Assembly (NCBI GenBank): GCA_002162675.1
Contig: MAAE01000053.1
Coordinates: forward strand, 1-64,000
Length of the DNA stretch: 64,000 nt
Direction: 5' to 3'
Source: Colwellia sp. 39_35_sub15_T18
GTDB taxonomy: Bacteria > Pseudomonadota > Gammaproteobacteria > Enterobacterales > Alteromonadaceae
This document shows positions 1 through 64,000 of this stretch, in pieces. Both the position numbers and the translations under genes were made by a program. The notes beneath the pieces are model-generated. The model worked only from the letters and a program-made list of their open reading frames with translations, did no database searches and was not told the DNA's origin. How positions within the stretch are numbered: the stretch's first letter is position 1; each line of letters starts with the position of its first letter.

Positions 1-412
1 TTATTTTTTTGCCCCACTCATTAGAGTTTTCATCATTTGTACCAGAGCAATGATGTATTTCATCAAAAACAGCTAATACTCTGAACTTATCAAATAATGA
101 CCAGAAACTTTCGTCTAGATATGCCATCTTCTGGTAAGTTATCGACTGTCCTTTATCGCCAATTTTTCCTTTAAAAGAACATTTGGTTATGCCACTGAAT
201 GCCTCTGTGAATTCATTTGCAACAATAGTTGAAGGAGAAAAACAAAGTACTAAATCAATATGATTACCTTTCAGTAATCGATTAGCTAAATTTGAGGTCA
301 TGAATGTTTTTCCTGCCGCTGGTGTTGCTTGCACCAGAAAGTGAACTTGGCCAGAACTGTATTTTTTTAGGGCAAGTTCCACGCATTCATGCTGCCATCT
401 TCTTAATCTCAT
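1..412 (-). CDS. Superfamily 2 helicase-like protein, N-terminal part only
   Basis: The frame starts with ATG at 412 and stays open to the left edge, so only about 137 residues are visible. It begins MRLRRWQHECVELAL, typical of the Q-motif region of SF2 helicases and of restriction-enzyme R subunits. A Walker A-like ATPAAGKT follows at about residues 29-36, and an FDEIHHC segment near residue 123 is a DEAD/DEIH-type Walker B. These motifs predict an ATP-dependent DNA or RNA translocase. The gene lies 5 nt behind the small unknown gene at 418-873, probably in one operon, with a divergent XRE regulator further upstream. This layout suggests an accessory, possibly anti-phage, module of the island. 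The rest of the protein, which would decide its function, is outside the window. Confidence 0.75.
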   Translation of the reverse strand, partial: MRLRRWQHECVELALKKYSSGQVHFLVQATPAAGKTFMTSNLANRLLKGNHIDLVLCFSPSTIVANEFTEAFSGITKCSFKGKIGDKGQSITYQKMAYLDESFWSLFDKFRVLAVFDEIHHCSGTNDENSNEWGKKI

Positions 413-417
413 AATGA

Positions 418-873
418 TTACGTGCTCTTATTGTTTAGTAATGATTCAATAGCTTTAATGTTGCCAAGTATTTTGGTGTTTTTCTCTCTTACACTGTTGT
501 ACTTAGGTTGCAGCTCAAATTGCAGCTCAGGGTATTCTACGCAAAGTTTTTTATACTCTTCTGCTTCTCCCATATTTAGCAGTAACTGTTGTTTATAATT
601 AATGTATCTTTTATTAAGGCTTATTGCTGTTTTAGTTAAAGTTGGTTTATGAGGATGCTGCGTTTTTACATAATCGTGATCTACTTTCCCTATCACATCA
701 TTTTTAAGCAGCAGCTTTATTTGAGCAGACATCAGAGCCAAAGTATTTAAATAGTCACTTCCATTTCTTTCTCCTAAAGCTTTTATCATCTTGTTAGGGA
801 AAATATTATCAAAAGATGGATCTCTAACTAGTTGTAAGATCTGTTTATTAACATTCACACTGATAAACCCCAA
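418..873 (-). CDS. Hypothetical protein, helicase operon
   Basis: An unrecognised protein of about 146-151 residues, soluble and largely helical, with no signal peptide or membrane segment. The longest frame starts with TTG at 873. A GTG at 858 preceded by a GGGG stretch at the right distance is a better start. The sequence is rich in Lys, Asn and Leu and shows no catalytic motif that I recognise. It ends 5 nt before the helicase gene, so the two are probably co-transcribed and may act together. The promoter should lie in the 111-bp gap shared with the divergent XRE gene, which contains a perfect inverted repeat. Confidence 0.65.
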   Translation of the reverse strand: MGFISVNVNKQILQLVRDPSFDNIFPNKMIKALGERNGSDYLNTLALMSAQIKLLLKNDVIGKVDHDYVKTQHPHKPTLTKTAISLNKRYINYKQQLLLNMGEAEEYKKLCVEYPELQFELQPKYNSVREKNTKILGNIKAIESLLNNKST

Positions 874-913
874 TCATTAAAACACTTAAAAAAATCATCA
901 TAACACCAATTAA

Positions 914-929
914 AGGTATTTTAATACCT
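914..929. promoter_or_regulatory. Perfect inverted repeat, probable XRE operator
   Basis: AGGTATT, two T residues, then AATACCT form a perfect 7-bp dyad midway between the divergent starts at 873 and 985. Small XRE regulators commonly bind such dyads beside their own gene. I infer that this site controls both the regulator and the helicase operon. No binding data are available. Confidence 0.5.
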
Positions 930-984
930 CGAAATGGAATTTTAAACATGGAAGAATTTATTTATTTAATTAAGTGAAAATTAA

Positions 985-1194
985 ATGAGTAGTATTGCTA
1001 AAAGACTTGGTAAGAAAATAAAACTCGCTAGGGTTGAAAAAGATATGTCGCAGAGTAACTTAGCTAATGAAGCCGATATCGACTCAAGTCACATCGGAAA
1101 AATTGAGCGCGGTGAATTAAATATTACAGTTATAACACTCTATAGATTAGCCGAAGCTTTGGGATGTAGCCCCTCAGTATTACTACCAGAATAG
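985..1194 (+). CDS. XRE-family helix-turn-helix regulator
   Basis: A 69-residue single-domain repressor of the Cro/C1 (HTH_3) type. The helix-turn-helix spans about residues 22-45 (SQSNLANEADIDSSHIGKIE), followed by the usual ITLYRLAEALG helix. Length and layout match controller proteins of restriction-modification and other defence modules, which regulate their own promoter and that of a neighbouring toxic or costly gene. It is transcribed divergently from the small gene and helicase to its left, with a palindrome in between. A factor-independent terminator lies about 190 bp downstream. It is likely part of the island cargo. The fold is certain; the regulated target is inference. Confidence 0.85.
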   Translation: MSSIAKRLGKKIKLARVEKDMSQSNLANEADIDSSHIGKIERGELNITVITLYRLAEALGCSPSVLLPE

Positions 1195-1381
1195 TTAGTT
1201 AATATTTTTATAGAGAACTCAACCAAACCAAATGGATATCATTATTGAGCTTGCCTCAAAGGATTTAAACTTAGAAACTTATTTCAACGTACTTAATTGT
1301 TTAATACAAAAGTTGAACTTAATAACCCAAGCAAACTCTTACTTAGCAGTAATGTTATTCCCTTAGCGTTTTATGTTTGAT

Positions 1382-1411
1382 GCATCTATTTTTAATAGAT
1401 GCTTTTTTTTT
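1382..1411 (+). terminator. Rho-independent terminator
   Basis: The stem GCATCTATT with its complement AATAGATGC and a TTT loop is followed by nine T residues. It lies 190 bp after the XRE gene and would end that transcript. The rest of the gene-free stretch 1195-1538 is AT-rich, and I see no convincing ORF in it. Confidence 0.75.
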
Positions 1412-1470
1412 GCCTTTAATTTATTAGGTTCCTATCCAATTTTTAAGAAGTAACTGTAGAAACTAACATC

Positions 1471-1505
1471 AAAAAAAAGCCATAACTTAATTAAAAGCTA
1501 TGGCT
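1471..1505 (-). terminator. Rho-independent terminator of the island phoH
   Basis: An AGCCATA...TATGGCT stem (1478-1505) has eight A residues on its left side, which read as a U tract on the minus strand. It lies 34 bp after the stop codon of the phoH gene transcribed leftward and fits a terminator for it. Confidence 0.7.
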
Positions 1506-1538
1506 ATAAAAACATATTTTATTGATAGTGAGTGAATA

Positions 1539-2924
1539 CTAAAAATTCTTTTCAGTGAACTCAGCTAATGAACTACGTTCAACTTCATCAAAGATTAGAA
1601 CACTTCCTTTTTCATAATTTCTGTAAATATTCACCGCTGCACTAGCCCCTGACGATGTAGCAGTGACGAACCGATCATCAATTTGTGCAAGATTCCCAAG
1701 GACGATTGTACGGCAGTTTTTTCCTCCACGACTGAGCATTCCTTTCATTTGTGCCCTAGTCATATTTTGGGCTTCATCAATAATTAACACTGCATCATCG
1801 ATAGATCTGCCTCTAAAATAAGCCATACTGGTGAATTCAATATTAGCTCTATCAATTATATGTTCAACGGTGGCGCGAGTACTCTTTTCATCTTCATCGT
1901 CATGTGAGTGCATAGAAATCAAAGCATCGGTGATACCTGCGAGTAATGGCATTGACTTTTCTTTTAAATCTCCCGGAAGAAAACCTGGGTCGTCATCCAT
2001 AAAATCTCGACTACGAACTACAACAATTTTTTTATACTGTTTCAATTCGATCACTTGGTGTAACCCTGCTGCAATCGCTAAAAAAGTTTTACCTGAGCCA
2101 GCAGGGCCGAGGAGAATATTCAAATCAAAATCTGGGTCTACAAGTTGATCTAATGCAACTGCTTGTCGTTGATTTTTCGGAAGTATCCCCCAAATCTTTT
2201 CTGGTTTCCTTTGCAGCAGGGTCGTAAAAACATGTTCGTCCGTCACTTCTTTTATTTTTCCAATATGACCAATTTCATCATACCAGTACATATTGGGTTG
2301 GGCTTCTTCATTGAAAATATCACGGTTAAAACGATATAATTTTCCTGACATTGCAAAGTCTTTTTCTTCCTCGCATCGATCAAATAAATCTCCAGTGAAT
2401 GACTGTACTCCCATGTAAAGTAAGTCAATATCCGAAATTTGATTATCGACTAATACATCTTCAGCATCAACTCCAATGGTGCGTGCTTTTAAGCGCATAT
2501 TAATATCACGACTAACAATCGTAACGTCTTGCTTTAACGTATTTTGCAGATAAAGTGCGTAATTTATTATTCGATTATCGGCATCGCTTCCAATCGCGTG
2601 TTTTAATTCTTTTGCAAAGTCGATCTGAGTATCGATGCCAATGAATAGCTTTCCACGTTTCGCGGTTTCTGTGCAAGGTAACTGGATACCCTTTTCCATC
2701 TCTTCACTGGAATGGCCATTAATAATGTCTTCCAACATCCTAATAACAGCACGAGCATCCTGGCTAACGTTTTTATCTGTTCGCTCTTTTAGGTTATCAA
2801 GCTCTTCTAAAACTGTTAAACAAACATAAATGTCATCACGATATGCCAACAAACTCTTGGGATCATGAACAAGGGCTGATGTATCTAGTACACGTGGATT
2901 TCTATTTTCATTAGGATTCTTCAT
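1539..2924 (-). CDS. PIN-PhoH family ATPase/ribonuclease, complete island copy
   Basis: 461 residues, the usual length for PhoH2-type proteins. An N-terminal PIN nuclease-like domain (VLDTSALVHDP at about residues 12-22, later Asp-rich SRDINMRLKA) is followed by a PhoH P-loop domain. Walker A is GPAGSGKT near residue 277 and Walker B is LIIDEAQN near residue 383. Proteins of this class are RNA helicase/ribonuclease hybrids whose cellular role is poorly defined. The gene lies inside the island and is a diverged homologue of the chromosomal phoH that the island interrupts. At the codons matching the insertion point (about 1965-1990) it encodes GFLPG with different codons and then Asp-Leu instead of Thr-Glu. 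It overlaps the 76-residue ORF upstream by ATGA, suggesting translational coupling. I infer a replacement or self-protecting copy. Confidence 0.9.
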   Translation of the reverse strand: MKNPNENRNPRVLDTSALVHDPKSLLAYRDDIYVCLTVLEELDNLKERTDKNVSQDARAVIRMLEDIINGHSSEEMEKGIQLPCTETAKRGKLFIGIDTQIDFAKELKHAIGSDADNRIINYALYLQNTLKQDVTIVSRDINMRLKARTIGVDAEDVLVDNQISDIDLLYMGVQSFTGDLFDRCEEEKDFAMSGKLYRFNRDIFNEEAQPNMYWYDEIGHIGKIKEVTDEHVFTTLLQRKPEKIWGILPKNQRQAVALDQLVDPDFDLNILLGPAGSGKTFLAIAAGLHQVIELKQYKKIVVVRSRDFMDDDPGFLPGDLKEKSMPLLAGITDALISMHSHDDEDEKSTRATVEHIIDRANIEFTSMAYFRGRSIDDAVLIIDEAQNMTRAQMKGMLSRGGKNCRTIVLGNLAQIDDRFVTATSSGASAAVNIYRNYEKGSVLIFDEVERSSLAEFTEKNF

Positions 2925-3151
2925 ATAAAATTCTCATATTGATTCATGTGATCTAGAAATCGGCTATAAACTTTTGTTAGTTCGATTTGACGATCACTTA
3001 AAATAAACCTGCAAGTTCTTCTTGCAGAACTTCTTGTGAAGTATTTAGAGGAAAATTTATCTGTTACTTCTAGAAATAGAAGCAATATTGTTGAGAAGAT
3101 GTAGAACAGTGTTTTATTTATAGGCTTCACCACTTTCCCTAACTGCTGCAT
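2921..3151 (-). CDS. Small membrane protein coupled to island phoH
   Basis: A 76-residue ORF with one hydrophobic segment (about residues 14-29, TLFYIFSTILLLFLEV) and a basic, Arg-rich second half. I do not recognise a family. Its stop codon overlaps the ATG of the phoH gene by 4 nt, the classic sign of coupling, which is the main reason to believe it. It could be a true small partner of the PhoH protein or merely a leader ORF that feeds ribosomes to phoH. Confidence 0.4.
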   Translation of the reverse strand: MQQLGKVVKPINKTLFYIFSTILLLFLEVTDKFSSKYFTRSSARRTCRFILSDRQIELTKVYSRFLDHMNQYENFI

Positions 3152-3461
3152 GCAGTAAAAACCAATTAAATATTAGATCCATCAATATCCGCTTTATTTC
3201 TATCATTATCCCTGATTTCCATTAAGCTTCTTTACAATTACAATTTAATGACAATATCAAAAAATCATAAATTTTATCTAATACTTACTATTAACATTAG
3301 CAGATTTATGGCAAGTTTAACAATCAATTTTCCCTGTTTAAGTAATTATTTTCATATTTCTATATTTATAAAAGACTTAAAAATCAAGCTCCTTTAGAAA
3401 ATTAAGCACCACGAAGTTAACTAACCAGTGAAAGTTTCAAATTGACCACAAACTTCACTTA
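3152..3461. other. AT-rich gene-free gap inside the island
   Basis: 310 bp without a plausible gene, between the recombinase operon end and the small ORF before phoH. It is strongly AT-rich. The promoter for the small ORF and phoH should lie here, but no consensus stands out. Near its right end an imperfect hairpin (3427-3459, AGTGAAAGTTT against AAACTTCACT) sits directly after the last recombinase stop codon. It lacks a U tract. Confidence 0.5.
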
Positions 3462-4868
3462 TCATGCTTGAAGTAATTCTTCTAAATCACCTAGTAAATG
3501 ATCCATTTCATCAATTAATTCAGAAGCATTTATTTTTCCATTTGCAATTTTTTGTCTCAATTCAATTATTTCTTTTTGAGCTGAATTAACGCTACTCAGC
3601 ACTATTACTTTGTCCATAGTTGCATTAATACCTGATAAATCCCCAAAAGCTAAATGAATATAGTTATTCAATGATTTTAAACTTTTATGACCTGTCCAAC
3701 TGAGCAGTTTTAACTTGAATACTTTATCCGTAGCAAATTTTGCTTTTAATTCGCTTTCTTCTTTCAATTCAAAATCTTTTATAAGCATAGCTAGAATATT
3801 AGTAATATAACTATGTCGAAACGCATGGGCTATTAAGTCCCCTTTCGCACCTATAGCCTTTGCCCAATTATTGAACATTGTTGTTATACTGTCTGCACTT
3901 AAAGGGTTACCTGTAGTTTCACTTATAAATACAAAGTCATGGTCAATAATATTTTTATTTCCTTTAGCTATTCTTCCTTTATTTATTCTTTTGATAATTC
4001 GCAAACGCGTCCTTTTAATATATTTATTGATAGCTCGTAAAGTACCTCTATAAACTGGAATTTCACGCTCCACTTCGAGGTCTTCATGCCCTTTTTGCTT
4101 TAATGTTATCAAGCGTAACATAGGTATTTTTTCATCGCTTGATAAAGCTTTTTCAACATCAGGAACCCGTAAATTTGCAACTTCACTACGCCTACCTCCA
4201 GTAGCATCAAATGATTTTATTAAACATGAATCTCTTGCAATAAGTGATTTGCTGCTTCCTTCATCCACTAGCTTATATAGTTGAGATACATCAGCTAATG
4301 CAACAGGCAAACGCCTTACATAGACATCTTTACTCGGTAAGGAGAGGTGATTATAATATTTTCGACTGACATTACCTTCCTTATACTCAAGTTCAAAGCA
4401 TGTAAGCCGACAGGCTTTTTCTCCGATGAAGTATTTATCATAATGTTTTTTACCTACGAATATTAAAAACCTTAATGTATGCCTTCCTATTTCTACTACA
4501 CGCGTATTACTTCTATACTTAGTTCCATCTTTTTTTTTCTCCATCATTAATCGTTTGACAAAAAATTCGAAATAACTATCTGTTAACTCACAAAAATGAA
4601 TACGGTTATCGAAACAAAAACGAATAATATGTGAGAGAATACTCGCATTGGCTTTTGCAGTTCCGCCATCTCGTTTAATTGACCAAGACTTATTCATAAT
4701 TCCACTAAGCAAATATAAATTTGCCTCAACACATGGAACACTATTAGGCCAATTCAATGTAGGCATATTCATAACATTTTTGTATCGATATTCTACGTCA
4801 AATTCATCGTAAGAAAATGGTATTTTCGCATCATCATTAAGCTTTTCAACCAGTTTATGTTTTTTCAT
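3462..4868 (-). CDS. Tyrosine recombinase, fourth gene of the island operon
   Basis: A 468-residue site-specific recombinase with the complete tyrosine-recombinase signature: box I Arg in ATGGRRSEV (about residue 226), the H-x-x-R of AHAFRHSY (348-351), the second His in TGHKS (394) and the catalytic Tyr in NNYIHL (403). The N-terminal 170 residues form a core-binding-like region, and a coiled-coil-like tail follows residue 425. It would cut and rejoin the island ends by a 3'-phosphotyrosine intermediate. It is the last gene of the operon, 4 nt after the 187-residue gene. Of the three large proteins it has the clearest catalytic set. I do not assign a gene symbol because Tn554, RIT and GMT elements use different names for such genes. 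Confidence 0.88.
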   Translation of the reverse strand: MKKHKLVEKLNDDAKIPFSYDEFDVEYRYKNVMNMPTLNWPNSVPCVEANLYLLSGIMNKSWSIKRDGGTAKANASILSHIIRFCFDNRIHFCELTDSYFEFFVKRLMMEKKKDGTKYRSNTRVVEIGRHTLRFLIFVGKKHYDKYFIGEKACRLTCFELEYKEGNVSRKYYNHLSLPSKDVYVRRLPVALADVSQLYKLVDEGSSKSLIARDSCLIKSFDATGGRRSEVANLRVPDVEKALSSDEKIPMLRLITLKQKGHEDLEVEREIPVYRGTLRAINKYIKRTRLRIIKRINKGRIAKGNKNIIDHDFVFISETTGNPLSADSITTMFNNWAKAIGAKGDLIAHAFRHSYITNILAMLIKDFELKEESELKAKFATDKVFKLKLLSWTGHKSLKSLNNYIHLAFGDLSGINATMDKVIVLSSVNSAQKEIIELRQKIANGKINASELIDEMDHLLGDLEELLQA

Positions 4869-4872
4869 TTTG

Positions 4873-5436
4873 CTAAGCCTTACTCTTTTTTATATCCGCA
4901 TCTTTTAACTTGAAATTTCTACGTAATAAGGACTTTACTTTAGACATTTCAGATTCAATGATGTCTTTAATGTCATCATCCCGTGTCTCTTTTGCCAACT
5001 TATCTAAGGCATCAACGGTAACTTCGATTGCCTTTGAAAGAACCAAGTTTGCCTCTCTCACGATTGACAATTGAGATTCTTGTGCCTTTATAGTAAGTCT
5101 CATACCTTCTTTGGTATCTGCTCTAATTATTCTAGGGACTTTCTCTTTCATTATTAAAGAATTATTTATGGCAGTAAGAGCAGACTTTCTTAATTTGTCT
5201 ATCTTTTCATAGCCATCAGAAAGGTATGTATTTGCAGCATCTTTATAACTATTTCTCGACATAGACATAAAGTTATAACCAGAAAATTTCGACCAGTTTT
5301 CTTGTTTAGCTAGTGCTAGAATTAACTCTTCATCTTTTAAATACTCTTCTATATTCTCTTCGAAATTGTCCAAGAAAGTCGCTCTATCCTTTAAAGATGC
5401 AGCTTTTTTAAGTCTATTTTCTTCATGTTTGCTCAT
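4873..5436 (-). CDS. Small helical accessory protein of the recombinase operon
   Basis: A 187-residue charged protein, rich in Lys, Glu and Ala, predicted to be nearly all helix with coiled-coil-like stretches (about 115-165). There is no signal peptide. Its start lies 14 nt inside the preceding 766-residue gene, and 4 nt separate it from the next recombinase gene, so all are translated from one message. Multi-recombinase elements often carry one such small non-catalytic protein (TnpC in Tn554, GmtX in gamma-mobile-trio systems). I infer the same accessory role in assembling the recombination complex. The sequence alone does not show homology to either. Confidence 0.7.
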   Translation of the reverse strand: MSKHEENRLKKAASLKDRATFLDNFEENIEEYLKDEELILALAKQENWSKFSGYNFMSMSRNSYKDAANTYLSDGYEKIDKLRKSALTAINNSLIMKEKVPRIIRADTKEGMRLTIKAQESQLSIVREANLVLSKAIEVTVDALDKLAKETRDDDIKDIIESEMSKVKSLLRRNFKLKDADIKKSKA

Positions 5437-7723
5437 ATTTTAACACCAAGTCCATTACCGCTTTATCTTTGCCATCTCTGCTAGTAACCGTTACATACTC
5501 TGCTTTAAGATCTAACACTCCCTTTTCTAATAACCCTTCGAGAGAACTTAATAACACTGTATAGTTCTTGTATCTTTGGGGAACTACATGATCATGAGTG
5601 CTTTCCAGTGCTATGATTTCATCTTCAATATCTTCACTGATTTCCTCATAAGTCCTATATTCCAAACTTTTTAAGCCAAACTTATTCTTTAAAATTACTT
5701 CTAATTCACCTAACCCGCTAATATCTTTATTGCGAATACCATCAATCATTCTTTCAGCTTGTACCCCTCGCAATATCTCACCTGAAGTTTCTTCCACTAC
5801 ATATTGCTCAAGATGTTCTATATCCGTATGCGCCATAAAATATCTCAAGGTTTCACTAGCCTCATACCCATATGCCCAATAAAAAACCATCGCAAAAAAA
5901 CGTCTAAGTTGATGTTGTCTAATATATAACCTTCGGCTTACCCCTTGCTCATCAACATAAGTACGAGTTTCAAAATAATCACAAAACGCATCTAAGTTAT
6001 CGACAAATGATTCAGAGTTTCCTTCCTTTATTGCGAGCGACTTAAAGCTTAATGACGTGAACAACCCCAACTCTTTGAGATGATCAAGTACCCCATGCTC
6101 CTTTAACCTCAAATTAAAGCATTGCCATTTATATATAAGGGCTGCGATACTATTCAATATTGGTCGGCTTAATTGCTCTCTAACGATCTCTCCACCATAA
6201 GCGACCCCTGACTTACGATTGTCAAAAATCAAATTAAAATCTTGGGTAGGAAGTTCCTTAGGGTCAATATCTTTGGGCGTAATAGCTTCGTAGGGATCAA
6301 GCTCCACCAATTCTCCCATTCTTCTTGCCATGGTTGCACCTACAATCAACTGTAATGCTCCCTGCAAGACATTAAACAAGAAAAATAAATCTTTGTTTTC
6401 TCTTCGCTTGTTATATAAATCTTTTTCTGTTGAATAATACCCAACAACCTCTATACCAAGCGAAATGGCTTCCTCTGATAAATACTTTTTATAGCCGAAA
6501 TGAGTAAACTCTTTAAGTGATGTTTTTTGGATTTGTTCTTCACTAACCGATAGAATATTTTCAACATTTTGAAGTATTAACTCAGCATGTTCGTAGATGA
6601 ATTCAAATCCATTTTTAATTTGTGGAAGTACCTCTCCAGCACCAATAGTAACAGTTCGGCCCACTTGCTTTGCAGGCTTGCCCATCAGTGAATTTATTGA
6701 TATTTCTTCGAAAATAGAGCTACAAACTTGCGCTGTTTCTAACTGCACTAAATGACCAAAGGGATTAATGTCTGATAACATGTATAAATTCTGACGTATT
6801 GTTCTAAAGTACTTTTCAGAAATTCCTATCTCATAACGTTTACTCAAAGGATGTTGTACATACTCACTAGTTCTATTGTGATCAATGCCTTCGCCAACAG
6901 AGTACCTATCCAATTTAGGTAATTGAACCCTACCTCCATATAGAGTATTTTTGTAAAGTGTTTCTCTTAAATAACTTAGGCTTAAATTCCCATAACGGCT
7001 GTTGTCTTTTTTGCTCTCAAATGCTTTTTCTAAATGAAGAAACCCCAGTATTTTAGATAACTCATGATCATCATTAATAATAGATTTACTATCCAAATTA
7101 AATTTTTTAGACAATTTGATGAAACTTTTTTCCAACTCATTTGGATTATATTTACGAATATTCTTCTCAATATGAATATCGATCTTTTCCTCGGTGTCAT
7201 ATACACCTTTACTAATACTATCTTTATCAAACAATCTAGAAAGTAAAGTAATAACAGTATCTTTACACCACAACTTAAAATGTTTTTCTAATTTAAGTTG
7301 CTTTGAGTTTAGAAGAATGTAATCAATCAAATAAAGTGTGTTCCTTATTTTCTTTGATAAGGTTTCATTAGAAATTGACTGAAATCCGGTATGTAGTGGT
7401 GATGATTGGATTAATAACCAACATTTAAAAACGTTTAATAATTTGATGTGCTTTGGGGCTGTTAAATTTTCAATTTCTCCAGTGCTCGATTTGAAATTCA
7501 CATCAAAATTTAAAGTGATTTTTGCACTAGATAGCTTAATTTCCCATTGGTTTTCGACGATATCTGACTTCAACCAACTTGGCTGGCCAAAGGATGTTTC
7601 ATATCCGTTAACGTAACCAGAAACCATATCCTTACTTAGATTAAAGCTTTCTTGTGGAGTTAGTCCTACTACTAGCTTTTCGTAGCACAACTGACTAGTC
7701 TTGCTTCCTTTAATTAATTTCAT
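5423..7723 (-). CDS. Large tyrosine recombinase-like protein, second gene of the operon
   Basis: 766 residues, about twice the size of a typical integrase. The last 320 residues look like a tyrosine-recombinase catalytic domain: ARRMGELVELDP (Arg near 467), HQLRRFFAMVFYW (His604, Arg607), FMAHTD (His632) and EHLEQYV (Tyr641). The long N-terminal part has no motif I recognise and may bind the ends or partner subunits. The gene overlaps both neighbours by 14 nt, a tight arrangement that should fix protein ratios. Compared with the 468-residue recombinase, the spacing from His-x-x-R to Tyr is shorter. This supports distinct roles within one hetero-oligomeric recombination complex, as known for TnpA and TnpB of Tn554. 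Confidence 0.82.
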   Translation of the reverse strand: MKLIKGSKTSQLCYEKLVVGLTPQESFNLSKDMVSGYVNGYETSFGQPSWLKSDIVENQWEIKLSSAKITLNFDVNFKSSTGEIENLTAPKHIKLLNVFKCWLLIQSSPLHTGFQSISNETLSKKIRNTLYLIDYILLNSKQLKLEKHFKLWCKDTVITLLSRLFDKDSISKGVYDTEEKIDIHIEKNIRKYNPNELEKSFIKLSKKFNLDSKSIINDDHELSKILGFLHLEKAFESKKDNSRYGNLSLSYLRETLYKNTLYGGRVQLPKLDRYSVGEGIDHNRTSEYVQHPLSKRYEIGISEKYFRTIRQNLYMLSDINPFGHLVQLETAQVCSSIFEEISINSLMGKPAKQVGRTVTIGAGEVLPQIKNGFEFIYEHAELILQNVENILSVSEEQIQKTSLKEFTHFGYKKYLSEEAISLGIEVVGYYSTEKDLYNKRRENKDLFFLFNVLQGALQLIVGATMARRMGELVELDPYEAITPKDIDPKELPTQDFNLIFDNRKSGVAYGGEIVREQLSRPILNSIAALIYKWQCFNLRLKEHGVLDHLKELGLFTSLSFKSLAIKEGNSESFVDNLDAFCDYFETRTYVDEQGVSRRLYIRQHQLRRFFAMVFYWAYGYEASETLRYFMAHTDIEHLEQYVVEETSGEILRGVQAERMIDGIRNKDISGLGELEVILKNKFGLKSLEYRTYEEISEDIEDEIIALESTHDHVVPQRYKNYTVLLSSLEGLLEKGVLDLKAEYVTVTSRDGKDKAVMDLVLKYEQT

Positions 7724-10046
7724 GAATCACTCCCATTTGAAACTGAGAGAACTTTACTGGTTGATTCTTTGCCTCGTTATACATGTCTATAATCTCGCCA
7801 TCAAAAATTTCGTCATCAAAAGTAGATGAAGTCAATTGGTATTCTATTTGCGTAATAATTAATGTGGCCAACTGAATCCAGGTATCAATTACGTTTGATG
7901 GAAACCCAATTAGTGCAATTTCTTCTGATGAAGAACTAAAAAAGAACAACAATATTCGTAATAATGGCGTAGAAATAACAACAGCACCTTCTTGTTGAAC
8001 CGACATTACGTTCATAGGCAACACATTCCCATCCCATATATGCCCATTCATCGGCTCTAATTGATGATTTTTTAGAAATTCAGGTAAAGATTCAGGTGAG
8101 ATATCAATAGCATTATTAAGGTATTTTGAATCTTTCATCGCTTCAAAAACAATTGCATTTTGAAAGATAAGTATCCAACGGTCTTGAAAAAATCTCTGGA
8201 TCGGCCCTGGAAGATATCTCTCAACTAAATCTGTTCGGGGTTCTTTATGGCCCAGTGCTTCGCACATTTTCTTAATGGAATTAGTTTGCAAGAAGATCTC
8301 CACCCCCGTGCTAGCACGCATTCGATTTATCGTTAATAAACTTGCTACTTCTTTAGCTCTTTCATTCGAAACATTAGTGCTGGCCGATGATAACAATTTA
8401 GTAAATATCGACTGAGAAGTGATCTTTTTCAAATTAGTAATATGATTTAATTTTGATGGCTTTTTCTCTACAGAGCCAGTTATAAGTGCATAACGATAAT
8501 CATCACTACCTTTTGATTTTAAGTACTCACGTGCGATTTTAGTATGAGATAAAATGCTTTCAACTATAGGTTTGGAAGTATCATTTAAAGTGATAGTTTG
8601 CTCCGCATTTTCCATACCTCTTCGTTTTTTAACACTACGAATTACCCATGAATTACCAGATTGCATGTATCCATAAGGTTTTTTGCGTTCATTTAATAAC
8701 TGCCAATTCAGCAACCAAGACTCCGTGATTATTGGATGTTCATGTACCAACAATAGTATAAGCGGATACAAAACATGAAGAGTAGGAATGCATAACAAAC
8801 GATTTAAGAAATTAGTTTGATCTCTATACCCAAGAAGTACTGCATAACCGCCTTTTTTACCAGGATGATCCCACATGTAATGATTGAATGTTGCACAAGC
8901 AATGTTCTGCCTTTCGTCAATAGAGATATCTCCTTTGTAATCTCCAAGCTCTTTAGGGCTGGCTAGTTGAGTTTTACGCTTAAATCTCTCAAGTCTTTTA
9001 TTATTTAACTTTGAGGATTTTTTACTCACTTGCATTACGTGGTCAATATCACGTCGAATATCTTTTATGATTTCTCTAACCGCTTCGTTATCGTTATATT
9101 TTAATGGAACTTTTGTAACTAATTTATTATTGAAGATACCTGAGCTTTCTTTAGCTTCTTTATCATTATGAGAGCCTGGTAGTGAAATCGATTGTTTGAA
9201 TCTCGGCACTGGTAAAGGAAAATGAGGCTCGTCAAAAATAGACGGGTCGATTAAGCACTCTCTGAATAAATTCATCTTGTTTGACCACGCCCTAGTAAAA
9301 GCTGCGCCATCTAATCCCGCGTCTACATGATCTTTTAACTCAAAATTAAAAATTATCGATAGATAATAAACCGATAAATCTTTATTTAGATAATGTTGTA
9401 ATTGCTTAAACGAAGTGGCTAGTTTTATAAAATACCTAAATAATCCTGTAAAGTGCTTTAGGTGCGTTTCCACTGTTTTATCTTTATTTTTTCTACACAT
9501 CCCTTGCAAAGCTGCAAATAAAATAGCTGTAGTTTTTTCGCCATACGCCTCACGAATGAAACTCAGTGCAACCGAGCGCTCTATGCCCTTGTTATCTTCT
9601 ATATACCAACCAGCATAAAAATTAAGTTTGTTCTTGTTGATATAGCTAAGAGTATTGATAATAACTTGGACTTCTTTGTGAGCTGCAACTTTAGATAATT
9701 TAGGTGGTTCAATGGTTACGGATGCATTGTCAGCAATTCGCTTCATCAGAGTTATTACATATCGACTGTAATTGTATTTATGACTAATACTTCCATCTAT
9801 ATGAGTATAAATAAAGGCTATAACTGAAGTAAGTAACTCGCTAATTTGAGCTTTACTATTGAACGATTTTAAACTTAGCGTATTACCTGAAGAGTAAAGA
9901 TAAGCATCAATAACTAATAAAACAATGGTAAAATTTTTTCGAATTTCAGGTGAAAAGTAACTCTTTTGTTCTAAGAATGTAGCTTGTTGTTGCTCAGTAA
10001 TAACTTGAAACGGGAATTGGGAGATGATGTTGGTTTTTATTTTCAT
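7710..10046 (-). CDS. Large recombinase-like protein, first gene of the operon, degenerate box I
   Basis: 778 residues and the promoter-proximal gene of the operon. Its C-terminal third has a recognisable tyrosine-recombinase box II, but with Asn in place of the first His (INRMRAST, Asn574 and Arg577), then ALGHKEP (His600) and VERYLP (Tyr611). The region expected to hold the first catalytic Arg (about 425-450, PLILLLVHEHPII) has no suitable Arg. It may be a structural or regulatory subunit, or an active enzyme with an unusual catalytic set. ATG at 10046 has a weak AAGG-type ribosome site. A TTGACA -35 lies inside a palindrome upstream, suggesting self-regulation. The gene lies 140 bp from the island border. 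Confidence 0.78.
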   Translation of the reverse strand: MKIKTNIISQFPFQVITEQQQATFLEQKSYFSPEIRKNFTIVLLVIDAYLYSSGNTLSLKSFNSKAQISELLTSVIAFIYTHIDGSISHKYNYSRYVITLMKRIADNASVTIEPPKLSKVAAHKEVQVIINTLSYINKNKLNFYAGWYIEDNKGIERSVALSFIREAYGEKTTAILFAALQGMCRKNKDKTVETHLKHFTGLFRYFIKLATSFKQLQHYLNKDLSVYYLSIIFNFELKDHVDAGLDGAAFTRAWSNKMNLFRECLIDPSIFDEPHFPLPVPRFKQSISLPGSHNDKEAKESSGIFNNKLVTKVPLKYNDNEAVREIIKDIRRDIDHVMQVSKKSSKLNNKRLERFKRKTQLASPKELGDYKGDISIDERQNIACATFNHYMWDHPGKKGGYAVLLGYRDQTNFLNRLLCIPTLHVLYPLILLLVHEHPIITESWLLNWQLLNERKKPYGYMQSGNSWVIRSVKKRRGMENAEQTITLNDTSKPIVESILSHTKIAREYLKSKGSDDYRYALITGSVEKKPSKLNHITNLKKITSQSIFTKLLSSASTNVSNERAKEVASLLTINRMRASTGVEIFLQTNSIKKMCEALGHKEPRTDLVERYLPGPIQRFFQDRWILIFQNAIVFEAMKDSKYLNNAIDISPESLPEFLKNHQLEPMNGHIWDGNVLPMNVMSVQQEGAVVISTPLLRILLFFFSSSSEEIALIGFPSNVIDTWIQLATLIITQIEYQLTSSTFDDEIFDGEIIDMYNEAKNQPVKFSQFQMGVIHEIN

Positions 10047-10067
10047 TTGAATAGAGCCTTGCTTTTA

Positions 10068-10099
10068 TTCAAATGTAGACCTTTTTTGACAATTGTCAA
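10068..10099 (-). promoter_or_regulatory. Recombinase operon promoter
   Basis: On the minus strand a perfect TTGACA (10094-10099) is followed after 16 nt by a TACATT-type -10 hexamer, about 20-30 nt before the ATG of the first recombinase gene. The -35 box lies inside a 14-bp palindrome, so a protein bound there would block RNA polymerase. Confidence 0.5.
10086..10099. promoter_or_regulatory. Palindrome TTGACAATTGTCAA at the island tip
   Basis: A perfect 14-bp palindrome 40 bp upstream of the recombinase operon and about 90 bp from the junction with phoH. Eleven bases of it and its left flank (TTTTTGACAAT, 10083-10093) recur at 10156-10166, within 20 bp of the junction. Repeated inverted and direct half-sites of this kind are what recombinase arm or core sites look like. 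Binding by the island recombinases or an operon repressor is inferred. Confidence 0.5.
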
Positions 10100-10113
10100 T
10101 AAATATTTAACAC

Positions 10114-11151
10114 CTATATCACTCTGCGTACCATGTAATCATTAATCTTATAAAGTTTTTGACAATACATGTAAATTAGGAAAACTTCGGTGCCGGGTAA
10201 AAAGCCAATAGATTCAGCTATGTCTGGCGTTGAACGGGTGACAATTATCTTGTCATACAAGCCTCTTTCAATAACCTGCTCTAATGCTGTAGCAAGCGCA
10301 AGTAGCGTTTTACCACAACCTGCTGGCCCTGTTAAAATCACCAAATCAATACTTGGATCAAGCAATGCGTCCATTGCCATACCTTGATAAATATTTTTAG
10401 GATGGATCCCCCAAGCTGTTTTTCCCATCAAACGCTCACGTCCTAAATCTAAAATGGAAATTTGCTCGTCATCCCAACCAGTAACCTTACCGGCAAAGCT
10501 TTCACTTTCATCAATAAGGTATTCATTCATATAACTCACTGGCACAGTGCTCTTATCAATGAAGTGTGTGGTATATCGCCCGTCTGATTCGCTATCACAC
10601 GCTTTAATTTGTTGCCAAAAATCGCCTTTAAATTGATGATAACCTTTGGTTAAAAATTGAATGTCATCAATAAGCTGATCGGTTCTGTAGTCTTCCACAT
10701 GCGCTAGCCCTGCCCCTTTAGCTTTTAAACGCATATTAATATCTTTAGTGACTAAGACTATTTTGCTGTGCGGGTTTTTATCTTGTATATGCAACGCGGC
10801 ATTAATAATGCGATTATCATTTTCATTAAAGGATAGTGTTTTAGCCGTTTGCGCTAAGGAGTAATCATTGATAATTGACAAACAGCCACTGGGGTGTTGC
10901 TCGTCATTTTCAGGTAATTTCACCCCCGCAAGTACTTGTTCGGGAGTAGCGTCAGACAAAGTATCTTCAAGCGCGCGAATAGCTACTCTAGCATCTCGGC
11001 TGACATCTTTACGTCGATCTTTTATTGAGTCTAACTCTTCTAGTACTGTCATCGGCACGACAACATCGTGTTCTTGAAAAGATAAAAAAGCGAAGGGTTC
11101 GTGCAGTAGAATATTGGTGTCGAGGATATAAATAGTTTTTTCTTCATTCAT
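10114..11151 (-). pseudogene. Chromosomal PIN-PhoH ATPase gene truncated by the island
   Basis: The frame encodes 345 residues, but only the first 322 belong to a PhoH2-type protein (normal length about 460). The PIN domain (ILDTNILLHEP, DARVAIRALED, VLVTKDINMRLKAKG) and the first part of the PhoH domain with Walker A (LTGPAGCGKT, about 273-282) are intact. After GFLPGTE the frame runs into island DNA and adds 23 unrelated residues. Walker B (normally IDEAQN) and the sensor region are lost, so ATPase activity should be gone, although a PIN-only product could still form. ATG at 11151 lies divergent to rapA. A full homologue sits in the island at 1539-2924. The 3' half presumably lies beyond the left edge. 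Confidence 0.88.
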
Positions 11152-11208
11152 ATAAGCATCTCCGGCATTAATGACAAGAAAATAGTGCTATAAAATTTGC
11201 TTAGCAAC

Positions 11209-11247
11209 TACTATATCCACACAACTGCAAGTTGCATGGATATAGTA
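11209..11247. promoter_or_regulatory. Long inverted repeat between phoH and rapA
   Basis: TACTATATCCA (11209-11219) pairs perfectly with TGGATATAGTA (11237-11247), and the intervening 17 bp hold a smaller AACT-GCA-AGTT dyad. It lies in the 261-bp gap between divergent genes and has no U tract. It could be a regulator site or a structured leader. Confidence 0.4.
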
Positions 11248-11412
11248 AACAATGGCAGTTTATTTAGAGCATGACAAGCGAAAAATTACTACTTTTTTAA
11301 TAAAGCTAACTATGATTATGTATAACTTACAGGTACTATAGCGCCGTTTTCGGTGCTGCTCATTCGGCGCTACAATTTTATTTGAATTTTAAGTTATTTT
11401 GGAGCTTATTAT

Positions 11413-14325
11413 ATGCCATTTCAGGTAGGTCAACGTTGGATCAGTGATAGTGAATCAGATCAAGGATTAGGGACTGTTACAGGGTTAGAGCACCGATTTG
11501 TTAATATAGTTTTCACCGCCACGGGCGAAGCACGTCAATATGCTAAAGCCAATGCGCCATTAACGCGCGTTATATTTAATGTTGGCGATACTATTCCAAG
11601 CCACGAAGGCTGGTCGTTAACGGTAATATCTACGACCGAAGAGCATGGCATTCTCACCTACCATGGTATTCGACAAGATAACGATCAAGAAGTAAAATTA
11701 AAAGAAGTGATGATAGATCACTTTATCAAATTTAATAAACCCCATGATCGTTTGTTAAACAGCCAAGTAGATAGACTAGATTGGTTTCGTTTACGTAAAG
11801 ACTGTTTACAGCACCAATACCAACAGCAGCAATCTGAATTAATGGGCTTAACGGGTGGACGAGTAAGCCTGATCCCACACCAACTATACATTGCTGATGA
11901 AGTAGGCAATCGTTTTGCACCACGGGTGCTACTTGCTGACGAAGTGGGTTTAGGTAAAACCATTGAAGCGGGTTTGATCATTCACCAACAATTAGTGAGC
12001 GGTCGCGCTAAACGCATTTTGATCATAGTACCTGAGTCATTAATGCACCAATGGTTAGTCGAAATGTTACGTCGCTTTAACCTTAATTTTAGTATTTTTG
12101 ATGCCGATCGCTGTGTTGAAACCGCTGGTGAAGATGAAACCAACCCTTTTAGCACCGAACAATTAGTTTTAGTTAACTTAGGCTTTATTACCAAAAACCC
12201 ACAGTGGTACGATGCACTTATTCAGGAAGACTGGGATTTAATGGTGGTTGATGAAGCGCACCATTTAAACTGGCAACAAGACAAACCTAGCCTTGAATAT
12301 CAATGCATTGAGCAATTAGCACAAGTTATTCCCGGCGTTTTATTATTAACCGCAACACCTGATCAATTGGGGCATGAAAGTCACTTTGCTCGCTTACGCT
12401 TACTCGACTCTGACCGGTTCTTTGACTACGACAAGTTCACCGAAGAAGAATCTCATTACAGTGAGGTTGCCGATGCCGCTAACGCCTTAGTTGAGGGTGA
12501 AACACTTAACCAAGAGCAAGAAAACACCTTAACGACACTATTAAAAGAGTCAGATATTAGTGCCCAGTTAACCGGGCTAAACAGCGACAATGCCGATGAA
12601 CAAAAAAGTATTCGTCAGCAATTATTAGCACAATTACTCGACAGGCATGGCACGGGTCGTATTTTATTTAGAAATTCACGTAATACCATTAAAGGTTTTC
12701 CAGCCCGCGAAGTGCATGCCGCGCCACTAGATTTACCAGAGCAATATCAAACATGCATTAACGAATTTATGCTTAGCGACTGCCCCGAAGCCTTAGTGAA
12801 ATCGAAACAAGCAAAAACTATTTTCACGCCAGAAATTCTTTATGGCCTTGACGCACAAACACAAATTTGGACCGACTTTGATCCCCGTGTCGACTACTTG
12901 ATAAACCTCTTGGCAAGCTTGAAAAAAGAGAAGGTCTTGGTTATTTGTGCCCACGCGCAAACGGCTATCGACTTAGAGGCAGCGCTGCGCATTAAAGAAG
13001 GCATACGTTCAGCCGTTTTTCATGAAGGTTTGTCTATTTTTGAACGTGATAAAGCCGCTGCTTATTTTGCCCAAGATGAAGACAGCGCGCAATTATTATT
13101 ATGCTCTGAAATAGGCAGTGAAGGTCGTAACTTCCAATTCGCTCATCACTTGGTTTTATTTGATTTACCACAAAATCCTGATTTACTTGAACAACGCATT
13201 GGTCGCCTTGACAGAATAGGCCAAACTGAAGTGATCCGTTTACATGTCCCTTACTTTCAAGGCTCAGCACAGCATTTATTATTTGATTGGTATCAACAAG
13301 GTATGCAGGCGTTTGAACACACCTGCATTACTGGCCGAGTTATCTACGAAGCCTTTGGTGAGCAGCTATTATCGCTAGCTTTATCTGATCAACAACAATC
13401 CAGTGCCGCCGAAACACTGATCTCTGATAGCTGGCAGAAACATTTAACCATCAAAGCGGAATTAGAAAGTGGCCGAGACAAACTACTGGAATTGAATTCA
13501 TCCGGCCAAGGCCGAGCGCACGAATTAGTCGAAAAAATTGCCAAAAGTGATCGACAAATTGAACTGCCACAATTTATGTTTCAAGCCCTAGATGTTTTTG
13601 GCGTTCAGCAAGATGATAAAGCCGACAATGCTATTGCGCTTAATCAAAGTGAGCACATGCTTAATAGCAACTTTCCGTGTTTGCCTGAAGACGGCACCAC
13701 CATCACTTTTGATCGTGATACCGCCTTAATTAACGAAAATTACCAATTACTCACTTGGGATCATCCTATGGTGCGCGGCGTCATGGATTTAGTACTCAGT
13801 GATGAAATTGGTAATGCCAGCATAGGATTATTGAAAAATGAAACCCTACCTGTCGGCACATTTTTCCTAGAGTGTTTATTTACCGTCGAAGCAACCGCGC
13901 CAGCCCATTTACAATTAGGTCGTTATTTGCCGACCACGCCTATTCGTATTTTAGTGGATAAAAGCGGTAATAATCTCGCCGAAAAAGTCAGTGAAGATGT
14001 ACTTGATAAACAATTAAGGCCAGTGAAAAAGCAAATGGCTTTACAGCTAACCAAAGCATTAAAATCACAAATAGGGCCTTTGGTGACTAAAGCTGAACAG
14101 CACGGCGCACAAGAAATTACCGCTATTCAAGCAAAAGCGTTAACCAACATGCAAAACAAACTTGAGCAAGAGCAAGAGCGATTAACGGCATTAAAAGCGA
14201 TTAATCCAAGCGTACGCCAAGCGGAAATTGACTTTATTAGTCATCAACAGGCAGAGTTAAATCATTATATTGATAAAGCTCAGCTAACGTTTGAAGCCAT
14301 TCGTATGATAGTGGTCACCAATTAA
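11413..14325 (+). CDS. rapA: RNA polymerase-associated ATPase RapA
   Basis: 970 residues, the standard RapA (HepA) length. This SWI2/SNF2 ATPase binds RNA polymerase and recycles it after transcription or during stalling. The N-terminal Tudor-like region (MPFQVGQRWISDSE) is followed by helicase motif I (LADEVGLGKTIEAGLI, about 177-192), motif II VVDEAHHLN (about 280) and the C-terminal helicase half (SEIGSEGRNFQFAHHLV, QRIGRLDRIGQ). GGAG lies 8 nt before the ATG. Next to it is rluA, as in E. coli. On its other side, divergently, is the phoH gene broken by the island. The gene itself looks intact. Confidence 0.97.
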   Translation: MPFQVGQRWISDSESDQGLGTVTGLEHRFVNIVFTATGEARQYAKANAPLTRVIFNVGDTIPSHEGWSLTVISTTEEHGILTYHGIRQDNDQEVKLKEVMIDHFIKFNKPHDRLLNSQVDRLDWFRLRKDCLQHQYQQQQSELMGLTGGRVSLIPHQLYIADEVGNRFAPRVLLADEVGLGKTIEAGLIIHQQLVSGRAKRILIIVPESLMHQWLVEMLRRFNLNFSIFDADRCVETAGEDETNPFSTEQLVLVNLGFITKNPQWYDALIQEDWDLMVVDEAHHLNWQQDKPSLEYQCIEQLAQVIPGVLLLTATPDQLGHESHFARLRLLDSDRFFDYDKFTEEESHYSEVADAANALVEGETLNQEQENTLTTLLKESDISAQLTGLNSDNADEQKSIRQQLLAQLLDRHGTGRILFRNSRNTIKGFPAREVHAAPLDLPEQYQTCINEFMLSDCPEALVKSKQAKTIFTPEILYGLDAQTQIWTDFDPRVDYLINLLASLKKEKVLVICAHAQTAIDLEAALRIKEGIRSAVFHEGLSIFERDKAAAYFAQDEDSAQLLLCSEIGSEGRNFQFAHHLVLFDLPQNPDLLEQRIGRLDRIGQTEVIRLHVPYFQGSAQHLLFDWYQQGMQAFEHTCITGRVIYEAFGEQLLSLALSDQQQSSAAETLISDSWQKHLTIKAELESGRDKLLELNSSGQGRAHELVEKIAKSDRQIELPQFMFQALDVFGVQQDDKADNAIALNQSEHMLNSNFPCLPEDGTTITFDRDTALINENYQLLTWDHPMVRGVMDLVLSDEIGNASIGLLKNETLPVGTFFLECLFTVEATAPAHLQLGRYLPTTPIRILVDKSGNNLAEKVSEDVLDKQLRPVKKQMALQLTKALKSQIGPLVTKAEQHGAQEITAIQAKALTNMQNKLEQEQERLTALKAINPSVRQAEIDFISHQQAELNHYIDKAQLTFEAIRMIVVTN

Positions 14326-14347
14326 TGATTAGAACAGACTAGAAAAG

Positions 14348-14476
14348 GTAACGTTTCACCACCGAGCAGTAATGAGCCACAGAACTTTTCGAACCTACAT
14401 AAGTATTTTGTTATTCTTGGTGTAGTGCGATGACCTCAGCGCCCTCGGTGGTAAAAATTTTTAAGTTAAAATAAAT
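14348..14476 (+). repeat. Dispersed palindromic repeat, copy A
   Basis: Begins GTTTCACCACCGAGC, contains a CTTTTCGAACCTACA segment, and ends CCTCGGTGGTAAAAATTTTTAAG. The ends are imperfect inverted repeats, and the layout matches copies at 57107, 58286 and 60089. It fills the gap between rapA and rluA. Confidence 0.65.
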
Positions 14477-14508
14477 ATCAAAAACGTAACGAGTTAATAG
14501 AGATTAAT

Positions 14509-15177
14509 ATGAGTGCCAACCCTGATTTTATCTACCAACCGCCAATGAGCCCTTATCTTGACATTGTTTACCAAGACGCTGATTTGGTTGTACTCAATAA
14601 AGGCAGCGGTTTGCTCAGTGTGCCAGGGCGCTTGCCTGAGCACCAAGATTGCTTACAGAACAGGGTTCAACGTGTGCTACCGACAGCAACCATAGTGCAT
14701 CGCTTAGATATGGCGACCTCAGGTTTAATGGTAATGGCGCTCAATAAGCCTGCTCATGTCGCCATTAGTCGTCAATTTGAACAACGAAAAACGAAAAAAA
14801 GTTATATTGCCCGTGTTTTTGGAAAAGTTGAAAAGCAAACAGGCAGCGTAGATTTACCGCTAATTTGTGATTGGCCCAATAGACCGAAACAAAAAGTTGA
14901 CCATGAAAATGGTAAAAAATCACTCACTCACTATCAAGTATTGGCCTTTGAAGAAAATTCTACCTTGGTTGAACTAACGCCTATTACGGGTCGCTCTCAC
15001 CAATTGCGGGTGCACATGTTAGCATTAGGACATCCCATTTTAGGAGATAGACTTTATGCCCATAAGCAAGCATTAACCGTTAGCCCAAGGTTGCAATTAC
15101 ATGCGCAAATGCTGACATTGGCTCAGCCAACAACAGGCGAAGCCATTACGTTTACCAGTGATTGTCCGTTTATATAA
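14509..15177 (+). CDS. rluA: Pseudouridine synthase RluA
   Basis: 222 residues. RluA isomerises U746 of 23S rRNA and U32 of several tRNAs to pseudouridine. The catalytic Asp is in IVHRLDMATSGL (about residue 65). The downstream YIARVFGK and ITGRSHQLRVHM elements are typical of the RluA family, and the short length with no S4 domain points to RluA rather than RluC or RluD. It follows rapA as in E. coli, so the neighbours support the assignment. A dispersed repeat copy lies on each side. Confidence 0.92.
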   Translation: MSANPDFIYQPPMSPYLDIVYQDADLVVLNKGSGLLSVPGRLPEHQDCLQNRVQRVLPTATIVHRLDMATSGLMVMALNKPAHVAISRQFEQRKTKKSYIARVFGKVEKQTGSVDLPLICDWPNRPKQKVDHENGKKSLTHYQVLAFEENSTLVELTPITGRSHQLRVHMLALGHPILGDRLYAHKQALTVSPRLQLHAQMLTLAQPTTGEAITFTSDCPFI

Positions 15178-15230
15178 GTTATACGCTATACATACCCTTG
15201 ACAAAATAGGGTCTGTACAAAGACCTAAAA

Positions 15231-15306
15231 AACGTAACTGTGCACCACTGAGCCGCGATACTTTACTTCGGTTTTCTCTGTGCTAATGACTTTTAAGCTG
15301 AATAAA
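15231..15306 (+). repeat. Dispersed palindromic repeat, copy B (short)
   Basis: GTAACTGTGCACCACTGAGCC through TCTCTGTGCTAATGACTTTTAAGCTGAATAA, split here only for reading. It shares both ends with the longer family members but lacks the central block. It lies between rluA and the DUF3530 gene. Confidence 0.6.
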
Positions 15307-15372
15307 GACTAAAAAACACTAAAAAGTTAACATTATCATGCTAGCAACCGATATAGAGTTACAGCCTTTAAT

Positions 15373-16308
15373 ATGGAAACGTTTGTGACGACATTATCAA
15401 AAATCACTCTATTTATGCTCGCCTTTTTATGTTGGCAAAACATAGCATCAGCTGAGGAAAGTGCAGAGAAAGACCCACAAGCAGCCCCCAAAAAAGCTAA
15501 TAACAAAACTAACGCCACAACAACACCAACAGCGGTACCAACACCTGTGGCACTAGCACTACAGCATCAAGCCGATTTAAAGCATTACCTGCCCGCGACC
15601 AAAGTAAAACCTATACTTGTTGGCGCACAAGAATACATCACCCTAGTTAATGAAAGCATTAGTCCTAATAATAAAGGGGTGGCAATACTGGTTCCCGATT
15701 GGCAGCAAGGTGCGGTGAACCCAAAAGCGATTAACTTTCTCCGTAAAGCTTTACCTAAACAAGGTTGGACCACGATCAGTGTTCAACCCAATGCTAAGCC
15801 TGACAATTATCCGTCAACCGCACTTAAATTAAGCACTCAAATAGAAGAAAATAAAACTAGCCTTGATGATTATAAAATCAATTTTATCGCTATGATCAAC
15901 GCGATAAGTGACAAAGCAAAGGAATATCCGGGTATTGTTATTATGATTATTCAGGGTAATCATGGCGCAATATTAATGGCTGCTTTAGATTCAAACGACA
16001 ATCTACAAGCGCCCAATGCCATTATTTTATTAAGCAGTTATGTACTCACCAGCGACACATTACTCGATGAAGGCAACCGTGACTTTGCTAAAGCCTTAGC
16101 GAACAGCGAACCACCAGTATTAGATTTATACCTAAAACACGATAACGCTATTGTCATCGCTAAAGCACCACAACGCTTAGCCTTAGCCAAACAAGAAATG
16201 AAAGTATACTACCGTCAACGACAACTCAATAACACCGCGCAGGGCTTCTACCCAGAGCAAGCGTTACTGAGCCAAATTAACGGTTGGTTAAAATCAATAG
16301 GTTGGTAA
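15373..16308 (+). CDS. DUF3530 family exported protein
   Basis: 311 residues with a clear signal peptide (about 1-27, hydrophobic KITLFMLAFLCWQNIASA), then a low-complexity Ala/Lys/Thr/Pro linker and an alpha/beta-hydrolase-like domain. The pattern GVAILVPDW, a central VIMIIQGNHGA element in place of the nucleophile elbow, and a late FYPEQALLSQINGWL match DUF3530, a family of unknown function common in gammaproteobacteria. A canonical G-x-S-x-G is not visible, so hydrolase activity is doubtful. It is expected in the periplasm. It sits between rluA and djlA, where E. coli has no gene, and runs toward djlA. The family call rests on overall resemblance. Confidence 0.75.
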   Translation: METFVTTLSKITLFMLAFLCWQNIASAEESAEKDPQAAPKKANNKTNATTTPTAVPTPVALALQHQADLKHYLPATKVKPILVGAQEYITLVNESISPNNKGVAILVPDWQQGAVNPKAINFLRKALPKQGWTTISVQPNAKPDNYPSTALKLSTQIEENKTSLDDYKINFIAMINAISDKAKEYPGIVIMIIQGNHGAILMAALDSNDNLQAPNAIILLSSYVLTSDTLLDEGNRDFAKALANSEPPVLDLYLKHDNAIVIAKAPQRLALAKQEMKVYYRQRQLNNTAQGFYPEQALLSQINGWLKSIGW

Positions 16309-16366
16309 GACAACCATCGGTAGGAGTAAGCAAACTCGCGAGTGGTGAAACTTGATACCCACCATT

Positions 16367-17191
16367 TTATTTATCTTGCTTGGTAATCAAATCATACGCC
16401 GCTTGAATATCTTGAGTTTTTTCTTTGGCCGCTTCCATCATTGCCGGTGGTAACCCTTTAGCAATGAGCTTGTCAGGGTGATGCTGAGACATGAGTTTAC
16501 GGTAAGCTTTTTTAATATCTCCTTGAGCCGTTTCTTTACTCACCCCTAAAATTTTATAAGCATTATCCAGTTGCCCAGCATTGGTTGGGGCATTGCCACC
16601 ATTAAATTGCTGATAGCTCTGCCCTGCTTGTTGATTAAAAGCTGCGCTGGCAATGATCATTTCTAACAAGTTATCTAATTGACGAGCCGAGTACCCCAAA
16701 AGCTTAGCAATAGTGTGCAATACTTCGCGCTCTTTGGTGTCTAAATCACCATCAGAAAAAGCGACCTGAATTTGAATTTCCAAAAACATCAACAACAAAT
16801 CTTGGCGGTTGCCACAAATGCGCTTAAATTTGCGTAATCGCTCTTTAAGCGGAAACCCCGCCATTTTACCTTCACGAAAAGCATCTTGAGCTTGTTGGCG
16901 TAATTCGTTGTTTAGGCTAAGTTTATCCATATAGGCGCTAGCAAACGCTATTTCATGATTAGTCACTTGCCCTTTCGCTTTAGCGACATGCCCCATCACC
17001 GAAAAGGTGCTATAAAAAAAGGCCGCTTGACGAGAGACATCATCCTCTTTACCTTCTGTTAAGCCATTAAAATCGAAACCTCGGCCGCGATCAAAAATAT
17101 GTCCTAACCAAGCCCCTAATAAAGCACCAAACAAGTTTTTACTGAGCATAAAGCCAAATAAAAAACCTAAAACTTTTCCCCAAATGCGCAT
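16367..17191 (-). CDS. djlA: Membrane-anchored co-chaperone DjlA
   Basis: 274 residues. DjlA is an inner-membrane J-protein that stimulates DnaK and is linked to envelope stress and capsule regulation in E. coli. The N-terminus carries one Gly-rich membrane segment (about 7-30). A TerB-like helical domain covers about 50-190, including DGDLDTKEREVL, and the J domain ends the protein (about 207-270) with the essential HPD in SQHHPDKL. It is divergent to lptD, the order seen in E. coli, and convergent with the DUF3530 gene. The gene is complete. Confidence 0.95.
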   Translation of the reverse strand: MRIWGKVLGFLFGFMLSKNLFGALLGAWLGHIFDRGRGFDFNGLTEGKEDDVSRQAAFFYSTFSVMGHVAKAKGQVTNHEIAFASAYMDKLSLNNELRQQAQDAFREGKMAGFPLKERLRKFKRICGNRQDLLLMFLEIQIQVAFSDGDLDTKEREVLHTIAKLLGYSARQLDNLLEMIIASAAFNQQAGQSYQQFNGGNAPTNAGQLDNAYKILGVSKETAQGDIKKAYRKLMSQHHPDKLIAKGLPPAMMEAAKEKTQDIQAAYDLITKQDK

Positions 17192-17366
17192 ATTTTTGTT
17201 ATTACCTTACACTTTATTTACTAGTTATCGACTATTTACTCGCTACGCGTAGCTAGAAGAGCATGACCAAGTGACTGCAAAATACCGATTTAGAATTCAC
17301 TTGCCTAACCATTTGCTATATCATATACGCTTCATCGTGCATATTTAAGATAACATTTAAGAATTA

Positions 17367-19694
17367 ATGCTTTTTTCTCGACAATTTTTTTTCCTTGGTA
17401 GCGTTTTTACTTATCTTAGTAGCGCATTTTGTTGTTCGGCTTTTGCCGAGCAAACTCAGCCAGTATCGGCTCAGCCGCAATCACAATGCCCTATACCAAC
17501 TTACATTCCCATCGTGAGCAAGGCATTAAAAATCACTGATGACCGCATTCATATTACCTCTAAATATTCCAGTATCGAAAAAGATCAAATAGCTAACTTT
17601 AGTGGTGGTGTTACGCTAATTGATAAAGATCAAATCGTTATTGCTGACAAATTAGCCTTTAATCGTCAGTTAATGACTTTTAATGCTCAAGGTAATATTC
17701 ACTATCAAAATCAAAGTATCGGTGTTATTGCTGATGAACTTAATGCCAATAAAAAAGATGAAATCACAAGTATGCTTGGTGCCTCTTATCAACTTTATGG
17801 CAATCCCGTTCATGGTAGCGCAGGCGAGCTTAAACTCAGCTCAGCACAAGGGTTAAGTTTATTAGCTTCAACCTTTACCACCTGCCCTGGTGAAAAACCT
17901 GATTGGCAAATAAAAGCCTCTGAAATTACCATATCTGCCGATGGCGCTATTGGCAGTGCTTATCATGCACAAATGAGATTATTTGATGTGCCGGTATTTT
18001 ATTTGCCCTATTTCACTTTTCCTGTGTCTAAACAACGTAAAAGCGGCTTTTTATATCCTAAAATTTCCAGTTCCAGCAATTCTGGTTTTGAAATTGAAAC
18101 GCCTTTTTATTGGAATATTGCTCCCAATATGGACGCCACTATAACGCCTCGCTATATGTCAAAACGTGGCACACAATTAAACACTGAGTTTAGATACTTA
18201 GCTGGGCTGCAAAACGGTAGTATCGACTTAGAATACTTAAATAAAGATAATGCCATAACATCAAATACAGATGCTCGCTACCTTGCTAGATTCCAGCATG
18301 TGGGTACCTTTTCGGATAACTTTAGAGCTTATATTGACTACACCACCATTAGTGATGATAACTACCTAGTGGATATTGGCTCGAGTCAATACAACTCTAA
18401 TGATGCTTATTTATATCAAATAGCTGAACTGGCTTATTTTGGTGAACGTTGGCAAACCACGATGAAACTACAAGATTTTGAAGTCTTAGGTAACCACCAA
18501 GCGAGCTACAAAACCCTGCCTCACGTTGAGGTTTCAACCCAACAGCCGCTAGCCTTATTTGTGCACCAAGATTTGCCCGGGCAGTTTGAGCTTTACTCAG
18601 AGCTAACCAGCTTTCAGCCAGAGTTAAACGAACAAGTAGACGCGAATCGTTACCATGTTGAAGCAGGACTAACTTTTCCCATGTCGACTCCTGCATGGTT
18701 TTTCAACTCTGAATTTAAACTGTTGCATACTTATTACCAGCAAAATAACATCCAAGCAGGTAGTGAATTATCAGCCACCGTAAACCGTACCTTGCCAAAA
18801 ATACGCTTTCATGGTGGTATCAACTTTGATCGTAATATGTCGTTATTTGGCTCTCAGTATCGACATACGCTAGAGCCACAACTGCAATACTTGTATATTC
18901 CTGAAAAAGACCAAACCGATATAGGATTATACGACACCACTAATTTGCAAGACGATTATGATGGTTTATTTAGAGACAGAAGTTACAGTGGTTTAGATAG
19001 AATAGCAGGCGCTAATCAATACACTTGGGGTGTCACCAGCCGTGTGTTAGATAAATCAAACTTAGAGCTATTTCGCCTTAGCTTGGGTCGTATTCAATAT
19101 TTAGATGATAATAATACTTTTGATGAATTTATTGATGCCGAAGTTGAAAGTGACACAAAAAGCCAACAATCATCAATGGCCGTTGATTTATTTTATCGTT
19201 TAAATCATCAATGGCAAATCAGTGCCGACATTCAATATAATACTATCGATAACTTCACCAACAAGGGGCAAGTGGCACTCAATTATCAAATTGATAAATA
19301 TAATTCAGTTCAATTGAACCATAGGTACACTCGTAATGTCTCAGGTAGTAGCTTAGAACAAGCTTCTTTATTAGCGAGCTTCGCTATTAATGAAGATTGG
19401 GCTTTTGTCGGTCGCTTTACTGAAGATTTAAAAAATAGTCGCAGTATAGAAAGCTATGCCGGCTTTCAATATGAAAGCTGCTGTTGGGCGGTACGTATTG
19501 CCTACCATAGATATATCAACTCAAATTTAGGTGATGAACTCTCATTCAACGAAAACCGCGATGAATTTAACAGTGGTTTCGTGTTAGAGTTCATCATTAA
19601 AGGGCTTGATGGTAAGCAAGGCGCTATTGGTACACAAGAAATGTTTAACTCAAGTATATTTGGCTATAAACGCCCTTATTACTTGCAAAATTAA
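17367..19694 (+). CDS. lptD: LPS-assembly protein LptD
   Basis: 775 residues. LptD forms with LptE the outer-membrane channel that inserts lipopolysaccharide in the outer leaflet. A signal peptide (about 1-27) is followed by the OstA-like periplasmic jellyroll ([36 protein letters not shown]) and a large beta-barrel. Four Cys expected for the two essential disulfides are visible: one near the mature N-terminus (QSQCPIP), one in TTCPGEKPD, and the adjacent pair in ESCCWAV. It heads a cluster with surA, which chaperones LptD folding, 91 nt downstream. Confidence 0.96.
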
Positions 19695-19785
19695 CTACTT
19701 GCAAAGTTAACTACTTAGAAATAATTTACCAAGCTAGTTATTTGCAAGATTAACACACCAAATCAGTTTAGAAGATGCGTATTAC

Positions 19786-21087
19786 ATGAAAAATTTAGTC
19801 AAAAGAATTACATTTACTAGCTTATTACTAGCAAGCTCATTAATGCAGGTACAAGCTAAAGAAGAGCAATTAGACAAGGTTGCAGCCATAGTCAACGCCT
19901 CGGTAGTACTTGAATCAGAAGTACAAGATTTACTGAAAAACATCAAAGCTCAGGCTGAAAAAAATAAGCAATCATTACCATCAGACAGCGCTTTGCGTAC
20001 ACAAGTCATGGATAAATTAATTAATGACAGCCTTATATTACAAATAGGCGAGCGCATGGGCGTACAAGTCAGTGACGCGCAACTCGATCAAACCATAGGT
20101 AATATGGCACAAGAAAATAAACTTTCTTTGTCGCAATTTCGTGAAGCGATAGTTAATGACGGTAATGACTATGAAAAATATCGTGAAAGTGTTCGTACTG
20201 AAATAGTCTCCGGTGAAGTGCGCCGCAACAGTGTTAGACGTCGCATCTACGTGTCACCGCAAGAAGTATCAAATTTACTCGAGTTAATGAAGGAACAAAC
20301 CAACAGTGATATTGAATATCACCTCGGTCATATTTTAATTGAATTTCCAACGGACGCTAGCCAAGAAGAAATGACTGCTGCTAAAAATCGTGCTAACAAA
20401 GTTATCGAATTACTCAATAGCGGCTCTGACTTTACTAAAATTGCTATCGCATCATCAGGCGGCGCTAACGCCTTAGAAGGTGGTGACTTAGGCTGGAAAA
20501 ATATCAATGAAATGCCAACGCTATTCTCAGAATTAATTGATGGCAAAGACAAAGGCACTGTTGTCGGCCCTATTCGCACCGGCTTAGGTTTTAGTATTGT
20601 AAAAGTACATGATATTCGTGGTCGCCAAATTGTTGAAGTAGAAGAAGTACATGCGAGCCATATACTAATCAAGCCTTCAATTATTTTAAGTGAAGCAAAA
20701 GCAGAAGAACAGCTCAAAGGTTTCATCGATCAAATTAACGCCGGTGAAGCAACGTTTGAAGAACTAGCAAAAGAATTCTCTGAAGGACCGACATCAGTAC
20801 GCGGTGGCGATTTAGGCTGGGCTAACCCCAAAAGCTATGATCCCGCTTTTAAAGATGCGTTAGCCTCGATGAAAAAAGATGAATATCACCAACCATTTCG
20901 CTCATCATTTGGCTGGCATATCGTACAACTTCATGACAGACGCATGGTAGATGCCACCTCGCAAATGAATCAAAATAGAGCTTATCAAATTTTAAATAAT
21001 CGTAAATTTGGCATAGAAAGCGCTCGTTGGATCAAAGAAACCCGCGATGAAGCTTACATAGAAATCTTTGAACAGGATGAAAAGTAA
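19786..21087 (+). CDS. surA: Periplasmic chaperone and prolyl isomerase SurA
   Basis: 433 residues. SurA escorts outer-membrane proteins such as LptD across the periplasm. A signal peptide ends near residue 24 ([10 protein letters not shown]). The N-terminal chaperone module ([14 protein letters not shown]) is followed by two parvulin domains marked by [11 protein letters not shown] (about 180) and [12 protein letters not shown] (about 288), then a short C-terminal helix that completes the chaperone core. The stop codon overlaps the start of pdxA (TAATG), so the two are translationally coupled, as in many gammaproteobacteria. Confidence 0.96.
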
Positions 21088-22070
21088 TGACTAAACGCAT
21101 TGCCATCACGCCTGGTGAACCCGCTGGCATAGGTCCTGATTTAGCGATAACGATTGCTCAACAGGCTTGGCCAGTGCAAATTATTGTTGTCGCCTCTAAA
21201 GCACTTATTGCCCAAAGAGCAAAACAATTAAACCTAGCAATAACCTTGATTGACTACGACTTAAATAGTGCGGCTTGTCCGCAAGAGGCTGGCAGCTTAA
21301 CTATTTTAGATGTTCCTTTAGCCCAGCCTTGTATTGCTGGCACTCTTGATGTAAATAATGGCGCTTACGTGGTTGACACCTTGAAAATAGCCAGCGATAA
21401 AAACATGTCAGGGGAGTTTGATGCTATGGTGACAGGGCCTGTCAACAAAGGTTTAATCAATAAAGCTGGCATATCTTTTAGTGGTCATACCGAATACTTT
21501 GCTCATCAAGCCAACTGCTCAGATGTGGTGATGATGCTGGCCACCGAAGGCTTGCGTGTTGCCCTAGTAACCACACATATTCCGCTTGCTTATGTCTCAA
21601 AAGCGATCACCTATGAACGCTTACAAAAAATAACCCGTATTTTGCATCAAGACCTAATAACAAAATTTGGCATAACTTCACCTAAAATATACGCCTGCGG
21701 CATTAATCCCCATGCTGGTGAAGATGGCCATTTAGGCCGTGAAGAACTAGATATAATGATCCCTGCCTTTGACGAGTTAAGAAATGAAGGCATGCAAATA
21801 ATAGGGCCACTACCCGCTGATACCATTTTCCAAGAAAAATACCTCACTGATGCCGATGCTGTTTTAAGCATGTATCATGATCAAGGCTTACCCGTGTTAA
21901 AATACAAAGGTTTTGGTGCATCGGTTAATATCACCTTAGGCTTACCTTTTATCCGTACCTCGGTTGACCACGGCACAGCGCTAGAGTTGGCAGGTACAGG
22001 TCAAGCTGACTCAGGTAGCATGATGGAAGCCATGAAAAGTGCCATTGATTTAGCTAATAGACGCAAATAA
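21087..22070 (+). CDS. pdxA: 4-hydroxythreonine-4-phosphate dehydrogenase PdxA
   Basis: 327 residues, normal length. PdxA oxidises 4-phosphohydroxy-L-threonine in the pyridoxal phosphate pathway, giving the substrate of PdxJ. The start [13 protein letters not shown], the metal- and substrate-binding [11 protein letters not shown] and the motifs [12 protein letters not shown] and [12 protein letters not shown] are all present. The ATG overlaps the surA stop codon. rsmA follows after 78 nt. Confidence 0.96.
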
Positions 22071-22148
22071 CAACAATAACCAAAGCGGCAAGCTGGATTA
22101 TTTTTACAGAAATATTTACGCATAGCAAGCCCAGAAAAACGAGAAATT

Positions 22149-23036
22149 ATGAATAGCAGAACTCACTTAGGCCATCAGGCTAAAAAACGCTTTGGCCAAA
22201 ACTTTTTACACAACGACGCTGTGATCAGCGATATTGTCGATGCTATTAACCCTGAGCCTGGTGAAAATTTAGTAGAAATAGGTCCCGGACTTGGTGCATT
22301 AACAGAGCCAGTAGTAGAGCGCGCCGAAAAAATTTCTGTGGTTGAATTAGACAGAGATTTAGCCCATAGACTACGCCACCACCCCTTTTTATCGCCCCAT
22401 TTAACTATTTATGAAACAGATGCCTTAAACTTTGATTTTGCCCAACTCGCACTAGAACAACCATTACGTATTTTTGGTAACTTACCTTACAACATTTCTA
22501 CGCCATTGATCTTTCATCTTTTAACCTTTAAAGATAAGGTAAAAGATATGCACTTCATGCTACAAAAAGAAGTCGTTGAGCGTATGGCAGCAGGGCCAGA
22601 TTGTAAAGCCTACGGTCGTCTTTCTATTATGACCCAATACCAATGCCAAGTGTTTCCTGTGATGGAAATTGGCCCAGAGGCATTTAAACCTGCGCCAAAG
22701 GTAGACTCAGCCATTGTTCGCTTAGTGCCACACAAAACCATTAGCAAGCCAGTAAAAGACATCAATGCCTTAAATACCGTATGTTTAGCTGCATTTAACC
22801 AACGACGGAAAACCATTCGTAATAGCTTCAAAAAGCTACTCAGCGTTGAACAGCTAGAGTCGCTAAATATTGATGCCAACCTGCGTCCTGAAAACTTATC
22901 AATAGATGACTACATAAAACTCGCCAATTTTATTGTCGAGAACCCAGCTAAAATTGATGAAAATGCTGATAGCAAACTTTCTAGACGTGCAGTGAAAGCC
23001 GCTCTGCAGAAGGCAGAAGCCAGAAGTCAGAAATAA
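22149..23036 (+). CDS. rsmA: 16S rRNA dimethyladenosine transferase RsmA (KsgA)
   Basis: 295 residues. RsmA dimethylates two adjacent adenosines in the 3' terminal hairpin of 16S rRNA late in small-subunit assembly. SAM motif I ([14 protein letters not shown], about 42-55) and the catalytic NLPYNIST (about 114-121) are intact, and the N-terminal [10 protein letters not shown] is typical. The C-terminus has an extra Lys/Ala/Arg-rich tail beyond about residue 270. It follows pdxA. The next gene is apaH after 40 nt, leaving no room for apaG. Confidence 0.96.
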
Positions 23037-23076
23037 TTAACTCCTAAATTTAGACTATTGAAGAAGCAGGGGCTAT

Positions 23077-23916
23077 ATGGCTATTTATTTGGTAGGTGAT
23101 ATTCAAGGTTGTTACCAAGAGTTACAAGCACTGCTTAGCCAAGTGAACTTTGATAAAAACAACGATCAACTCTATGTTGCAGGTGATTTGGTGGCACGAG
23201 GCCCTGACTCTCTGGCAACCCTAAGGTTTATAAAGTCACTTAAGCATTCAGCCAAGGTGGTTTTGGGTAATCACGACCTCCATCTACTTGCCGTTTATGC
23301 CGATATTAAAAAAGTCAAAAAACAAGACCAGCTCGCCGAATTACTTGCAGCCAGTGACATACATGAGCTTATGCACTGGCTGATACAACAGCCATTATTA
23401 CAGCAAATAGGCAATGATAATGCTTATATGAGTCACGCAGGTATTTCACCTCAATGGAGTTTGAAAGACGCTATTGAACAAGGAAATAATGCTCATCAAA
23501 AACTAATCTCAACAGAAAAAGACTATTGGCTACGAGCAATGTACGGCGAACAGCCTAATGACTGGCAGCAAACGCAGAGTCCTGAAGATAAATTTCGCTA
23601 CACCATCAATGCCTTCACTCGTATGCGCTACTGCGATGAGAATAATCACTTAGAGTTTGAACAAAAACTTGCACCCAGTTCATTATTATCCATAAAAGAA
23701 CCAGCAAAACCAACACTATTCCCTTGGTATGAGCGCTCAGATGTGATCAACACCACAACTTGGGTATTTGGTCACTGGGCTACGCTTATGGGACAGTGCT
23801 CACATCATAACATTTATGCCCTTGATACTGGTTGCGTTTGGGGCAACCACCTAACCTTACTACGTTGGCATGATAAAAAAACATTTACTGAACCAGCACA
23901 TAAAACTGCGCTTTAG
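23077..23916 (+). CDS. apaH: Symmetrical diadenosine tetraphosphatase ApaH
   Basis: 279 residues. ApaH hydrolyses Ap4A to two ADP and removes NpnN caps from RNA. The metallophosphatase motifs are complete: GDIQGCYQEL (about 7-16), GDLVARGPDS (about 34-43) and GNHDLHL (about 64-70), followed by the conserved GHWATLMG and LDTGCVWG. A Gly-Gly-ribosome site (AGCAGGGGC) precedes the ATG. It closes the lptD-surA-pdxA-rsmA series, but without the usual apaG upstream. Confidence 0.95.
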   Translation: MAIYLVGDIQGCYQELQALLSQVNFDKNNDQLYVAGDLVARGPDSLATLRFIKSLKHSAKVVLGNHDLHLLAVYADIKKVKKQDQLAELLAASDIHELMHWLIQQPLLQQIGNDNAYMSHAGISPQWSLKDAIEQGNNAHQKLISTEKDYWLRAMYGEQPNDWQQTQSPEDKFRYTINAFTRMRYCDENNHLEFEQKLAPSSLLSIKEPAKPTLFPWYERSDVINTTTWVFGHWATLMGQCSHHNIYALDTGCVWGNHLTLLRWHDKKTFTEPAHKTAL

Positions 23917-24150
23917 CCTATATTTAAAGGTGAAAAAGCTGTTCAGCTTGATATACTCATTAAACTCTAAAATGTTATTAAACATATTTTGCATTAAGCC
24001 GATATGTGATCACAATGAAGAGGGCTTTAAAGGGACTGAAAGCATACGCAAAATAAAAATATATATAAAATAATAGAATGGCATCTTTCTTTATGAAGAT
24101 GATCATTCAATAACTAATGCATTTGGTCTTATAATTAACTGGTGATATTT

Positions 24151-26169
24151 ATGAATTTAACTGTAGCGATGAGAATTATTGGTGGCTTTACCATTATTTT
24201 AATTCTACTTGTTTTAACGAGCGTAACTTCTTGGCTCAACCTTAATAAAATTAGTGACTCAACCGAGCAACAAAACCAATTAGCCATACCAACGTTAAAG
24301 GGCAGTAACCAATTAACCCTTGAACTGAACCAAATGGCCAACTTCACCCTAAAAGGTTTCTACGAAACTAAGTTATCCTCACTAGAAGAAAACCTGCAAG
24401 CTTTTAATACTGTCAAAGCTCAGTTTGTCCCCGCATTTAAGCAATTAAAAACCTTAGTAGAAAATGAAAACAACCTTATATCAAATCTTAATAAGGTAAC
24501 TAAAGTTTATAGCACTTTTGAACAAAATGCTTTATCCGTATTTAAAAATAGAAAAATATCCATTGAGCAACAAAACGCCTTAACTGAAAAAGTCAGTAAC
24601 TTGGAAGAAAAAGCCGATGATGCCGTCACTTTATTGCTCGACTTAGCTGATCACGACTTGGCTGAGAGTAAATTACAACGCGCTATTAACTTAAGTGAAC
24701 AATTAGAAAATCAATTTAATGGTATTGTTTCATCATCATTTGAATACCGAGACACCTTAGCAAACGGCACCGCAGATTTAATAGAAAGCGAAATATCATT
24801 TAATCTCGAGGGTGCACAAAGCTCAGTAAATGACATTATCGCTGAGCTCACCATGAATGATGTTGACGATATAGCTCAAGATTTATCCGCGGCTTTTACT
24901 GACATTGAAGATTTATTATCTCCTAATACTGGCGTGCTATTCCACAAACGTTCGCAATTAGCTGCCAACCAACAAGCGAAAAACATGTTAGAAACGGCAG
25001 AAGACAACACCGAGCAAGTTAACAAAATATTAAATAAACAAGTTGATTTAGCTAACCAAGCCACTATACAAGCCAGTGAACTGGTAAAAAGCTCAGTAGC
25101 CAGTGGTAATACCCAAACAGCTATTATAATGGCGGCTTCTATTCTTATCGCCATCGTTATTGCTCGTTTTACCCTCATCAGCATTACTCGCCCATTAGCC
25201 CGAGTTAATGACATGCTTAACATCGTTGCTTCTGGCGATTTGTCCCGTAAATTAGATGAAAGCGGCCAAGATGAATTTGCATTATTGGCTAAAAACTGCA
25301 ACTTACTTATTGATAGTTTACGTCATTTGATTGAAGGTATTGTTAACCGCTCGTCACAACTTGCCGCAGCAGCAGAGCAAACCTCAGCGGTAACTGCCGA
25401 AAGTACCACTGCCATTGAAGAACAACGCAACCAAGTTGAACAAGCGGCTTCTGCTACCACAGAAATGAGTAGCACCGCACAAAGTGTTCTGTCTAGTGCT
25501 AACGATGCATTGGGTGAAATAAAGCACGCCGATGATGAAGCCGAACGGGTGAAAACAATTTCAGCCCGTAATCGACAAACTATCGAACAACTTGCCGGTG
25601 AAGTTGAATCAGCCGCACAAGTTATCAATCAATTACAACAAGATAGCGCTTCAATTGGCGGTATTTTAGATGTGATTCGTGGTATTGCTGAGCAAACTAA
25701 CTTACTGGCACTAAACGCGGCAATTGAAGCGGCCCGTGCCGGTGAACAGGGTCGAGGCTTTGCGGTTGTTGCCGATGAAGTCAGAACGCTAGCAAGTAGA
25801 ACACAAGAATCAACGTCTGAAATTCAAACCATGATTGAAGCCTTGCAATTAGGTGCAGGTAAAGCAGTAACGGTTATGGATGCGGGTCAGTCAAAAGCAG
25901 CGGATTGTGTCAATCAATCAGAAGAAGCTGACAAAGCGTTAGAAACCATCACTCACGCCGTTCACGAAGCGTTTGATCGTAGCTCGCAAATAGCTACTGC
26001 TGCTGAAGAGCAAAGCGTTGTTGCTCATGAAATTAGCGAAAACTTAGAATCTATTGTTGCCATTGCAGAGCAAACCACCGCCGGCTCACAACAAACCGCA
26101 GCCTCAAGCAGTGAAGTGGCTAAACTATCTGAAGAGCTACAACAATCAGTACAAGAGTTTAAGTTATAG
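24151..26169 (+). CDS. Methyl-accepting chemotaxis protein
   Basis: About 672 residues from ATG 24151, which has GGTGAT at a suitable distance. A GTG at 24142 is also possible. Transmembrane helix 1 spans about 8-28 and helix 2 about 325-348, with a helical periplasmic sensor of about 290 residues between them. A HAMP domain ([19 protein letters not shown]) and the MA signalling domain follow. The hairpin tip [21 protein letters not shown] is fully conserved, so the protein should couple to CheA and CheW. The sensor looks like a four-helix bundle, but the ligand cannot be told. The gene is monocistronic with a strong terminator. Confidence 0.95.
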
Positions 26170-26259
26170 AGTAAGTTACACTAAAAGGGTTAACTGATTA
26201 CCCACTTAGTATTAAGGATATAAACCGCTTTATATCGCTTTATGACGATAATAAACAAA

Positions 26260-26298
26260 AAAACCTGCTCAATATATAGCTATTGAGCAGGTTTTTTT
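26260..26298 (+). terminator. Terminator after the chemoreceptor gene
   Basis: A 12-bp stem (ACCTGCTCAATA, 26263-26274, with its complement 26281-26292) is followed by T7. The A run on the left side would let it work on the minus strand too. Confidence 0.85.
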
Positions 26299-26460
26299 AT
26301 GTCTTAAATACAATAATATTCATAGTAATTGCACTAAATCATTGCGACTTGTGCTGGCTCCAATACTCCAAAGCAGCGCGCGGCGCTACTCGTAATCCCA
26401 AAAGCCAGATCACAGCCCTTAACGTTGCATTTTCAATATTATTTTAGATCAACTTAGGCA

Positions 26461-26495
26461 AAAAAAAACCAGTAACAAATTTGTTACTGGTTTTT
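26461..26495 (-). terminator. Terminator of the TonB receptor gene
   Basis: AACCAGTAACAAATTTGTTACTGGTT is perfectly palindromic in its stems and has an A run (26461-26468) that reads as a U tract on the minus strand. It lies 47 bp past the receptor stop codon. Apart from these two terminators, the 372-bp gap 26170-26541 shows nothing else convincing. Confidence 0.8.
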
Positions 26496-26541
26496 AATTA
26501 TCGAATTATCGCTAAGCGAACAATCAATACTTCATTTGATA

Positions 26542-29121
26542 TTAGAAGTTATACGTTGCTTTCACGTAGTAGAAACCACCATTGTAATCAAATGGACCAC
26601 TTTCATAGAATTTAGCACCTACAACCCCATAAGCACCGCCATCCTTTTGGAGCTCTTGTGCGTCGGTATCAAGAATGTTGTTAGCACCGGCTGATAACGT
26701 CCAGCTATCATCAACAAAATAGCTCACTTCTGCGTCTAAGGTAAACGATGAGCCAACGGTTTCTGACCAACCATACGAGCTATCAACATCTGGCTCATCG
26801 GCATGAGTTGCAAACCATTCGCCAAAATAGTTAGCACGCACAAACATGCTTACATCTTCCCAACTTTGTGCCAAAGTAAGCGTTCCTCTATGCTCAGGAA
26901 TACCTTCTTCTAAACGACGAACTTTAAAAGCAGAAGTGAATTCACCTGGATCATCAACTTCAGTGGTATTATAGTTATAAGCAAGACTTAACTTAGTGTC
27001 ACCACCCATTAATTCCATACCATAGTTTGCCACTACATCTATACCTTGTGTAGTAGTATCAAAATCGTTAGCAAAGAAAGTCACTGAACCACCCAATAAT
27101 AATTCTGGGCTCGGGTACTTACCTTGAAGATTATCAACATTCTCTTGAGTAATAAATATCTTATCTGTTTGAGCGACACGATCTGTCACTTCAATGTTAT
27201 AAGCATCAACCGTCATAAAGAAGTCGCCGCTTTGATAGACTAAACCAATGGCATAACTTACTGATTCTTCTGGTTCAAGTTCAATACCGCCTAGCTCTGC
27301 TGATACAGGATGTGTTGGCGGAAAGGTTGCCGACTGAATTAATTCACCATTAACAAGCGACGTTTGTGTATTAACTACATTGGCTTGGCCAACCGTTGGT
27401 GCTCTAAAGCCTGTGCTATGAGAAGCTCGTATGGATAACTCATCCGTTAATTCATATTGTGCTGTTAACTTATAATTAATGGTATCACCAAATGAAGAAA
27501 AGTCTTCATATCGTAATGCCGCTCCTAATAAGAAGCCCTCGGTTATATATGCTTCAACATCAACATAAGCGGCAATACTTTGACGAGAATTTATGCCTTG
27601 AGATTCTGGCGAAAAACCAGCAAAACCATGAGAACCAACACTAAAGCCTTGATCGGCCAGAGGTCCTTGTTGCCATGAAGCTTGTTCACCTGAGACTATT
27701 TCAAAGCTCTCTTGGCGCCATTCAATACCGGTTGCAAAATTCATATCATCATCTAAACCGATATCAATACCTTTGACTAAGTCAGCATTAAAAGATTTTT
27801 CTAACTGAATATAAGAGCCCGCTTCAAAGGAATTATTAGGTTGATCTACATTTAATGATCCCAGTGATGGGTTTACTGTATTAGCTAAAGTATAAGTCGA
27901 TTTGTTACGACCTACAGAGCCACTGATGTCATATAAAGCCTCATCTAAGAATCCCCCTTTAATTTCACCACGAGTACCCATAGTTAATGAAGTATCATTA
28001 ATCACACCAGTAAACTGGGGAGTATACCCACCAGGGTACAACTCATTGAATGCCCAACAATTATCATTATTTGCAACATTATTAATATAATCGTCTTGGG
28101 TTAATACATTACTAGAAGTAATGGCAATATTTGGACATGCCGCAGCATTTCCATCCATAGCACCAACAAGTAAATCACCATTACCATCCGTAAATACACC
28201 ACCACGATTTTGCGGATTACGATAATAATAACCACCCGTTGCGGTACGATCAGAATAGTTACCAAACATGTAAAATTCTTTATCGTCGCCTATATCAAGA
28301 CCAACATTAGCGAACAAGGTAATATCGTCATCAATTTCAGGATTACCCCACGTTTGGGCAGGATCATTTACCGAGGTATTACCCGCATCAATCAAGGCCT
28401 GAGCATCTGGACGCTGAACTGTACGGCTAGTCGCATCCGCTGTTTTATATTGAAAAGACAGGTTGGCAAAACCATTATCAGTAAAAGGTAAACCAACGTT
28501 GCCATCGACGACTAATTGCGTACCATCGCCCTCATAATATTCACCATGACGAACTGAAATTGAACCGCCATCGGCATTATCTTTCAATACAAAGTTCATC
28601 ACGCCCGCAATAGCATCAGAGCCATATTGTGCCGCAGCACCATCACGCAATACTTCAACTTGCTTTAGGGCCACAGAAGGAATGACCGAAATATCAGGTC
28701 CCTGAGCACCATCATTAACGCCACCACCTTGAAAAGCAATAACCGAGGCACGATGGCGACGCTTGCCGTTTAATAAAATTAACGTTGAGTCTGAAGATAA
28801 GCCACGTAAATTCACTGGGCGAATAAATGAGGCCGCATCTGAAATAGGCTGTTGACGGACATTAAATGAAGGTACCGCGGCTTGCAGCATATCAAGCATA
28901 TCAGAAGAAGCGTTTCTTCCTAGCTCACCACCACCTACAATATCAATGGGTACAGGAGAGTCTGCCACTGAACGAGGAGCAGCCCTAGAGCCCACTACCG
29001 CGATACGTTCAATTTGCTCTTCTTTGGCTGAATCAGCGGCTTCAGCCGCATACGAGGGTGCTGTGCCTAGCGCTACGCCCACAGCTAGGGCTAACGTTGT
29101 TGCACGAAATTTAATAGACAT
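26542..29121 (-). CDS. TonB-dependent outer-membrane receptor
   Basis: 859 residues. A signal peptide ends after SYAAEA (about residue 27). A plug domain follows (IERIAVVGSRAAPRS as TonB-box-like start, then MLDMLQAAVPSFN, RGLSSDSTLILLNGKR, VEVLRDGAAAQYGSDAIAGVMNFVLK), then a 22-strand barrel ending in the terminal Phe (YVKATYNF) needed for assembly. It imports a large nutrient with energy from TonB-ExbBD. The substrate is not evident, and no degradative genes lie nearby. Receptors with this plug type in Alteromonadales often serve peptides, sugars or siderophores. A dyad 140 bp upstream may be an operator. Confidence 0.92.
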   Translation of the reverse strand: MSIKFRATTLALAVGVALGTAPSYAAEAADSAKEEQIERIAVVGSRAAPRSVADSPVPIDIVGGGELGRNASSDMLDMLQAAVPSFNVRQQPISDAASFIRPVNLRGLSSDSTLILLNGKRRHRASVIAFQGGGVNDGAQGPDISVIPSVALKQVEVLRDGAAAQYGSDAIAGVMNFVLKDNADGGSISVRHGEYYEGDGTQLVVDGNVGLPFTDNGFANLSFQYKTADATSRTVQRPDAQALIDAGNTSVNDPAQTWGNPEIDDDITLFANVGLDIGDDKEFYMFGNYSDRTATGGYYYRNPQNRGGVFTDGNGDLLVGAMDGNAAACPNIAITSSNVLTQDDYINNVANNDNCWAFNELYPGGYTPQFTGVINDTSLTMGTRGEIKGGFLDEALYDISGSVGRNKSTYTLANTVNPSLGSLNVDQPNNSFEAGSYIQLEKSFNADLVKGIDIGLDDDMNFATGIEWRQESFEIVSGEQASWQQGPLADQGFSVGSHGFAGFSPESQGINSRQSIAAYVDVEAYITEGFLLGAALRYEDFSSFGDTINYKLTAQYELTDELSIRASHSTGFRAPTVGQANVVNTQTSLVNGELIQSATFPPTHPVSAELGGIELEPEESVSYAIGLVYQSGDFFMTVDAYNIEVTDRVAQTDKIFITQENVDNLQGKYPSPELLLGGSVTFFANDFDTTTQGIDVVANYGMELMGGDTKLSLAYNYNTTEVDDPGEFTSAFKVRRLEEGIPEHRGTLTLAQSWEDVSMFVRANYFGEWFATHADEPDVDSSYGWSETVGSSFTLDAEVSYFVDDSWTLSAGANNILDTDAQELQKDGGAYGVVGAKFYESGPFDYNGGFYYVKATYNF

Positions 29122-29259
29122 GTTATTTCCTTCTCAAATTTATGTTTTTAACTACTAACCTATACCTGCTTTTAAAGTGTATAAAAACAGCTTATTGGCT
29201 TTCATCATTTTTATAATTATTCATATTCCTTGCTTCTTTTGGCAAGTAAATATGTTTAA

Positions 29260-29283
29260 CATCAGTGCTTAAAACCACTGATG
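29260..29283. promoter_or_regulatory. Inverted repeat upstream of the TonB receptor
   Basis: CATCAGTG and CACTGATG separated by 8 bp form a perfect dyad in the 715-bp gap 29122-29836 between the receptor and the cold-shock gene. It could bind a regulator of the receptor gene. The rest of the left half of this gap is AT-rich and shows no ORF or clear promoter. Confidence 0.35.
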
Positions 29284-29622
29284 ACCACCATTTATAAAGC
29301 AGTGATAAAAACTTTACAAGAGGCTTTCAGTTTGAAAATGACAGTTACGCTACAAAAAATAACTTGATAATGACGATTCTACGAAGCAAATATGACAACA
29401 ATATAAATAACTATTTACGTTATAAGCTATAACTAGCAATGCTTATAGCGTAAAAGAGACACTTAAATAGTGCGAAAAGATTCGTAATAACAAATGTGAT
29501 TTTTATCAAAAAAAATATAAAGGTTATTTTTATTTTTTACTTTTTTATTGATAAAAGTCAGTTGAAACACTAAGTTTCAGCTGATTATCGCTTTATTCTC
29601 ACTGAGTAGTGACAAGTAACTA

Positions 29623-29650
29623 TTGACATCAACCAGCACGGCTTTATAAT
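29623..29650 (+). promoter_or_regulatory. Consensus promoter of the cold-shock gene
   Basis: A perfect TTGACA (29623-29628) and a perfect TATAAT (29645-29650) are separated by 16 bp. Transcription would start near 29657 and give a leader of about 180 nt before the ATG at 29837. Confidence 0.8.
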
Positions 29651-29656
29651 TCAGGT

Positions 29657-29836
29657 CGCTTGAAGTTCGTTTTATATTTTTGTACACCATTACGCTGTTA
29701 ATTTTTGTCTATCAGAACTAACACGTCCTGTTTTATAAGTAATAGCAACACTTTTTAGCAAACCCGCTTTTTTCTGTTTATTTCATATAAATCAGCTAAA
29801 AAGCACCATTACTCATAAAAAATTTAGGATATAGTT
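29657..29836 (+). promoter_or_regulatory. Long 5' leader of the cold-shock mRNA
   Basis: The untranslated leader between the inferred start site and the csp ATG is about 180 nt, similar in size to the E. coli cspA leader that acts as an RNA thermosensor. No protein is encoded in it. A thermosensor role is inferred from length and gene type, not from a folded structure. Confidence 0.55.
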
Positions 29837-30043
29837 ATGTCTACTACTACTGGTACAGTAAAATGGTTTAATGAAGCAAAAGGCTTCGGTTTCATCGAAC
29901 AAGAAAGTGGCCCTGATGTTTTCGCTCACTTCAACGCAATTGTTGGTGACGGTTTCAGAACTTTAGTTGAAGGTCAAAAAGTTGAATTCACAGTAACTGA
30001 CGGTCAAAAAGGCCCTCAAGCTGAGAACATTGTTGCTCTTTAA
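29837..30043 (+). CDS. Cold-shock protein, CspA family
   Basis: A 68-residue single cold-shock domain that binds single-stranded RNA and DNA and melts RNA structure. RNP1 (KGFGFIEQ, about 15-22) and RNP2 (VFAHFNAI, about 28-35) are conserved. AGGAT lies 8 nt before the ATG. The strong promoter and long leader suggest high, temperature-dependent expression. It is monocistronic with its own terminator. Which csp paralogue it is cannot be decided here. Confidence 0.96.
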
Positions 30044-30090
30044 TTTGCAGCAATAAATAACCCGTTTAGGTTATTTAACCAGATAACATA

Positions 30091-30121
30091 AAGCCAGTAA
30101 CAATTGTTACTGGCTTTTTTA
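30091..30121 (+). terminator. Terminator of the cold-shock gene
   Basis: AAGCCAGTAACAA and its exact complement TTGTTACTGGCTT form an uninterrupted palindrome that ends in a run of T. It lies 48 bp after the csp stop codon. Confidence 0.85.
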
Positions 30122-30195
30122 TTGGTGGCTATATAAGGTATCCACTCGCGAGACTCTTTGCTATCAGCAAAGATAGCTATAAATAGTTGCAAAGA

Positions 30196-30831
30196 CTAAG
30201 AATTATTATAAAGCGCATAACCGCGAGCCGCTTTGCTTAAATTACCTGGTTCAATGTTTACAATAGTCTTTAACTGCTCTGCCAATGTAAACAATGCTTG
30301 TTGCTCACCTTCCACTAATTCTATTTCAAGCTCGTTAATAGCTATAGATTTAGGGCAAGTCGAGGTGCTAATAGTGCCTCTATCTAAGGCTAGCTCAATC
30401 ACATTGTTATCTTGATTAATCAACCAAGCTTGACGAGTAAAGTTAGTGGTAAAAATAACCTGCAAATTTTGCTGCAAAGCATTAACATCAAAATTTTCAG
30501 GCCAAATATGTACAGGAAATAAAGCCAGCGCTAAATGGTTGCTTTCAATATCGACATTATATTCAGGCCTAGAATGTAAACCATCAACCACTTTACCTGC
30601 CGTTTTAATAGTTTGCTCATATTTATGCCCTTGCGAGCGAATTCTCAACCCCATATCCATTTTTCTTAATTCAAGATTGTTGCTATCAAAATAGTCATTA
30701 GCCAACAATTTTTCGGTGTATTGAAAGTCAATATCTTGTGTCTTTAGCATGGCTGTTATTTTATCTGCAACACGGTCGTTTTCGATATCTGTTGCTGATA
30801 GTAGGAATTTAAGCTCTATTTCTGTGTTCAT
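30196..30831 (-). CDS. CYTH-domain phosphatase, YgiF-like without CHAD domain
   Basis: 211 residues. The N-terminal ExExK signature (TEIELKFLL, residues 3-11) and later ELEIELVEGE place it among CYTH tunnel enzymes, many of which are inorganic triphosphatases. E. coli YgiF has an additional C-terminal CHAD domain; this protein ends after the CYTH fold. It is divergent to the ygiM-like gene, as ygiF and ygiM are in E. coli, which supports the assignment. Substrate is inferred from the family. Confidence 0.85.
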   Translation of the reverse strand: MNTEIELKFLLSATDIENDRVADKITAMLKTQDIDFQYTEKLLANDYFDSNNLELRKMDMGLRIRSQGHKYEQTIKTAGKVVDGLHSRPEYNVDIESNHLALALFPVHIWPENFDVNALQQNLQVIFTTNFTRQAWLINQDNNVIELALDRGTISTSTCPKSIAINELEIELVEGEQQALFTLAEQLKTIVNIEPGNLSKAARGYALYNNS

Positions 30832-30918
30832 TTATTATTTCATCACCCTTTTATAATGCACCTTGCAAACACGCACAGCATACACTTTGTTTATCAAGAC
30901 ACCAACGGATTCCTAATC

Positions 30919-31030
30919 TTATACCAATGCTAGTAAGTTAGTGATCAAATATTAATGAGGATAAATTTTCAAGAACAAGCCGCTTGATTGAGTAATAGCT
31001 GGCTTATATATTTATTTGTATTGGTATTAA
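30919..31030. repeat. MITE-like element with ATACCAAT ends
   Basis: About 112 bp bounded by TTATACCAAT at the left and ATTGGTATTAA at the right, which are inverted copies of each other. The interior is non-coding. Small elements with such ends are common in Alteromonadales genomes as I recall. It lies between the divergent CYTH and ygiM-like genes and may carry or split their promoters. Confidence 0.55.
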
Positions 31031-31098
31031 CTTGATATCAAAGCAGCAAACACATAATATCTTCTTTTCAATGATTTATTATATCTAGTGGTTGTTTC

Positions 31099-31728
31099 AT
31101 GAATATTCCAAGCATTTCTTCCAAGCAGCAGGTAATACAAGTTGCTAAACAAAACCTTATCGGCTTTTTCATCATTTTATCGGTCGCTTTTTCTGTTCAG
31201 GCTCAAGCGGCTGAAAAAGGTTACATCTCTGACGACCTCTCTATTTTCATGCATGCAGGCCCAGGTACTAACTATCGTATTCTAGGTACCATTAATGCTG
31301 GCACCCAAATAGCTACCACAGGAAAATCATCAAATGAGTATAGTGAAATTATTGATGACAAAAATCGTATCACTTGGGTTGAGTCTAAATATATCACCAG
31401 CCAACCGGGTTTGCGCTTTGTGGTTGCCGATCTAAACGCTAAAATAGCCAACAGCAGTGACTATAATGTACAACTTGATGGTAAAATGAATGAACTGAAA
31501 AGCACGGTCGAACAACTTAATCAAGAAAAGACAAAGTTACAAACTGAGTTTAAGCAAGTTCAGCAACAACTAGAAAAAACACAAAACAAGGTTAAAGATC
31601 AAGATACTAATATTAAAAAGCAATGGTTTTTCAATGGCGCCATTGTTTTGGGCATAGGGCTAATTTTAGGACTGATTTTACCTAAATTTTTTGCTCGACG
31701 CCGTAGCGCTATGGACAGTTGGGAATAG
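31099..31728 (+). CDS. YgiM-like SH3-domain membrane protein (TIGR04211)
   Basis: 209 residues. A signal peptide or first membrane segment (about 19-39) leads into a bacterial SH3 domain (DDLSIFMHAGPGTNYRILGTI, split by family consensus), a coiled coil (about 125-170, Gln/Lys-rich) and one C-terminal membrane helix (about 177-197) with a basic RRRS tail. This is the layout of E. coli YgiM, a putative envelope signalling protein. The gene is divergent to the CYTH gene and 28 nt before a glycosyltransferase gene, with which it may be co-transcribed. Confidence 0.85.
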   Translation: MNIPSISSKQQVIQVAKQNLIGFFIILSVAFSVQAQAAEKGYISDDLSIFMHAGPGTNYRILGTINAGTQIATTGKSSNEYSEIIDDKNRITWVESKYITSQPGLRFVVADLNAKIANSSDYNVQLDGKMNELKSTVEQLNQEKTKLQTEFKQVQQQLEKTQNKVKDQDTNIKKQWFFNGAIVLGIGLILGLILPKFFARRRSAMDSWE

Positions 31729-31756
31729 CACTTATTTTTGAAGTGGAAATTAGTTT

Positions 31757-32839
31757 ATGAAAATATTAGTGATCCCTAACCGAGGCCGATCGTACCACGC
31801 CGTTCGCCCTGAGGCTGAATGTTATATAGGTTTAGCAAAAGCTGGCCACGACATTACCATAATGACTTGTGACACCAACGCCTATATTGAAGAATATAAA
31901 AAAGCTGGTTTAACAATAATCCCATTACGCTCGCTAAAAAAACATAGCTGGGCGGTTATCAAACAAGTTCATCACTACATTAAAGCAAATGCTATTGATA
32001 TTGTTTACGCCACTGAGTCAAAAGGTATCCCTAATGCGGCTTTTGGCTGTATTGGTACTAAAGCCAAAATGATAGCCTATCGTGGTACAACTGGCGGCTT
32101 ATACAAAAGCGATATTTCCAATTATTTATGTATGTTACATCCTCGTATAGATGGTGCTATCTGCGTATCAGAAGCTGTAACCAAATACGTTAAGCCAAAG
32201 ATGCGTGAGGTTATTCAGCCCAATGTCATTACTATTTATAAAGGCCATGATTTAGCTTGGTATCAAGGTGATGCTGTAGAGCTAAGCAGTTTACATACGC
32301 AGAGTGGAAACTTTAACGTTGTTTGTATTGGTAGCCCAAGATCACAAAAAGGCATGCGGTACATGCTTGATGCTATTAAAGAACTCAGCGATATTGACAA
32401 TATTAGGTTAATTCTTATTGGCGATAATTTTGATTGTGAACCATATATTAGTGATATTAAGGCTACAGGTATGAATGATAAAATTATTCAAACAGGCTTT
32501 CGCTCTGATGTACCTCAAATAGCTAAAGCGTGTGATGTATTAATACTACCTTCTGAGCGTGAAGGCTTACCACGAGTGGTACTTGAATCACTTGCCGTTG
32601 GCACACCAGTGATTACGTCAGCCAATGAAGGCGCGATGGAAATTATTGAAGATAAAGTTAACGGCTATGTTGTGCCTATTGGTGAAGGTGAAGCCATTGC
32701 CGAGCGTATTCGATTTCTAAGTAAAAACACTGAATTGCTAAAACAACTAAGTATTCATGCACAAAAAACCATTACCACAAAGATGTCCCATAAGAGAACG
32801 GTTCAAAATATGGAAAACTATTTTCAAGCTATGCTATAG
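31757..32839 (+). CDS. Glycosyltransferase family 4 protein
   Basis: 360 residues with the GT-B fold. The C-terminal domain has GSPRSQKGMRYMLDAI (about 190) and the donor-site EREGLPRVVLESLAVGTPVI motif (E-x7-E, about 272-280), which binds a nucleotide sugar. The N-terminal half (NRGRSYHAVRPEAECYIGLAKAG) is the acceptor domain. It would add a hexose to a lipid-linked or surface glycan. Neighbours are a CDP-glycerol transferase-like gene, convergent, and wzi, so capsule or exopolysaccharide building is likely. Sugar specificity cannot be read. Confidence 0.9.
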   Translation: MKILVIPNRGRSYHAVRPEAECYIGLAKAGHDITIMTCDTNAYIEEYKKAGLTIIPLRSLKKHSWAVIKQVHHYIKANAIDIVYATESKGIPNAAFGCIGTKAKMIAYRGTTGGLYKSDISNYLCMLHPRIDGAICVSEAVTKYVKPKMREVIQPNVITIYKGHDLAWYQGDAVELSSLHTQSGNFNVVCIGSPRSQKGMRYMLDAIKELSDIDNIRLILIGDNFDCEPYISDIKATGMNDKIIQTGFRSDVPQIAKACDVLILPSEREGLPRVVLESLAVGTPVITSANEGAMEIIEDKVNGYVVPIGEGEAIAERIRFLSKNTELLKQLSIHAQKTITTKMSHKRTVQNMENYFQAML

Positions 32840-32860
32840 CACTTTTATCAGCTCAAAAAA

Positions 32861-33922
32861 TTACCCAAACCTCCAATATTTTAACTTTTTACGCATTTTA
32901 AATTGTCGAAAGAAATCTATCGGCTTTTTGCTTAATGCAAATTTATCAGACAGCATAGCATCAACAGCATTTAACACTCTGCTGGATGACTTGCCATCAT
33001 TATAGGGGTGAGTCATGCTAATAAAATGTTCAATCTGCTTCATTAGTTCTGATGGTTTTAGCAATGCTTTTTCAATAGTCTCCTCCAATAAATCGACACT
33101 ATTAATATCAAGTAAATAATCGGTTGGTGCAATATTATTAAATGTCACAACAGGCTTACCTAGCAATAAAAACATAATCAACACTGATGAGGTATCACAA
33201 ACCATCACATCCGCTTGTTGTAATAATGGAATAACATCATCCGTTTCCACAAAAGATAAGTTTTCATTTTGAAGTGATTTATATTTTTTCACTATATCAG
33301 CAGGCATTTTAGGATGGAATTGCACCAGCCAATGCCACTTATTTGATCGACTAAGCCTTTTTACTGTTTCAAATAAGTGAGGAGCACAGGAAAGCTTTTT
33401 TGAAAAAGTAGAGCATAAGAGTATAGTCGGCTTACCTGCAGAGGGCTTTTCATGATCTAAATAAAGATAATCTAGCGCACACCAACCTGTTTCAGCTACT
33501 TGAAAATGGTTATGTTGCTCAGCTAATTCTAAAAAAGGCTCCGTAGTACTGGGTCCTTGAGTACAATAAAGGTCAAAACAATTTCTAACTTTAAAATGAT
33601 CATTATTGCCTCTTTTATCTACTTTACCCGCATCAAAGCCATGAAAAACGGCAACATTAATACCCGGTAAAAAAGTAGGTGCAATATTAGCAGGGTAAAA
33701 AATAGCAACTGGCTTATAGTTTTGTACTTCATCTATTGAGAGCAATCGTTGTTCATTTGAGTTTAAAAAATTACCATTAACTTCTTTACCCTCTAAAAAC
33801 CATGCTGCTTCATCACCTCTTGCCCATATTTCTTCTTGTAAAGGTCGTAAAATAGCATAAGAATAATTTTGGGAAATATAAAACAAATAGCGTTTAGCTG
33901 GCATAGATACTTCAACTTGCAT
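32861..33922 (-). CDS. CDP-glycerol glycerophosphotransferase family protein
   Basis: 353 residues. The second half carries the marks of the CDP-glycerol/Kdo transferase-like GT-B family: a QFHPKMP segment (about 219) and CDTSSVLIMFLLLGKPVV (about 265-282) with the conserved Asp-Thr-Ser-Ser. Such enzymes transfer glycerol phosphate or related units to surface polymers. It has no membrane segment. ATG at 33922 is used; ATG 33904 is an alternative. It is convergent with the GT4 gene and divergent to wzi. Confidence 0.82.
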   Translation of the reverse strand: MQVEVSMPAKRYLFYISQNYSYAILRPLQEEIWARGDEAAWFLEGKEVNGNFLNSNEQRLLSIDEVQNYKPVAIFYPANIAPTFLPGINVAVFHGFDAGKVDKRGNNDHFKVRNCFDLYCTQGPSTTEPFLELAEQHNHFQVAETGWCALDYLYLDHEKPSAGKPTILLCSTFSKKLSCAPHLFETVKRLSRSNKWHWLVQFHPKMPADIVKKYKSLQNENLSFVETDDVIPLLQQADVMVCDTSSVLIMFLLLGKPVVTFNNIAPTDYLLDINSVDLLEETIEKALLKPSELMKQIEHFISMTHPYNDGKSSSRVLNAVDAMLSDKFALSKKPIDFFRQFKMRKKLKYWRFG

Positions 33923-34041
33923 GAATAATGATGCTTACATTTTAAACCTATATAAACATTATGAAAACACGTATAATCTTTTTCCTTCAAATATTGAGTT
34001 TTTTATCCAATTTATCGGCTAGTAAACGGATCTTTTCATAC

Positions 34042-35553
34042 ATGTTTTTCTCTAAATATTCATTAGCAAAATTGTTTTTCATTGGTAGTTTTACTTTCGC
34101 AGCCTCTGCTATGGCCGAGCCTTGGATAGATACTTCCGATATTTATTTAAAAGCCAACATTCAATTACTTGCTGATACCGGTAAAATAATCACGCCAGTA
34201 ACCACTTATCCTCTGATGTGGCACGATGTGATTCGTGACCTAAAAAGCATTGACGTAATTAGCTTAACAGCAAACCAAAAGAACGCTTATTTTTACGTTA
34301 AACATCAATTTAATTTAGCGAAAAAAAATCAAACCCGCATTAAGGCGCAAGTAGGATTAGAAAACAAACGCTTTACTAGTTTTGGTGATAGCCAAAGCGA
34401 TAAAAACAGCATCACGGTGCATTCAAGCATGATGTCTGATCATTTTGCCCTCAAAATAGCACCAAGCTATAGTCATAACCCACAAGACGGTAAAGAAACA
34501 CGTTTTGATGAGAGTTATGTAGCCGCCTTTATGGGTAATTGGGTAGTTTCATTTGGCCGACAAAATCGCTGGTATGGGCCAACGTGGGATACTAGTTTAA
34601 GCTTAACAAACAATGCTAGGCCTATCACCGCGCTTAGTATTTCCCGTAAATCTGCTAAGGCTTTTATCATTCCTTTCACCGAATTTGATATTCCATGGAC
34701 AGTCACGAGTTTTATGGGACAAATGGATGATGAACGCACGATAAACGATACTTTGCTGTGGGGCTTTAGATTAAATTTCAAACCGTTTAAAAATTTAGAA
34801 CTTGGCATTACACGTTTAGCGCAATGGGGTGGAGCAGGCCATTCCCAAAGTTTATCTACATTTGCCGATATTCTACTTGGTAAAACCAACTGCGGCATTG
34901 ACGATGTAGTGTGCGATGAAAATAACCCAAACCCCGCTAACCAACAAGCTGGTTATGATTTACGCTATAGTTTCAGTTTATTTGATGTGCCGATGAGCTT
35001 TTACGGACAAAAGTTTGCCGAAGACGGTAAGGAAGGCACACTAAACTATTTAACCAAAGCACAACCTCAGTTTGGTTTTGATGCCCATGTAAATATTTTT
35101 GGCAAGCCTAGTACTGTTTTTATCGAATTAGCCGATAGCTTGGCTGATTGCGGTACAAGAGATAACATTGGTGACTGCTATTATGAACACTCAACTTACT
35201 CAACCGGCATGCGTTATAACGGTCGTACTGTTGGCAGCACTTATGAGAATGATGCCAAAACTTATGTGTTAGGCGCTATTTCACAATTAAGCACCAACAC
35301 TCGGCTAACCACAAAAATCCGTTTTTTAGATCTTAACTATGATAACAGTGATAAAGCACCAAACGATCCCATTATTGGCAACACAGTTACCAGTATTGCC
35401 GAGCAAGTTTGGATGATATCGAGCAGCGTTCAGCATGATTATAAAAACTGGCGCTTTACTTTATCTGGCGATATAAGCCAATCAAGTTTTGATAATGATA
35501 TTGATGATGAAACAGAAGTTAATGCTGCTTTACAGGTTGAATACAACCTTTAA
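34042..35553 (+). CDS. Wzi-like capsule assembly outer-membrane protein
   Basis: About 503 residues from ATG 34042, chosen because it begins a good signal peptide (FFIGSFTFAASAMAEPW); an upstream ATG at 33961 adds 27 residues. The mature protein starts with a helical segment (DTSDIYLKANIQLLADTG) and continues as an outer-membrane beta-barrel with motifs of the Wzi family (FDESYVAAFMGNWVVSFGRQNRWYGP). Wzi is an outer-membrane lectin that anchors capsule. It ends in EYNL. The two glycosyl/glycerophosphotransferase genes beside it support a capsule locus, although no Wza/Wzc export genes are in the window. Confidence 0.87.
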   Translation: MFFSKYSLAKLFFIGSFTFAASAMAEPWIDTSDIYLKANIQLLADTGKIITPVTTYPLMWHDVIRDLKSIDVISLTANQKNAYFYVKHQFNLAKKNQTRIKAQVGLENKRFTSFGDSQSDKNSITVHSSMMSDHFALKIAPSYSHNPQDGKETRFDESYVAAFMGNWVVSFGRQNRWYGPTWDTSLSLTNNARPITALSISRKSAKAFIIPFTEFDIPWTVTSFMGQMDDERTINDTLLWGFRLNFKPFKNLELGITRLAQWGGAGHSQSLSTFADILLGKTNCGIDDVVCDENNPNPANQQAGYDLRYSFSLFDVPMSFYGQKFAEDGKEGTLNYLTKAQPQFGFDAHVNIFGKPSTVFIELADSLADCGTRDNIGDCYYEHSTYSTGMRYNGRTVGSTYENDAKTYVLGAISQLSTNTRLTTKIRFLDLNYDNSDKAPNDPIIGNTVTSIAEQVWMISSSVQHDYKNWRFTLSGDISQSSFDNDIDDETEVNAALQVEYNL

Positions 35554-35610
35554 TCATCAAGATTAAGTCACCTATATAACTAAAGCATCTAGCGGTTAAA
35601 TTTTTTTCAT

Positions 35611-35640
35611 TTGACAAAAATTGAGTAAATGCGCTATTAA
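35611..35640 (+). promoter_or_regulatory. leu operon promoter
   Basis: TTGACA (35611-35616) and TATTAA (35635-35640) are separated by 18 bp. Transcription would start near 35647, about 90 nt before the leader peptide ORF. Confidence 0.55.
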
Positions 35641-35666
35641 TAGACTCCTAAATAAATTTTATTGTG

Positions 35667-35710
35667 TTAATTATGCTTATTTAGTGCATAATTAACTAGT
35701 GCATAATTAA
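35667..35710 (+). repeat. Alternative hairpin with duplicated arm in the leu leader
   Basis: TTAATTATGC (35667-35676) is complementary to GCATAATTAA, which occurs twice (35686-35695 and 35701-35710) within a 14-bp direct repeat TAGTGCATAATTAA. The left arm can pair with either copy. It lies between the promoter and the leader ORF. Confidence 0.5.
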
Positions 35711-35735
35711 AAGACTAGAAGTAAAAACATAGAAA

Positions 35736-35798
35736 ATGATATTAGTAACTAAGCAAATTCTCCTCAACCTCCTCCTCGTACTCAAAGTGCGCGGCTAG
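35736..35798 (+). CDS. leuL: leu operon leader peptide
   Basis: A 20-residue ORF with 7 Leu, six of them encoded by CTC and five of these within six codons of one another (CTC CTC AAC CTC CTC CTC GTA CTC). CTC is uncommon in the neighbouring genes, which prefer TTA. When charged Leu-tRNA is scarce, ribosomes would stall here and let leuABCD be transcribed past the attenuator at 35881. This is the classical leu attenuation arrangement of enterobacteria. The ORF stop TAG at 35796-35798 lies about 80 nt before the attenuator stem. It is too short for routine gene finding. Confidence 0.85.
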   Translation: MILVTKQILLNLLLVLKVRG

Positions 35799-35880
35799 GT
35801 TTTATTGCTTATTCATAACATTTTCAGATATTACTCAATCAGAGCATAGTCTAAAAATATACACCAATAAGAATTAATTA

Positions 35881-35909
35881 AAACCCGCGCTAACTAACGC
35901 GGGTTTTTT
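35881..35909 (+). terminator. leu operon attenuator
   Basis: AACCCGCG pairs with CGCGGGTT across an 8-nt loop and is followed by T6, a strong GC-rich terminator in an AT-rich setting. It lies 70 nt before leuA and downstream of the leader peptide, as needed for attenuation. Confidence 0.85.
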
Positions 35910-35977
35910 ACGTCTATGTGTTAGTTAGCTTTTAAATAACATCAGCAAACCACATTAGGCATATAAAGGATAAAAAC

Positions 35978-37567
35978 ATGAGCAATACCACATCAAACTC
36001 GCTAGGTTCATCCTCACAAGGCTTATCATCAGATAATGTCATTATTTTCGACACCACCTTACGTGATGGCGAGCAGGCGTTAAACGCTAGCTTGTCAGTA
36101 CATGAAAAGCTACAAATTGCCCAGTCGCTTGAACGTTTAGGCGTGGATATCATGGAGGTTGGCTTTCCTGTTTCTTCTCCTGGTGATTTTGAATCCGTTC
36201 AGCAAATTGCTCGCACCATCAAAAATGCTCGAGTTTGTGGTTTAGCTCGTGCGGTAGAAGCTGATATTGATGCTTGTGCGCAAGCATTAAAAGTTGCCGA
36301 TCAATTTCGCATTCATACCTTTATTTCTACCTCTGATGTGCATGTTCAGCAGAAATTACGTAAAGAATTTGCTGACGTACAAGCCATGGCTGTACACGCG
36401 GTAAAATATGCCCGTAAATTTACTGATGATGTTGAGTTTTCATGTGAAGATGCTGGGCGCACGCCTATTGATAATTTATGCCGTATGGTTGAAGCCGCGA
36501 TTGATGCAGGAGCCAGCACAGTAAATATTCCTGATACCGTTGGTTATACTATGCCGTTTGAGTTTCAAGGTATCATTACCGACTTATTCAACCGTGTGCC
36601 CAATATTGATAAAGCCATTATTTCAGTGCATTGTCATAATGATTTGGGTTTAGCCGTTGCCAACTCTATGGCTGCGGTACAAGCAGGCGCAAGACAAATT
36701 GAATGTACTATTAACGGCATTGGCGAGCGTGCAGGTAACTGTTCATTAGAAGAAGTTGCCATGATCATGAAAACCCGTGAAGCTTTATTAGGGGTAAATA
36801 CCCATATAAACCACCAAGAAATTGCTCGCACTTCAAAACTGGTAAGCACTTTGTGCAATATGCCAGTGCAATTAAATAAGGCTATTGTTGGCGGTAATGC
36901 TTTTAGTCATTCATCGGGTATTCACCAAGATGGCATGTTAAAAGCGAGTAATACTTATGAAATTATGACACCAGAAAGTGTCGGTATTGCTAAAACTAAA
37001 TTAAACCTAACCTCACGCAGTGGTCGTCATGTCATTAAGCACCGCATGGAAAGCTTAGGTTACCAAGAAAGCGACTATGAAATTGAAAAACTTTATGCTG
37101 ACTTTTTAGCGCTAGCGGATAAAAAAGGCCAAGTGTTTGATGATGACTTAGAAGCGCTATTATTTAATATTCAGCAACAAGACAGCCAAGATCACTATCG
37201 TTTAGACACCATTAATGTGCAATGTGGTGATGGCGAGTTTGCAACTGCCAGTATCAAATTATTAGCCGGCACTGATAGCTCTAAAGTACAAGCGACCACA
37301 GGTAACGGCCCTGTTGATGCTCTTTACCAAGCCATTAAACAAGCGGTTGATGTTGAGTTTGAAGTAAGCGATTATAAAATATCTAATAAAGGCTCAGGTG
37401 AAGATGGTTTAGGGCAAGCAGATTTAGTTATTACTTGGCAAAACAGAAATTTCCATGGCTACGGCTTAGCAACGGATGTTATTGAAGCGTCGGGGCAAGC
37501 CTTAGTTCATGCACTAAATAGCATACACAGAGCCATAACCATTGCCGAGCTAAAAGCAGCAAAGTAA
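35978..37567 (+). CDS. leuA: 2-isopropylmalate synthase LeuA
   Basis: 529 residues. LeuA joins acetyl-CoA and 2-oxoisovalerate, the first committed step to leucine. The catalytic domain shows [17 protein letters not shown] (about 25-41), the metal-binding [13 protein letters not shown] (about 220) and NGIGERAGN. The C-terminal regulatory domain for leucine feedback inhibition (about 400-529) includes [20 protein letters not shown] precedes the ATG. It is the first structural gene of leuABCD, controlled by the leader peptide and attenuator upstream. Confidence 0.97.
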
Positions 37568-37592
37568 AATATCAATGAGCGCGATTAAAATC

Positions 37593-37619
37593 CCGCCTAC
37601 AACATACGAACGTAGGCGG
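37593..37619 (+). other. GC-rich hairpin between leuA and leuB
   Basis: CCGCCTAC (37593-37600) pairs with GTAGGCGG (37612-37619) over an 11-nt loop. No U tract follows, so it is more likely an RNA-stability or processing element, or a REP-like repeat, than a terminator. Confidence 0.45.
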
Positions 37620-37655
37620 CTTATTTTCGGAAGAAAGTGTTCGCGCTATAACTAA

Positions 37656-38768
<1,113 letters not shown>

Positions 38769-38782
38769 AGAGAGCGCATAAC

Positions 38783-40204
38783 ATGACAACAAACACTCCC
38801 CAAACCATGTACGAAAAATTATGGCAAAACCACTTAGTTGAAGATGTGGCTGGCGAAACGCCCTTGCTTTTTGTTGATCGTCATTTGATCCATGAAGTCA
38901 CCTCGCCACAGGCCTTTGCTAACTTACGTTTTCATAACCGTCCTGTGCGTCATCCTGAACGTACAATCGCCACTATGGATCACAACATTTCAACTCGCTC
39001 CATCAAAATTGATGCCGCAGGAGAAGGTGCTGCAAACCAACTACGCGCGTTAGAAAAAAATTGTAAAGACTTTGGTATTGAGCTTTTTGGTATGGGTCAT
39101 AAAAACCAAGGTATTGCACACGTTATGGGACCAGAACTTGGTTTAACTTTACCTGGTACTATTATTGTTTGTGGCGATTCACATACCGCCACTCACGGTG
39201 CTTTCGGCTCCTTAGCTTTTGGTATTGGCACCTCTGAGGTTGAACATGTTTTTGCCACGCAAACCCTTCGTCAAAATAAAGCGAAGACCATGAAAATTGA
39301 AGTAAAAGGTCATGTTGGCAAAGGTATTAGCGCTAAAGATATTATTCTTGCCATTATCGGTAAAACAGGCAGTGCTGGTGCTACCGGTTATGTGGTTGAA
39401 TACTGCGGCGAAGCCATTGCAGCGTTAAGTATGGAAGAGCGTATGACCGTTTGTAACATGAGCATTGAATTTGGTGCCAAGGCAGGCTTAGTCGCGCCAG
39501 ATCAAACCACTTTTGATTACGTAGAAGGTAAAGAATACGCACCAAAAAATGACGTTTTCTTGCAAGCGGTTGCTGATTGGAAGCAATTAAAATCAGATGA
39601 TGGTGCAGTATTTGATAGCGTTATAACCCTTGAAGCAAAAGACATTAAAGCCCAAGTCACTTGGGGAACTAACCCCGGACAAGTGACCAGTATTGACAGC
39701 ATTGTGCCGCACCCAAATGATTTTACTGACCCTGTTGAACAAGAGTCTTGTAAAAAAGCACTGAAATATATGGACTTAACGGCTGGCACTAAAATTACCG
39801 ATATTACCGTCAATAAAGTTTTTATCGGCTCTTGTACCAACTCGCGTATTGAAGATCTTAGAGCCGCAGCCATTGTGGTAAAAGATTACACAACAAAAGG
39901 TCAAAGCGTACAACCCACGGTAGATGCCATTATTGTGCCCGGCTCTTACCGCGTTAAAGCGCAAGCAGAGAGTGAAGGACTAGATAAAATATTTAGCGAC
40001 GCTGGTTTTGAATGGCGCTTACCTGGCTGCTCTATGTGCTTGGGTATGAATGACGATGTACTTGAAGAAGGCGATCGCTGTGCCTCAACCAGTAACCGTA
40101 ACTTTGAAGGCCGTCAAGGTCGTGGCAGTCGCACGCATTTAGTGAGCCCTGAAATGGCAGCCGCTGCAGCAATTACAGGTCATTTTGTCGACTTGAACGC
40201 GTAA
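38783..40204 (+). CDS. leuC: 3-isopropylmalate dehydratase large subunit LeuC
   Basis: 473 residues. With LeuD it isomerises 2- to 3-isopropylmalate. The three Cys ligands of the [4Fe-4S] cluster are seen in IGSCTNSR (about 350) and [10 protein letters not shown] (about 410-419). The N-terminal [22 protein letters not shown] and [12 protein letters not shown] motifs are typical of the aconitase family LeuC branch. It starts 14 nt after leuB. Confidence 0.97.
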
Positions 40205-40275
40205 CAATTGTCTTTTTGCTATTTAAAGCAATTAGCTTCAAGAAAAATCGCTACTTAAAATTTTTAGGAATGCAA

Positions 40276-40887
40276 ATGGAAAAATTTACCACACATACTG
40301 GCTTGGTTGTGCCATTAGATATCGCTAATGTCGATACCGATCAAATCATCCCAAAACAATTTTTACAAAAAACCGAACGTGTTGGCTTTGGTGTACACTT
40401 ATTTCACGATAGCCGTTACTTAGATCATAGCGGTAAAGAGCCAAACCCTGAATTCATTTTAAACCAAGCTGAATACCAAGGGTCGAGCATTTTATTAGCC
40501 CGTGAAAACTTTGGTTGTGGTTCAAGCCGCGAGCATGCTCCTTGGGCATTAGAAGAATACGGTTTTAAAGTGGTCATTGCGCCAAGCTTTGCCGATATTT
40601 TTTATGGTAACTGCATCAACATTGGTTTATTACCCATAAAACTAAGTGAAAGCGAAATTGAGCAATTATTTGCTCAAGCTGATGGCGCTAAGCTTAACCT
40701 TACGGTTGATTTACCTAACAACAAGGTTAGCTTTATCAACGCTAACGGTGAGCAAATTGCTTTTGATTTTAGCCTAAGTAAGTTTCAAAAATACAGCCTA
40801 GAAAATGGTGTAGATAGCGTCGGTTGGACTTTAGCAAAGCTTGACAAAATTAAAGCTTTTGAAGCAAAAATACCCGCTTGGCAGTAA
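40276..40887 (+). CDS. leuD: 3-isopropylmalate dehydratase small subunit LeuD
   Basis: About 203 residues from ATG 40276, preceded by AGGA at the right distance; the longer frame from 40216 adds 20 residues unlike the family. The swivel domain motifs [11 protein letters not shown] (about 20-30) and [16 protein letters not shown] (about 77-92) are conserved. It forms the active isomerase with LeuC and ends the leu operon, though nudC begins 8 nt downstream. Confidence 0.96.
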
Positions 40888-40894
40888 AAAACTT

Positions 40895-41860
40895 ATGACA
40901 TTCGCCTATAGCCAAATGCCACTCGATAGATGCAGTAATGAGCGTAAAAATAAAACCTGGTTAACCGCAGAATTTAATAAACCAGAGACCTTATTTTGCC
41001 TCATAAATAACGGTAAGTGTTTTTTTAAACTTGATGAAATAGCGCCACTTTTGTTAAGCAAAGCACAACTTTTAACACTGAATGTTGACCAGTGCATTTT
41101 TCTGGGCAGAAATGAGCAACAAGCTATTTTTGCCGTAGATCAGAACAAACTAAAATTTTCTGACCAAGAAGAGTTATTAACACTGGGGCAATGGCTATCG
41201 TTAAGGAAACACACCTCATTACTTCACCCCTTTGATGCCGCTATTTTAGCCTTGGCTAAGGGCTTGGTACATTGGCATAAAAGTCATCAGTTTTGTGGGC
41301 AATGTGGCAACATTAACCGCTCGGCTGAAGCCGGTCACGCTAGAAAGTGCAGTGAATGTAGAAATATGACCTTTCCACGAACTGACCCTGCGGTAATTAT
41401 GCTGGTTGAAAGAATGTTTGCTGATGGCGTGCCACGCTGCTTACTTGGCAGACAAGCAAACTGGCCTGACGGAGTATATTCAACCTTGGCGGGTTTTGTT
41501 GATCCCGGTGAGACACTCGAAGCGACAGTGATACGAGAAGTCGCTGAAGAAACGGCAATAATTGCTGAAAACCCAAGCTATATTGCTTCTCAGCCATGGC
41601 CATTTCCTGCTTCTATTATGCTAGGTTTTATTGCCCAAGCAAGCTCAGAAAAAATTGATACCCGACAAGATAGCCTTGAAAGTGCCCAATGGTTTTCACG
41701 ACAGCAAATTGCCAATTTTGCTGTTTATGACTCGGCTATTAACAGCGAAGGACAACAAAACACACCGCAACTTACACCTAAATATAAAATGAGTAGCAGT
41801 GATTCTATTTCTGCCTATTTAATTACCGCTTGGCTAAATAAAGAGATAGGAAAGCATTAG
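40895..41860 (+). CDS. nudC: NAD+ diphosphatase / RNA NAD-decapping Nudix enzyme NudC
   Basis: About 321 residues from ATG 40895, the first start after leuD; a longer frame overlaps leuD and is unlikely. A four-Cys zinc ribbon (FCGQCG ... RKCSEC, about 133-152) precedes the Nudix domain, whose box GFVDPGETLEATVIREVAEETAI is intact with its REVAEET helix. The QPWPFPASIML motif after it is diagnostic of NudC. The enzyme cleaves NADH and removes NAD caps from RNA. Its 8-nt spacing to leuD suggests readthrough from the leu operon. Confidence 0.93.
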   Translation: MTFAYSQMPLDRCSNERKNKTWLTAEFNKPETLFCLINNGKCFFKLDEIAPLLLSKAQLLTLNVDQCIFLGRNEQQAIFAVDQNKLKFSDQEELLTLGQWLSLRKHTSLLHPFDAAILALAKGLVHWHKSHQFCGQCGNINRSAEAGHARKCSECRNMTFPRTDPAVIMLVERMFADGVPRCLLGRQANWPDGVYSTLAGFVDPGETLEATVIREVAEETAIIAENPSYIASQPWPFPASIMLGFIAQASSEKIDTRQDSLESAQWFSRQQIANFAVYDSAINSEGQQNTPQLTPKYKMSSSDSISAYLITAWLNKEIGKH

Positions 41861-41892
41861 TTATACAATCTTCAAAAGTTTGATACTAGCCG

Positions 41893-43482
41893 CTACCAAT
41901 TCGTCAACGCTGGTAAGCTAAATTTTTCACCGCGATAAGTCAGAATAACTTGTTGCGGTAAAATTTTATCAATACTTAAACCCTCAACAACAATATCCCC
42001 CTCATATCTATCTCGACCGTTAACTTTAACCCAGCCTTCACCGTCTGAAGCATAGATATGCTGCTCAAACTTCAAACTAGGAATACCTTTTTGTACCCAT
42101 GTTGGCATTTGGGTTAACGGCTTTACATCGTCAGCTAGCGTTTGTGTTTGCTCCACCTCTGCTTGATTAGTATTTGCATTTTTGGTGTCATCTATCGCCG
42201 CTTGAAAACGTGCTAATAAATCATCAGAAACGCCATCAACGGCTGCCACTTGGTAGTTTTCTTTTTGAGGGATAGCTAAATTTGGTGCGACTGCTGTTGC
42301 TGCTTGTTGTAACTTGTCTGACTGATTGCTTGTCATCTGATTAGAATTTTTAGCAATAGGCGCTGCTGCAGACACGATTTTCTGTTCGATGATAACCTCA
42401 GGTTTAGGCTCAGGTAAGAATGGTTGCGGTGAAACTTGTACTTGTTGCGTCGCTACTTTTTCTACCACATCAGCAATAGCGGCTATTTTGGCATTTTCTC
42501 CGTTAGCTACCAGCAATGTCTCTTGAGCATTATCACTTTCAACTTGTAATGGGGTTACTTGTAATGGTTGTGCTTTTCCTAACCAATAGCCAGAAAACAG
42601 TACTAATAATAAGGCACTGCCCGCCATTGCCAGTTTGGTATTTTTCTGCTGCCACCAAACAGGCTGTTCAAAATCATCCCCTAAGGCATGACTTGCGGCT
42701 TTTAAGATAATTTTTTTATCAACAACGCTGTTATTACTATTGTAAGCGGCCATCAAAGCACTATGGCAAATCAAGTTAATAAGTCTTGGAATACCTTGAG
42801 ATAGTTTATGAATAGCCGCTAAAGCACCGTCATTAAAAAGAGCACGATGACAATCAGCTACTGACAAGCGGTGTTTTATATACAAGACTAGTTCTTGCTG
42901 ATTTAACGGTAATAAATGATAACGCGCAGTAATGCGTTGCGCTAACTGCCGTAAATCACGACGCTTCAATAATTGCTGCAACTCAGGCTGACCAATTAAA
43001 ATAACTTGCAGTAATTTTTTTGTGTTAGTTTCTAAATTCGTTAACAAACGCAGTTGTTCTAACACCTCTGCTTCTAGATGCTGAGCTTCATCAATGATCA
43101 ATAAAGTATTGATGTCATTAGCATGGTTTTTTAATAATTTTTCTGAAATTTTATCCGTCAGGGTTTTTAATGTTGCCCCCGTTTTACGATAACGAATTTT
43201 TAACTGATCACAAATAGTCGCCAGTAATTCTTGACTTGATAAGGTTGGGTTTAAAATAAAAGCCAATTGGGTACTTGCGGGTAAGTCCGCCATCAAACAA
43301 CGGCTGACTGTCGTTTTGCCCGTTCCTACTTCACCGGTAAGTAAAACAAAACCACCCGAACCGTCTAAGCCATAGCTTAAATGTGTTAGCGCCTCACGAT
43401 GCCTATCACTCATAAATAAATATTTAGGGTTTGGCGCAATGGAAAAAGGTAACTCACTTAACGAGAAGAAATTTGTGTACAT
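41893..43482 (-). CDS. Fused GspA-GspB type II secretion accessory ATPase
   Basis: 529 residues. The N-terminal 270 residues are an ExeA/GspA AAA+ ATPase (Walker A GEVGTGKTT near 47-55, Walker B LLIIDEAQH near 130, sensor-type LPLNQQEL). One membrane helix follows (about 286-305). After a long Gln/Ala-rich periplasmic linker comes a C-terminal GspB domain (PSLKFEQHIYASDGEGWVKV, then NGRDRYEGD, about 460-529). In Aeromonas, ExeA and ExeB are separate proteins that help the secretin insert through peptidoglycan; here both halves are one chain. No other type II genes are in the window. It is convergent with nudC and divergent from cca. Confidence 0.88.
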   Translation of the reverse strand: MYTNFFSLSELPFSIAPNPKYLFMSDRHREALTHLSYGLDGSGGFVLLTGEVGTGKTTVSRCLMADLPASTQLAFILNPTLSSQELLATICDQLKIRYRKTGATLKTLTDKISEKLLKNHANDINTLLIIDEAQHLEAEVLEQLRLLTNLETNTKKLLQVILIGQPELQQLLKRRDLRQLAQRITARYHLLPLNQQELVLYIKHRLSVADCHRALFNDGALAAIHKLSQGIPRLINLICHSALMAAYNSNNSVVDKKIILKAASHALGDDFEQPVWWQQKNTKLAMAGSALLLVLFSGYWLGKAQPLQVTPLQVESDNAQETLLVANGENAKIAAIADVVEKVATQQVQVSPQPFLPEPKPEVIIEQKIVSAAAPIAKNSNQMTSNQSDKLQQAATAVAPNLAIPQKENYQVAAVDGVSDDLLARFQAAIDDTKNANTNQAEVEQTQTLADDVKPLTQMPTWVQKGIPSLKFEQHIYASDGEGWVKVNGRDRYEGDIVVEGLSIDKILPQQVILTYRGEKFSLPALTNW

Positions 43483-43607
43483 AAAAACGAAACGACAAAA
43501 GTAGAAAATGCTGTGCTGAAATTACCTTGTTGTTGCTAAGAAGTCTACAATTTACGCACGTACTTGACGAAAAGTTATGGTAAACTTTAGCCAATTATTT
43601 CTCTCTT

Positions 43608-44930
43608 TTGGCTATTTTTTTGAGCATTAACACCACCATTACAAATATCCCTGAACTTGATGTTTATCTTGTCGGTGGCGCTGTGCGAGATCAACTATTA
43701 AATAGAGCCGTTAAAGATCACGACTATTTAGTTGTTGGTGCTAGTGTAGATAAAATGCTGTCCTTAGGCTTTAACCAAGTAGGCAAAGACTTCCCTGTTT
43801 TTCTCCACCCAAAAACTAAACAAGAATACGCCCTCGCCCGCACAGAGCGCAAACAAGGGCAAGGTTATACGGGCTTTAGTTGCTACGCTGAGCCTGATGT
43901 GACTATTGAGCAAGATCTGTTAAGGCGAGACCTGACCGTTAATGCCATGGCGATGACCAGTGAGGGTAAAATTATTGACCCCTATCACGGCCAGCAAGAT
44001 TTAGAAAATAGAGTATTACGTCACGTTAGCGATGCTTTCATTGAAGATCCATTAAGAGTATTACGTGTTGCCCGCTTTGCTGCCCGTTATCATCGCTATG
44101 GATTTACTATCGCGTCTGAAACGCTTGCCTTAATGACTAAAATTAGTGAGAGTGGCGAACTATTAACACTCAGTGCTGAGCGCGTATGGCAAGAAATGCA
44201 ACGCACACTTGCTGAGGATACCGATTCAGAAAATGAGCTTGAACAAGCCAGCCCAGAAATATTCTTCCAAATACTGCATCAATGCCAAGCACTAAAAGCA
44301 CTATGGCCTGAGCTAGATGCTTTGTGGAACGTCCCTAATCCCGCCCAATGGCATCCTGAAATTTGTAGCGGCGTGCATACCATGATGGTATTGCAACAAG
44401 CAGTATTACTAACAAAAAATCATGATAACAAAACCGCAATTCGTTTTGCTGCTTTATGTCACGATCTTGGCAAAGGCTTAACTGCAAGTGAACATTGGCC
44501 AAGCCACCGCGGCCACGAAAAAGCCGGCTTACCTTTAGTCGAAAAAATAGCCAAACAACTTAAGGTGCCCACTCATTATAAGCAATTGGCCTTAAAAGTA
44601 TGTGAGCATCATCTGCATTGTCATAAAGCTTTTCAGTTAAAGCCTAGCACTATATTGAAAATTTTTGATCAGCTTGATGTTTGGCGTAAACCGCAAGAAT
44701 TTGAAGACTTTCTTATCGCCTGTAAAAGTGACTTTCTTGGTCGTCTTGGCTTTGAAGACCGCCCATACCCACAAGAGCAATTTTTAAAAGAGGCCATGCT
44801 TGCCGCTTGTCAGGTAAATGCTAAAACATTTGTTGAGCAAGGTTTAACAGGCATCGCGATAAAAGAGGCGATGGCAAAAGCGCGCTTAAATGCGATTGAA
44901 AGAGTCAAAAAAGAAGTTCAAATAGACTGA
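43608..44930 (+). CDS. cca: Multifunctional tRNA CCA nucleotidyltransferase
   Basis: About 440 residues. It adds or repairs the CCA end of tRNAs. The nucleotidyltransferase core is clear: YLVGGAVRDQLL, DHDYLVVG (catalytic Asp pair), RRDLTVNAMAM and the HD phosphohydrolase domain (HTMMVLQQ, LCHDLGKGLT) of the gammaproteobacterial bifunctional type. No ATG precedes the core; TTG at 43608 or 43620 must be used. A diverged, inverted fragment matching codons near its 3' end lies 6.5 kb downstream at 51391-51466. Confidence 0.95.
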   Translation: MAIFLSINTTITNIPELDVYLVGGAVRDQLLNRAVKDHDYLVVGASVDKMLSLGFNQVGKDFPVFLHPKTKQEYALARTERKQGQGYTGFSCYAEPDVTIEQDLLRRDLTVNAMAMTSEGKIIDPYHGQQDLENRVLRHVSDAFIEDPLRVLRVARFAARYHRYGFTIASETLALMTKISESGELLTLSAERVWQEMQRTLAEDTDSENELEQASPEIFFQILHQCQALKALWPELDALWNVPNPAQWHPEICSGVHTMMVLQQAVLLTKNHDNKTAIRFAALCHDLGKGLTASEHWPSHRGHEKAGLPLVEKIAKQLKVPTHYKQLALKVCEHHLHCHKAFQLKPSTILKIFDQLDVWRKPQEFEDFLIACKSDFLGRLGFEDRPYPQEQFLKEAMLAACQVNAKTFVEQGLTGIAIKEAMAKARLNAIERVKKEVQID

Positions 44931-45071
44931 TATTTATTCAACTCGTTTTATATGGCATTTTAACGCCAACACCTAAAAAAACAACATAAATGATTGACGT
45001 TTATCATTTTTTATTTTTATTTTTATTTTTATTAAGTATTACCCTTTGCGTATTTTTCACAAAATAAACTC

Positions 45072-45100
45072 TTGACGAAAACAATAATATAGACTAAATT
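45072..45100 (+). promoter_or_regulatory. Promoter of the bacteriocin export operon
   Basis: TTGACG (45072-45077) and TAAATT (45095-45100) are 17 bp apart, 31 bp upstream of the hlyD-like start. An A/T stretch with three ATTTTT units lies at 45013-45030 and might act as an UP-type element. Confidence 0.55.
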
Positions 45101-45130
45101 TCGCGACGTTAAATATTCAAAGGAAATGAT

Positions 45131-46387
45131 ATGTCGTTATTTAGAAAGGAAGCTATTTCTCATCAAAGTGAACGCTTAACCGGTGCTATAACCTTAGCTC
45201 AACCATTATCGATTAAATTAACCGTACTCATTTTAGTCTCTGTTGCTGCTGCCATTGTTACCTTCCTTTTTAGTGCCGAATATTCTCGTAAAGAAACTGT
45301 TCGTGGTTTTTTAATGCCCAACAGCGGTGTTATTAAGAGTTTTGCTAACCAAAGCGGCACTATAGAGAAATTATGGGTGAAAGAAGGTGATAAGGTTGTC
45401 AAAGGTCAATCTCTTGCTACGATCATAGTTCGACAAAACAATAGTAATGGCGTTGATTTAAGTACACAACTTGCTGAACAACTTCATGCACAGGCAAACT
45501 TACTTAGCGATGAGATAAGTCAACATCAAACATTAAAAACGCAAGAACTATTGAATTTAACCATTCAGAAAACAGGCTTAAATAATGAAAAACTAGCACT
45601 TGAAAGCCAAATGATATTAGCTGAAGAGAAGTTAACACTATTGAATGAGCAGCAGCTAAACTTCAATCAACTAAATAAAAATGGTTATCTATCAAATCTA
45701 GAGAAAGAACGTCAGCAACAAGCCTTACTTGAGGCTAAACAAGAAAAACAAAATACAGCTCGATTATTACTGCAACAGCAAAACCAATTAAACCAAGTTG
45801 CCTTTAACATTACCAATATTCCTCAACAGTACACTTTGCGAATTAATAACTTGAAGCGTCAACAAGCAGATCTTCAACGTCAATTAGCACAAGTAGCAAG
45901 TAATTATAAATACACCATTACGGCAAGTCATAGCGGTATTGTTACGGGTATTCAAGTCGTAGAGGGTGAAACCCTATCGCAAACAAAAGCACAGTCTAAA
46001 CCTTTGTTGCATATTATCCCAGAAAATTCCGAGCTTGTTGCAGAGTTGTTACTGCCAACACGCTCTGCTGGTTTTATCCAAGTAGGCAATACTTCCCGTT
46101 TACGTTTTGATGCTTTCCCTTACCAACGTTTTGGTTTTATTGAAAGTAAAATTATGCGTATTGACCAAACATTGATCACACCGAATGAAATACAACTACC
46201 TATTGCCTTACAAGAACCAGTTTACCGTTTACGAGCAAAGTTAAATCAGCAACAAATGCAAGCTTTTGGTAAAACCTTTGACCTGAAAAGCGGTATGTTA
46301 TTTGAAGCAGATATTATGTTAGAACAACGCACCTTAATAGAGTGGTTACTTGAGCCAATATATAGTCTGAAGGGTAGAGTAAGTTAA
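45131..46387 (+). CDS. HlyD-family periplasmic adaptor for peptide export
   Basis: 418 residues. One N-terminal membrane helix (about 31-50) anchors the protein; the periplasmic part has a lipoyl-like half motif (NQSGTIEKLWVKEGDKVVKGQSL), a long Gln-rich coiled-coil hairpin (about 105-260) and the second lipoyl half (TASHSGIVTGIQVVEGETL), then a barrel domain. This is the layout of CvaA-type adaptors that link a peptidase-containing ABC exporter to TolC. It heads the bacteriocin cluster. AAAGGAAATGAT gives a good ribosome site. No TolC gene is nearby, so a shared TolC is assumed. Confidence 0.9.
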   Translation: MSLFRKEAISHQSERLTGAITLAQPLSIKLTVLILVSVAAAIVTFLFSAEYSRKETVRGFLMPNSGVIKSFANQSGTIEKLWVKEGDKVVKGQSLATIIVRQNNSNGVDLSTQLAEQLHAQANLLSDEISQHQTLKTQELLNLTIQKTGLNNEKLALESQMILAEEKLTLLNEQQLNFNQLNKNGYLSNLEKERQQQALLEAKQEKQNTARLLLQQQNQLNQVAFNITNIPQQYTLRINNLKRQQADLQRQLAQVASNYKYTITASHSGIVTGIQVVEGETLSQTKAQSKPLLHIIPENSELVAELLLPTRSAGFIQVGNTSRLRFDAFPYQRFGFIESKIMRIDQTLITPNEIQLPIALQEPVYRLRAKLNQQQMQAFGKTFDLKSGMLFEADIMLEQRTLIEWLLEPIYSLKGRVS

Positions 46388-46460
46388 TTGTTTTAGAAGA
46401 ATTTTTCTGATGAAATTATTCCTTAAGCTTAAGAATTAATTTTATTGGAAATAGAGTGGC

Positions 46461-46502
46461 TGACTTTAGTCGAACTTTAGCGAGAAAAACTAAAATCAGC
46501 CT
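46461..46502 (+). other. Hairpin between hlyD-like and precursor genes
   Basis: GGCTGACTTTAGT pairs with ACTAAAATCAGCC with one mismatch. There is no U tract. A second small stem (ATCTGATA...TATCAGAT, about 46555-46578) sits just before the ribosome site of the precursor gene. These may raise the level of the precursor message relative to the adaptor. Confidence 0.35.
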
Positions 46503-46592
46503 ATTAACCGCCAATAGAAAACAAAATAAATAGGTTAATATTGGCATATTAATCATCTGATACCTAAATATCAGATAAACGGAGTATAACAA

Positions 46593-46799
46593 ATGCGTGA
46601 ATTGAACGTTAGTGAAATTGAGCAAGTAAATGGTGGTTTAACTGTAGTTGAAGGTATTGGTGCCATCGGTGGGATTATTGGAATAGCGGCAGTAGCTCCT
46701 ATAGTCGGTACGGTAGCTGCTGTATCCGCACTAGGCGGGATAATATTTTTAACGGGTGTTGATATTTATAACTCCAGAATGAAAGATGGTGCAGCTTAG
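46593..46799 (+). CDS. Double-glycine bacteriocin precursor peptide
   Basis: A 68-residue peptide. Residues 1-15 (MRELNVSEIEQVNGG) are a textbook double-glycine leader like that of microcin V, cleaved after Gly-Gly by a C39 peptidase. The 53-residue core is very hydrophobic and Gly-rich with GxxxG-like spacing (GIGAIGGIIGIAAVAP, then ALGGIIFLTG) and a polar tail, as in pore-forming class II microcins and two-peptide bacteriocins. It has no Cys, so no thioether or disulfide is expected. GGAG lies 7-8 nt before the ATG. Adaptor, exporter and a candidate immunity gene surround it. Confidence 0.88.
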   Translation: MRELNVSEIEQVNGGLTVVEGIGAIGGIIGIAAVAPIVGTVAAVSALGGIIFLTGVDIYNSRMKDGAA

Positions 46800-46890
46800 C
46801 AAAATGAGTTTTAGTAGCTAATTTTTAATGCGTTAGCTACTTTTTAATCTGTTAGTGTATATCAGGTAAGCAATACTAGAAGGATAGGAT

Positions 46891-47046
46891 ATGAAAAAAG
46901 TACTAACCAAAAGGCAAATACTTGGATGTTTTACATCATCAATTATATTTTTAATTATCAGCTTTATGGAAGAGGACTTTAATCTTCAAGTCTTTAGTCT
47001 TTCTGTACTCTTTTTTGTAATAGGACTAAATTTTTTTTTAAGATAA
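46891..47046 (+). CDS. Small two-helix membrane protein, candidate bacteriocin immunity
   Basis: A 51-residue ORF starting at ATG 46891 with a strong AGGATAGG ribosome site and ending at TAA 47044-47046. It has a Lys-rich start, a first hydrophobic helix (about 10-25), a short acidic turn (MEEDFN) and a second helix (about 34-50) ending in Arg. Immunity proteins of hydrophobic class II microcins and bacteriocins are commonly such short two- or three-helix membrane proteins encoded next to the precursor. It lies 91 nt behind the precursor gene. No homologue is recognised; the role is inferred from position and shape. Confidence 0.6.
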   Translation: MKKVLTKRQILGCFTSSIIFLIISFMEEDFNLQVFSLSVLFFVIGLNFFLR

Positions 47047-47229
47047 AAAAGTGATAATGTGGTTGGTGTCGCCAGCAGTGATGAATAGGGTCACTACTTA
47101 TTATTTTTTGTTTAATTAAATGGAATGGAAGTAAATAGAGAGCTGTCAGTGAGTGTGTATTAATTGACATTTAGATAAAAAATGAAAATGGATGATTATA
47201 TTCAACAACAAATTACTAAAGGAACTCTA

Positions 47230-49140
47230 ATGAAGGCTATATATTCATTTATTATGCTGTTTGCTTTTATTGCAGCAGCTCCTGTAAATTCGGCTACAGT
47301 AGAAGATTTTTCCCGCCACTTACAATACTATAATGTAAAGATATCACCCGACGGTAAACATTTGGCTGCATTAGTGAATGTAGATGGCGGCAAGAGTTTA
47401 GTTTTTTTAGATGCGAAAACATTTACGATTACTTATACCTTAAATGCCAATAAAAAAAGCCAACCAGCCGATTATTATTGGGCAAATAATGAACGAGTTA
47501 TTATTCAAGTAGAGCAATTAAGAGGTGCACTCGAAATACCACTTAATTTTGGTGAATTGTACGCAGTAAATTACGATGGGAGAAAAGCTCGAATGATTTT
47601 TGGTTACCGTTCTAAAAGTAGCATAGGATTATCCGCTCAAAGAGGTTTCTTGCTTGATATATTAAAAGAAGATCGTAAACATGTGCTCATTCAAGCTCAA
47701 AAATTATCAAGAAAATCGGATGTGTTACCCAGAGTTAGTAAGTTAAACATCTATAGCGGTAAGGAAAAACGAGTTAAAACTGCTCCTATTTCGTATAGTC
47801 AATTTCTTATTGATAACGAAGGCATTCCTCGCTTTGTTTCAGGAATAGATAAAAATTATAATACAAAATTATTTTATTCAAAGGGAAAGGGGAGTGACTG
47901 GCAAAGCTTTAGTGATGATTTTAAAGGTGGGTTTGTTCCTGTCGCATTTACCGAAAATAATCAGAGTATTTACGCACTAAAGTCTAAAAATGGTGAAACT
48001 CAAGGCCTATATAAATACGATTTGCAAACACAAAAAGAAACCTTGTTATATAGAAGCGAGTTGGTAGAACCAACCTACTCGATAAAATCAAATGTAAACC
48101 AAGTTTTCGGCTTACGTATTGATGAAGATTATCCAAGCTACATTTACCTTGATGACAATAATGCAAGTACCAAACTACATAAAGCAATTTTTGGTGCTTT
48201 TAAAGGGGATAACGTTGAGATTACTAGCGCTACAAAAGGTGGTAAAAAGGTTATTGTGAAAGTTAGTGGCGATATAAATCCTGGAGCATTTTATTTATTT
48301 GATACAGTAACAATGCAAGCTCGCCATTTATTCAATAGCGCTCCCTGGATTAAACCTCAAGAATTGGCGCAAGTTGAGCCTTTTAGAATAAAAACTCCTG
48401 ATGGATACACCCTTAATGGCTTTATGACGCTACCCATTGGAAAATCATCTAATATTCCTACAATAGTTCTACCTCATGGCGGTCCACATGCCCGTGATTA
48501 TTGGCAATATAATCGACAGGTACAAATGTTCGCAAATGCTGGTTATGCTGTTATTCAAGTTAATTTTCGTGGTTCAACAGGTTATGGCGATGCATTTAAA
48601 GAAGCAGGATATGAAAACTGGGGTAGTAAGATCCAAGATGATATTTTGTTAGCGACAAAATATGCTATTCAGCAAGGAGTGGCTGATAAAAATAGGCTTT
48701 GTATTTTTGGTGGCAGCTTTGGCGGCTATAGTGCTCTACAAAGTGCAATTAGATCGCCCGACCTTTTTAAATGTGCAATAGGTTATGCCGGAGTATATGA
48801 TTTACCACTGCTTTATGCCGACGGTGATATTACTACATTAAGGTGGGGTGATGCCTACTTAAATAAAACATTAGGTGTAGATGAAGCGAAACAAATTGCA
48901 CAATCACCTATTTATCATGTTGATAAATTGAAAGCGCCCGTTTTAATTATTCATGGTGAAGATGATTTACGTGCCCCCATATCACATGCTAATAAATTAC
49001 GAGCGGCATTGGAACAACAAAACCATCCTTATGAATGGTTAGTAAAAGATAAAGAAGGGCATGGTTTTTATAAGGAAGAAAATTTATTAGAAGCCAATAA
49101 AAAAATACTTTCTTTTTTAGAAAAATATATTGGTACTTAA
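47230..49140 (+). CDS. Exported S9-family (prolyl oligopeptidase-like) peptidase
   Basis: About 636 residues from ATG 47230, which follows AAAGGA and begins a signal peptide (FIMLFAFIAAAPVNSA); an upstream ATG at 47182 is less likely. An N-terminal beta-propeller (about 25-370) precedes the alpha/beta-hydrolase domain with the triad Ser in GGSFGGYS (about 497), Asp in HGEDDLRAP (about 578) and His in KEGHGFY (about 609). Such enzymes cleave peptides, often after Pro or small residues, here in the periplasm. Its place between the precursor and exporter genes is unusual and suggests a link to the bacteriocin, for example degradation of re-entering peptide. This is inference. Confidence 0.9.
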   Translation: MKAIYSFIMLFAFIAAAPVNSATVEDFSRHLQYYNVKISPDGKHLAALVNVDGGKSLVFLDAKTFTITYTLNANKKSQPADYYWANNERVIIQVEQLRGALEIPLNFGELYAVNYDGRKARMIFGYRSKSSIGLSAQRGFLLDILKEDRKHVLIQAQKLSRKSDVLPRVSKLNIYSGKEKRVKTAPISYSQFLIDNEGIPRFVSGIDKNYNTKLFYSKGKGSDWQSFSDDFKGGFVPVAFTENNQSIYALKSKNGETQGLYKYDLQTQKETLLYRSELVEPTYSIKSNVNQVFGLRIDEDYPSYIYLDDNNASTKLHKAIFGAFKGDNVEITSATKGGKKVIVKVSGDINPGAFYLFDTVTMQARHLFNSAPWIKPQELAQVEPFRIKTPDGYTLNGFMTLPIGKSSNIPTIVLPHGGPHARDYWQYNRQVQMFANAGYAVIQVNFRGSTGYGDAFKEAGYENWGSKIQDDILLATKYAIQQGVADKNRLCIFGGSFGGYSALQSAIRSPDLFKCAIGYAGVYDLPLLYADGDITTLRWGDAYLNKTLGVDEAKQIAQSPIYHVDKLKAPVLIIHGEDDLRAPISHANKLRAALEQQNHPYEWLVKDKEGHGFYKEENLLEANKKILSFLEKYIGT

Positions 49141-49154
49141 TCTTCAGTATAAAG

Positions 49155-49186
49155 AGCACAACAAAGTATATTTATTTTGTTGTGCT
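49155..49186 (+). other. Perfect hairpin between peptidase and exporter genes
   Basis: AGCACAACAAA and TTTGTTGTGCT form an 11-bp stem with a 10-nt loop. The sequence after it is only weakly T-rich (TTGCTGTC), so it may be a leaky terminator or an mRNA-end protector. Confidence 0.45.
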
Positions 49187-49226
49187 TGCTGTCTTATCAC
49201 CTCGTTTGGAACGATTTACTTAGCTC

Positions 49227-51389
49227 ATGTCAACATCCTCAGCGCAACAACTATTAAAGTTTTCTTTATCAAAAAACACCCCCTTAATTCTTCAATCTGA
49301 AATGGCTGAATGTGGTTTAGCCTCCATAGCCATGATTGCAAGTTATCATGGCTATACACTCGATATGCCTGCAATGCGTAAGCGATTTTCGGCTAATTTA
49401 AAGGGTATGAATCTCCAACAGCTTATAGAATTAGGTGATAGTTTAGGGTTAGCTAGCCGTGCCTTACAGTGCCCTATTGACGAAACGCATAAATTAGCAA
49501 CACCTTGTATTCTGCATTGGGACTTAAACCACTTTGTGGTATTAACTAAAGTTTCAGGCAAAGGATCTTCAGCTAAGTTTGCTTTTAACGATCCTGCCAC
49601 AGGTAAACGTACTTTAACCGCTGAGGAATTCAGCCAACATTTTACGGGGGTTTGTTTAGAGCTAACCCCAACCAGTAAATTTGAGGTGAAAAAAGAACAA
49701 GCACAGATGAAGTTTACTCAGTTGTGGAGTTCAATCTCTAGCTTAAAAGCTGGGTTAGTAAAGCTTGTTGGCTTGTCGTTAGTGTTGCAATTATTTTCCT
49801 TGATGGCTCCTTATTATATGCAATGGGTAGTTGATGAAGTACTGATCAGCTTTGATAAACCACTACTTACCGTTTTAGCTATAGGGTTTGCTTTAATTGC
49901 TGTAATTTCGGTAGTGACAGATGCGGTGCGTAGTTGGTTAATATTACGTTTGTCGAGTTTATTAAGCATGCAAATGGGAGTGAATTTACTCAGACATTTA
50001 TTACGCCTGCCGATGAATTATTTTGAGTCACGGCATATCGGCGATATTGTTTCTCGTTTTGGCTCATTAGCACAAATACGTGAGCGCATTACTACGGGTT
50101 TTGTTGAAACATTAGTTGATGGCGTAATGGCAATTACCGTATTAATTATGATGCTAATTTACTCGGTAAAGCTTACTGCCGTTGTTTTAGGGGCAATATT
50201 GCTTTATGCCTTAGTGCGCTTGGCTTTGTATCGCTCTCTTCATCAGGCCACTGAAGAAATGATCCAAAGCTCTGCCAAAGAGCAATCTAATTTTTTAGAA
50301 AACATTCGTGGCATGCAAGCGATTAAACTTTTTGGTAATGAATCTCAACGTCAAGGTATTTGGCAAAATCGTTATGCTGAAGTGATAAATAGTGAAATAC
50401 GCTTAGGACGATTAAACATTAGTTTTGATTCATTTAATAAACTGTTATTTGGCTTAGAAAACGTATTAGTGATTTATTTTGCTGCCATGATGGTAATGGC
50501 TAATAGTTTATCTGTGGGCATGGTGTTAGCTTTTATTGCTTATAAGGGCCAACTAACTAGTCGATTTGCCAACCTTATAGAACAAATCATTCAATTTAAG
50601 ATGATGCGTTTACATCTTGATCGTATTGCCGATATTGCTTTGACTGAGCAAGAAGCTAACCGAGAAGGTGAAGCCGTGTTTTCAAATAGTGAGGCTGATG
50701 AACCAAAAGGACAAATAACGCTAGAAAATATCTGCTTTAATTATAGTGATGATCAAGCACCAATATTAAATAATGTTAACTTATCATTAACTGCTGGCGA
50801 CTCGATTGCTATTACAGGTGCATCAGGAGCGGGTAAAACCACATTAATGAAGATTATGTTGGGTTTATTGCAACCTTCTTCTGGTAAAGTATATCTTGAT
50901 GGTAAAGATATTACTCAAGTGGGCTTGAAGAATTATCGTAAGAAAATAGCGGCGGTTATGCAGGATGATACACTTCTTGCTGGCTCTATTGCGGATAATA
51001 TAAGCTTTTTTGATCCCCAGCCCAATTATTTAAAAATAGAACAGTGCGCTCACTTGTCTGCTATTCATGACGATATTAACAAAATGACCATGGGTTATAA
51101 TTCATTAGTAGGTGATATGGGGTCTAATTTATCAGGTGGTCAAATTCAGCGCCTATTATTAGCTCGTGCGCTTTATCAATCACCATGCGTATTATTTATG
51201 GATGAAGCCACTAGTCACTTAGATAAAGATAACGAAACTAAAATTAGCGAGCAAATTCAACATTTGCCAATGACTCGGATCATGATTGCTCATCGACAAG
51301 AAACAATTAATATGGCTGAGCAAGTTTATTTATTAAATAATGGAGTATTAACTAACTTAAATGATGATTGCTCCAAAACCGCTAGTTAA
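49227..51389 (+). CDS. Peptidase-containing ABC transporter for double-glycine peptides
   Basis: 720 residues, the standard PCAT length. The N-terminal C39 peptidase has Cys29 (SEMAECGLAS), His102 (DLNHFVVL) and Asp122 (FNDPATG), so leader cleavage should be active. Six membrane helices occupy about 165-440. The nucleotide-binding domain has Walker A GASGAGKTT (about 532), signature LSGGQ (about 634) and Walker B FMDEAT (about 658). It would cleave the precursor at 46593 after Gly-Gly and export the core with the HlyD-like adaptor. It closes the cluster. Confidence 0.95.
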   Translation: MSTSSAQQLLKFSLSKNTPLILQSEMAECGLASIAMIASYHGYTLDMPAMRKRFSANLKGMNLQQLIELGDSLGLASRALQCPIDETHKLATPCILHWDLNHFVVLTKVSGKGSSAKFAFNDPATGKRTLTAEEFSQHFTGVCLELTPTSKFEVKKEQAQMKFTQLWSSISSLKAGLVKLVGLSLVLQLFSLMAPYYMQWVVDEVLISFDKPLLTVLAIGFALIAVISVVTDAVRSWLILRLSSLLSMQMGVNLLRHLLRLPMNYFESRHIGDIVSRFGSLAQIRERITTGFVETLVDGVMAITVLIMMLIYSVKLTAVVLGAILLYALVRLALYRSLHQATEEMIQSSAKEQSNFLENIRGMQAIKLFGNESQRQGIWQNRYAEVINSEIRLGRLNISFDSFNKLLFGLENVLVIYFAAMMVMANSLSVGMVLAFIAYKGQLTSRFANLIEQIIQFKMMRLHLDRIADIALTEQEANREGEAVFSNSEADEPKGQITLENICFNYSDDQAPILNNVNLSLTAGDSIAITGASGAGKTTLMKIMLGLLQPSSGKVYLDGKDITQVGLKNYRKKIAAVMQDDTLLAGSIADNISFFDPQPNYLKIEQCAHLSAIHDDINKMTMGYNSLVGDMGSNLSGGQIQRLLLARALYQSPCVLFMDEATSHLDKDNETKISEQIQHLPMTRIMIAHRQETINMAEQVYLLNNGVLTNLNDDCSKTAS

Positions 51390-51390
51390 C

Positions 51391-51466
51391 CCAATAAATC
51401 TTGCTCAACAAACGTTTTGGCCTTTACCTGACAAGCAGCAAGCATAGCCTCTTTTAAAGATTGTTC
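51391..51466 (-). pseudogene. Inverted, diverged fragment of the cca 3' region
   Basis: Read on the minus strand, these 76 bp match cca positions 44775-44850 at roughly 66 of 77 sites by eye. The translation is SLKEAMLAACQVKAKTFVEQ against FLKEAMLAACQVNAKTFVEQ in the intact gene. Most differences are silent, so it derives from a cca that had diverged under selection in another lineage, not from a recent local duplication. It starts 2 nt after the exporter stop codon and is inverted relative to cca. It is a scar of horizontal exchange. Confidence 0.8.
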
Positions 51467-51638
51467 CGTACATCACGCGGTAAAAAGTGGTGTGCCACAA
51501 GGATCTAATTTACCTAACGATGAATATGGGGTTATATTTCCTGAAAAATCATCTGAAAATGCTGCGCAAACACCCGTAGATAAATACAACAGTATTATGA
51601 TGCCCAGTAACGCTTCGCATATTCATTTAAGCGCTTAA
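51449..51638 (+). pseudogene. Orphan coding-like fragment, unknown gene
   Basis: An open frame without a plausible start codon encodes about 60 residues ending KYNSIMMPSNASHIHLSA and a TAA stop at about 51636-51638. Its composition is protein-like rather than random, and it directly abuts the cca fragment. I take it as the 3' remnant of a lost gene. The family is not recognised, and it could be chance. Confidence 0.3.
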
Positions 51639-52480
51639 TAAATCATCACTGCGCTTGGGCTTAATATAGACAAAATACCCAAGCGTTCTAAATCACAATA
51701 CTCTACTGCTGAGGCAAGTGTTTTTTCGTTTAAACCTAAGTGTACTAATTGCTGCTCGCTAATAAGTGGCGAAAAGCTTGTTGATTTATTAATAAACTGA
51801 CTAGTCATCAGTCGTTTAGCAAGATAAAGTAATTGCGACTCCGTATTTATTAAATCAAAATCATCTTCATCTTGATTTCGAATAGGTGCCACCAAACTAT
51901 AGGGTAATTGCCATAATTTTAACAGTTCGGCGCCACAATCTGCATAAGTAAAAGCTAAAATTTCTTGCTGTTTTTGCCAAGGGTAAATACTGGCATCATC
52001 ACTTTGACATAGACTAATTTTTTCAGGGGCAACTTGCTGTACAATTAATTCCCCTAAATTATGCAGCAAGCCCAAAATAAATAAACGCTCGGCATTGGCT
52101 AAGTTTAAACTACTGCCTAAATATTTAATTAACAGCGCACAATCAACGCTTCTTTCCCAGAAATCTTCTAAATACTTTTTATCTGCCGTTACTGACTTAA
52201 ATGCTTGAGTTGAAAAATAAGCGATAACAAGATTGTAAACTTCAGTGATACCTAGCACCAGAACCGCTTTAGAAATGGTATCAATTTTACCTGGATAACT
52301 AAAAAAGGAGCTATTCGCCAACTTTAAGATACTACCCGCAAGGGCGGGATCAATTAAAATCACCTCACTAATATCATCAATAGTCGAGGATTCATTATCT
52401 ATTAACTCTTTAATCCGCAAAAAAGAATCAGACAAGACAAACAGCTCACTTGCTTTTTCAGCGTAGTCAATTGCATTCAT
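51635..52480 (-). CDS. HDOD-domain signalling protein
   Basis: 281 residues almost entirely made of an HDOD domain (about 20-215): VILIDPALAGSILKLANSSFF, ISKAVLVLGITEVYNLVIA and LFILGLLHNLGELIV are the hallmark segments. HDOD proteins are catalytically dead HD-domain relatives used in signalling, biofilm and stress regulation. No output domain is attached. A paralogue of the same length with the same MNAxxYA start is at 60268-61110, about 8 kb away. A MITE lies just upstream and may supply or interrupt its promoter. Confidence 0.9.
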   Translation of the reverse strand: MNAIDYAEKASELFVLSDSFLRIKELIDNESSTIDDISEVILIDPALAGSILKLANSSFFSYPGKIDTISKAVLVLGITEVYNLVIAYFSTQAFKSVTADKKYLEDFWERSVDCALLIKYLGSSLNLANAERLFILGLLHNLGELIVQQVAPEKISLCQSDDASIYPWQKQQEILAFTYADCGAELLKLWQLPYSLVAPIRNQDEDDFDLINTESQLLYLAKRLMTSQFINKSTSFSPLISEQQLVHLGLNEKTLASAVEYCDLERLGILSILSPSAVMIY

Positions 52481-52499
52481 AAGTTGTTATCCTTTGGTA

Positions 52500-52766
52500 T
52501 ATACTCAAGTGAATTCAAAATGCAGGATTCAGCTGGAATTAGAAACGTCTTTAGGCAAGGCATTGATTGAAGAGAATGGTTGTTCCATTGTCGAAATCAA
52601 TAACGCCGCATAAAACGTTTCTAAACCAGCCCTTTGGGGATGCCTGAGCAAATCATGCTCTTCGTTGCATCTGTTTTTAAGGGAACAACCATTAATAAAA
52701 AGATGCGCCTTGCTCATGAATCGCTCAGACATCCTGAAACTCGCATATTGAGTTCATTTGAGTATA
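52500..52766. mobile_element. MITE with 33-bp terminal inverted repeats
   Basis: About 267 bp. The left end TATACTCAAGTGAATTCAAA, continuing to ...TTCAG, and the reverse complement of the right end TATACTCAAATGAACTCAAT, continuing to ...TTTCAG, agree over about 33 bp with a few mismatches. The interior has no real gene, only a chance 67-codon frame. Non-autonomous elements of this size need a transposase from elsewhere. It fills nearly the whole gap 52481-52829 between the HDOD and DUF2797 genes. Confidence 0.75.
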
Positions 52767-52829
52767 AGCAAAGATTAATCGTATTACCTATAAAGTTAGC
52801 ACAATTTGACTAAAAAACGCCCTCAGCGA

Positions 52830-53681
52830 TTAATATTCAACACTTATTTGATAGGAAGAAAATTTACGCATATTAATCACCCCTTGCTCAAAAATTAAAT
52901 ATTGCCCTTTAATGCCTAACAAAATACCTGACACTATTGGCGTTTTATCAAAATTAAAGGAGCTAATTTTAGTTAAATATTCACTCACCGGGTAATTTAT
53001 CTCAACCATCTCTTCATCCAATATTTGCACGGCATCACTACCAAATTTCAATGCCACATCTGCTAGTCGCTGCTCAATTTGAGGAATTAATTCTGCCGCT
53101 TTAACTTTTAAGTCAATAGGCTCATTGCTGCCTTTTAACATGGCTCGCCAATTGGTTTTATCGCTGATAAATTCAGCTAAGGCGGTTTCAACCAAGCCTG
53201 ATTGTAAGCGAGTACTCACTTTAAAAATAGGCAAGGCTTGTGTTGCACCTTGGTCAATCCAACGGGTTGGAAGTTGTGTGTGGCGCGTAATGCCAACTTT
53301 TAGTGCTGAGGTATTCGATAGATAAACATAGTGATCCACCATACAATGTTTCACCCCCCATTCTGGCTCACGGCATGTTCCTAGATGGTGATGGCATGTT
53401 TCAGGTTTCATAATGCACATATCGCATTGAGCCAACTTGGTCATACAAGGGTAGCAAAAACCTTGTGAGTAACTTTTTTTAGTGGTTTTCCCACAATGCT
53501 TGCACGCTATTTTACTATGAAAGTGTAAGGTTAACTCTTTGCCAATTAATGGATTTAAGTCAATACTTTGCTGCTCTCCATCATCATTAATAGCAGCTAA
53601 AGGAAGCTGGTATTGAACAATATTGTTGCTGTCTAATTGGGCTGTTAATTTTTCTACTGCGCCTATGGCTGAAATTGGCAT
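52830..53681 (-). CDS. DUF2797 family zinc-finger protein
   Basis: 283 residues. Several Cys/His pairs (CKHCGK, FCYPCM, CDMCIMKPETCHHHLGTC, about 60-105) form a zinc-binding part. It is followed by a GIY-YIG-like core (YVYLSNTSALKVGIT, about 122-136, then PTRWIDQGA). The family is widespread in gammaproteobacteria and actinobacteria but without an established function. A nucleic-acid role is plausible. It is transcribed in the same direction as arfB upstream, 24 nt apart. Confidence 0.85.
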   Translation of the reverse strand: MPISAIGAVEKLTAQLDSNNIVQYQLPLAAINDDGEQQSIDLNPLIGKELTLHFHSKIACKHCGKTTKKSYSQGFCYPCMTKLAQCDMCIMKPETCHHHLGTCREPEWGVKHCMVDHYVYLSNTSALKVGITRHTQLPTRWIDQGATQALPIFKVSTRLQSGLVETALAEFISDKTNWRAMLKGSNEPIDLKVKAAELIPQIEQRLADVALKFGSDAVQILDEEMVEINYPVSEYLTKISSFNFDKTPIVSGILLGIKGQYLIFEQGVINMRKFSSYQISVEY

Positions 53682-53705
53682 GGTTGCTCTCTATAATCAT
53701 GGAAC

Positions 53706-54119
53706 TTAAAATTTAATTTTTTGACGGGTCTGTTTCACTGTTTTTCTATTGGATTTACTGGTTAATCTGCGCTGAACGGAGCCCTTAGTTGGTTTAGTCA
53801 CTCGCCTTTTCTTTTGCACAACTATTACCGATAAAATAAAATCTTTCAGGCGTTTTAAGGCATCGGTTTTGTTCATATCTTGGGTTCGAAAAGACTGCGC
53901 TTTAATGATAATAACGCCGTCTTTAGTAATACGAGTATCATTACTTGCCAACAACCTTTCTTTATAAACGGCGGGTAATGACGAACGATTAACATCAAAA
54001 CGCAAATGAATAGCGGTAGCCACTTTATTAACCCGTTGGCCACCATTACCCGTTGCTCTTATTCCAGTAAGCTCTATTTCCCAATCAGCAAGGCTTATAT
54101 TATTTGATATTTCTAGCAT
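53706..54119 (-). CDS. arfB: Ribosome rescue peptidyl-tRNA hydrolase ArfB
   Basis: 137 residues. ArfB (YaeJ) frees ribosomes stalled on mRNAs without stop codons. The GGQ motif lies in TGNGGQRVNKVATAI (GGQ about 26-28), and the basic C-terminal tail (about 105-137, Lys/Arg-rich) that enters the mRNA channel is present. Length is typical. Immediately upstream lies a broken, diverged copy of its first 30 codons. Confidence 0.94.
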   Translation of the reverse strand: MLEISNNISLADWEIELTGIRATGNGGQRVNKVATAIHLRFDVNRSSLPAVYKERLLASNDTRITKDGVIIIKAQSFRTQDMNKTDALKRLKDFILSVIVVQKKRRVTKPTKGSVQRRLTSKSNRKTVKQTRQKIKF

Positions 54120-54165
54120 AAGTCCCCTACCCTAAAATTAATGGCTCTAATTGAGCAGAGCATCT

Positions 54166-54263
54166 TAACCCGTTGACCACCACTATCCATTACCCGTAGC
54201 ACGAATGGCACTAAGTTCTATTTCCCAATCAGCAAGGCTTACGTTATTTGATATTTCTAACAC
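54166..54263 (-). pseudogene. Partial, frameshifted duplicate of arfB 5' end
   Basis: On the minus strand this encodes LEISNNVSLADWEIELSAIR and then ATGNG before a stop. It matches arfB codons 2-25, but a 7-nt insertion (ATAGTGG) just before the GGQ codons shifts the frame and makes TAG. It begins with GTG in place of ATG and has several silent differences, so it is an allele from a diverged source joined in tandem rather than a fresh duplication. Confidence 0.8.
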
Positions 54264-54321
54264 TTTTATTTACCATTAATTTATTCAAACTTTACTCTTA
54301 ACAAATGCTTACTCAACAATA

Positions 54322-54615
54322 ATGACCACAAAAAACACTTGGTATGTTTATTTATTACGCTGTAATGACAATAGTCTATATGCAGGTATCACTACTAATA
54401 TTGAACGTCGTTTACATCAACATAATCATACCAAGCTTGGTGCTAAGTATACTAGAGCAAAACGACCTGTGACACTTGTCTTTATTGAAAGCGCAGCAGA
54501 TAAAAGCACCGCAAGTAAAAGAGAATACCAATTAAAAAAGCTAACTAAAATAAAAAAAGAGCAATTAGTGAGTACTTACCTTAGCCAGCAGTCAGACATT
54601 AACAGCGCTACTTAG
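54322..54615 (+). CDS. GIY-YIG nuclease-domain protein (UPF0213/YhbQ-like)
   Basis: 97 residues forming a single GIY-YIG domain: WYVYLLRCNDNSLYAGIT (about 6-23, the two Tyr and Gly-Ile-Thr variant), ERRLHQHN (catalytic Arg), and YTRAKRPVTLVFIE with the later Glu. E. coli YhbQ is the closest named relative; such small proteins may cut or repair DNA, though the function is uncertain. It stands alone, divergent from arfB and its pseudo-copy. Confidence 0.88.
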   Translation: MTTKNTWYVYLLRCNDNSLYAGITTNIERRLHQHNHTKLGAKYTRAKRPVTLVFIESAADKSTASKREYQLKKLTKIKKEQLVSTYLSQQSDINSAT

Positions 54616-54708
54616 AGGTCTGCTATGTTTATTTTTCGACGGTTTTTTTCGATTTATCGATCGAACGCTGTTAGAATGCCTCGTTTTGTAAAAATGAAGT
54701 GATAATAC

Positions 54709-55455
54709 ATGTCTGAAAAAGCGATAAAAGAAACTATGTTTATTGAGCAATATTGTCCTCTTGATGGCGATAAAATTAGCTTTACACGTCAACAAGGTAG
54801 TGATTTTGCTAAGCAAGTGGCCGATGATTTTAATCCTCTCCACAATATTGAAGCAAAACGCTTTTGTGTGCCTGGAGATTTATTATTTTCGGTGATCATC
54901 GCTAAAGCAGGTTTACATAAAGAAATGAGCTTTAACTTTTCAGGCATGGTAAATGATGGCATCGCCCTTACTTTTCCTAATGAAATCAACGAAAATTTTG
55001 CGGTGAATGATGATAAAGACAAAACTTATTTGTCGGTAGCAGCTAGCGGCGAAAAAACTCACTGCCCGTCATTAATAGATGCCTTAACCAAGGCTTATGT
55101 AGATTTTTCAGGCCATACCTTTCCTGATATTTTAGTGAAGTTAATGACCGAAAATAATGTCATGATCAATCCTGCCCGCCCTATGGTGATGTATCAATGC
55201 ATGAAAATAAATTTAGAACGTCTTGATATTAAAACTCTCTCGCTACAACTTGCGCAAACAAGTTTATCCATTGAAGGAAAACGCGGTGATGCATGGTTGG
55301 AGTTTGATTTAATCAGCGAAGGTGAAGTGGTTGGTCATGGTAAAAAACACATGTTATTAAGTGGCTTACGAGAGTATTGCCAAGACAGTGTTGATGCTAT
55401 GGTTGAGCAATACAAAAACAGCAAAGAGAATTACCATTCAGCACCGAGCAGCTAA
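54709..55455 (+). CDS. DUF3581 family protein
   Basis: 248 residues, soluble, without signal peptide. Segments such as ADDFNPLHNIEAKRFCVPGDLLFSV resemble the hot-dog fold of MaoC-like hydratases (the N-P-L-H-x...F-x-x-P-G pattern), and the family is annotated DUF3581 in Alteromonadales and Vibrionales. Acyl-thioester binding is therefore possible but unproven. It is monocistronic. The assignment rests on recalled family resemblance. Confidence 0.78.
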   Translation: MSEKAIKETMFIEQYCPLDGDKISFTRQQGSDFAKQVADDFNPLHNIEAKRFCVPGDLLFSVIIAKAGLHKEMSFNFSGMVNDGIALTFPNEINENFAVNDDKDKTYLSVAASGEKTHCPSLIDALTKAYVDFSGHTFPDILVKLMTENNVMINPARPMVMYQCMKINLERLDIKTLSLQLAQTSLSIEGKRGDAWLEFDLISEGEVVGHGKKHMLLSGLREYCQDSVDAMVEQYKNSKENYHSAPSS

Positions 55456-55487
55456 TTATAGTTGCTTCAAAACTCACATCTCGTCAC

Positions 55488-55994
55488 TTATTTGCTTTCG
55501 TGGCGATATTTTTGCTCAAAACCTGCCCGTTGTGTTTGTTTATTTTCACTGCAAAAAGCAAACACAGATAAATTTTTAGGTCGCTGACATCGTGTTGGTT
55601 GTTGATAAAATGCCAACCAAGCGCGTTTTTTCTCTCCTTGATATTTTGATTTAATGACAATAGTATTGCTGGTTTTAAATGGCGTACCTGCCTTTATAAT
55701 TTTGCGATTAACACTACTTTTTTCAGTGCTGTAACTAGCCGTTTTACGCTGACTTTTTTTAGTGGTTTTTTTCTTCTTTTTACCGCTACCATTTTCACAT
55801 TGCCACCAATTTTTACGCGCTTTATCCTCGCGATTGCGTAAACTTAGCCCTTGCTTAGCTGAATAACCATGGCGCTGCATTGCTTGTATATTTTGCAGTT
55901 TTGCTAATAACGGCTTACAACGTTTTTTGGCCTCTAAGGTTGGGGAAGTGATAAAAAAAACAGCAATGAGTAATAGCGATTTGAGTTGAACCAT
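55488..55994 (-). CDS. Hypothetical exported basic protein
   Basis: About 168 residues from ATG 55994, chosen because it starts a signal peptide (VQLKSLLLIAVFFITSPTLEA); a longer frame from 56036 is less likely. The mature protein is very basic, with a Lys run (KKKKKTTKKSQRK), paired Cys and the motif WWQCENG. A QRHGYSAKQG-type segment near residue 40 and the end of the protein hold further Cys and aromatic residues. I recognise no family. A role in binding an acidic partner, such as nucleic acid or cell wall, is only a guess. It is convergent with the DUF3581 gene. Confidence 0.65.
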   Translation of the reverse strand: MVQLKSLLLIAVFFITSPTLEAKKRCKPLLAKLQNIQAMQRHGYSAKQGLSLRNREDKARKNWWQCENGSGKKKKKTTKKSQRKTASYSTEKSSVNRKIIKAGTPFKTSNTIVIKSKYQGEKKRAWLAFYQQPTRCQRPKNLSVFAFCSENKQTQRAGFEQKYRHESK

Positions 55995-56056
55995 ATATTC
56001 AGTCCTTGAATAGTTTGCTTGCGGGAAAGCATCCATTGTTATGCACTTGGTATAAT

Positions 56057-56090
56057 TTTAAGCATAGCCTATTTTTAGACTATGCTTAAA
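56057..56090. other. 11-bp perfect hairpin in divergent gap
   Basis: TTTAAGCATAG (56057-56067) and CTATGCTTAAA (56080-56090) are exact complements around a 12-nt loop, between the basic exported protein gene and ligE. There is no U tract on either strand, so an operator or repeat end is more likely than a terminator. Confidence 0.4.
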
Positions 56091-56102
56091 GTAATCACAG
56101 TT

Positions 56103-56190
56103 CTTCAGCTTAAAAATTATTACCACAGAGAACGCCGAGTTGTTACGCACGACACTGAAAGCAATAAAACATCGGTGGTGAACAATTACA
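56103..56190 (-). repeat. Dispersed palindromic repeat, copy C (short)
   Basis: Opposite orientation: CTTCAGCTTAAAAATTATTA, then CCACAGAG at the left and ATCGGTGGTGAACAATTAC at the right. It has both ends of the family but a different, short centre. It lies in the promoter region of the ligase gene. Confidence 0.6.
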
Positions 56191-56210
56191 ATTAATCATA
56201 TAAAACATGG

Positions 56211-57101
56211 ATGTTGATAATGCTTAAACACCAAGTACAAGCTTGCAGGGCCATCTGTTTACTCTTATTGCTTATCTGCTCTTCGCTAAGCGCACAAAAT
56301 ATCAAGCAGCCAAAACCGGCTATTCAACACGCAAAAACCTATAAAACTGTTGACGATATTAAAGCCTTTTGGCTTTCTGAAAAGCTTGATGGAATTCGAG
56401 GTTATTGGAATGGTAAACAGCTATTAACCCGGCAAGGCAATCTGATCCATAGCCCTAAATGGTTCACTCAACATTGGCCAGAAAACACCATGGATGGTGA
56501 ATTGTGGCTCGGCCGCGGGCAATTTCAACCAACACTTTCTTGCGTAATGAAAATAAATATTGATAATAATTGCTGGCAAAGAGTACGTTTTATGATTTTC
56601 GATTTACCCAAAAGCAACGAAACTTTCACTCTGCGAATAAAAGCGATGCAGCAATTAGTGAAGCAAACTAACTCGCCTTATTTACTTATGATCAAACAAT
56701 TCAAATTACAAAATAGCCAACAATTAGACAATAAGCTTAACAGCATTATCGCCCACCAAGGCGAAGGACTCATGTTACACCGAGGTAATGCCCATTATCA
56801 TGTTGGTAGAACGGCCAACATCATGAAGTTAAAAAAACATCAAGATGCAGAAGCAATCGTTATTGCACACATTGCGGGCAAGGGCAAATACACCGGAAAA
56901 CTTGGTGCCATAAAAGTCAAAACGCCAAGCGGCATTATTTTTAAGATTGGCTCTGGCTTTAATGATGCTGAACGGGAAAATCCCCCTGAAATTGGCAGCA
57001 CTATTACCTATAAATACAATGGTAAAACCCAAGCAGGCATACCAAGGTTTGCTCGATTCTTTAGAAAGAGGAATAGTGTTAGGAAAGGAATTGAACTGTA
57101 A
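56211..57101 (+). CDS. Periplasmic ATP-dependent DNA ligase (LigE type)
   Basis: 296 residues. A signal peptide (about 10-29, AICLLLLLICSSLSAQ) directs it to the periplasm. The minimal ligase core follows: motif I SEKLDGIRGYW with the adenylated Lys (about 58), motif III FMIFDLP, motif IV EGLMLHRG, motif V IMKLKKH, and an OB-fold ending KYNGKTQAG with AGIPRFARFFRKR. Such exported minimal ligases occur in many Proteobacteria and have been linked to DNA uptake or extracellular DNA in biofilms. The gene is complete; ATG 56220 is an alternative start. Confidence 0.92.
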   Translation: MLIMLKHQVQACRAICLLLLLICSSLSAQNIKQPKPAIQHAKTYKTVDDIKAFWLSEKLDGIRGYWNGKQLLTRQGNLIHSPKWFTQHWPENTMDGELWLGRGQFQPTLSCVMKINIDNNCWQRVRFMIFDLPKSNETFTLRIKAMQQLVKQTNSPYLLMIKQFKLQNSQQLDNKLNSIIAHQGEGLMLHRGNAHYHVGRTANIMKLKKHQDAEAIVIAHIAGKGKYTGKLGAIKVKTPSGIIFKIGSGFNDAERENPPEIGSTITYKYNGKTQAGIPRFARFFRKRNSVRKGIEL

Positions 57102-57106
57102 AGATA

Positions 57107-57250
57107 GTAACTATTTACCACCGAGCCGCAATGCTCCATAGAGGGCTCTTCGAGCCTACACAAAGGCTTTATCGCTTTCAGTGTCATGGTAGCACCTCGA
57201 TGCTCTCTACTTCGGTGCTCTCTGTGGTAATACTTTTTAAGCTGAATAAT
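57107..57250 (+). repeat. Dispersed palindromic repeat, copy D
   Basis: Begins GTAACTATTTACCACCGAGC, has GAGGGCTCTTCGAGCCTACA near the left and ends CTCTGTGGTAATACTTTTTA, then AGCTGAATAA. It fills the gap between ligE and the methyltransferase gene almost completely. Confidence 0.7.
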
Positions 57251-57260
57251 TACAAAAGTA

Positions 57261-58172
57261 TCAGTCTTTATGGTCTGCCGGCAGGTATGAAAAAATGAGT
57301 ACTTTTAATCCTTTACCCGCGTATGCTTCTTTAAAAACCTCGGGATTAGCAATGCGCTGCTCAAACACACAATCAGGACACTCACGCATTACTTCATCTT
57401 TTAAAAATTGTTCATCGAGATCAGGAGAATTTAAACATAACATTAACTTAGCGCCAGCATTCATCCACTGTGGAATACGACGAATTATTTTGGCGTAATC
57501 ACGCTCAATATTAACACTGCCTTTTTGAAACGAGGGTGGATCACAAACCAGCAAATCATATTTGCCATATTTTTTAATGCGGCTATTCGATTTAAAAATA
57601 TCAACACCTTCAAAGATAACCTGCTTGCCGTCTTTTTTTGCCAGCTTATTTAATTGCTGGTTCTCTCGCCCTTTACTTAGCGATACCTTACTTAAGTCAA
57701 TATTGACCACCTGACTGGCACCACCGGCTGTTGCAGCGACAGAAAATGCGCAGGTATAGGCAAACAAGTTCAGCACATTTTTATCTTTTGCCTGTTGGTA
57801 AATCCAAGAACGACCATTCGCCATATCTAAAAACAAACCGTTATTTTGTGTCTTGCCAAACTCAATATGATACGACAAGCCCTTTTCAGTCACGATAGTA
57901 CAATCAATGGCTTCACCTAATAACACTTGTGTGGGTGCAAATTTTTCATAGCGGCGTTGCACTTGCACACTACGACAAGCTGTGATTAGTGCCTGTAATG
58001 CTTGAGCCTGTGTTAGTAACCAATCTTCATCAACCTCGCTATACAAGGTAATTAAAATTACAGGTGATAACCAGTCAACATTAACATGTGATAAGTTTTT
58101 ATAGCCATGGCCTCGACCATGAAAAAGCCGTTGGCAATCAGTAAAATTTGTAGCAGAAATAAATTCAATCAT
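57261..58172 (-). CDS. Class I SAM-dependent methyltransferase, RlmI-like
   Basis: 303 residues. The Rossmann core has a modified motif I (VLNLFAYTCAFSVAAT, about 132), the acidic end of strand 2 (VNIDLSK) and the catalytic CDPPSF (about 213-218), as in 23S rRNA cytosine-C5 methyltransferases RlmI/RlmK. It lacks the N-terminal PUA domain of RlmI and is shorter, so substrate is uncertain. The N-terminal 110 residues fold as the small beta domain of this group. Repeat copy D lies downstream and a terminator upstream. Confidence 0.85.
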   Translation of the reverse strand: MIEFISATNFTDCQRLFHGRGHGYKNLSHVNVDWLSPVILITLYSEVDEDWLLTQAQALQALITACRSVQVQRRYEKFAPTQVLLGEAIDCTIVTEKGLSYHIEFGKTQNNGLFLDMANGRSWIYQQAKDKNVLNLFAYTCAFSVAATAGGASQVVNIDLSKVSLSKGRENQQLNKLAKKDGKQVIFEGVDIFKSNSRIKKYGKYDLLVCDPPSFQKGSVNIERDYAKIIRRIPQWMNAGAKLMLCLNSPDLDEQFLKDEVMRECPDCVFEQRIANPEVFKEAYAGKGLKVLIFSYLPADHKD

Positions 58173-58203
58173 GGGGGATATATAAAGAAGCAGTTATCAA
58201 AGT

Positions 58204-58236
58204 AAAAAGCCGAGCAATAATAACATTGCTCGGCTT
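58204..58236 (-). terminator. Terminator of the NSS transporter gene
   Basis: AAGCCGAGCAAT (58207-58218) and ATTGCTCGGCTT (58225-58236) form a strong 12-bp stem. A run of five A (58204-58208) gives a U tract on the minus strand. It follows the leftward transporter gene, with repeat copy E lodged in between. Confidence 0.75.
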
Positions 58237-58285
58237 AGTGTTTCAAAGTGTTTGTTCTCTTCTTAAGGTATAAAATTTTCACCAC

Positions 58286-58451
58286 TGTTTACCACAGAGC
58301 CGCAATGCTTCACCGAGGGCTCTTCGAGCCTACACAGAGGATTTATTATTCTCGGTATAGTGCGCAGCAAGGCCTACATGGATGTAGGTCACTTAGGTTA
58401 TGCATGGAACATATAATCTGCCTCTGTGATAATAATTTTTAAGCTGAATAA
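58286..58451 (+). repeat. Dispersed palindromic repeat, copy E
   Basis: About 166 bp from TTTACCACAGAGCCGC to TTTTTAAGCTGAATAA, with an internal CCTACATGGATGTAGG hairpin. Large parts are nearly identical to copy F at 60089-60258, which is inverted. The two bracket the transporter gene. It sits between the transporter stop codon and its terminator, inside the 3' untranslated region. Confidence 0.8.
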
Positions 58452-58469
58452 ATATAAACTCTCTACAAA

Positions 58470-59894
58470 TTAGAAGCCAAACAAACTCACCGCAAAGAAC
58501 TTCTGCGTGACCGTGTTAATAAAAATAATCAATACAATAGCAGGAATAAAAGTTCCCAATGAAAAGTTAATATATTTTTCTACCCATGAGCCAATATAAT
58601 TATCATTACCAAGGCTTAAATGTTCTGATAAGTTCTTTTTCTTCCAGCGATAACTAACAAAGACACACAGTAAAAAGCCATTTAACGGTAAAATAGTGTC
58701 GTAGAAAACATCATAAACAATATCAAAGAAAGATTTAGTGCTACCTGCATACGAAGTAAACTCCGTAAAGAAGGTCACCATACCAAAAGAAACCGTGGCA
58801 AATACCGTTAAAACACCCGCGGTCATCAATAAAATAGATAAGGCTTTTTTACGACTATGGCATTTCTCGGTCACTAAATAAGACACTGGCACTTCCATGA
58901 TTGAAACTAAGGAAGTAATGGCCGCAAAAAACACTAAAATAAAGAAGAAGGCAGCAACAGCGCTCGCGCCGATATAACCAATAGAGGCTTGTAAGGCTAA
59001 AAATATTTTTGGCAAGAAAGTGAATATTAATGATACTGAACTATCACTCAGCTCACTGGGGTTAACATTAGGATTAAATGAAAATACTGCTGGTAAAATC
59101 ATTAAACCAGCAACGAAAGCGACGCCAGTATCAGTGATAGCCACTAACTTTGCCGAATTCGGAATATTAGTTTGGTTATTAATATACGAACCGTAGGTTA
59201 TTAAAATACCCATACCCAATGACAGAGAGAAAAACGCTTGTGATAACGCACCATTAATAACACTCGGCGTTATTTTACTGAAATCAGGTATCAAGAAAAA
59301 TTTCACTCCTGCCATGGCATTATCAAGAGTCAAAACAAAAATAACCATGATAATTAACATAACAAACAAAGCAGGCATTAAGGTTTTAGCCGCTTTTTCA
59401 ATGCCGTCTTTTACGCCAGCAACCAAAATAAAATTCACAATAGCCGCCACAACGGCCATGGCAACAAACAAATATGGGCTATTAACAAATTCACCAAACC
59501 CTGCGCTACTCGCTAAGTAATCCAAGTTACCTGAAAGGGTTAGCACAATATAACCAAAAAGCCACACCGTAATAACCATGTAAAATACCGCGATCATAAA
59601 AGGCGTTAATACCCCTAATAAACCTGCAGCCCCCCACAAAGAGCTATTACCACTTAATTTTTTATAAGCCCCGACAGGCTCTTTGGCTGTTTTTCTGCCT
59701 ACAGCCATTTCAGCAATCATCACCGGCAGACAAATTAAAAAAACAAACAGCGCATACAAAAGCAAGAATGCCCCACCACCATTTTTAGCCGCATTGACCG
59801 GAAAGCCAACTAAATTACCAATACCGACAGCAGAGCCTGCCGCAGCGAGAATAAAACCAATACGGGAGCTAAAATGCTCTCTAGATGCGCTCAT
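58470..59894 (-). CDS. Sodium-dependent transporter, NSS (SNF) family
   Basis: 474 residues with about 11-12 membrane helices. The N-terminus carries the family signature RIGFILAAAGSAVGIGNLVG (about 9-28), whose unwound helix 1 binds sodium and substrate, and GGAFLLLYALFVFLICLP follows. NSS proteins import amino acids or related compounds with sodium. The usual Trp of the G-N-x-W-R-F motif is Leu-Val-Gly-Phe here, a variant of many bacterial members. The substrate cannot be read. A 16-bp palindrome lies 31 bp upstream of the ATG. Inverted repeat copies E and F flank the gene. Confidence 0.92.
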   Translation of the reverse strand: MSASREHFSSRIGFILAAAGSAVGIGNLVGFPVNAAKNGGGAFLLLYALFVFLICLPVMIAEMAVGRKTAKEPVGAYKKLSGNSSLWGAAGLLGVLTPFMIAVFYMVITVWLFGYIVLTLSGNLDYLASSAGFGEFVNSPYLFVAMAVVAAIVNFILVAGVKDGIEKAAKTLMPALFVMLIIMVIFVLTLDNAMAGVKFFLIPDFSKITPSVINGALSQAFFSLSLGMGILITYGSYINNQTNIPNSAKLVAITDTGVAFVAGLMILPAVFSFNPNVNPSELSDSSVSLIFTFLPKIFLALQASIGYIGASAVAAFFFILVFFAAITSLVSIMEVPVSYLVTEKCHSRKKALSILLMTAGVLTVFATVSFGMVTFFTEFTSYAGSTKSFFDIVYDVFYDTILPLNGFLLCVFVSYRWKKKNLSEHLSLGNDNYIGSWVEKYINFSLGTFIPAIVLIIFINTVTQKFFAVSLFGF

Positions 59895-59924
59895 AAACTT
59901 CCTTCGTTTGTACTTATTATAATT

Positions 59925-59940
59925 TTAATTGATCAATTAA
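59925..59940. promoter_or_regulatory. 16-bp palindrome upstream of the transporter gene
   Basis: TTAATTGATCAATTAA is a perfect palindrome ending 31 bp before the start codon, in an A/T-rich promoter region. It is a candidate operator. The remainder of the gap 59895-60267 holds repeat copy F and no gene. Confidence 0.45.
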
Positions 59941-60088
59941 TGATTTTTATAAATCTATCGTTTTTATATTTTAAAGCCGCTTGATGCTAACAAGCTTTAT
60001 TATTTTTGTCTTCTTTCAAGGCCGGTAAAAAAACTACGAAGTGTATAGTATTTTGTCCACTTCACCTTTAACTTGTCTATTTTGTATT

Positions 60089-60258
60089 TATTCAGCTGAG
60101 AAATATTTACCACAGAGGCAGATTATATGCTCCATGCATAACCTAAGTGACCTACATCCATGTAGGCCTTGCTGCGCACTACACCAAAAATAACCAAGTC
60201 TCCGTGTAGGCTCGAAGAGCCCTCGGTGAAGCATCGCGGCTCGGTGGTGAACAGTTAC
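60089..60258 (-). repeat. Dispersed palindromic repeat, copy F
   Basis: Inverted relative to copy E. From the left it reads TTATTCAGCTGAGAAATATT, then ACCACAGAGGCAG, and it ends GGCTCGGTGGTGAACAGTTAC. The central block TGCATAACCTAAGTGACCTA and the CCTACATCCATGTAGG hairpin are shared with copy E. Confidence 0.8.
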
Positions 60259-60267
60259 TCTACTTTA

Positions 60268-61110
60268 TTATCTAGAAAATAATTTTGGATTCATCACCGT
60301 TAAAATACCTGTTGCATCATTTGCTGAAATTTCAGCAACTTGATCAATATCTTCTTTACTCAACTTTAAACTTTGGCACAAAAATTCATCAATGACTTCA
60401 TCATAGTCAAACTCACCTTCATGACTATCGAGTAAGGCAAGCCTTGAAGCCAAGTTTAATACTTTGACATCTTTATTGATTTGCTCACTTTGTGCTTGGT
60501 TGAAATGACGAATAGGAAGAATGATTTTTTCTGGCAATTGCCAAATCTTAAGTAATTCAGCCGAAATATCCGTATAAGTATAACCTAACGCTAATTCTTG
60601 CAGGGCCCAAGGCAAATTATCACTATGGTATTGCTCACATTGCTTGGCAATTTCAGGGGTTATTTTTGCCACTAACAACTCACCAAAATTTTGCAATAAA
60701 CCCGCGACAAACAAGCGTTCAATATCTTTAATTCCTGCTTTAATCGCTAAGTTTTTGGTCACTAAACCACAATAAATACTCATACGCCAAAAACGTTTTA
60801 AGTTAATGGCTTGGTTTTCAAAATGCTTAAAAGCTGACGCAGCAACATCTACTAGCATCATGTTATAAATGGCTTGCGTACCAATAATGGTGATTGCACG
60901 TGATATTGTGCTTATTTCGCCAGGAAAATGATAAATGGCACTATTCGCTATTTGCAATAATCGAGAAGTCATAGAAGGGTCAACACTGATCACATCAGCA
61001 AAATCACTGATCACTGAATTTTCGTCTTCCATCAAAGCTTTCACTTTAAAACAAGCATCAGGCAAGGCAAAAGAGCCATTCGCTTGCAAAGCGTATTCGT
61101 ATGCGTTCAT
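60268..61110 (-). CDS. HDOD-domain signalling protein, paralogue
   Basis: 280 residues, same build as the protein at 51635-52480: an MNAYEYALQANGSFALPD start, then the HDOD segments VISVDPSMTSRLLQIANSAIY, ISRAITIIGTQAIYNMML and LFVAGLLQNFGELLVA. No output domain is present. It is followed leftward by repeat copy F and preceded by the Lrp-type gene, in the same direction. Function in regulation is inferred from the family. Confidence 0.9.
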   Translation of the reverse strand: MNAYEYALQANGSFALPDACFKVKALMEDENSVISDFADVISVDPSMTSRLLQIANSAIYHFPGEISTISRAITIIGTQAIYNMMLVDVAASAFKHFENQAINLKRFWRMSIYCGLVTKNLAIKAGIKDIERLFVAGLLQNFGELLVAKITPEIAKQCEQYHSDNLPWALQELALGYTYTDISAELLKIWQLPEKIILPIRHFNQAQSEQINKDVKVLNLASRLALLDSHEGEFDYDEVIDEFLCQSLKLSKEDIDQVAEISANDATGILTVMNPKLFSR

Positions 61111-61156
61111 AAGAATCCTTAATTATTGAAAATTGTCCTCGCTCAGTATATGCCGT

Positions 61157-61627
61157 TTATTCAAACGGCACACCAGCATCTTCTTTGATATGCTCAGTAG
61201 CAATATAAGTATGAGTGTGCGATATAGCGGGTAAACCAGCAACTTTTTCCAAAATCAATCGATAACTATCCATATTGATAAAGCGTATTTTAAGTAAGTA
61301 ATCATAACCTCCAGCCACTAAATGACATTCAGCTATTTCCTTTATGTTCACCACTTCGGCTTTAAATAACTTAAAAACATCCGCGGTAGTTCTGTCTAGC
61401 GTTACCTGAATAAAGGCTGTCATTCCATAATTAAGCTTACTGGCATCCAATAATGCCGCATAACGTTTAATATAGCCCTCAGCTTCTAAGCGCTTAACTC
61501 TATCCAAACATGGGCTAGCACTTAAATTAACCTTTTGAGCTAATTCAACATTAGTAATTCGACCATCTGCTTGTAGCGTTTTTAAAATGGTCATATCGAT
61601 ACGATCTAAGGATTTTGTTTTGTTCAT
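61157..61627 (-). CDS. Lrp/AsnC-family regulator, possible PutR
   Basis: 156 residues. An N-terminal winged HTH (IDMTILKTLQADGRITNVEL, then AQKVNLSASPCLDRVKRLE, about 10-50) is joined to the RAM ligand-binding domain (about 70-150, with HLVAGGYDYLLKIRF). Lrp-type proteins sense amino acids, and those beside putA in several Proteobacteria respond to proline. Here it lies 195 bp downstream of putA on the same strand, so control of putA is plausible but not shown. Confidence 0.9.
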   Translation of the reverse strand: MNKTKSLDRIDMTILKTLQADGRITNVELAQKVNLSASPCLDRVKRLEAEGYIKRYAALLDASKLNYGMTAFIQVTLDRTTADVFKLFKAEVVNIKEIAECHLVAGGYDYLLKIRFINMDSYRLILEKVAGLPAISHTHTYIATEHIKEDAGVPFE

Positions 61628-61821
61628 TATCTAAAGCACAATGATTTATAGTGGCTAAAATAAATAATGCCATAGATTTAACGAATAGGAAATAAAAAGC
61701 TAGCACCATCATACGAGCGATAATTAGCATAAAAGGTAACGAACATGAAAAATGGCGAGTATGAAAAGTGGCGAGTGACAAAAGCATCACACGCCCAGTA
61801 AATTGTCTTAATAACCCGTCA

Positions 61822-64000
61822 CTATTCTTCTTCAATCAAGGTCATTAGCGAGGTATTACCGCCTGATGCCGTGGTATCAATACTAATGGTTTTTTCGGTT
61901 AGCAGGCGCTGAATTAAGTTATCAGAGTATTCAGAGGTGATAACAGGTAAGATTGCTCCTTGGCGCTCGGAGAGTTTTTCACTCATGTAATGCTTACGAT
62001 CACAGTTACTGTCAACAACAACCCCGGCTAATGTAGGATAAGCAAGCATAGTTTCTAAATGGCAAAGCTTTGCTACTTGTAATACATTTTCCCCAGCATC
62101 TGTCGACAAAAACTTATCTCTAAACGCAAGTCCTTCTTCATAAAAAAGATCAGAAACGACCGAAATAACGGTATTGCCTGTTGCTAAAGCCGTCACTAAC
62201 GACATGACCCAAAAATCAAAACTAACATTCTGATCTGCAAAGCAAATTATCGTACCTCTATTTTCTAAATAAAGAATGTTCGACTCACCTGTTGGCCCTG
62301 GTAATGTTTGCGGTTTTTTTAACCGTTTTTCAATCTTAATTAATTGATCACGCGCCGAAACTAAAGTGCGGTTTAAATCATCAGCGAAGTCTTCAACAAT
62401 TTCAACATGAGCAATTTTAGCCAATAACTGACGAACACAAGAAATACGGTTATTAAGCCCGGTTAAACGCCACTCTTTTTCAGCTTTATCCGCTCTTTTC
62501 ATTAATTTTTTAGCCACTTCTTGGGCCTGAAGATCTCCTGCTAAAGCGATAGCTTGCGAAGGTAAGAAGTTAAATCCCTCTTCATCTGGCGTCGCTTTTT
62601 CAACCACTAAACGACTTAAATAATTTGGCCCGCCGGCTTTTGGCCCAGTGCCCGATAAACCGCGACCACCAAAGGGTTGCACACCGACAATAGCACCAAT
62701 CATGTTTCTATTAATATAAACATTACCTGCTCGTGAAAGCCTAGCTAGTTCAATGGCTCTGTGTTCAATGCGAGTATGAATACCCATGGTTAAACCAAAA
62801 CCTGTACCATTAATTTTTTCTATTACTTGTTCAATTTCATTGCCTTTGAAACGAACAATATGTACACAAGGTCCAAACACTTCCTTAGTCAACACACTAA
62901 TATCATTAATTTCATACAAGCGTGGCGCAAAAAAGAAATGACCATCAACCTCAGGTATTTCATTAGCGCTCTGGCCGCCAAACAACTCACATTGATATAA
63001 CAGCTTGCCATTGGTTTTCATGTAATCGGCATGAGCATGTAAAGCATCAAGGGCTTTTTGATCTATTACAGGGCCAATATCTGTGCTTAATTTGGCGGGA
63101 TCACCAATATGTAATTCAGCCAAAGCCCCTTTGAGCATAGTAATGACATTATCGGAAATATCTTCTTGTAAAAATAATACTCTTAAGGCGGAGCAGCGCT
63201 GTCCTGCCGATTGAAACCCTGACGAAATAACATCATCCACCACTTGCTCTGGCAGAGCCGTTGAATCAACAACCATACAGTTTTGGCCACCGGTTTCAGC
63301 AATAAATGGCACTTGATCACCACCACGCTCAGCTAAGGTTTGAGAAATTCGTGTACCTGTTTCGGTAGAGCCGGTAAACATAACAGCCGCAATTCGTTCA
63401 TCTGGCACTATGGTGCTACCAACAGCACTGCCACGAGCAATAACTGCTTGCACCACGTTTACAGGTAACCCTACAGACTGCATCAACTCAATAGTACGTA
63501 AGGCAATAAGACCTGTTTGCTCGGCAGGTTTTGCTAAGACGGTATTACCAGTGGCAATAGCGGCGGCTACTTGTCCTAAAAATATCGCTAAGGGGAAATT
63601 CCACGGGCTAATACAAAGTACCACGCCGCGCGCTTCAAGGCGCTCATCCTTACTTTGTTCAATAACACGCGCAGCATAGTAACGGCAAAAATCAACCGCT
63701 TCGCGCACTTCATCAACGCCGTCTTGAGCAACTTTACCCGCTTCTTTAATACACAAAGCAATGAGTTCATCACGATGGCGCTCTAAAATATCAGCAATAC
63801 GACATAATAGTGCCGCACGTTCCGTTACTGGTGTTTTTGACCATGAAGCAAAAGCCGCTTGGGCATTGTCAATCATCACCAACTTTTCTTCTTTATTGTG
63901 GTGATAATGAAAACCAATAATTTCGCTATGATTTGCTGGGTTTTTTACCGCATTAGCACCATCAGGCACATCATTTTTATTCAATAAATTATCTACAAAC
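61822..64000 (-). CDS. putA: Bifunctional proline dehydrogenase/P5C dehydrogenase PutA, C-terminal part
   Basis: The frame is open to the right edge, so only the last 726 residues or so are visible; full PutA is usually over 1000. The visible part is the glutamate-semialdehyde (P5C) dehydrogenase domain: SPWNFPLAIFLGQ, the general base Glu in FIAETGGQNC and the catalytic Cys in SAGQRCSALRVL, then GIHTR and GGRGLSGTGPKAGGP. A C-terminal ALDH-like tail of about 200 residues ends with GGNTSLMTLIEEE, the conserved oligomer/channel-sealing flap of type B/C PutA. The proline dehydrogenase domain should lie beyond position 64000. TTG at 63984 is internal, not a start. It oxidises proline to glutamate. 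Confidence 0.95.
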   Translation of the reverse strand, partial: FVDNLLNKNDVPDGANAVKNPANHSEIIGFHYHHNKEEKLVMIDNAQAAFASWSKTPVTERAALLCRIADILERHRDELIALCIKEAGKVAQDGVDEVREAVDFCRYYAARVIEQSKDERLEARGVVLCISPWNFPLAIFLGQVAAAIATGNTVLAKPAEQTGLIALRTIELMQSVGLPVNVVQAVIARGSAVGSTIVPDERIAAVMFTGSTETGTRISQTLAERGGDQVPFIAETGGQNCMVVDSTALPEQVVDDVISSGFQSAGQRCSALRVLFLQEDISDNVITMLKGALAELHIGDPAKLSTDIGPVIDQKALDALHAHADYMKTNGKLLYQCELFGGQSANEIPEVDGHFFFAPRLYEINDISVLTKEVFGPCVHIVRFKGNEIEQVIEKINGTGFGLTMGIHTRIEHRAIELARLSRAGNVYINRNMIGAIVGVQPFGGRGLSGTGPKAGGPNYLSRLVVEKATPDEEGFNFLPSQAIALAGDLQAQEVAKKLMKRADKAEKEWRLTGLNNRISCVRQLLAKIAHVEIVEDFADDLNRTLVSARDQLIKIEKRLKKPQTLPGPTGESNILYLENRGTIICFADQNVSFDFWVMSLVTALATGNTVISVVSDLFYEEGLAFRDKFLSTDAGENVLQVAKLCHLETMLAYPTLAGVVVDSNCDRKHYMSEKLSERQGAILPVITSEYSDNLIQRLLTEKTISIDTTASGGNTSLMTLIEEE

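Follow-up and report, generated by a model that had tools for sequence, protein, structure and literature searches.

Based on the comparative sequence evidence presented here, phoH is very probably the target of a class of target-gene-replacing islands, which split the native gene at fixed codons and bring in its place a PhoH that is intact, though distantly related. Part of one such island lies in the window, that is, the entire stretch of 64,000 nucleotides analysed here (positions 1 to 64,000 of contig MAAE01000053.1 of Colwellia sp. 39_35_sub15_T18). In the proposed scheme, multi-gene tyrosine-recombinase operons would drive site-specific insertion at fixed PIN-PhoH codons, each inserted island would break the native gene while providing the distant copy, and the islands may later stack or decay, the replacement gene remaining. 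The genome comparison pointing to this scheme brings together split genes, matching ends, a single conserved replacement clade and the placement of the carried gene, which follows the native 5′ part and reads in the same direction. The principle is already known from recA; the phoH case is new and much broader.

In the window, the native chromosomal PIN-PhoH gene adjoins rapA and is preserved as a 5′ part of 322 codons (10186..11151, minus strand) ending in ...IGFLPGTE; the frame then continues through 23 codons of foreign, island-derived DNA (10114..10185, minus strand) to a stop. The resulting broken ORF (10114-11151, minus strand) has a PIN_4 match and covers the Pfam PhoH model at positions 2-90 of 205 only, and Walker B is therefore lost; both the frame and the domain coverage bear out the cut after GFLPGTE that had been proposed in the preliminary description. 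The missing native 3′ half, sought at the other end of the island, is present in the same genome on a second contig (G000:C17, L005:4336-4755), with the 7-bp core and the inverted repeat; this contig and that of the window (C47) are separate and unjoined in the assembly. When the two native halves are joined, the frame at the junction is open and native-like, and 34 of 35 residues are those of a relative. The 7-bp core, ACCGAAG, is found at both phoH/island junctions (10185..10191, minus strand, in the window; L005:4336-4342 at the other island end). The right terminal inverted repeat (CCTAA...TTGTCAAAAACTT; 10153..10180, minus strand) has its left partner (TTTTTGACAAC...TTAGG) on contig C17, and the right end, CCTAA...TTGTCAAAAA, forms an imperfect inverted repeat with this left end. 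Terminal inverted repeats are present at site B and, as judged by eye, are imperfect at sites A and C. Automatic joining of the native halves gave a native-like frame with fuzzy cut points in G000, G069, G183, G379 and G134; in G143 the halves were joined at a wrong place, and no join was returned for G182, G226, G058 and the nested G210. The exact core is therefore claimed for the window only.

The replacement gene carried by the island (1539..2924, minus strand) encodes a full-length PhoH of 461 residues with conserved motifs, a PIN_4 match and coverage of Pfam PhoH at positions 2-196 of 205. Its start codon (ATG) and the end of the broken ORF are 7.19 kb apart, in agreement with the earlier placing of a complete PhoH of the same architecture about 7 kb inside the island. 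It is ~40% identical to the native type, and the island PhoH proteins form a single clade (38 of 78 tree rows, support 100/100) in which host families are mixed. The dN/dS of island phoH is 0.014-0.047 in the 13 of 40 listed pairs with finite dS, dS being saturated in the other 27; as judged from such codon comparisons, the island PhoH is under strong purifying selection. At the codons matching the target, it reads GFLPG-Asp-Leu (GGTTTTCTTCCGGGAGATTTA), where natives have GFLPG-Thr-Glu. The preliminary description had noted this change and read it as recoding for self-immunity; the change is real, but the proposed purpose is weakened, because Asp-Leu is found throughout the lineage and an island-type phoH has itself been split (in G210, at Walker A codons). 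Asp-Leu is found in all 54 island-type sequences collected (some genomes being represented twice), including those of islands inserted at other codons, and in the window genome's own second PhoH, which we take to be YbeZ-like; all 73 other PIN-PhoH sequences have Thr-Glu. On these alignments, Asp-Leu is a residue of the lineage, and the loss of the site-B core is its consequence.

The island also carries a four-gene recombinase operon on the minus strand. Gene 1 (7710..10046, 778 aa) has homologues at the corresponding position of other operons of four genes; it has no Pfam or NCBIfam match, and an AlphaFold model built from four sequences (pLDDT 42) was set aside. Gene 2 (5423..7723, 766 aa) encodes a large tyrosine recombinase, in which ARR, HxxR, H and Y are invariant with respect to the second protein of the site-A system. 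The third gene (4873..5436, 187 aa) encodes a small accessory protein without family, and the fourth (3462..4868, 468 aa) an ordinary tyrosine recombinase (Phage_integrase). A 76-aa ORF (2921..3151, minus strand), which has a 47% homologue in G143, shares its last 4 nt (ATGA) with the start of the island phoH. Other island genes encode a small HTH_3 regulator (985..1194, plus strand) and a helicase (ResIII/DEAD, cut by the contig start) with a 151-aa partner (2..873, minus strand), a pair also found in the site-A islands of G226 and G069.

The operon is most closely related to that of G143, a member of another genus (the two large proteins are 58-61% identical and the other two 44-55%). In G143, the element occupies the same phoH codons as in the window and carries a phoH; the arrangement is the same, and a single contig holds the two native parts, ~62.5 kb apart. 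The expectation that related recombinases would be found at these codons together with a phoH copy thus holds for the closest relative and fails for the distant ones (24-36% identity), which are located elsewhere: no PhoH was found at L036, L037 and L038, and none is visible by eye at L217-L220. For the distant relative in G138, a truncated K+ channel gene lies at the border, and no second or replacement copy of it was found. In profile comparisons, only two proteins (93% and 96%) connect the window system with that of site A, and no value with the site-C system exceeded 30%. As to the Gamma-Mobile-Trio (GmtX, GmtY and GmtZ), no GMT model was among the NCBIfam matches up to E 1.

When considering the family as a whole (395 genomes, one per species), island-type phoH is found in 42 genomes: the native gene is split in 36 of these, the island-type copy is split in one, and the island type stands alone in five. 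Native 3′ parts were not found for all of the split-gene genomes. The insertions fall at five phoH codon positions, each with one type of recombinase module in the loci examined. In the composite island of G154, the stretch of native codons that separates site A from site B is missing from the entire 31.6 kb, and a deletion after two insertions is therefore likely. Three genomes with native fragments stopping at contig ends (G214, G089 and G295) were not counted as split; none yielded an island-type copy, and they may represent splits without replacement. The native phoH of G204, G283 and G057 is frame-broken or fragmentary, again with no island copy found. G391 was considered as a case of two native copies; both ORFs begin identically (first residues, by eye) and one enters a contig end, and they are therefore read as a single sequence that appears at two contig ends.

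Alternatively, phoH may be a dispensable safe harbour with conserved codons, the carried phoH being cargo with a benefit of its own (for instance in relation to phage or stress) and not a rescue. PIN-PhoH indeed looks dispensable from gene content, being absent from 4 of 39 same-genus genomes; PhoH is found in many phages and some plasmids, all less than 60% identical, and start-stop coupling to the native frame is absent in 17 of 30 genomes. We nevertheless consider this explanation unlikely. None of the 42 genomes with island-type phoH has an intact native gene alongside it, and the island phoH starts at most 300 nt from the end of the native frame in 28 of the 30 genomes, overlapping or abutting its stop in 13. 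Moreover, the island phoH of G218 has outlasted its island at the native locus: it lies between rapA and the usual downstream genes, about 46 native codons remain, and no recombinase module was found there. A similar arrangement is observed in Vibrio ruber. The island PhoH seems to take over, and the original appears to have been permanently replaced in some species.

An addiction device, in which the cut-off PIN fragment would act alone and the island PhoH would be needed as its balance, is quite improbable. Native 5′ parts of split genomes are without internal stops and some 3′ parts contain them (two TGA in G326, one TAA in G143), as such a device would have it; however, open 5′ frames are equally predicted by coupling alone, and only about 31-62 native codons are left in G217, G218 and Vibrio ruber. 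We give hardly any credence to classical regeneration of the target end, as at tRNA, prfC and dusA sites, where the gene is rebuilt with a 3′ end that the island brings. The native frame runs into foreign DNA and stops (after 23 codons in the window, and in like manner at the other loci of the 30 genomes), and the new gene stands apart as an entire ORF with only ~40% identity, even if G269 has an intact native-type gene and, ~54 kb off at the left end of the element, a near-identical displaced native 3′ part. The window was accordingly rejected as a classical end-regenerating integrative element, the in-frame supply of the missing end not being found there.

If phoH is replaced by the island gene, as we favour, the latter would be transcribed from the native promoter, with translational coupling where the frames overlap and, in the window, within the recombinase-phoH run. 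The island PhoH would do PhoH's job, so that landing in a conserved coding sequence would be less costly, and the islands may still be mobile. We lean, with some reserve, towards a broader interpretation: the mobile PhoH lineage may be an interchangeable spare part, acquired independently by three or more multi-recombinase systems that show hardly any similarity to one another, if any, each on different conserved phoH codons, and wired to the expression of the interrupted gene. Codons of conserved motifs would then be broad-host landing sites, and the host gene would be swapped over time.

The preliminary description was not aware of any account of a distant, full replacement of an ATPase gene. 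In fact, recA islands with a divergent full recA have been published for Vibrio cholerae S24 (recA mobile element, RME; PMC4405046) and V. parahaemolyticus 090-96 (PMC4334540). Because these elements precede them, the phoH islands are a broader form of a known principle. As far as these accounts describe it, the RME resembles the phoH islands in its fixed position in a conserved ATPase gene, its short inverted repeats and a divergent intact copy at one end; in S24 the integrase is at the end opposite the recA copy, and excision restores native recA (PMC4405046). The phoH islands share with this type the splitting of a conserved gene with both halves present, the divergent complete copy and the terminal inverted repeats. 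They differ from the RME, as described, in their target (phoH rather than recA), in the divergence of the copy (~60% in protein, against about 23-24% for recA) and in the use of five positions instead of one (491/494), as well as in their several recombinase systems, start-stop coupling, nested or composite islands and a replacement that persists once the island is lost. As portrayed in PMC10214605, SE elements (intA-tfp-intB-srap) likewise occur in marine Gammaproteobacteria, use few target sites, end in inverted repeats and have an operon of four genes with several recombinases. The site-C operon has the SE order (TR, large, TR, small), and its protein 3 matches part of plasmid pAQU1 (31% over 37%). 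The window operon departs from the SE order, being large-large-small-TR versus intA-tfp-intB-srap at the left end, and the word phoH is absent from the main text of the SE paper (PMC10214605). GInts (ginABCD; PMC5385486), compared by description, also combine three integrase-like proteins and one small protein with large cargo and integration into coding genes; target replacement, as proposed for the phoH islands, does not figure in that description. For Tn552-II, the authors suggest that its target-gene-like gene tgl may rescue the disrupted target (PMC12486829); in that account, it is a small Staphylococcus transposon with an unrelated gene, and rescue is only suggested. Our literature search on phoH as an island site, or on divergent copies of target genes, found nothing further.

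These findings extend a curiosity of the recA islands of Vibrio to a pattern shared by dozens of genomes from several marine families, with one replacement gene common to different recombinase systems. Through such islands, a foreign gene could displace a widespread host gene at the latter's own locus; they would also explain the pairs of broken and distant phoH genes found in genomes. The natural series of split genes, stacked islands and lost islands opens the steps of gene displacement to testing.

The interrupted PIN-PhoH gene of the window (10114-11151, minus strand) loses its Pfam PhoH match at position 90 of 205; its DNA agrees with that of relatives through the codons GGC ACC GAA and then diverges, at the point where intact relatives continue with Glu-Glu-Lys-Met (11/11 among those listed). 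A PIN-PhoH gene of the island (1539-2924, minus strand) holds the whole Pfam domain pair. The missing 3' half of the native gene was located on a second contig, C17 (L005:4336-4755), preceded by foreign DNA ending ...TTAGGGAA-ACCGAAG; in this 4.0-Mb draft of 72 contigs, C17 and the contig whose first 64 kb make up the window (C47) are unjoined. ACCGAAG is present at both phoH junctions, and inside them the right island end (CCTAA...TTGTCAAAAA) and the left one (TTTTTGACAAC...TTAGG) form an imperfect inverted pair. An earlier intact phoH is readable across the C47/C17 junction. The two halves, the matching ends and the readable join thus indicate an insertion into the chromosome midway along phoH, which bears out the preliminary description of an island that splits the native gene and carries a full-length copy. 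The left end of this island also encodes, within L005:24-2373, a MoxR-type AAA ATPase of the MoxR-vWA-beta-propeller ternary class and a 278-aa partner without family.

The 778-aa product of the first recombinase-operon gene was matched in 6 of 196 family genomes, source genome (G000) included, and the closest match (59%) belongs to a different genus (G143). There, native phoH is broken at the same codons and followed by homologues of all four operon products (778, 766, 187 and 468 aa) and of the 76-aa ORF, and then by an island phoH 85% identical to that of the window. The contig also carries the native 3' part, at a distance of about 62.5 kb and with the same left end. A relative of the recombinase module is therefore inserted at the same phoH codons with a phoH copy, as had been anticipated. 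The left end TTTTTGACAAC...TTAG adjoins native codons from about 328 on in 7/7 loci picked because their phoH 3' part starts there (G000, G143, G154, G358, G142, G108 and G269); among these, the window recombinase operon is retained, as far as seen, only in G000 and G143. G269 has an intact native-type phoH (L178:1202-2599) and, about 54 kb away, a near-identical displaced native 3' part at a window-type left end (L179:10839-11252), which we read as a target repaired or duplicated. In G138, a distant relative of the operon adjoins a K+ channel gene (L036:6784-7819; channel named by eye) that starts abruptly at the selectivity-filter codons; the channel frames span 353-375 aa in seven searched congeners versus 306 in G138, and a genome search of G138 found no second K+ channel copy.

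Searches with the island PhoH covered 39 genus genomes and 395 family genomes sampled from a larger group. Ordinary native PhoH scores about 40% against this query; island-type phoH, at 68-100% identity, was found in 42 of the 395 among the matches listed (in G327 the match reaches only residue 446 of 461). The native gene in these carriers was followed by a native-query search of 43 genomes and by the genus search: 36 of the 42 have a truncated native 5' part, in one (G210) the truncated gene is itself island-type, and five (G217, G201, G206, G140, G305) have the island type only. None of the 42 showed an intact native gene beside the island-type one with the native query. Within the genus (n=39), the native gene is intact in 24 genomes, and 9 carry an island-type copy (G218 and G220 being found by this search alone). 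Another 4 have neither, which makes PIN-PhoH look dispensable to some genomes at least; of the other two, G204 has a frame-broken native gene and G214 only a 3' part, next to a contig end. Damaged natives for which an island copy was not found, either fragments at contig ends (G089, G295, G214) or otherwise damaged genes (G204, G283, G057), count against a perfect rule. This G214 contig terminates at the target codons of Walker A (L033:9610), the 3' part alone being present. The strict cut of an order search was passed by 8 of 394 genomes, five already counted, and G265, G460 and G557 are carriers in another family. In G265 and G460 (L188, L189), island-type phoH has no rapA nearby, and the neighbouring genes resemble, by eye, the island cargo of G069. 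In a named collection, Colwellia, Cognaticolwellia, Thalassotalea, Pseudoalteromonas, Glaciecola, Alteromonas, Arsukibacterium, Shewanella, Parashewanella, Idiomarina, Ferrimonas and Vibrio ruber have island-type phoH among the matches listed.

The 36 truncated 5' parts end at four positions (native numbering of locus L013): near residue 292 at Walker A (site A, 20), near 332 at GFLPGTE (site B, 2), near 390 just before Walker B (site C, 11) and near 430 after NLAQID (site D, 3); residue 416, before NLAQID (site D'), is the first of three native 3' parts. In the loci examined, a subset of these 36 genomes, there is one recombinase module type per position. The nearest native junction of the window-type module (alpha) is site B (G000, G143). 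Beta modules, with 1099-, 779- and 239-aa proteins, a RecD2-like helicase and a 449-aa recombinase, occur at site A (G210, G226, G069, G195, G033, G172), and gamma modules (494-, 969-, 693- and 161-aa proteins) at site C (G058, G183, G379, G400). Gamma relatives, about 31-44% identical, occur at D' (G200, G133, G027; in G200 and G133 a recombinase fragment alone within the stretches examined) and at D (G065, behind the island phoH). BLAST gave a marginal alpha-beta similarity (E 0.004) and no link of gamma to either. In profile comparison, two alpha proteins, the second and the fourth, matched beta (93% and 96%). Columns of Arg, His-x-x-Arg, His and Tyr, the catalytic positions of tyrosine recombinases, are invariant between alpha and beta in the second protein and mostly so in the fourth.

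The replacement copies form a single lineage. Of 127 PhoH sequences collected, 78 entered a tree after removal of identical rows and of those shorter than 430 aa, with native sequences capped at 24 and other ones at 16; the 38 island rows lie on one side of a long branch (100/100; 100% of 200 bootstrap trees). Within this clade, hosts from different families are mixed, while native rows group broadly by host, by inspection. PIN and P-loop motifs are invariant in the alignment, and NG86 comparisons with the window gene gave omega 0.014-0.047 in the 13 of 40 listed pairs with finite dS, the others being saturated and some pairs being one genome entered twice. It had been proposed that recoding, including Thr-Glu to Asp-Leu, protects the island copy from self-insertion. 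Asp-Leu occurs in 54/54 island-type sequences (some genomes twice) and Thr-Glu in 73/73 other PIN-PhoH, and the second PhoH of the source genome, presumably YbeZ-like, has Asp-Leu. Having diverged at B, C and D, island copies would be poor targets there; however, the codons at Walker A remain similar to native ones, and the sole re-hit seen is at that site. Immunity is thus partial and probably a by-product.

The native frame was traced into the island at 34 loci from 30 distinct genomes. In 13 of the 30 no stop intervenes before the frame overlaps the island phoH start (TAATG or ATGA) or reaches to within one base of it: 10/10 at site C, 2/3 at D, 1/15 at A (nested G210 counted here) and 0/2 at B, the remaining A loci having gaps of 61-292 nt. 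L142 and L092, from the same genomes as L097 and L117, show a one-base overlap. Island phoH is presumably transcribed from the native promoter. In the window, island phoH closes a co-oriented run opened by the recombinases and overlaps the 76-aa ORF by ATGA. Small gene families (about 120, 345 and 105-115 aa) recur immediately behind island phoH (L027:6044-8071, L083:11770-14053, L078, L088, L093, L096, L108); two, tested against Pfam, had no family.

Later fates are varied. G210 has a site-A element that cut an island-type phoH in two and delivered another, the halves lying 52.5 kb apart on one contig. G108, G154, G027 and G133 combine 5' and 3' parts from different positions on one contig, the intervening codons being absent in G154, which fits stacked insertions with deletion; this reading is less sure for G358, G142, G200 and G294, where the parts are on different contigs. 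In G218, island phoH is flanked on one side by rapA and on the other by the usual downstream neighbours of phoH (by eye, an argR-like and an mdh-like gene); about 46 native codons survive, and the locus has no recombinase module. Vibrio ruber retains a remnant of about 62 codons. Both are what gene replacement would be expected to leave in the end. Cargo in G154 includes RND efflux, cation efflux, MerR and heavy-metal P-type ATPase genes, and similar ORFs were noted in other islands by eye or clustering. The G210 island contains a UmuC-like polymerase gene (L048:5217-6473; Pfam IMS), and umuDC is described in the V. cholerae recA island (PMC4405046).

Published recA islands of V. cholerae S24 (PMC4405046) and V. 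parahaemolyticus (PMC4334540) follow the same logic, so the earlier view that such replacement was not known as described does not stand; it is also suggested by the authors for Tn552-II (PMC12486829). By gene content, the nearest mobile-element groups are SE (PMC10214605) and GInt (PMC5385486). A literature search, judged by titles and abstract openings, returned no case of phoH as an island insertion site. Island movement, expression of the replacement and PhoH function are putative. What is new is the phoH target, how many positions and recombinase systems draw on a single replacement lineage, the coupling, and a series running from split gene to replaced gene.
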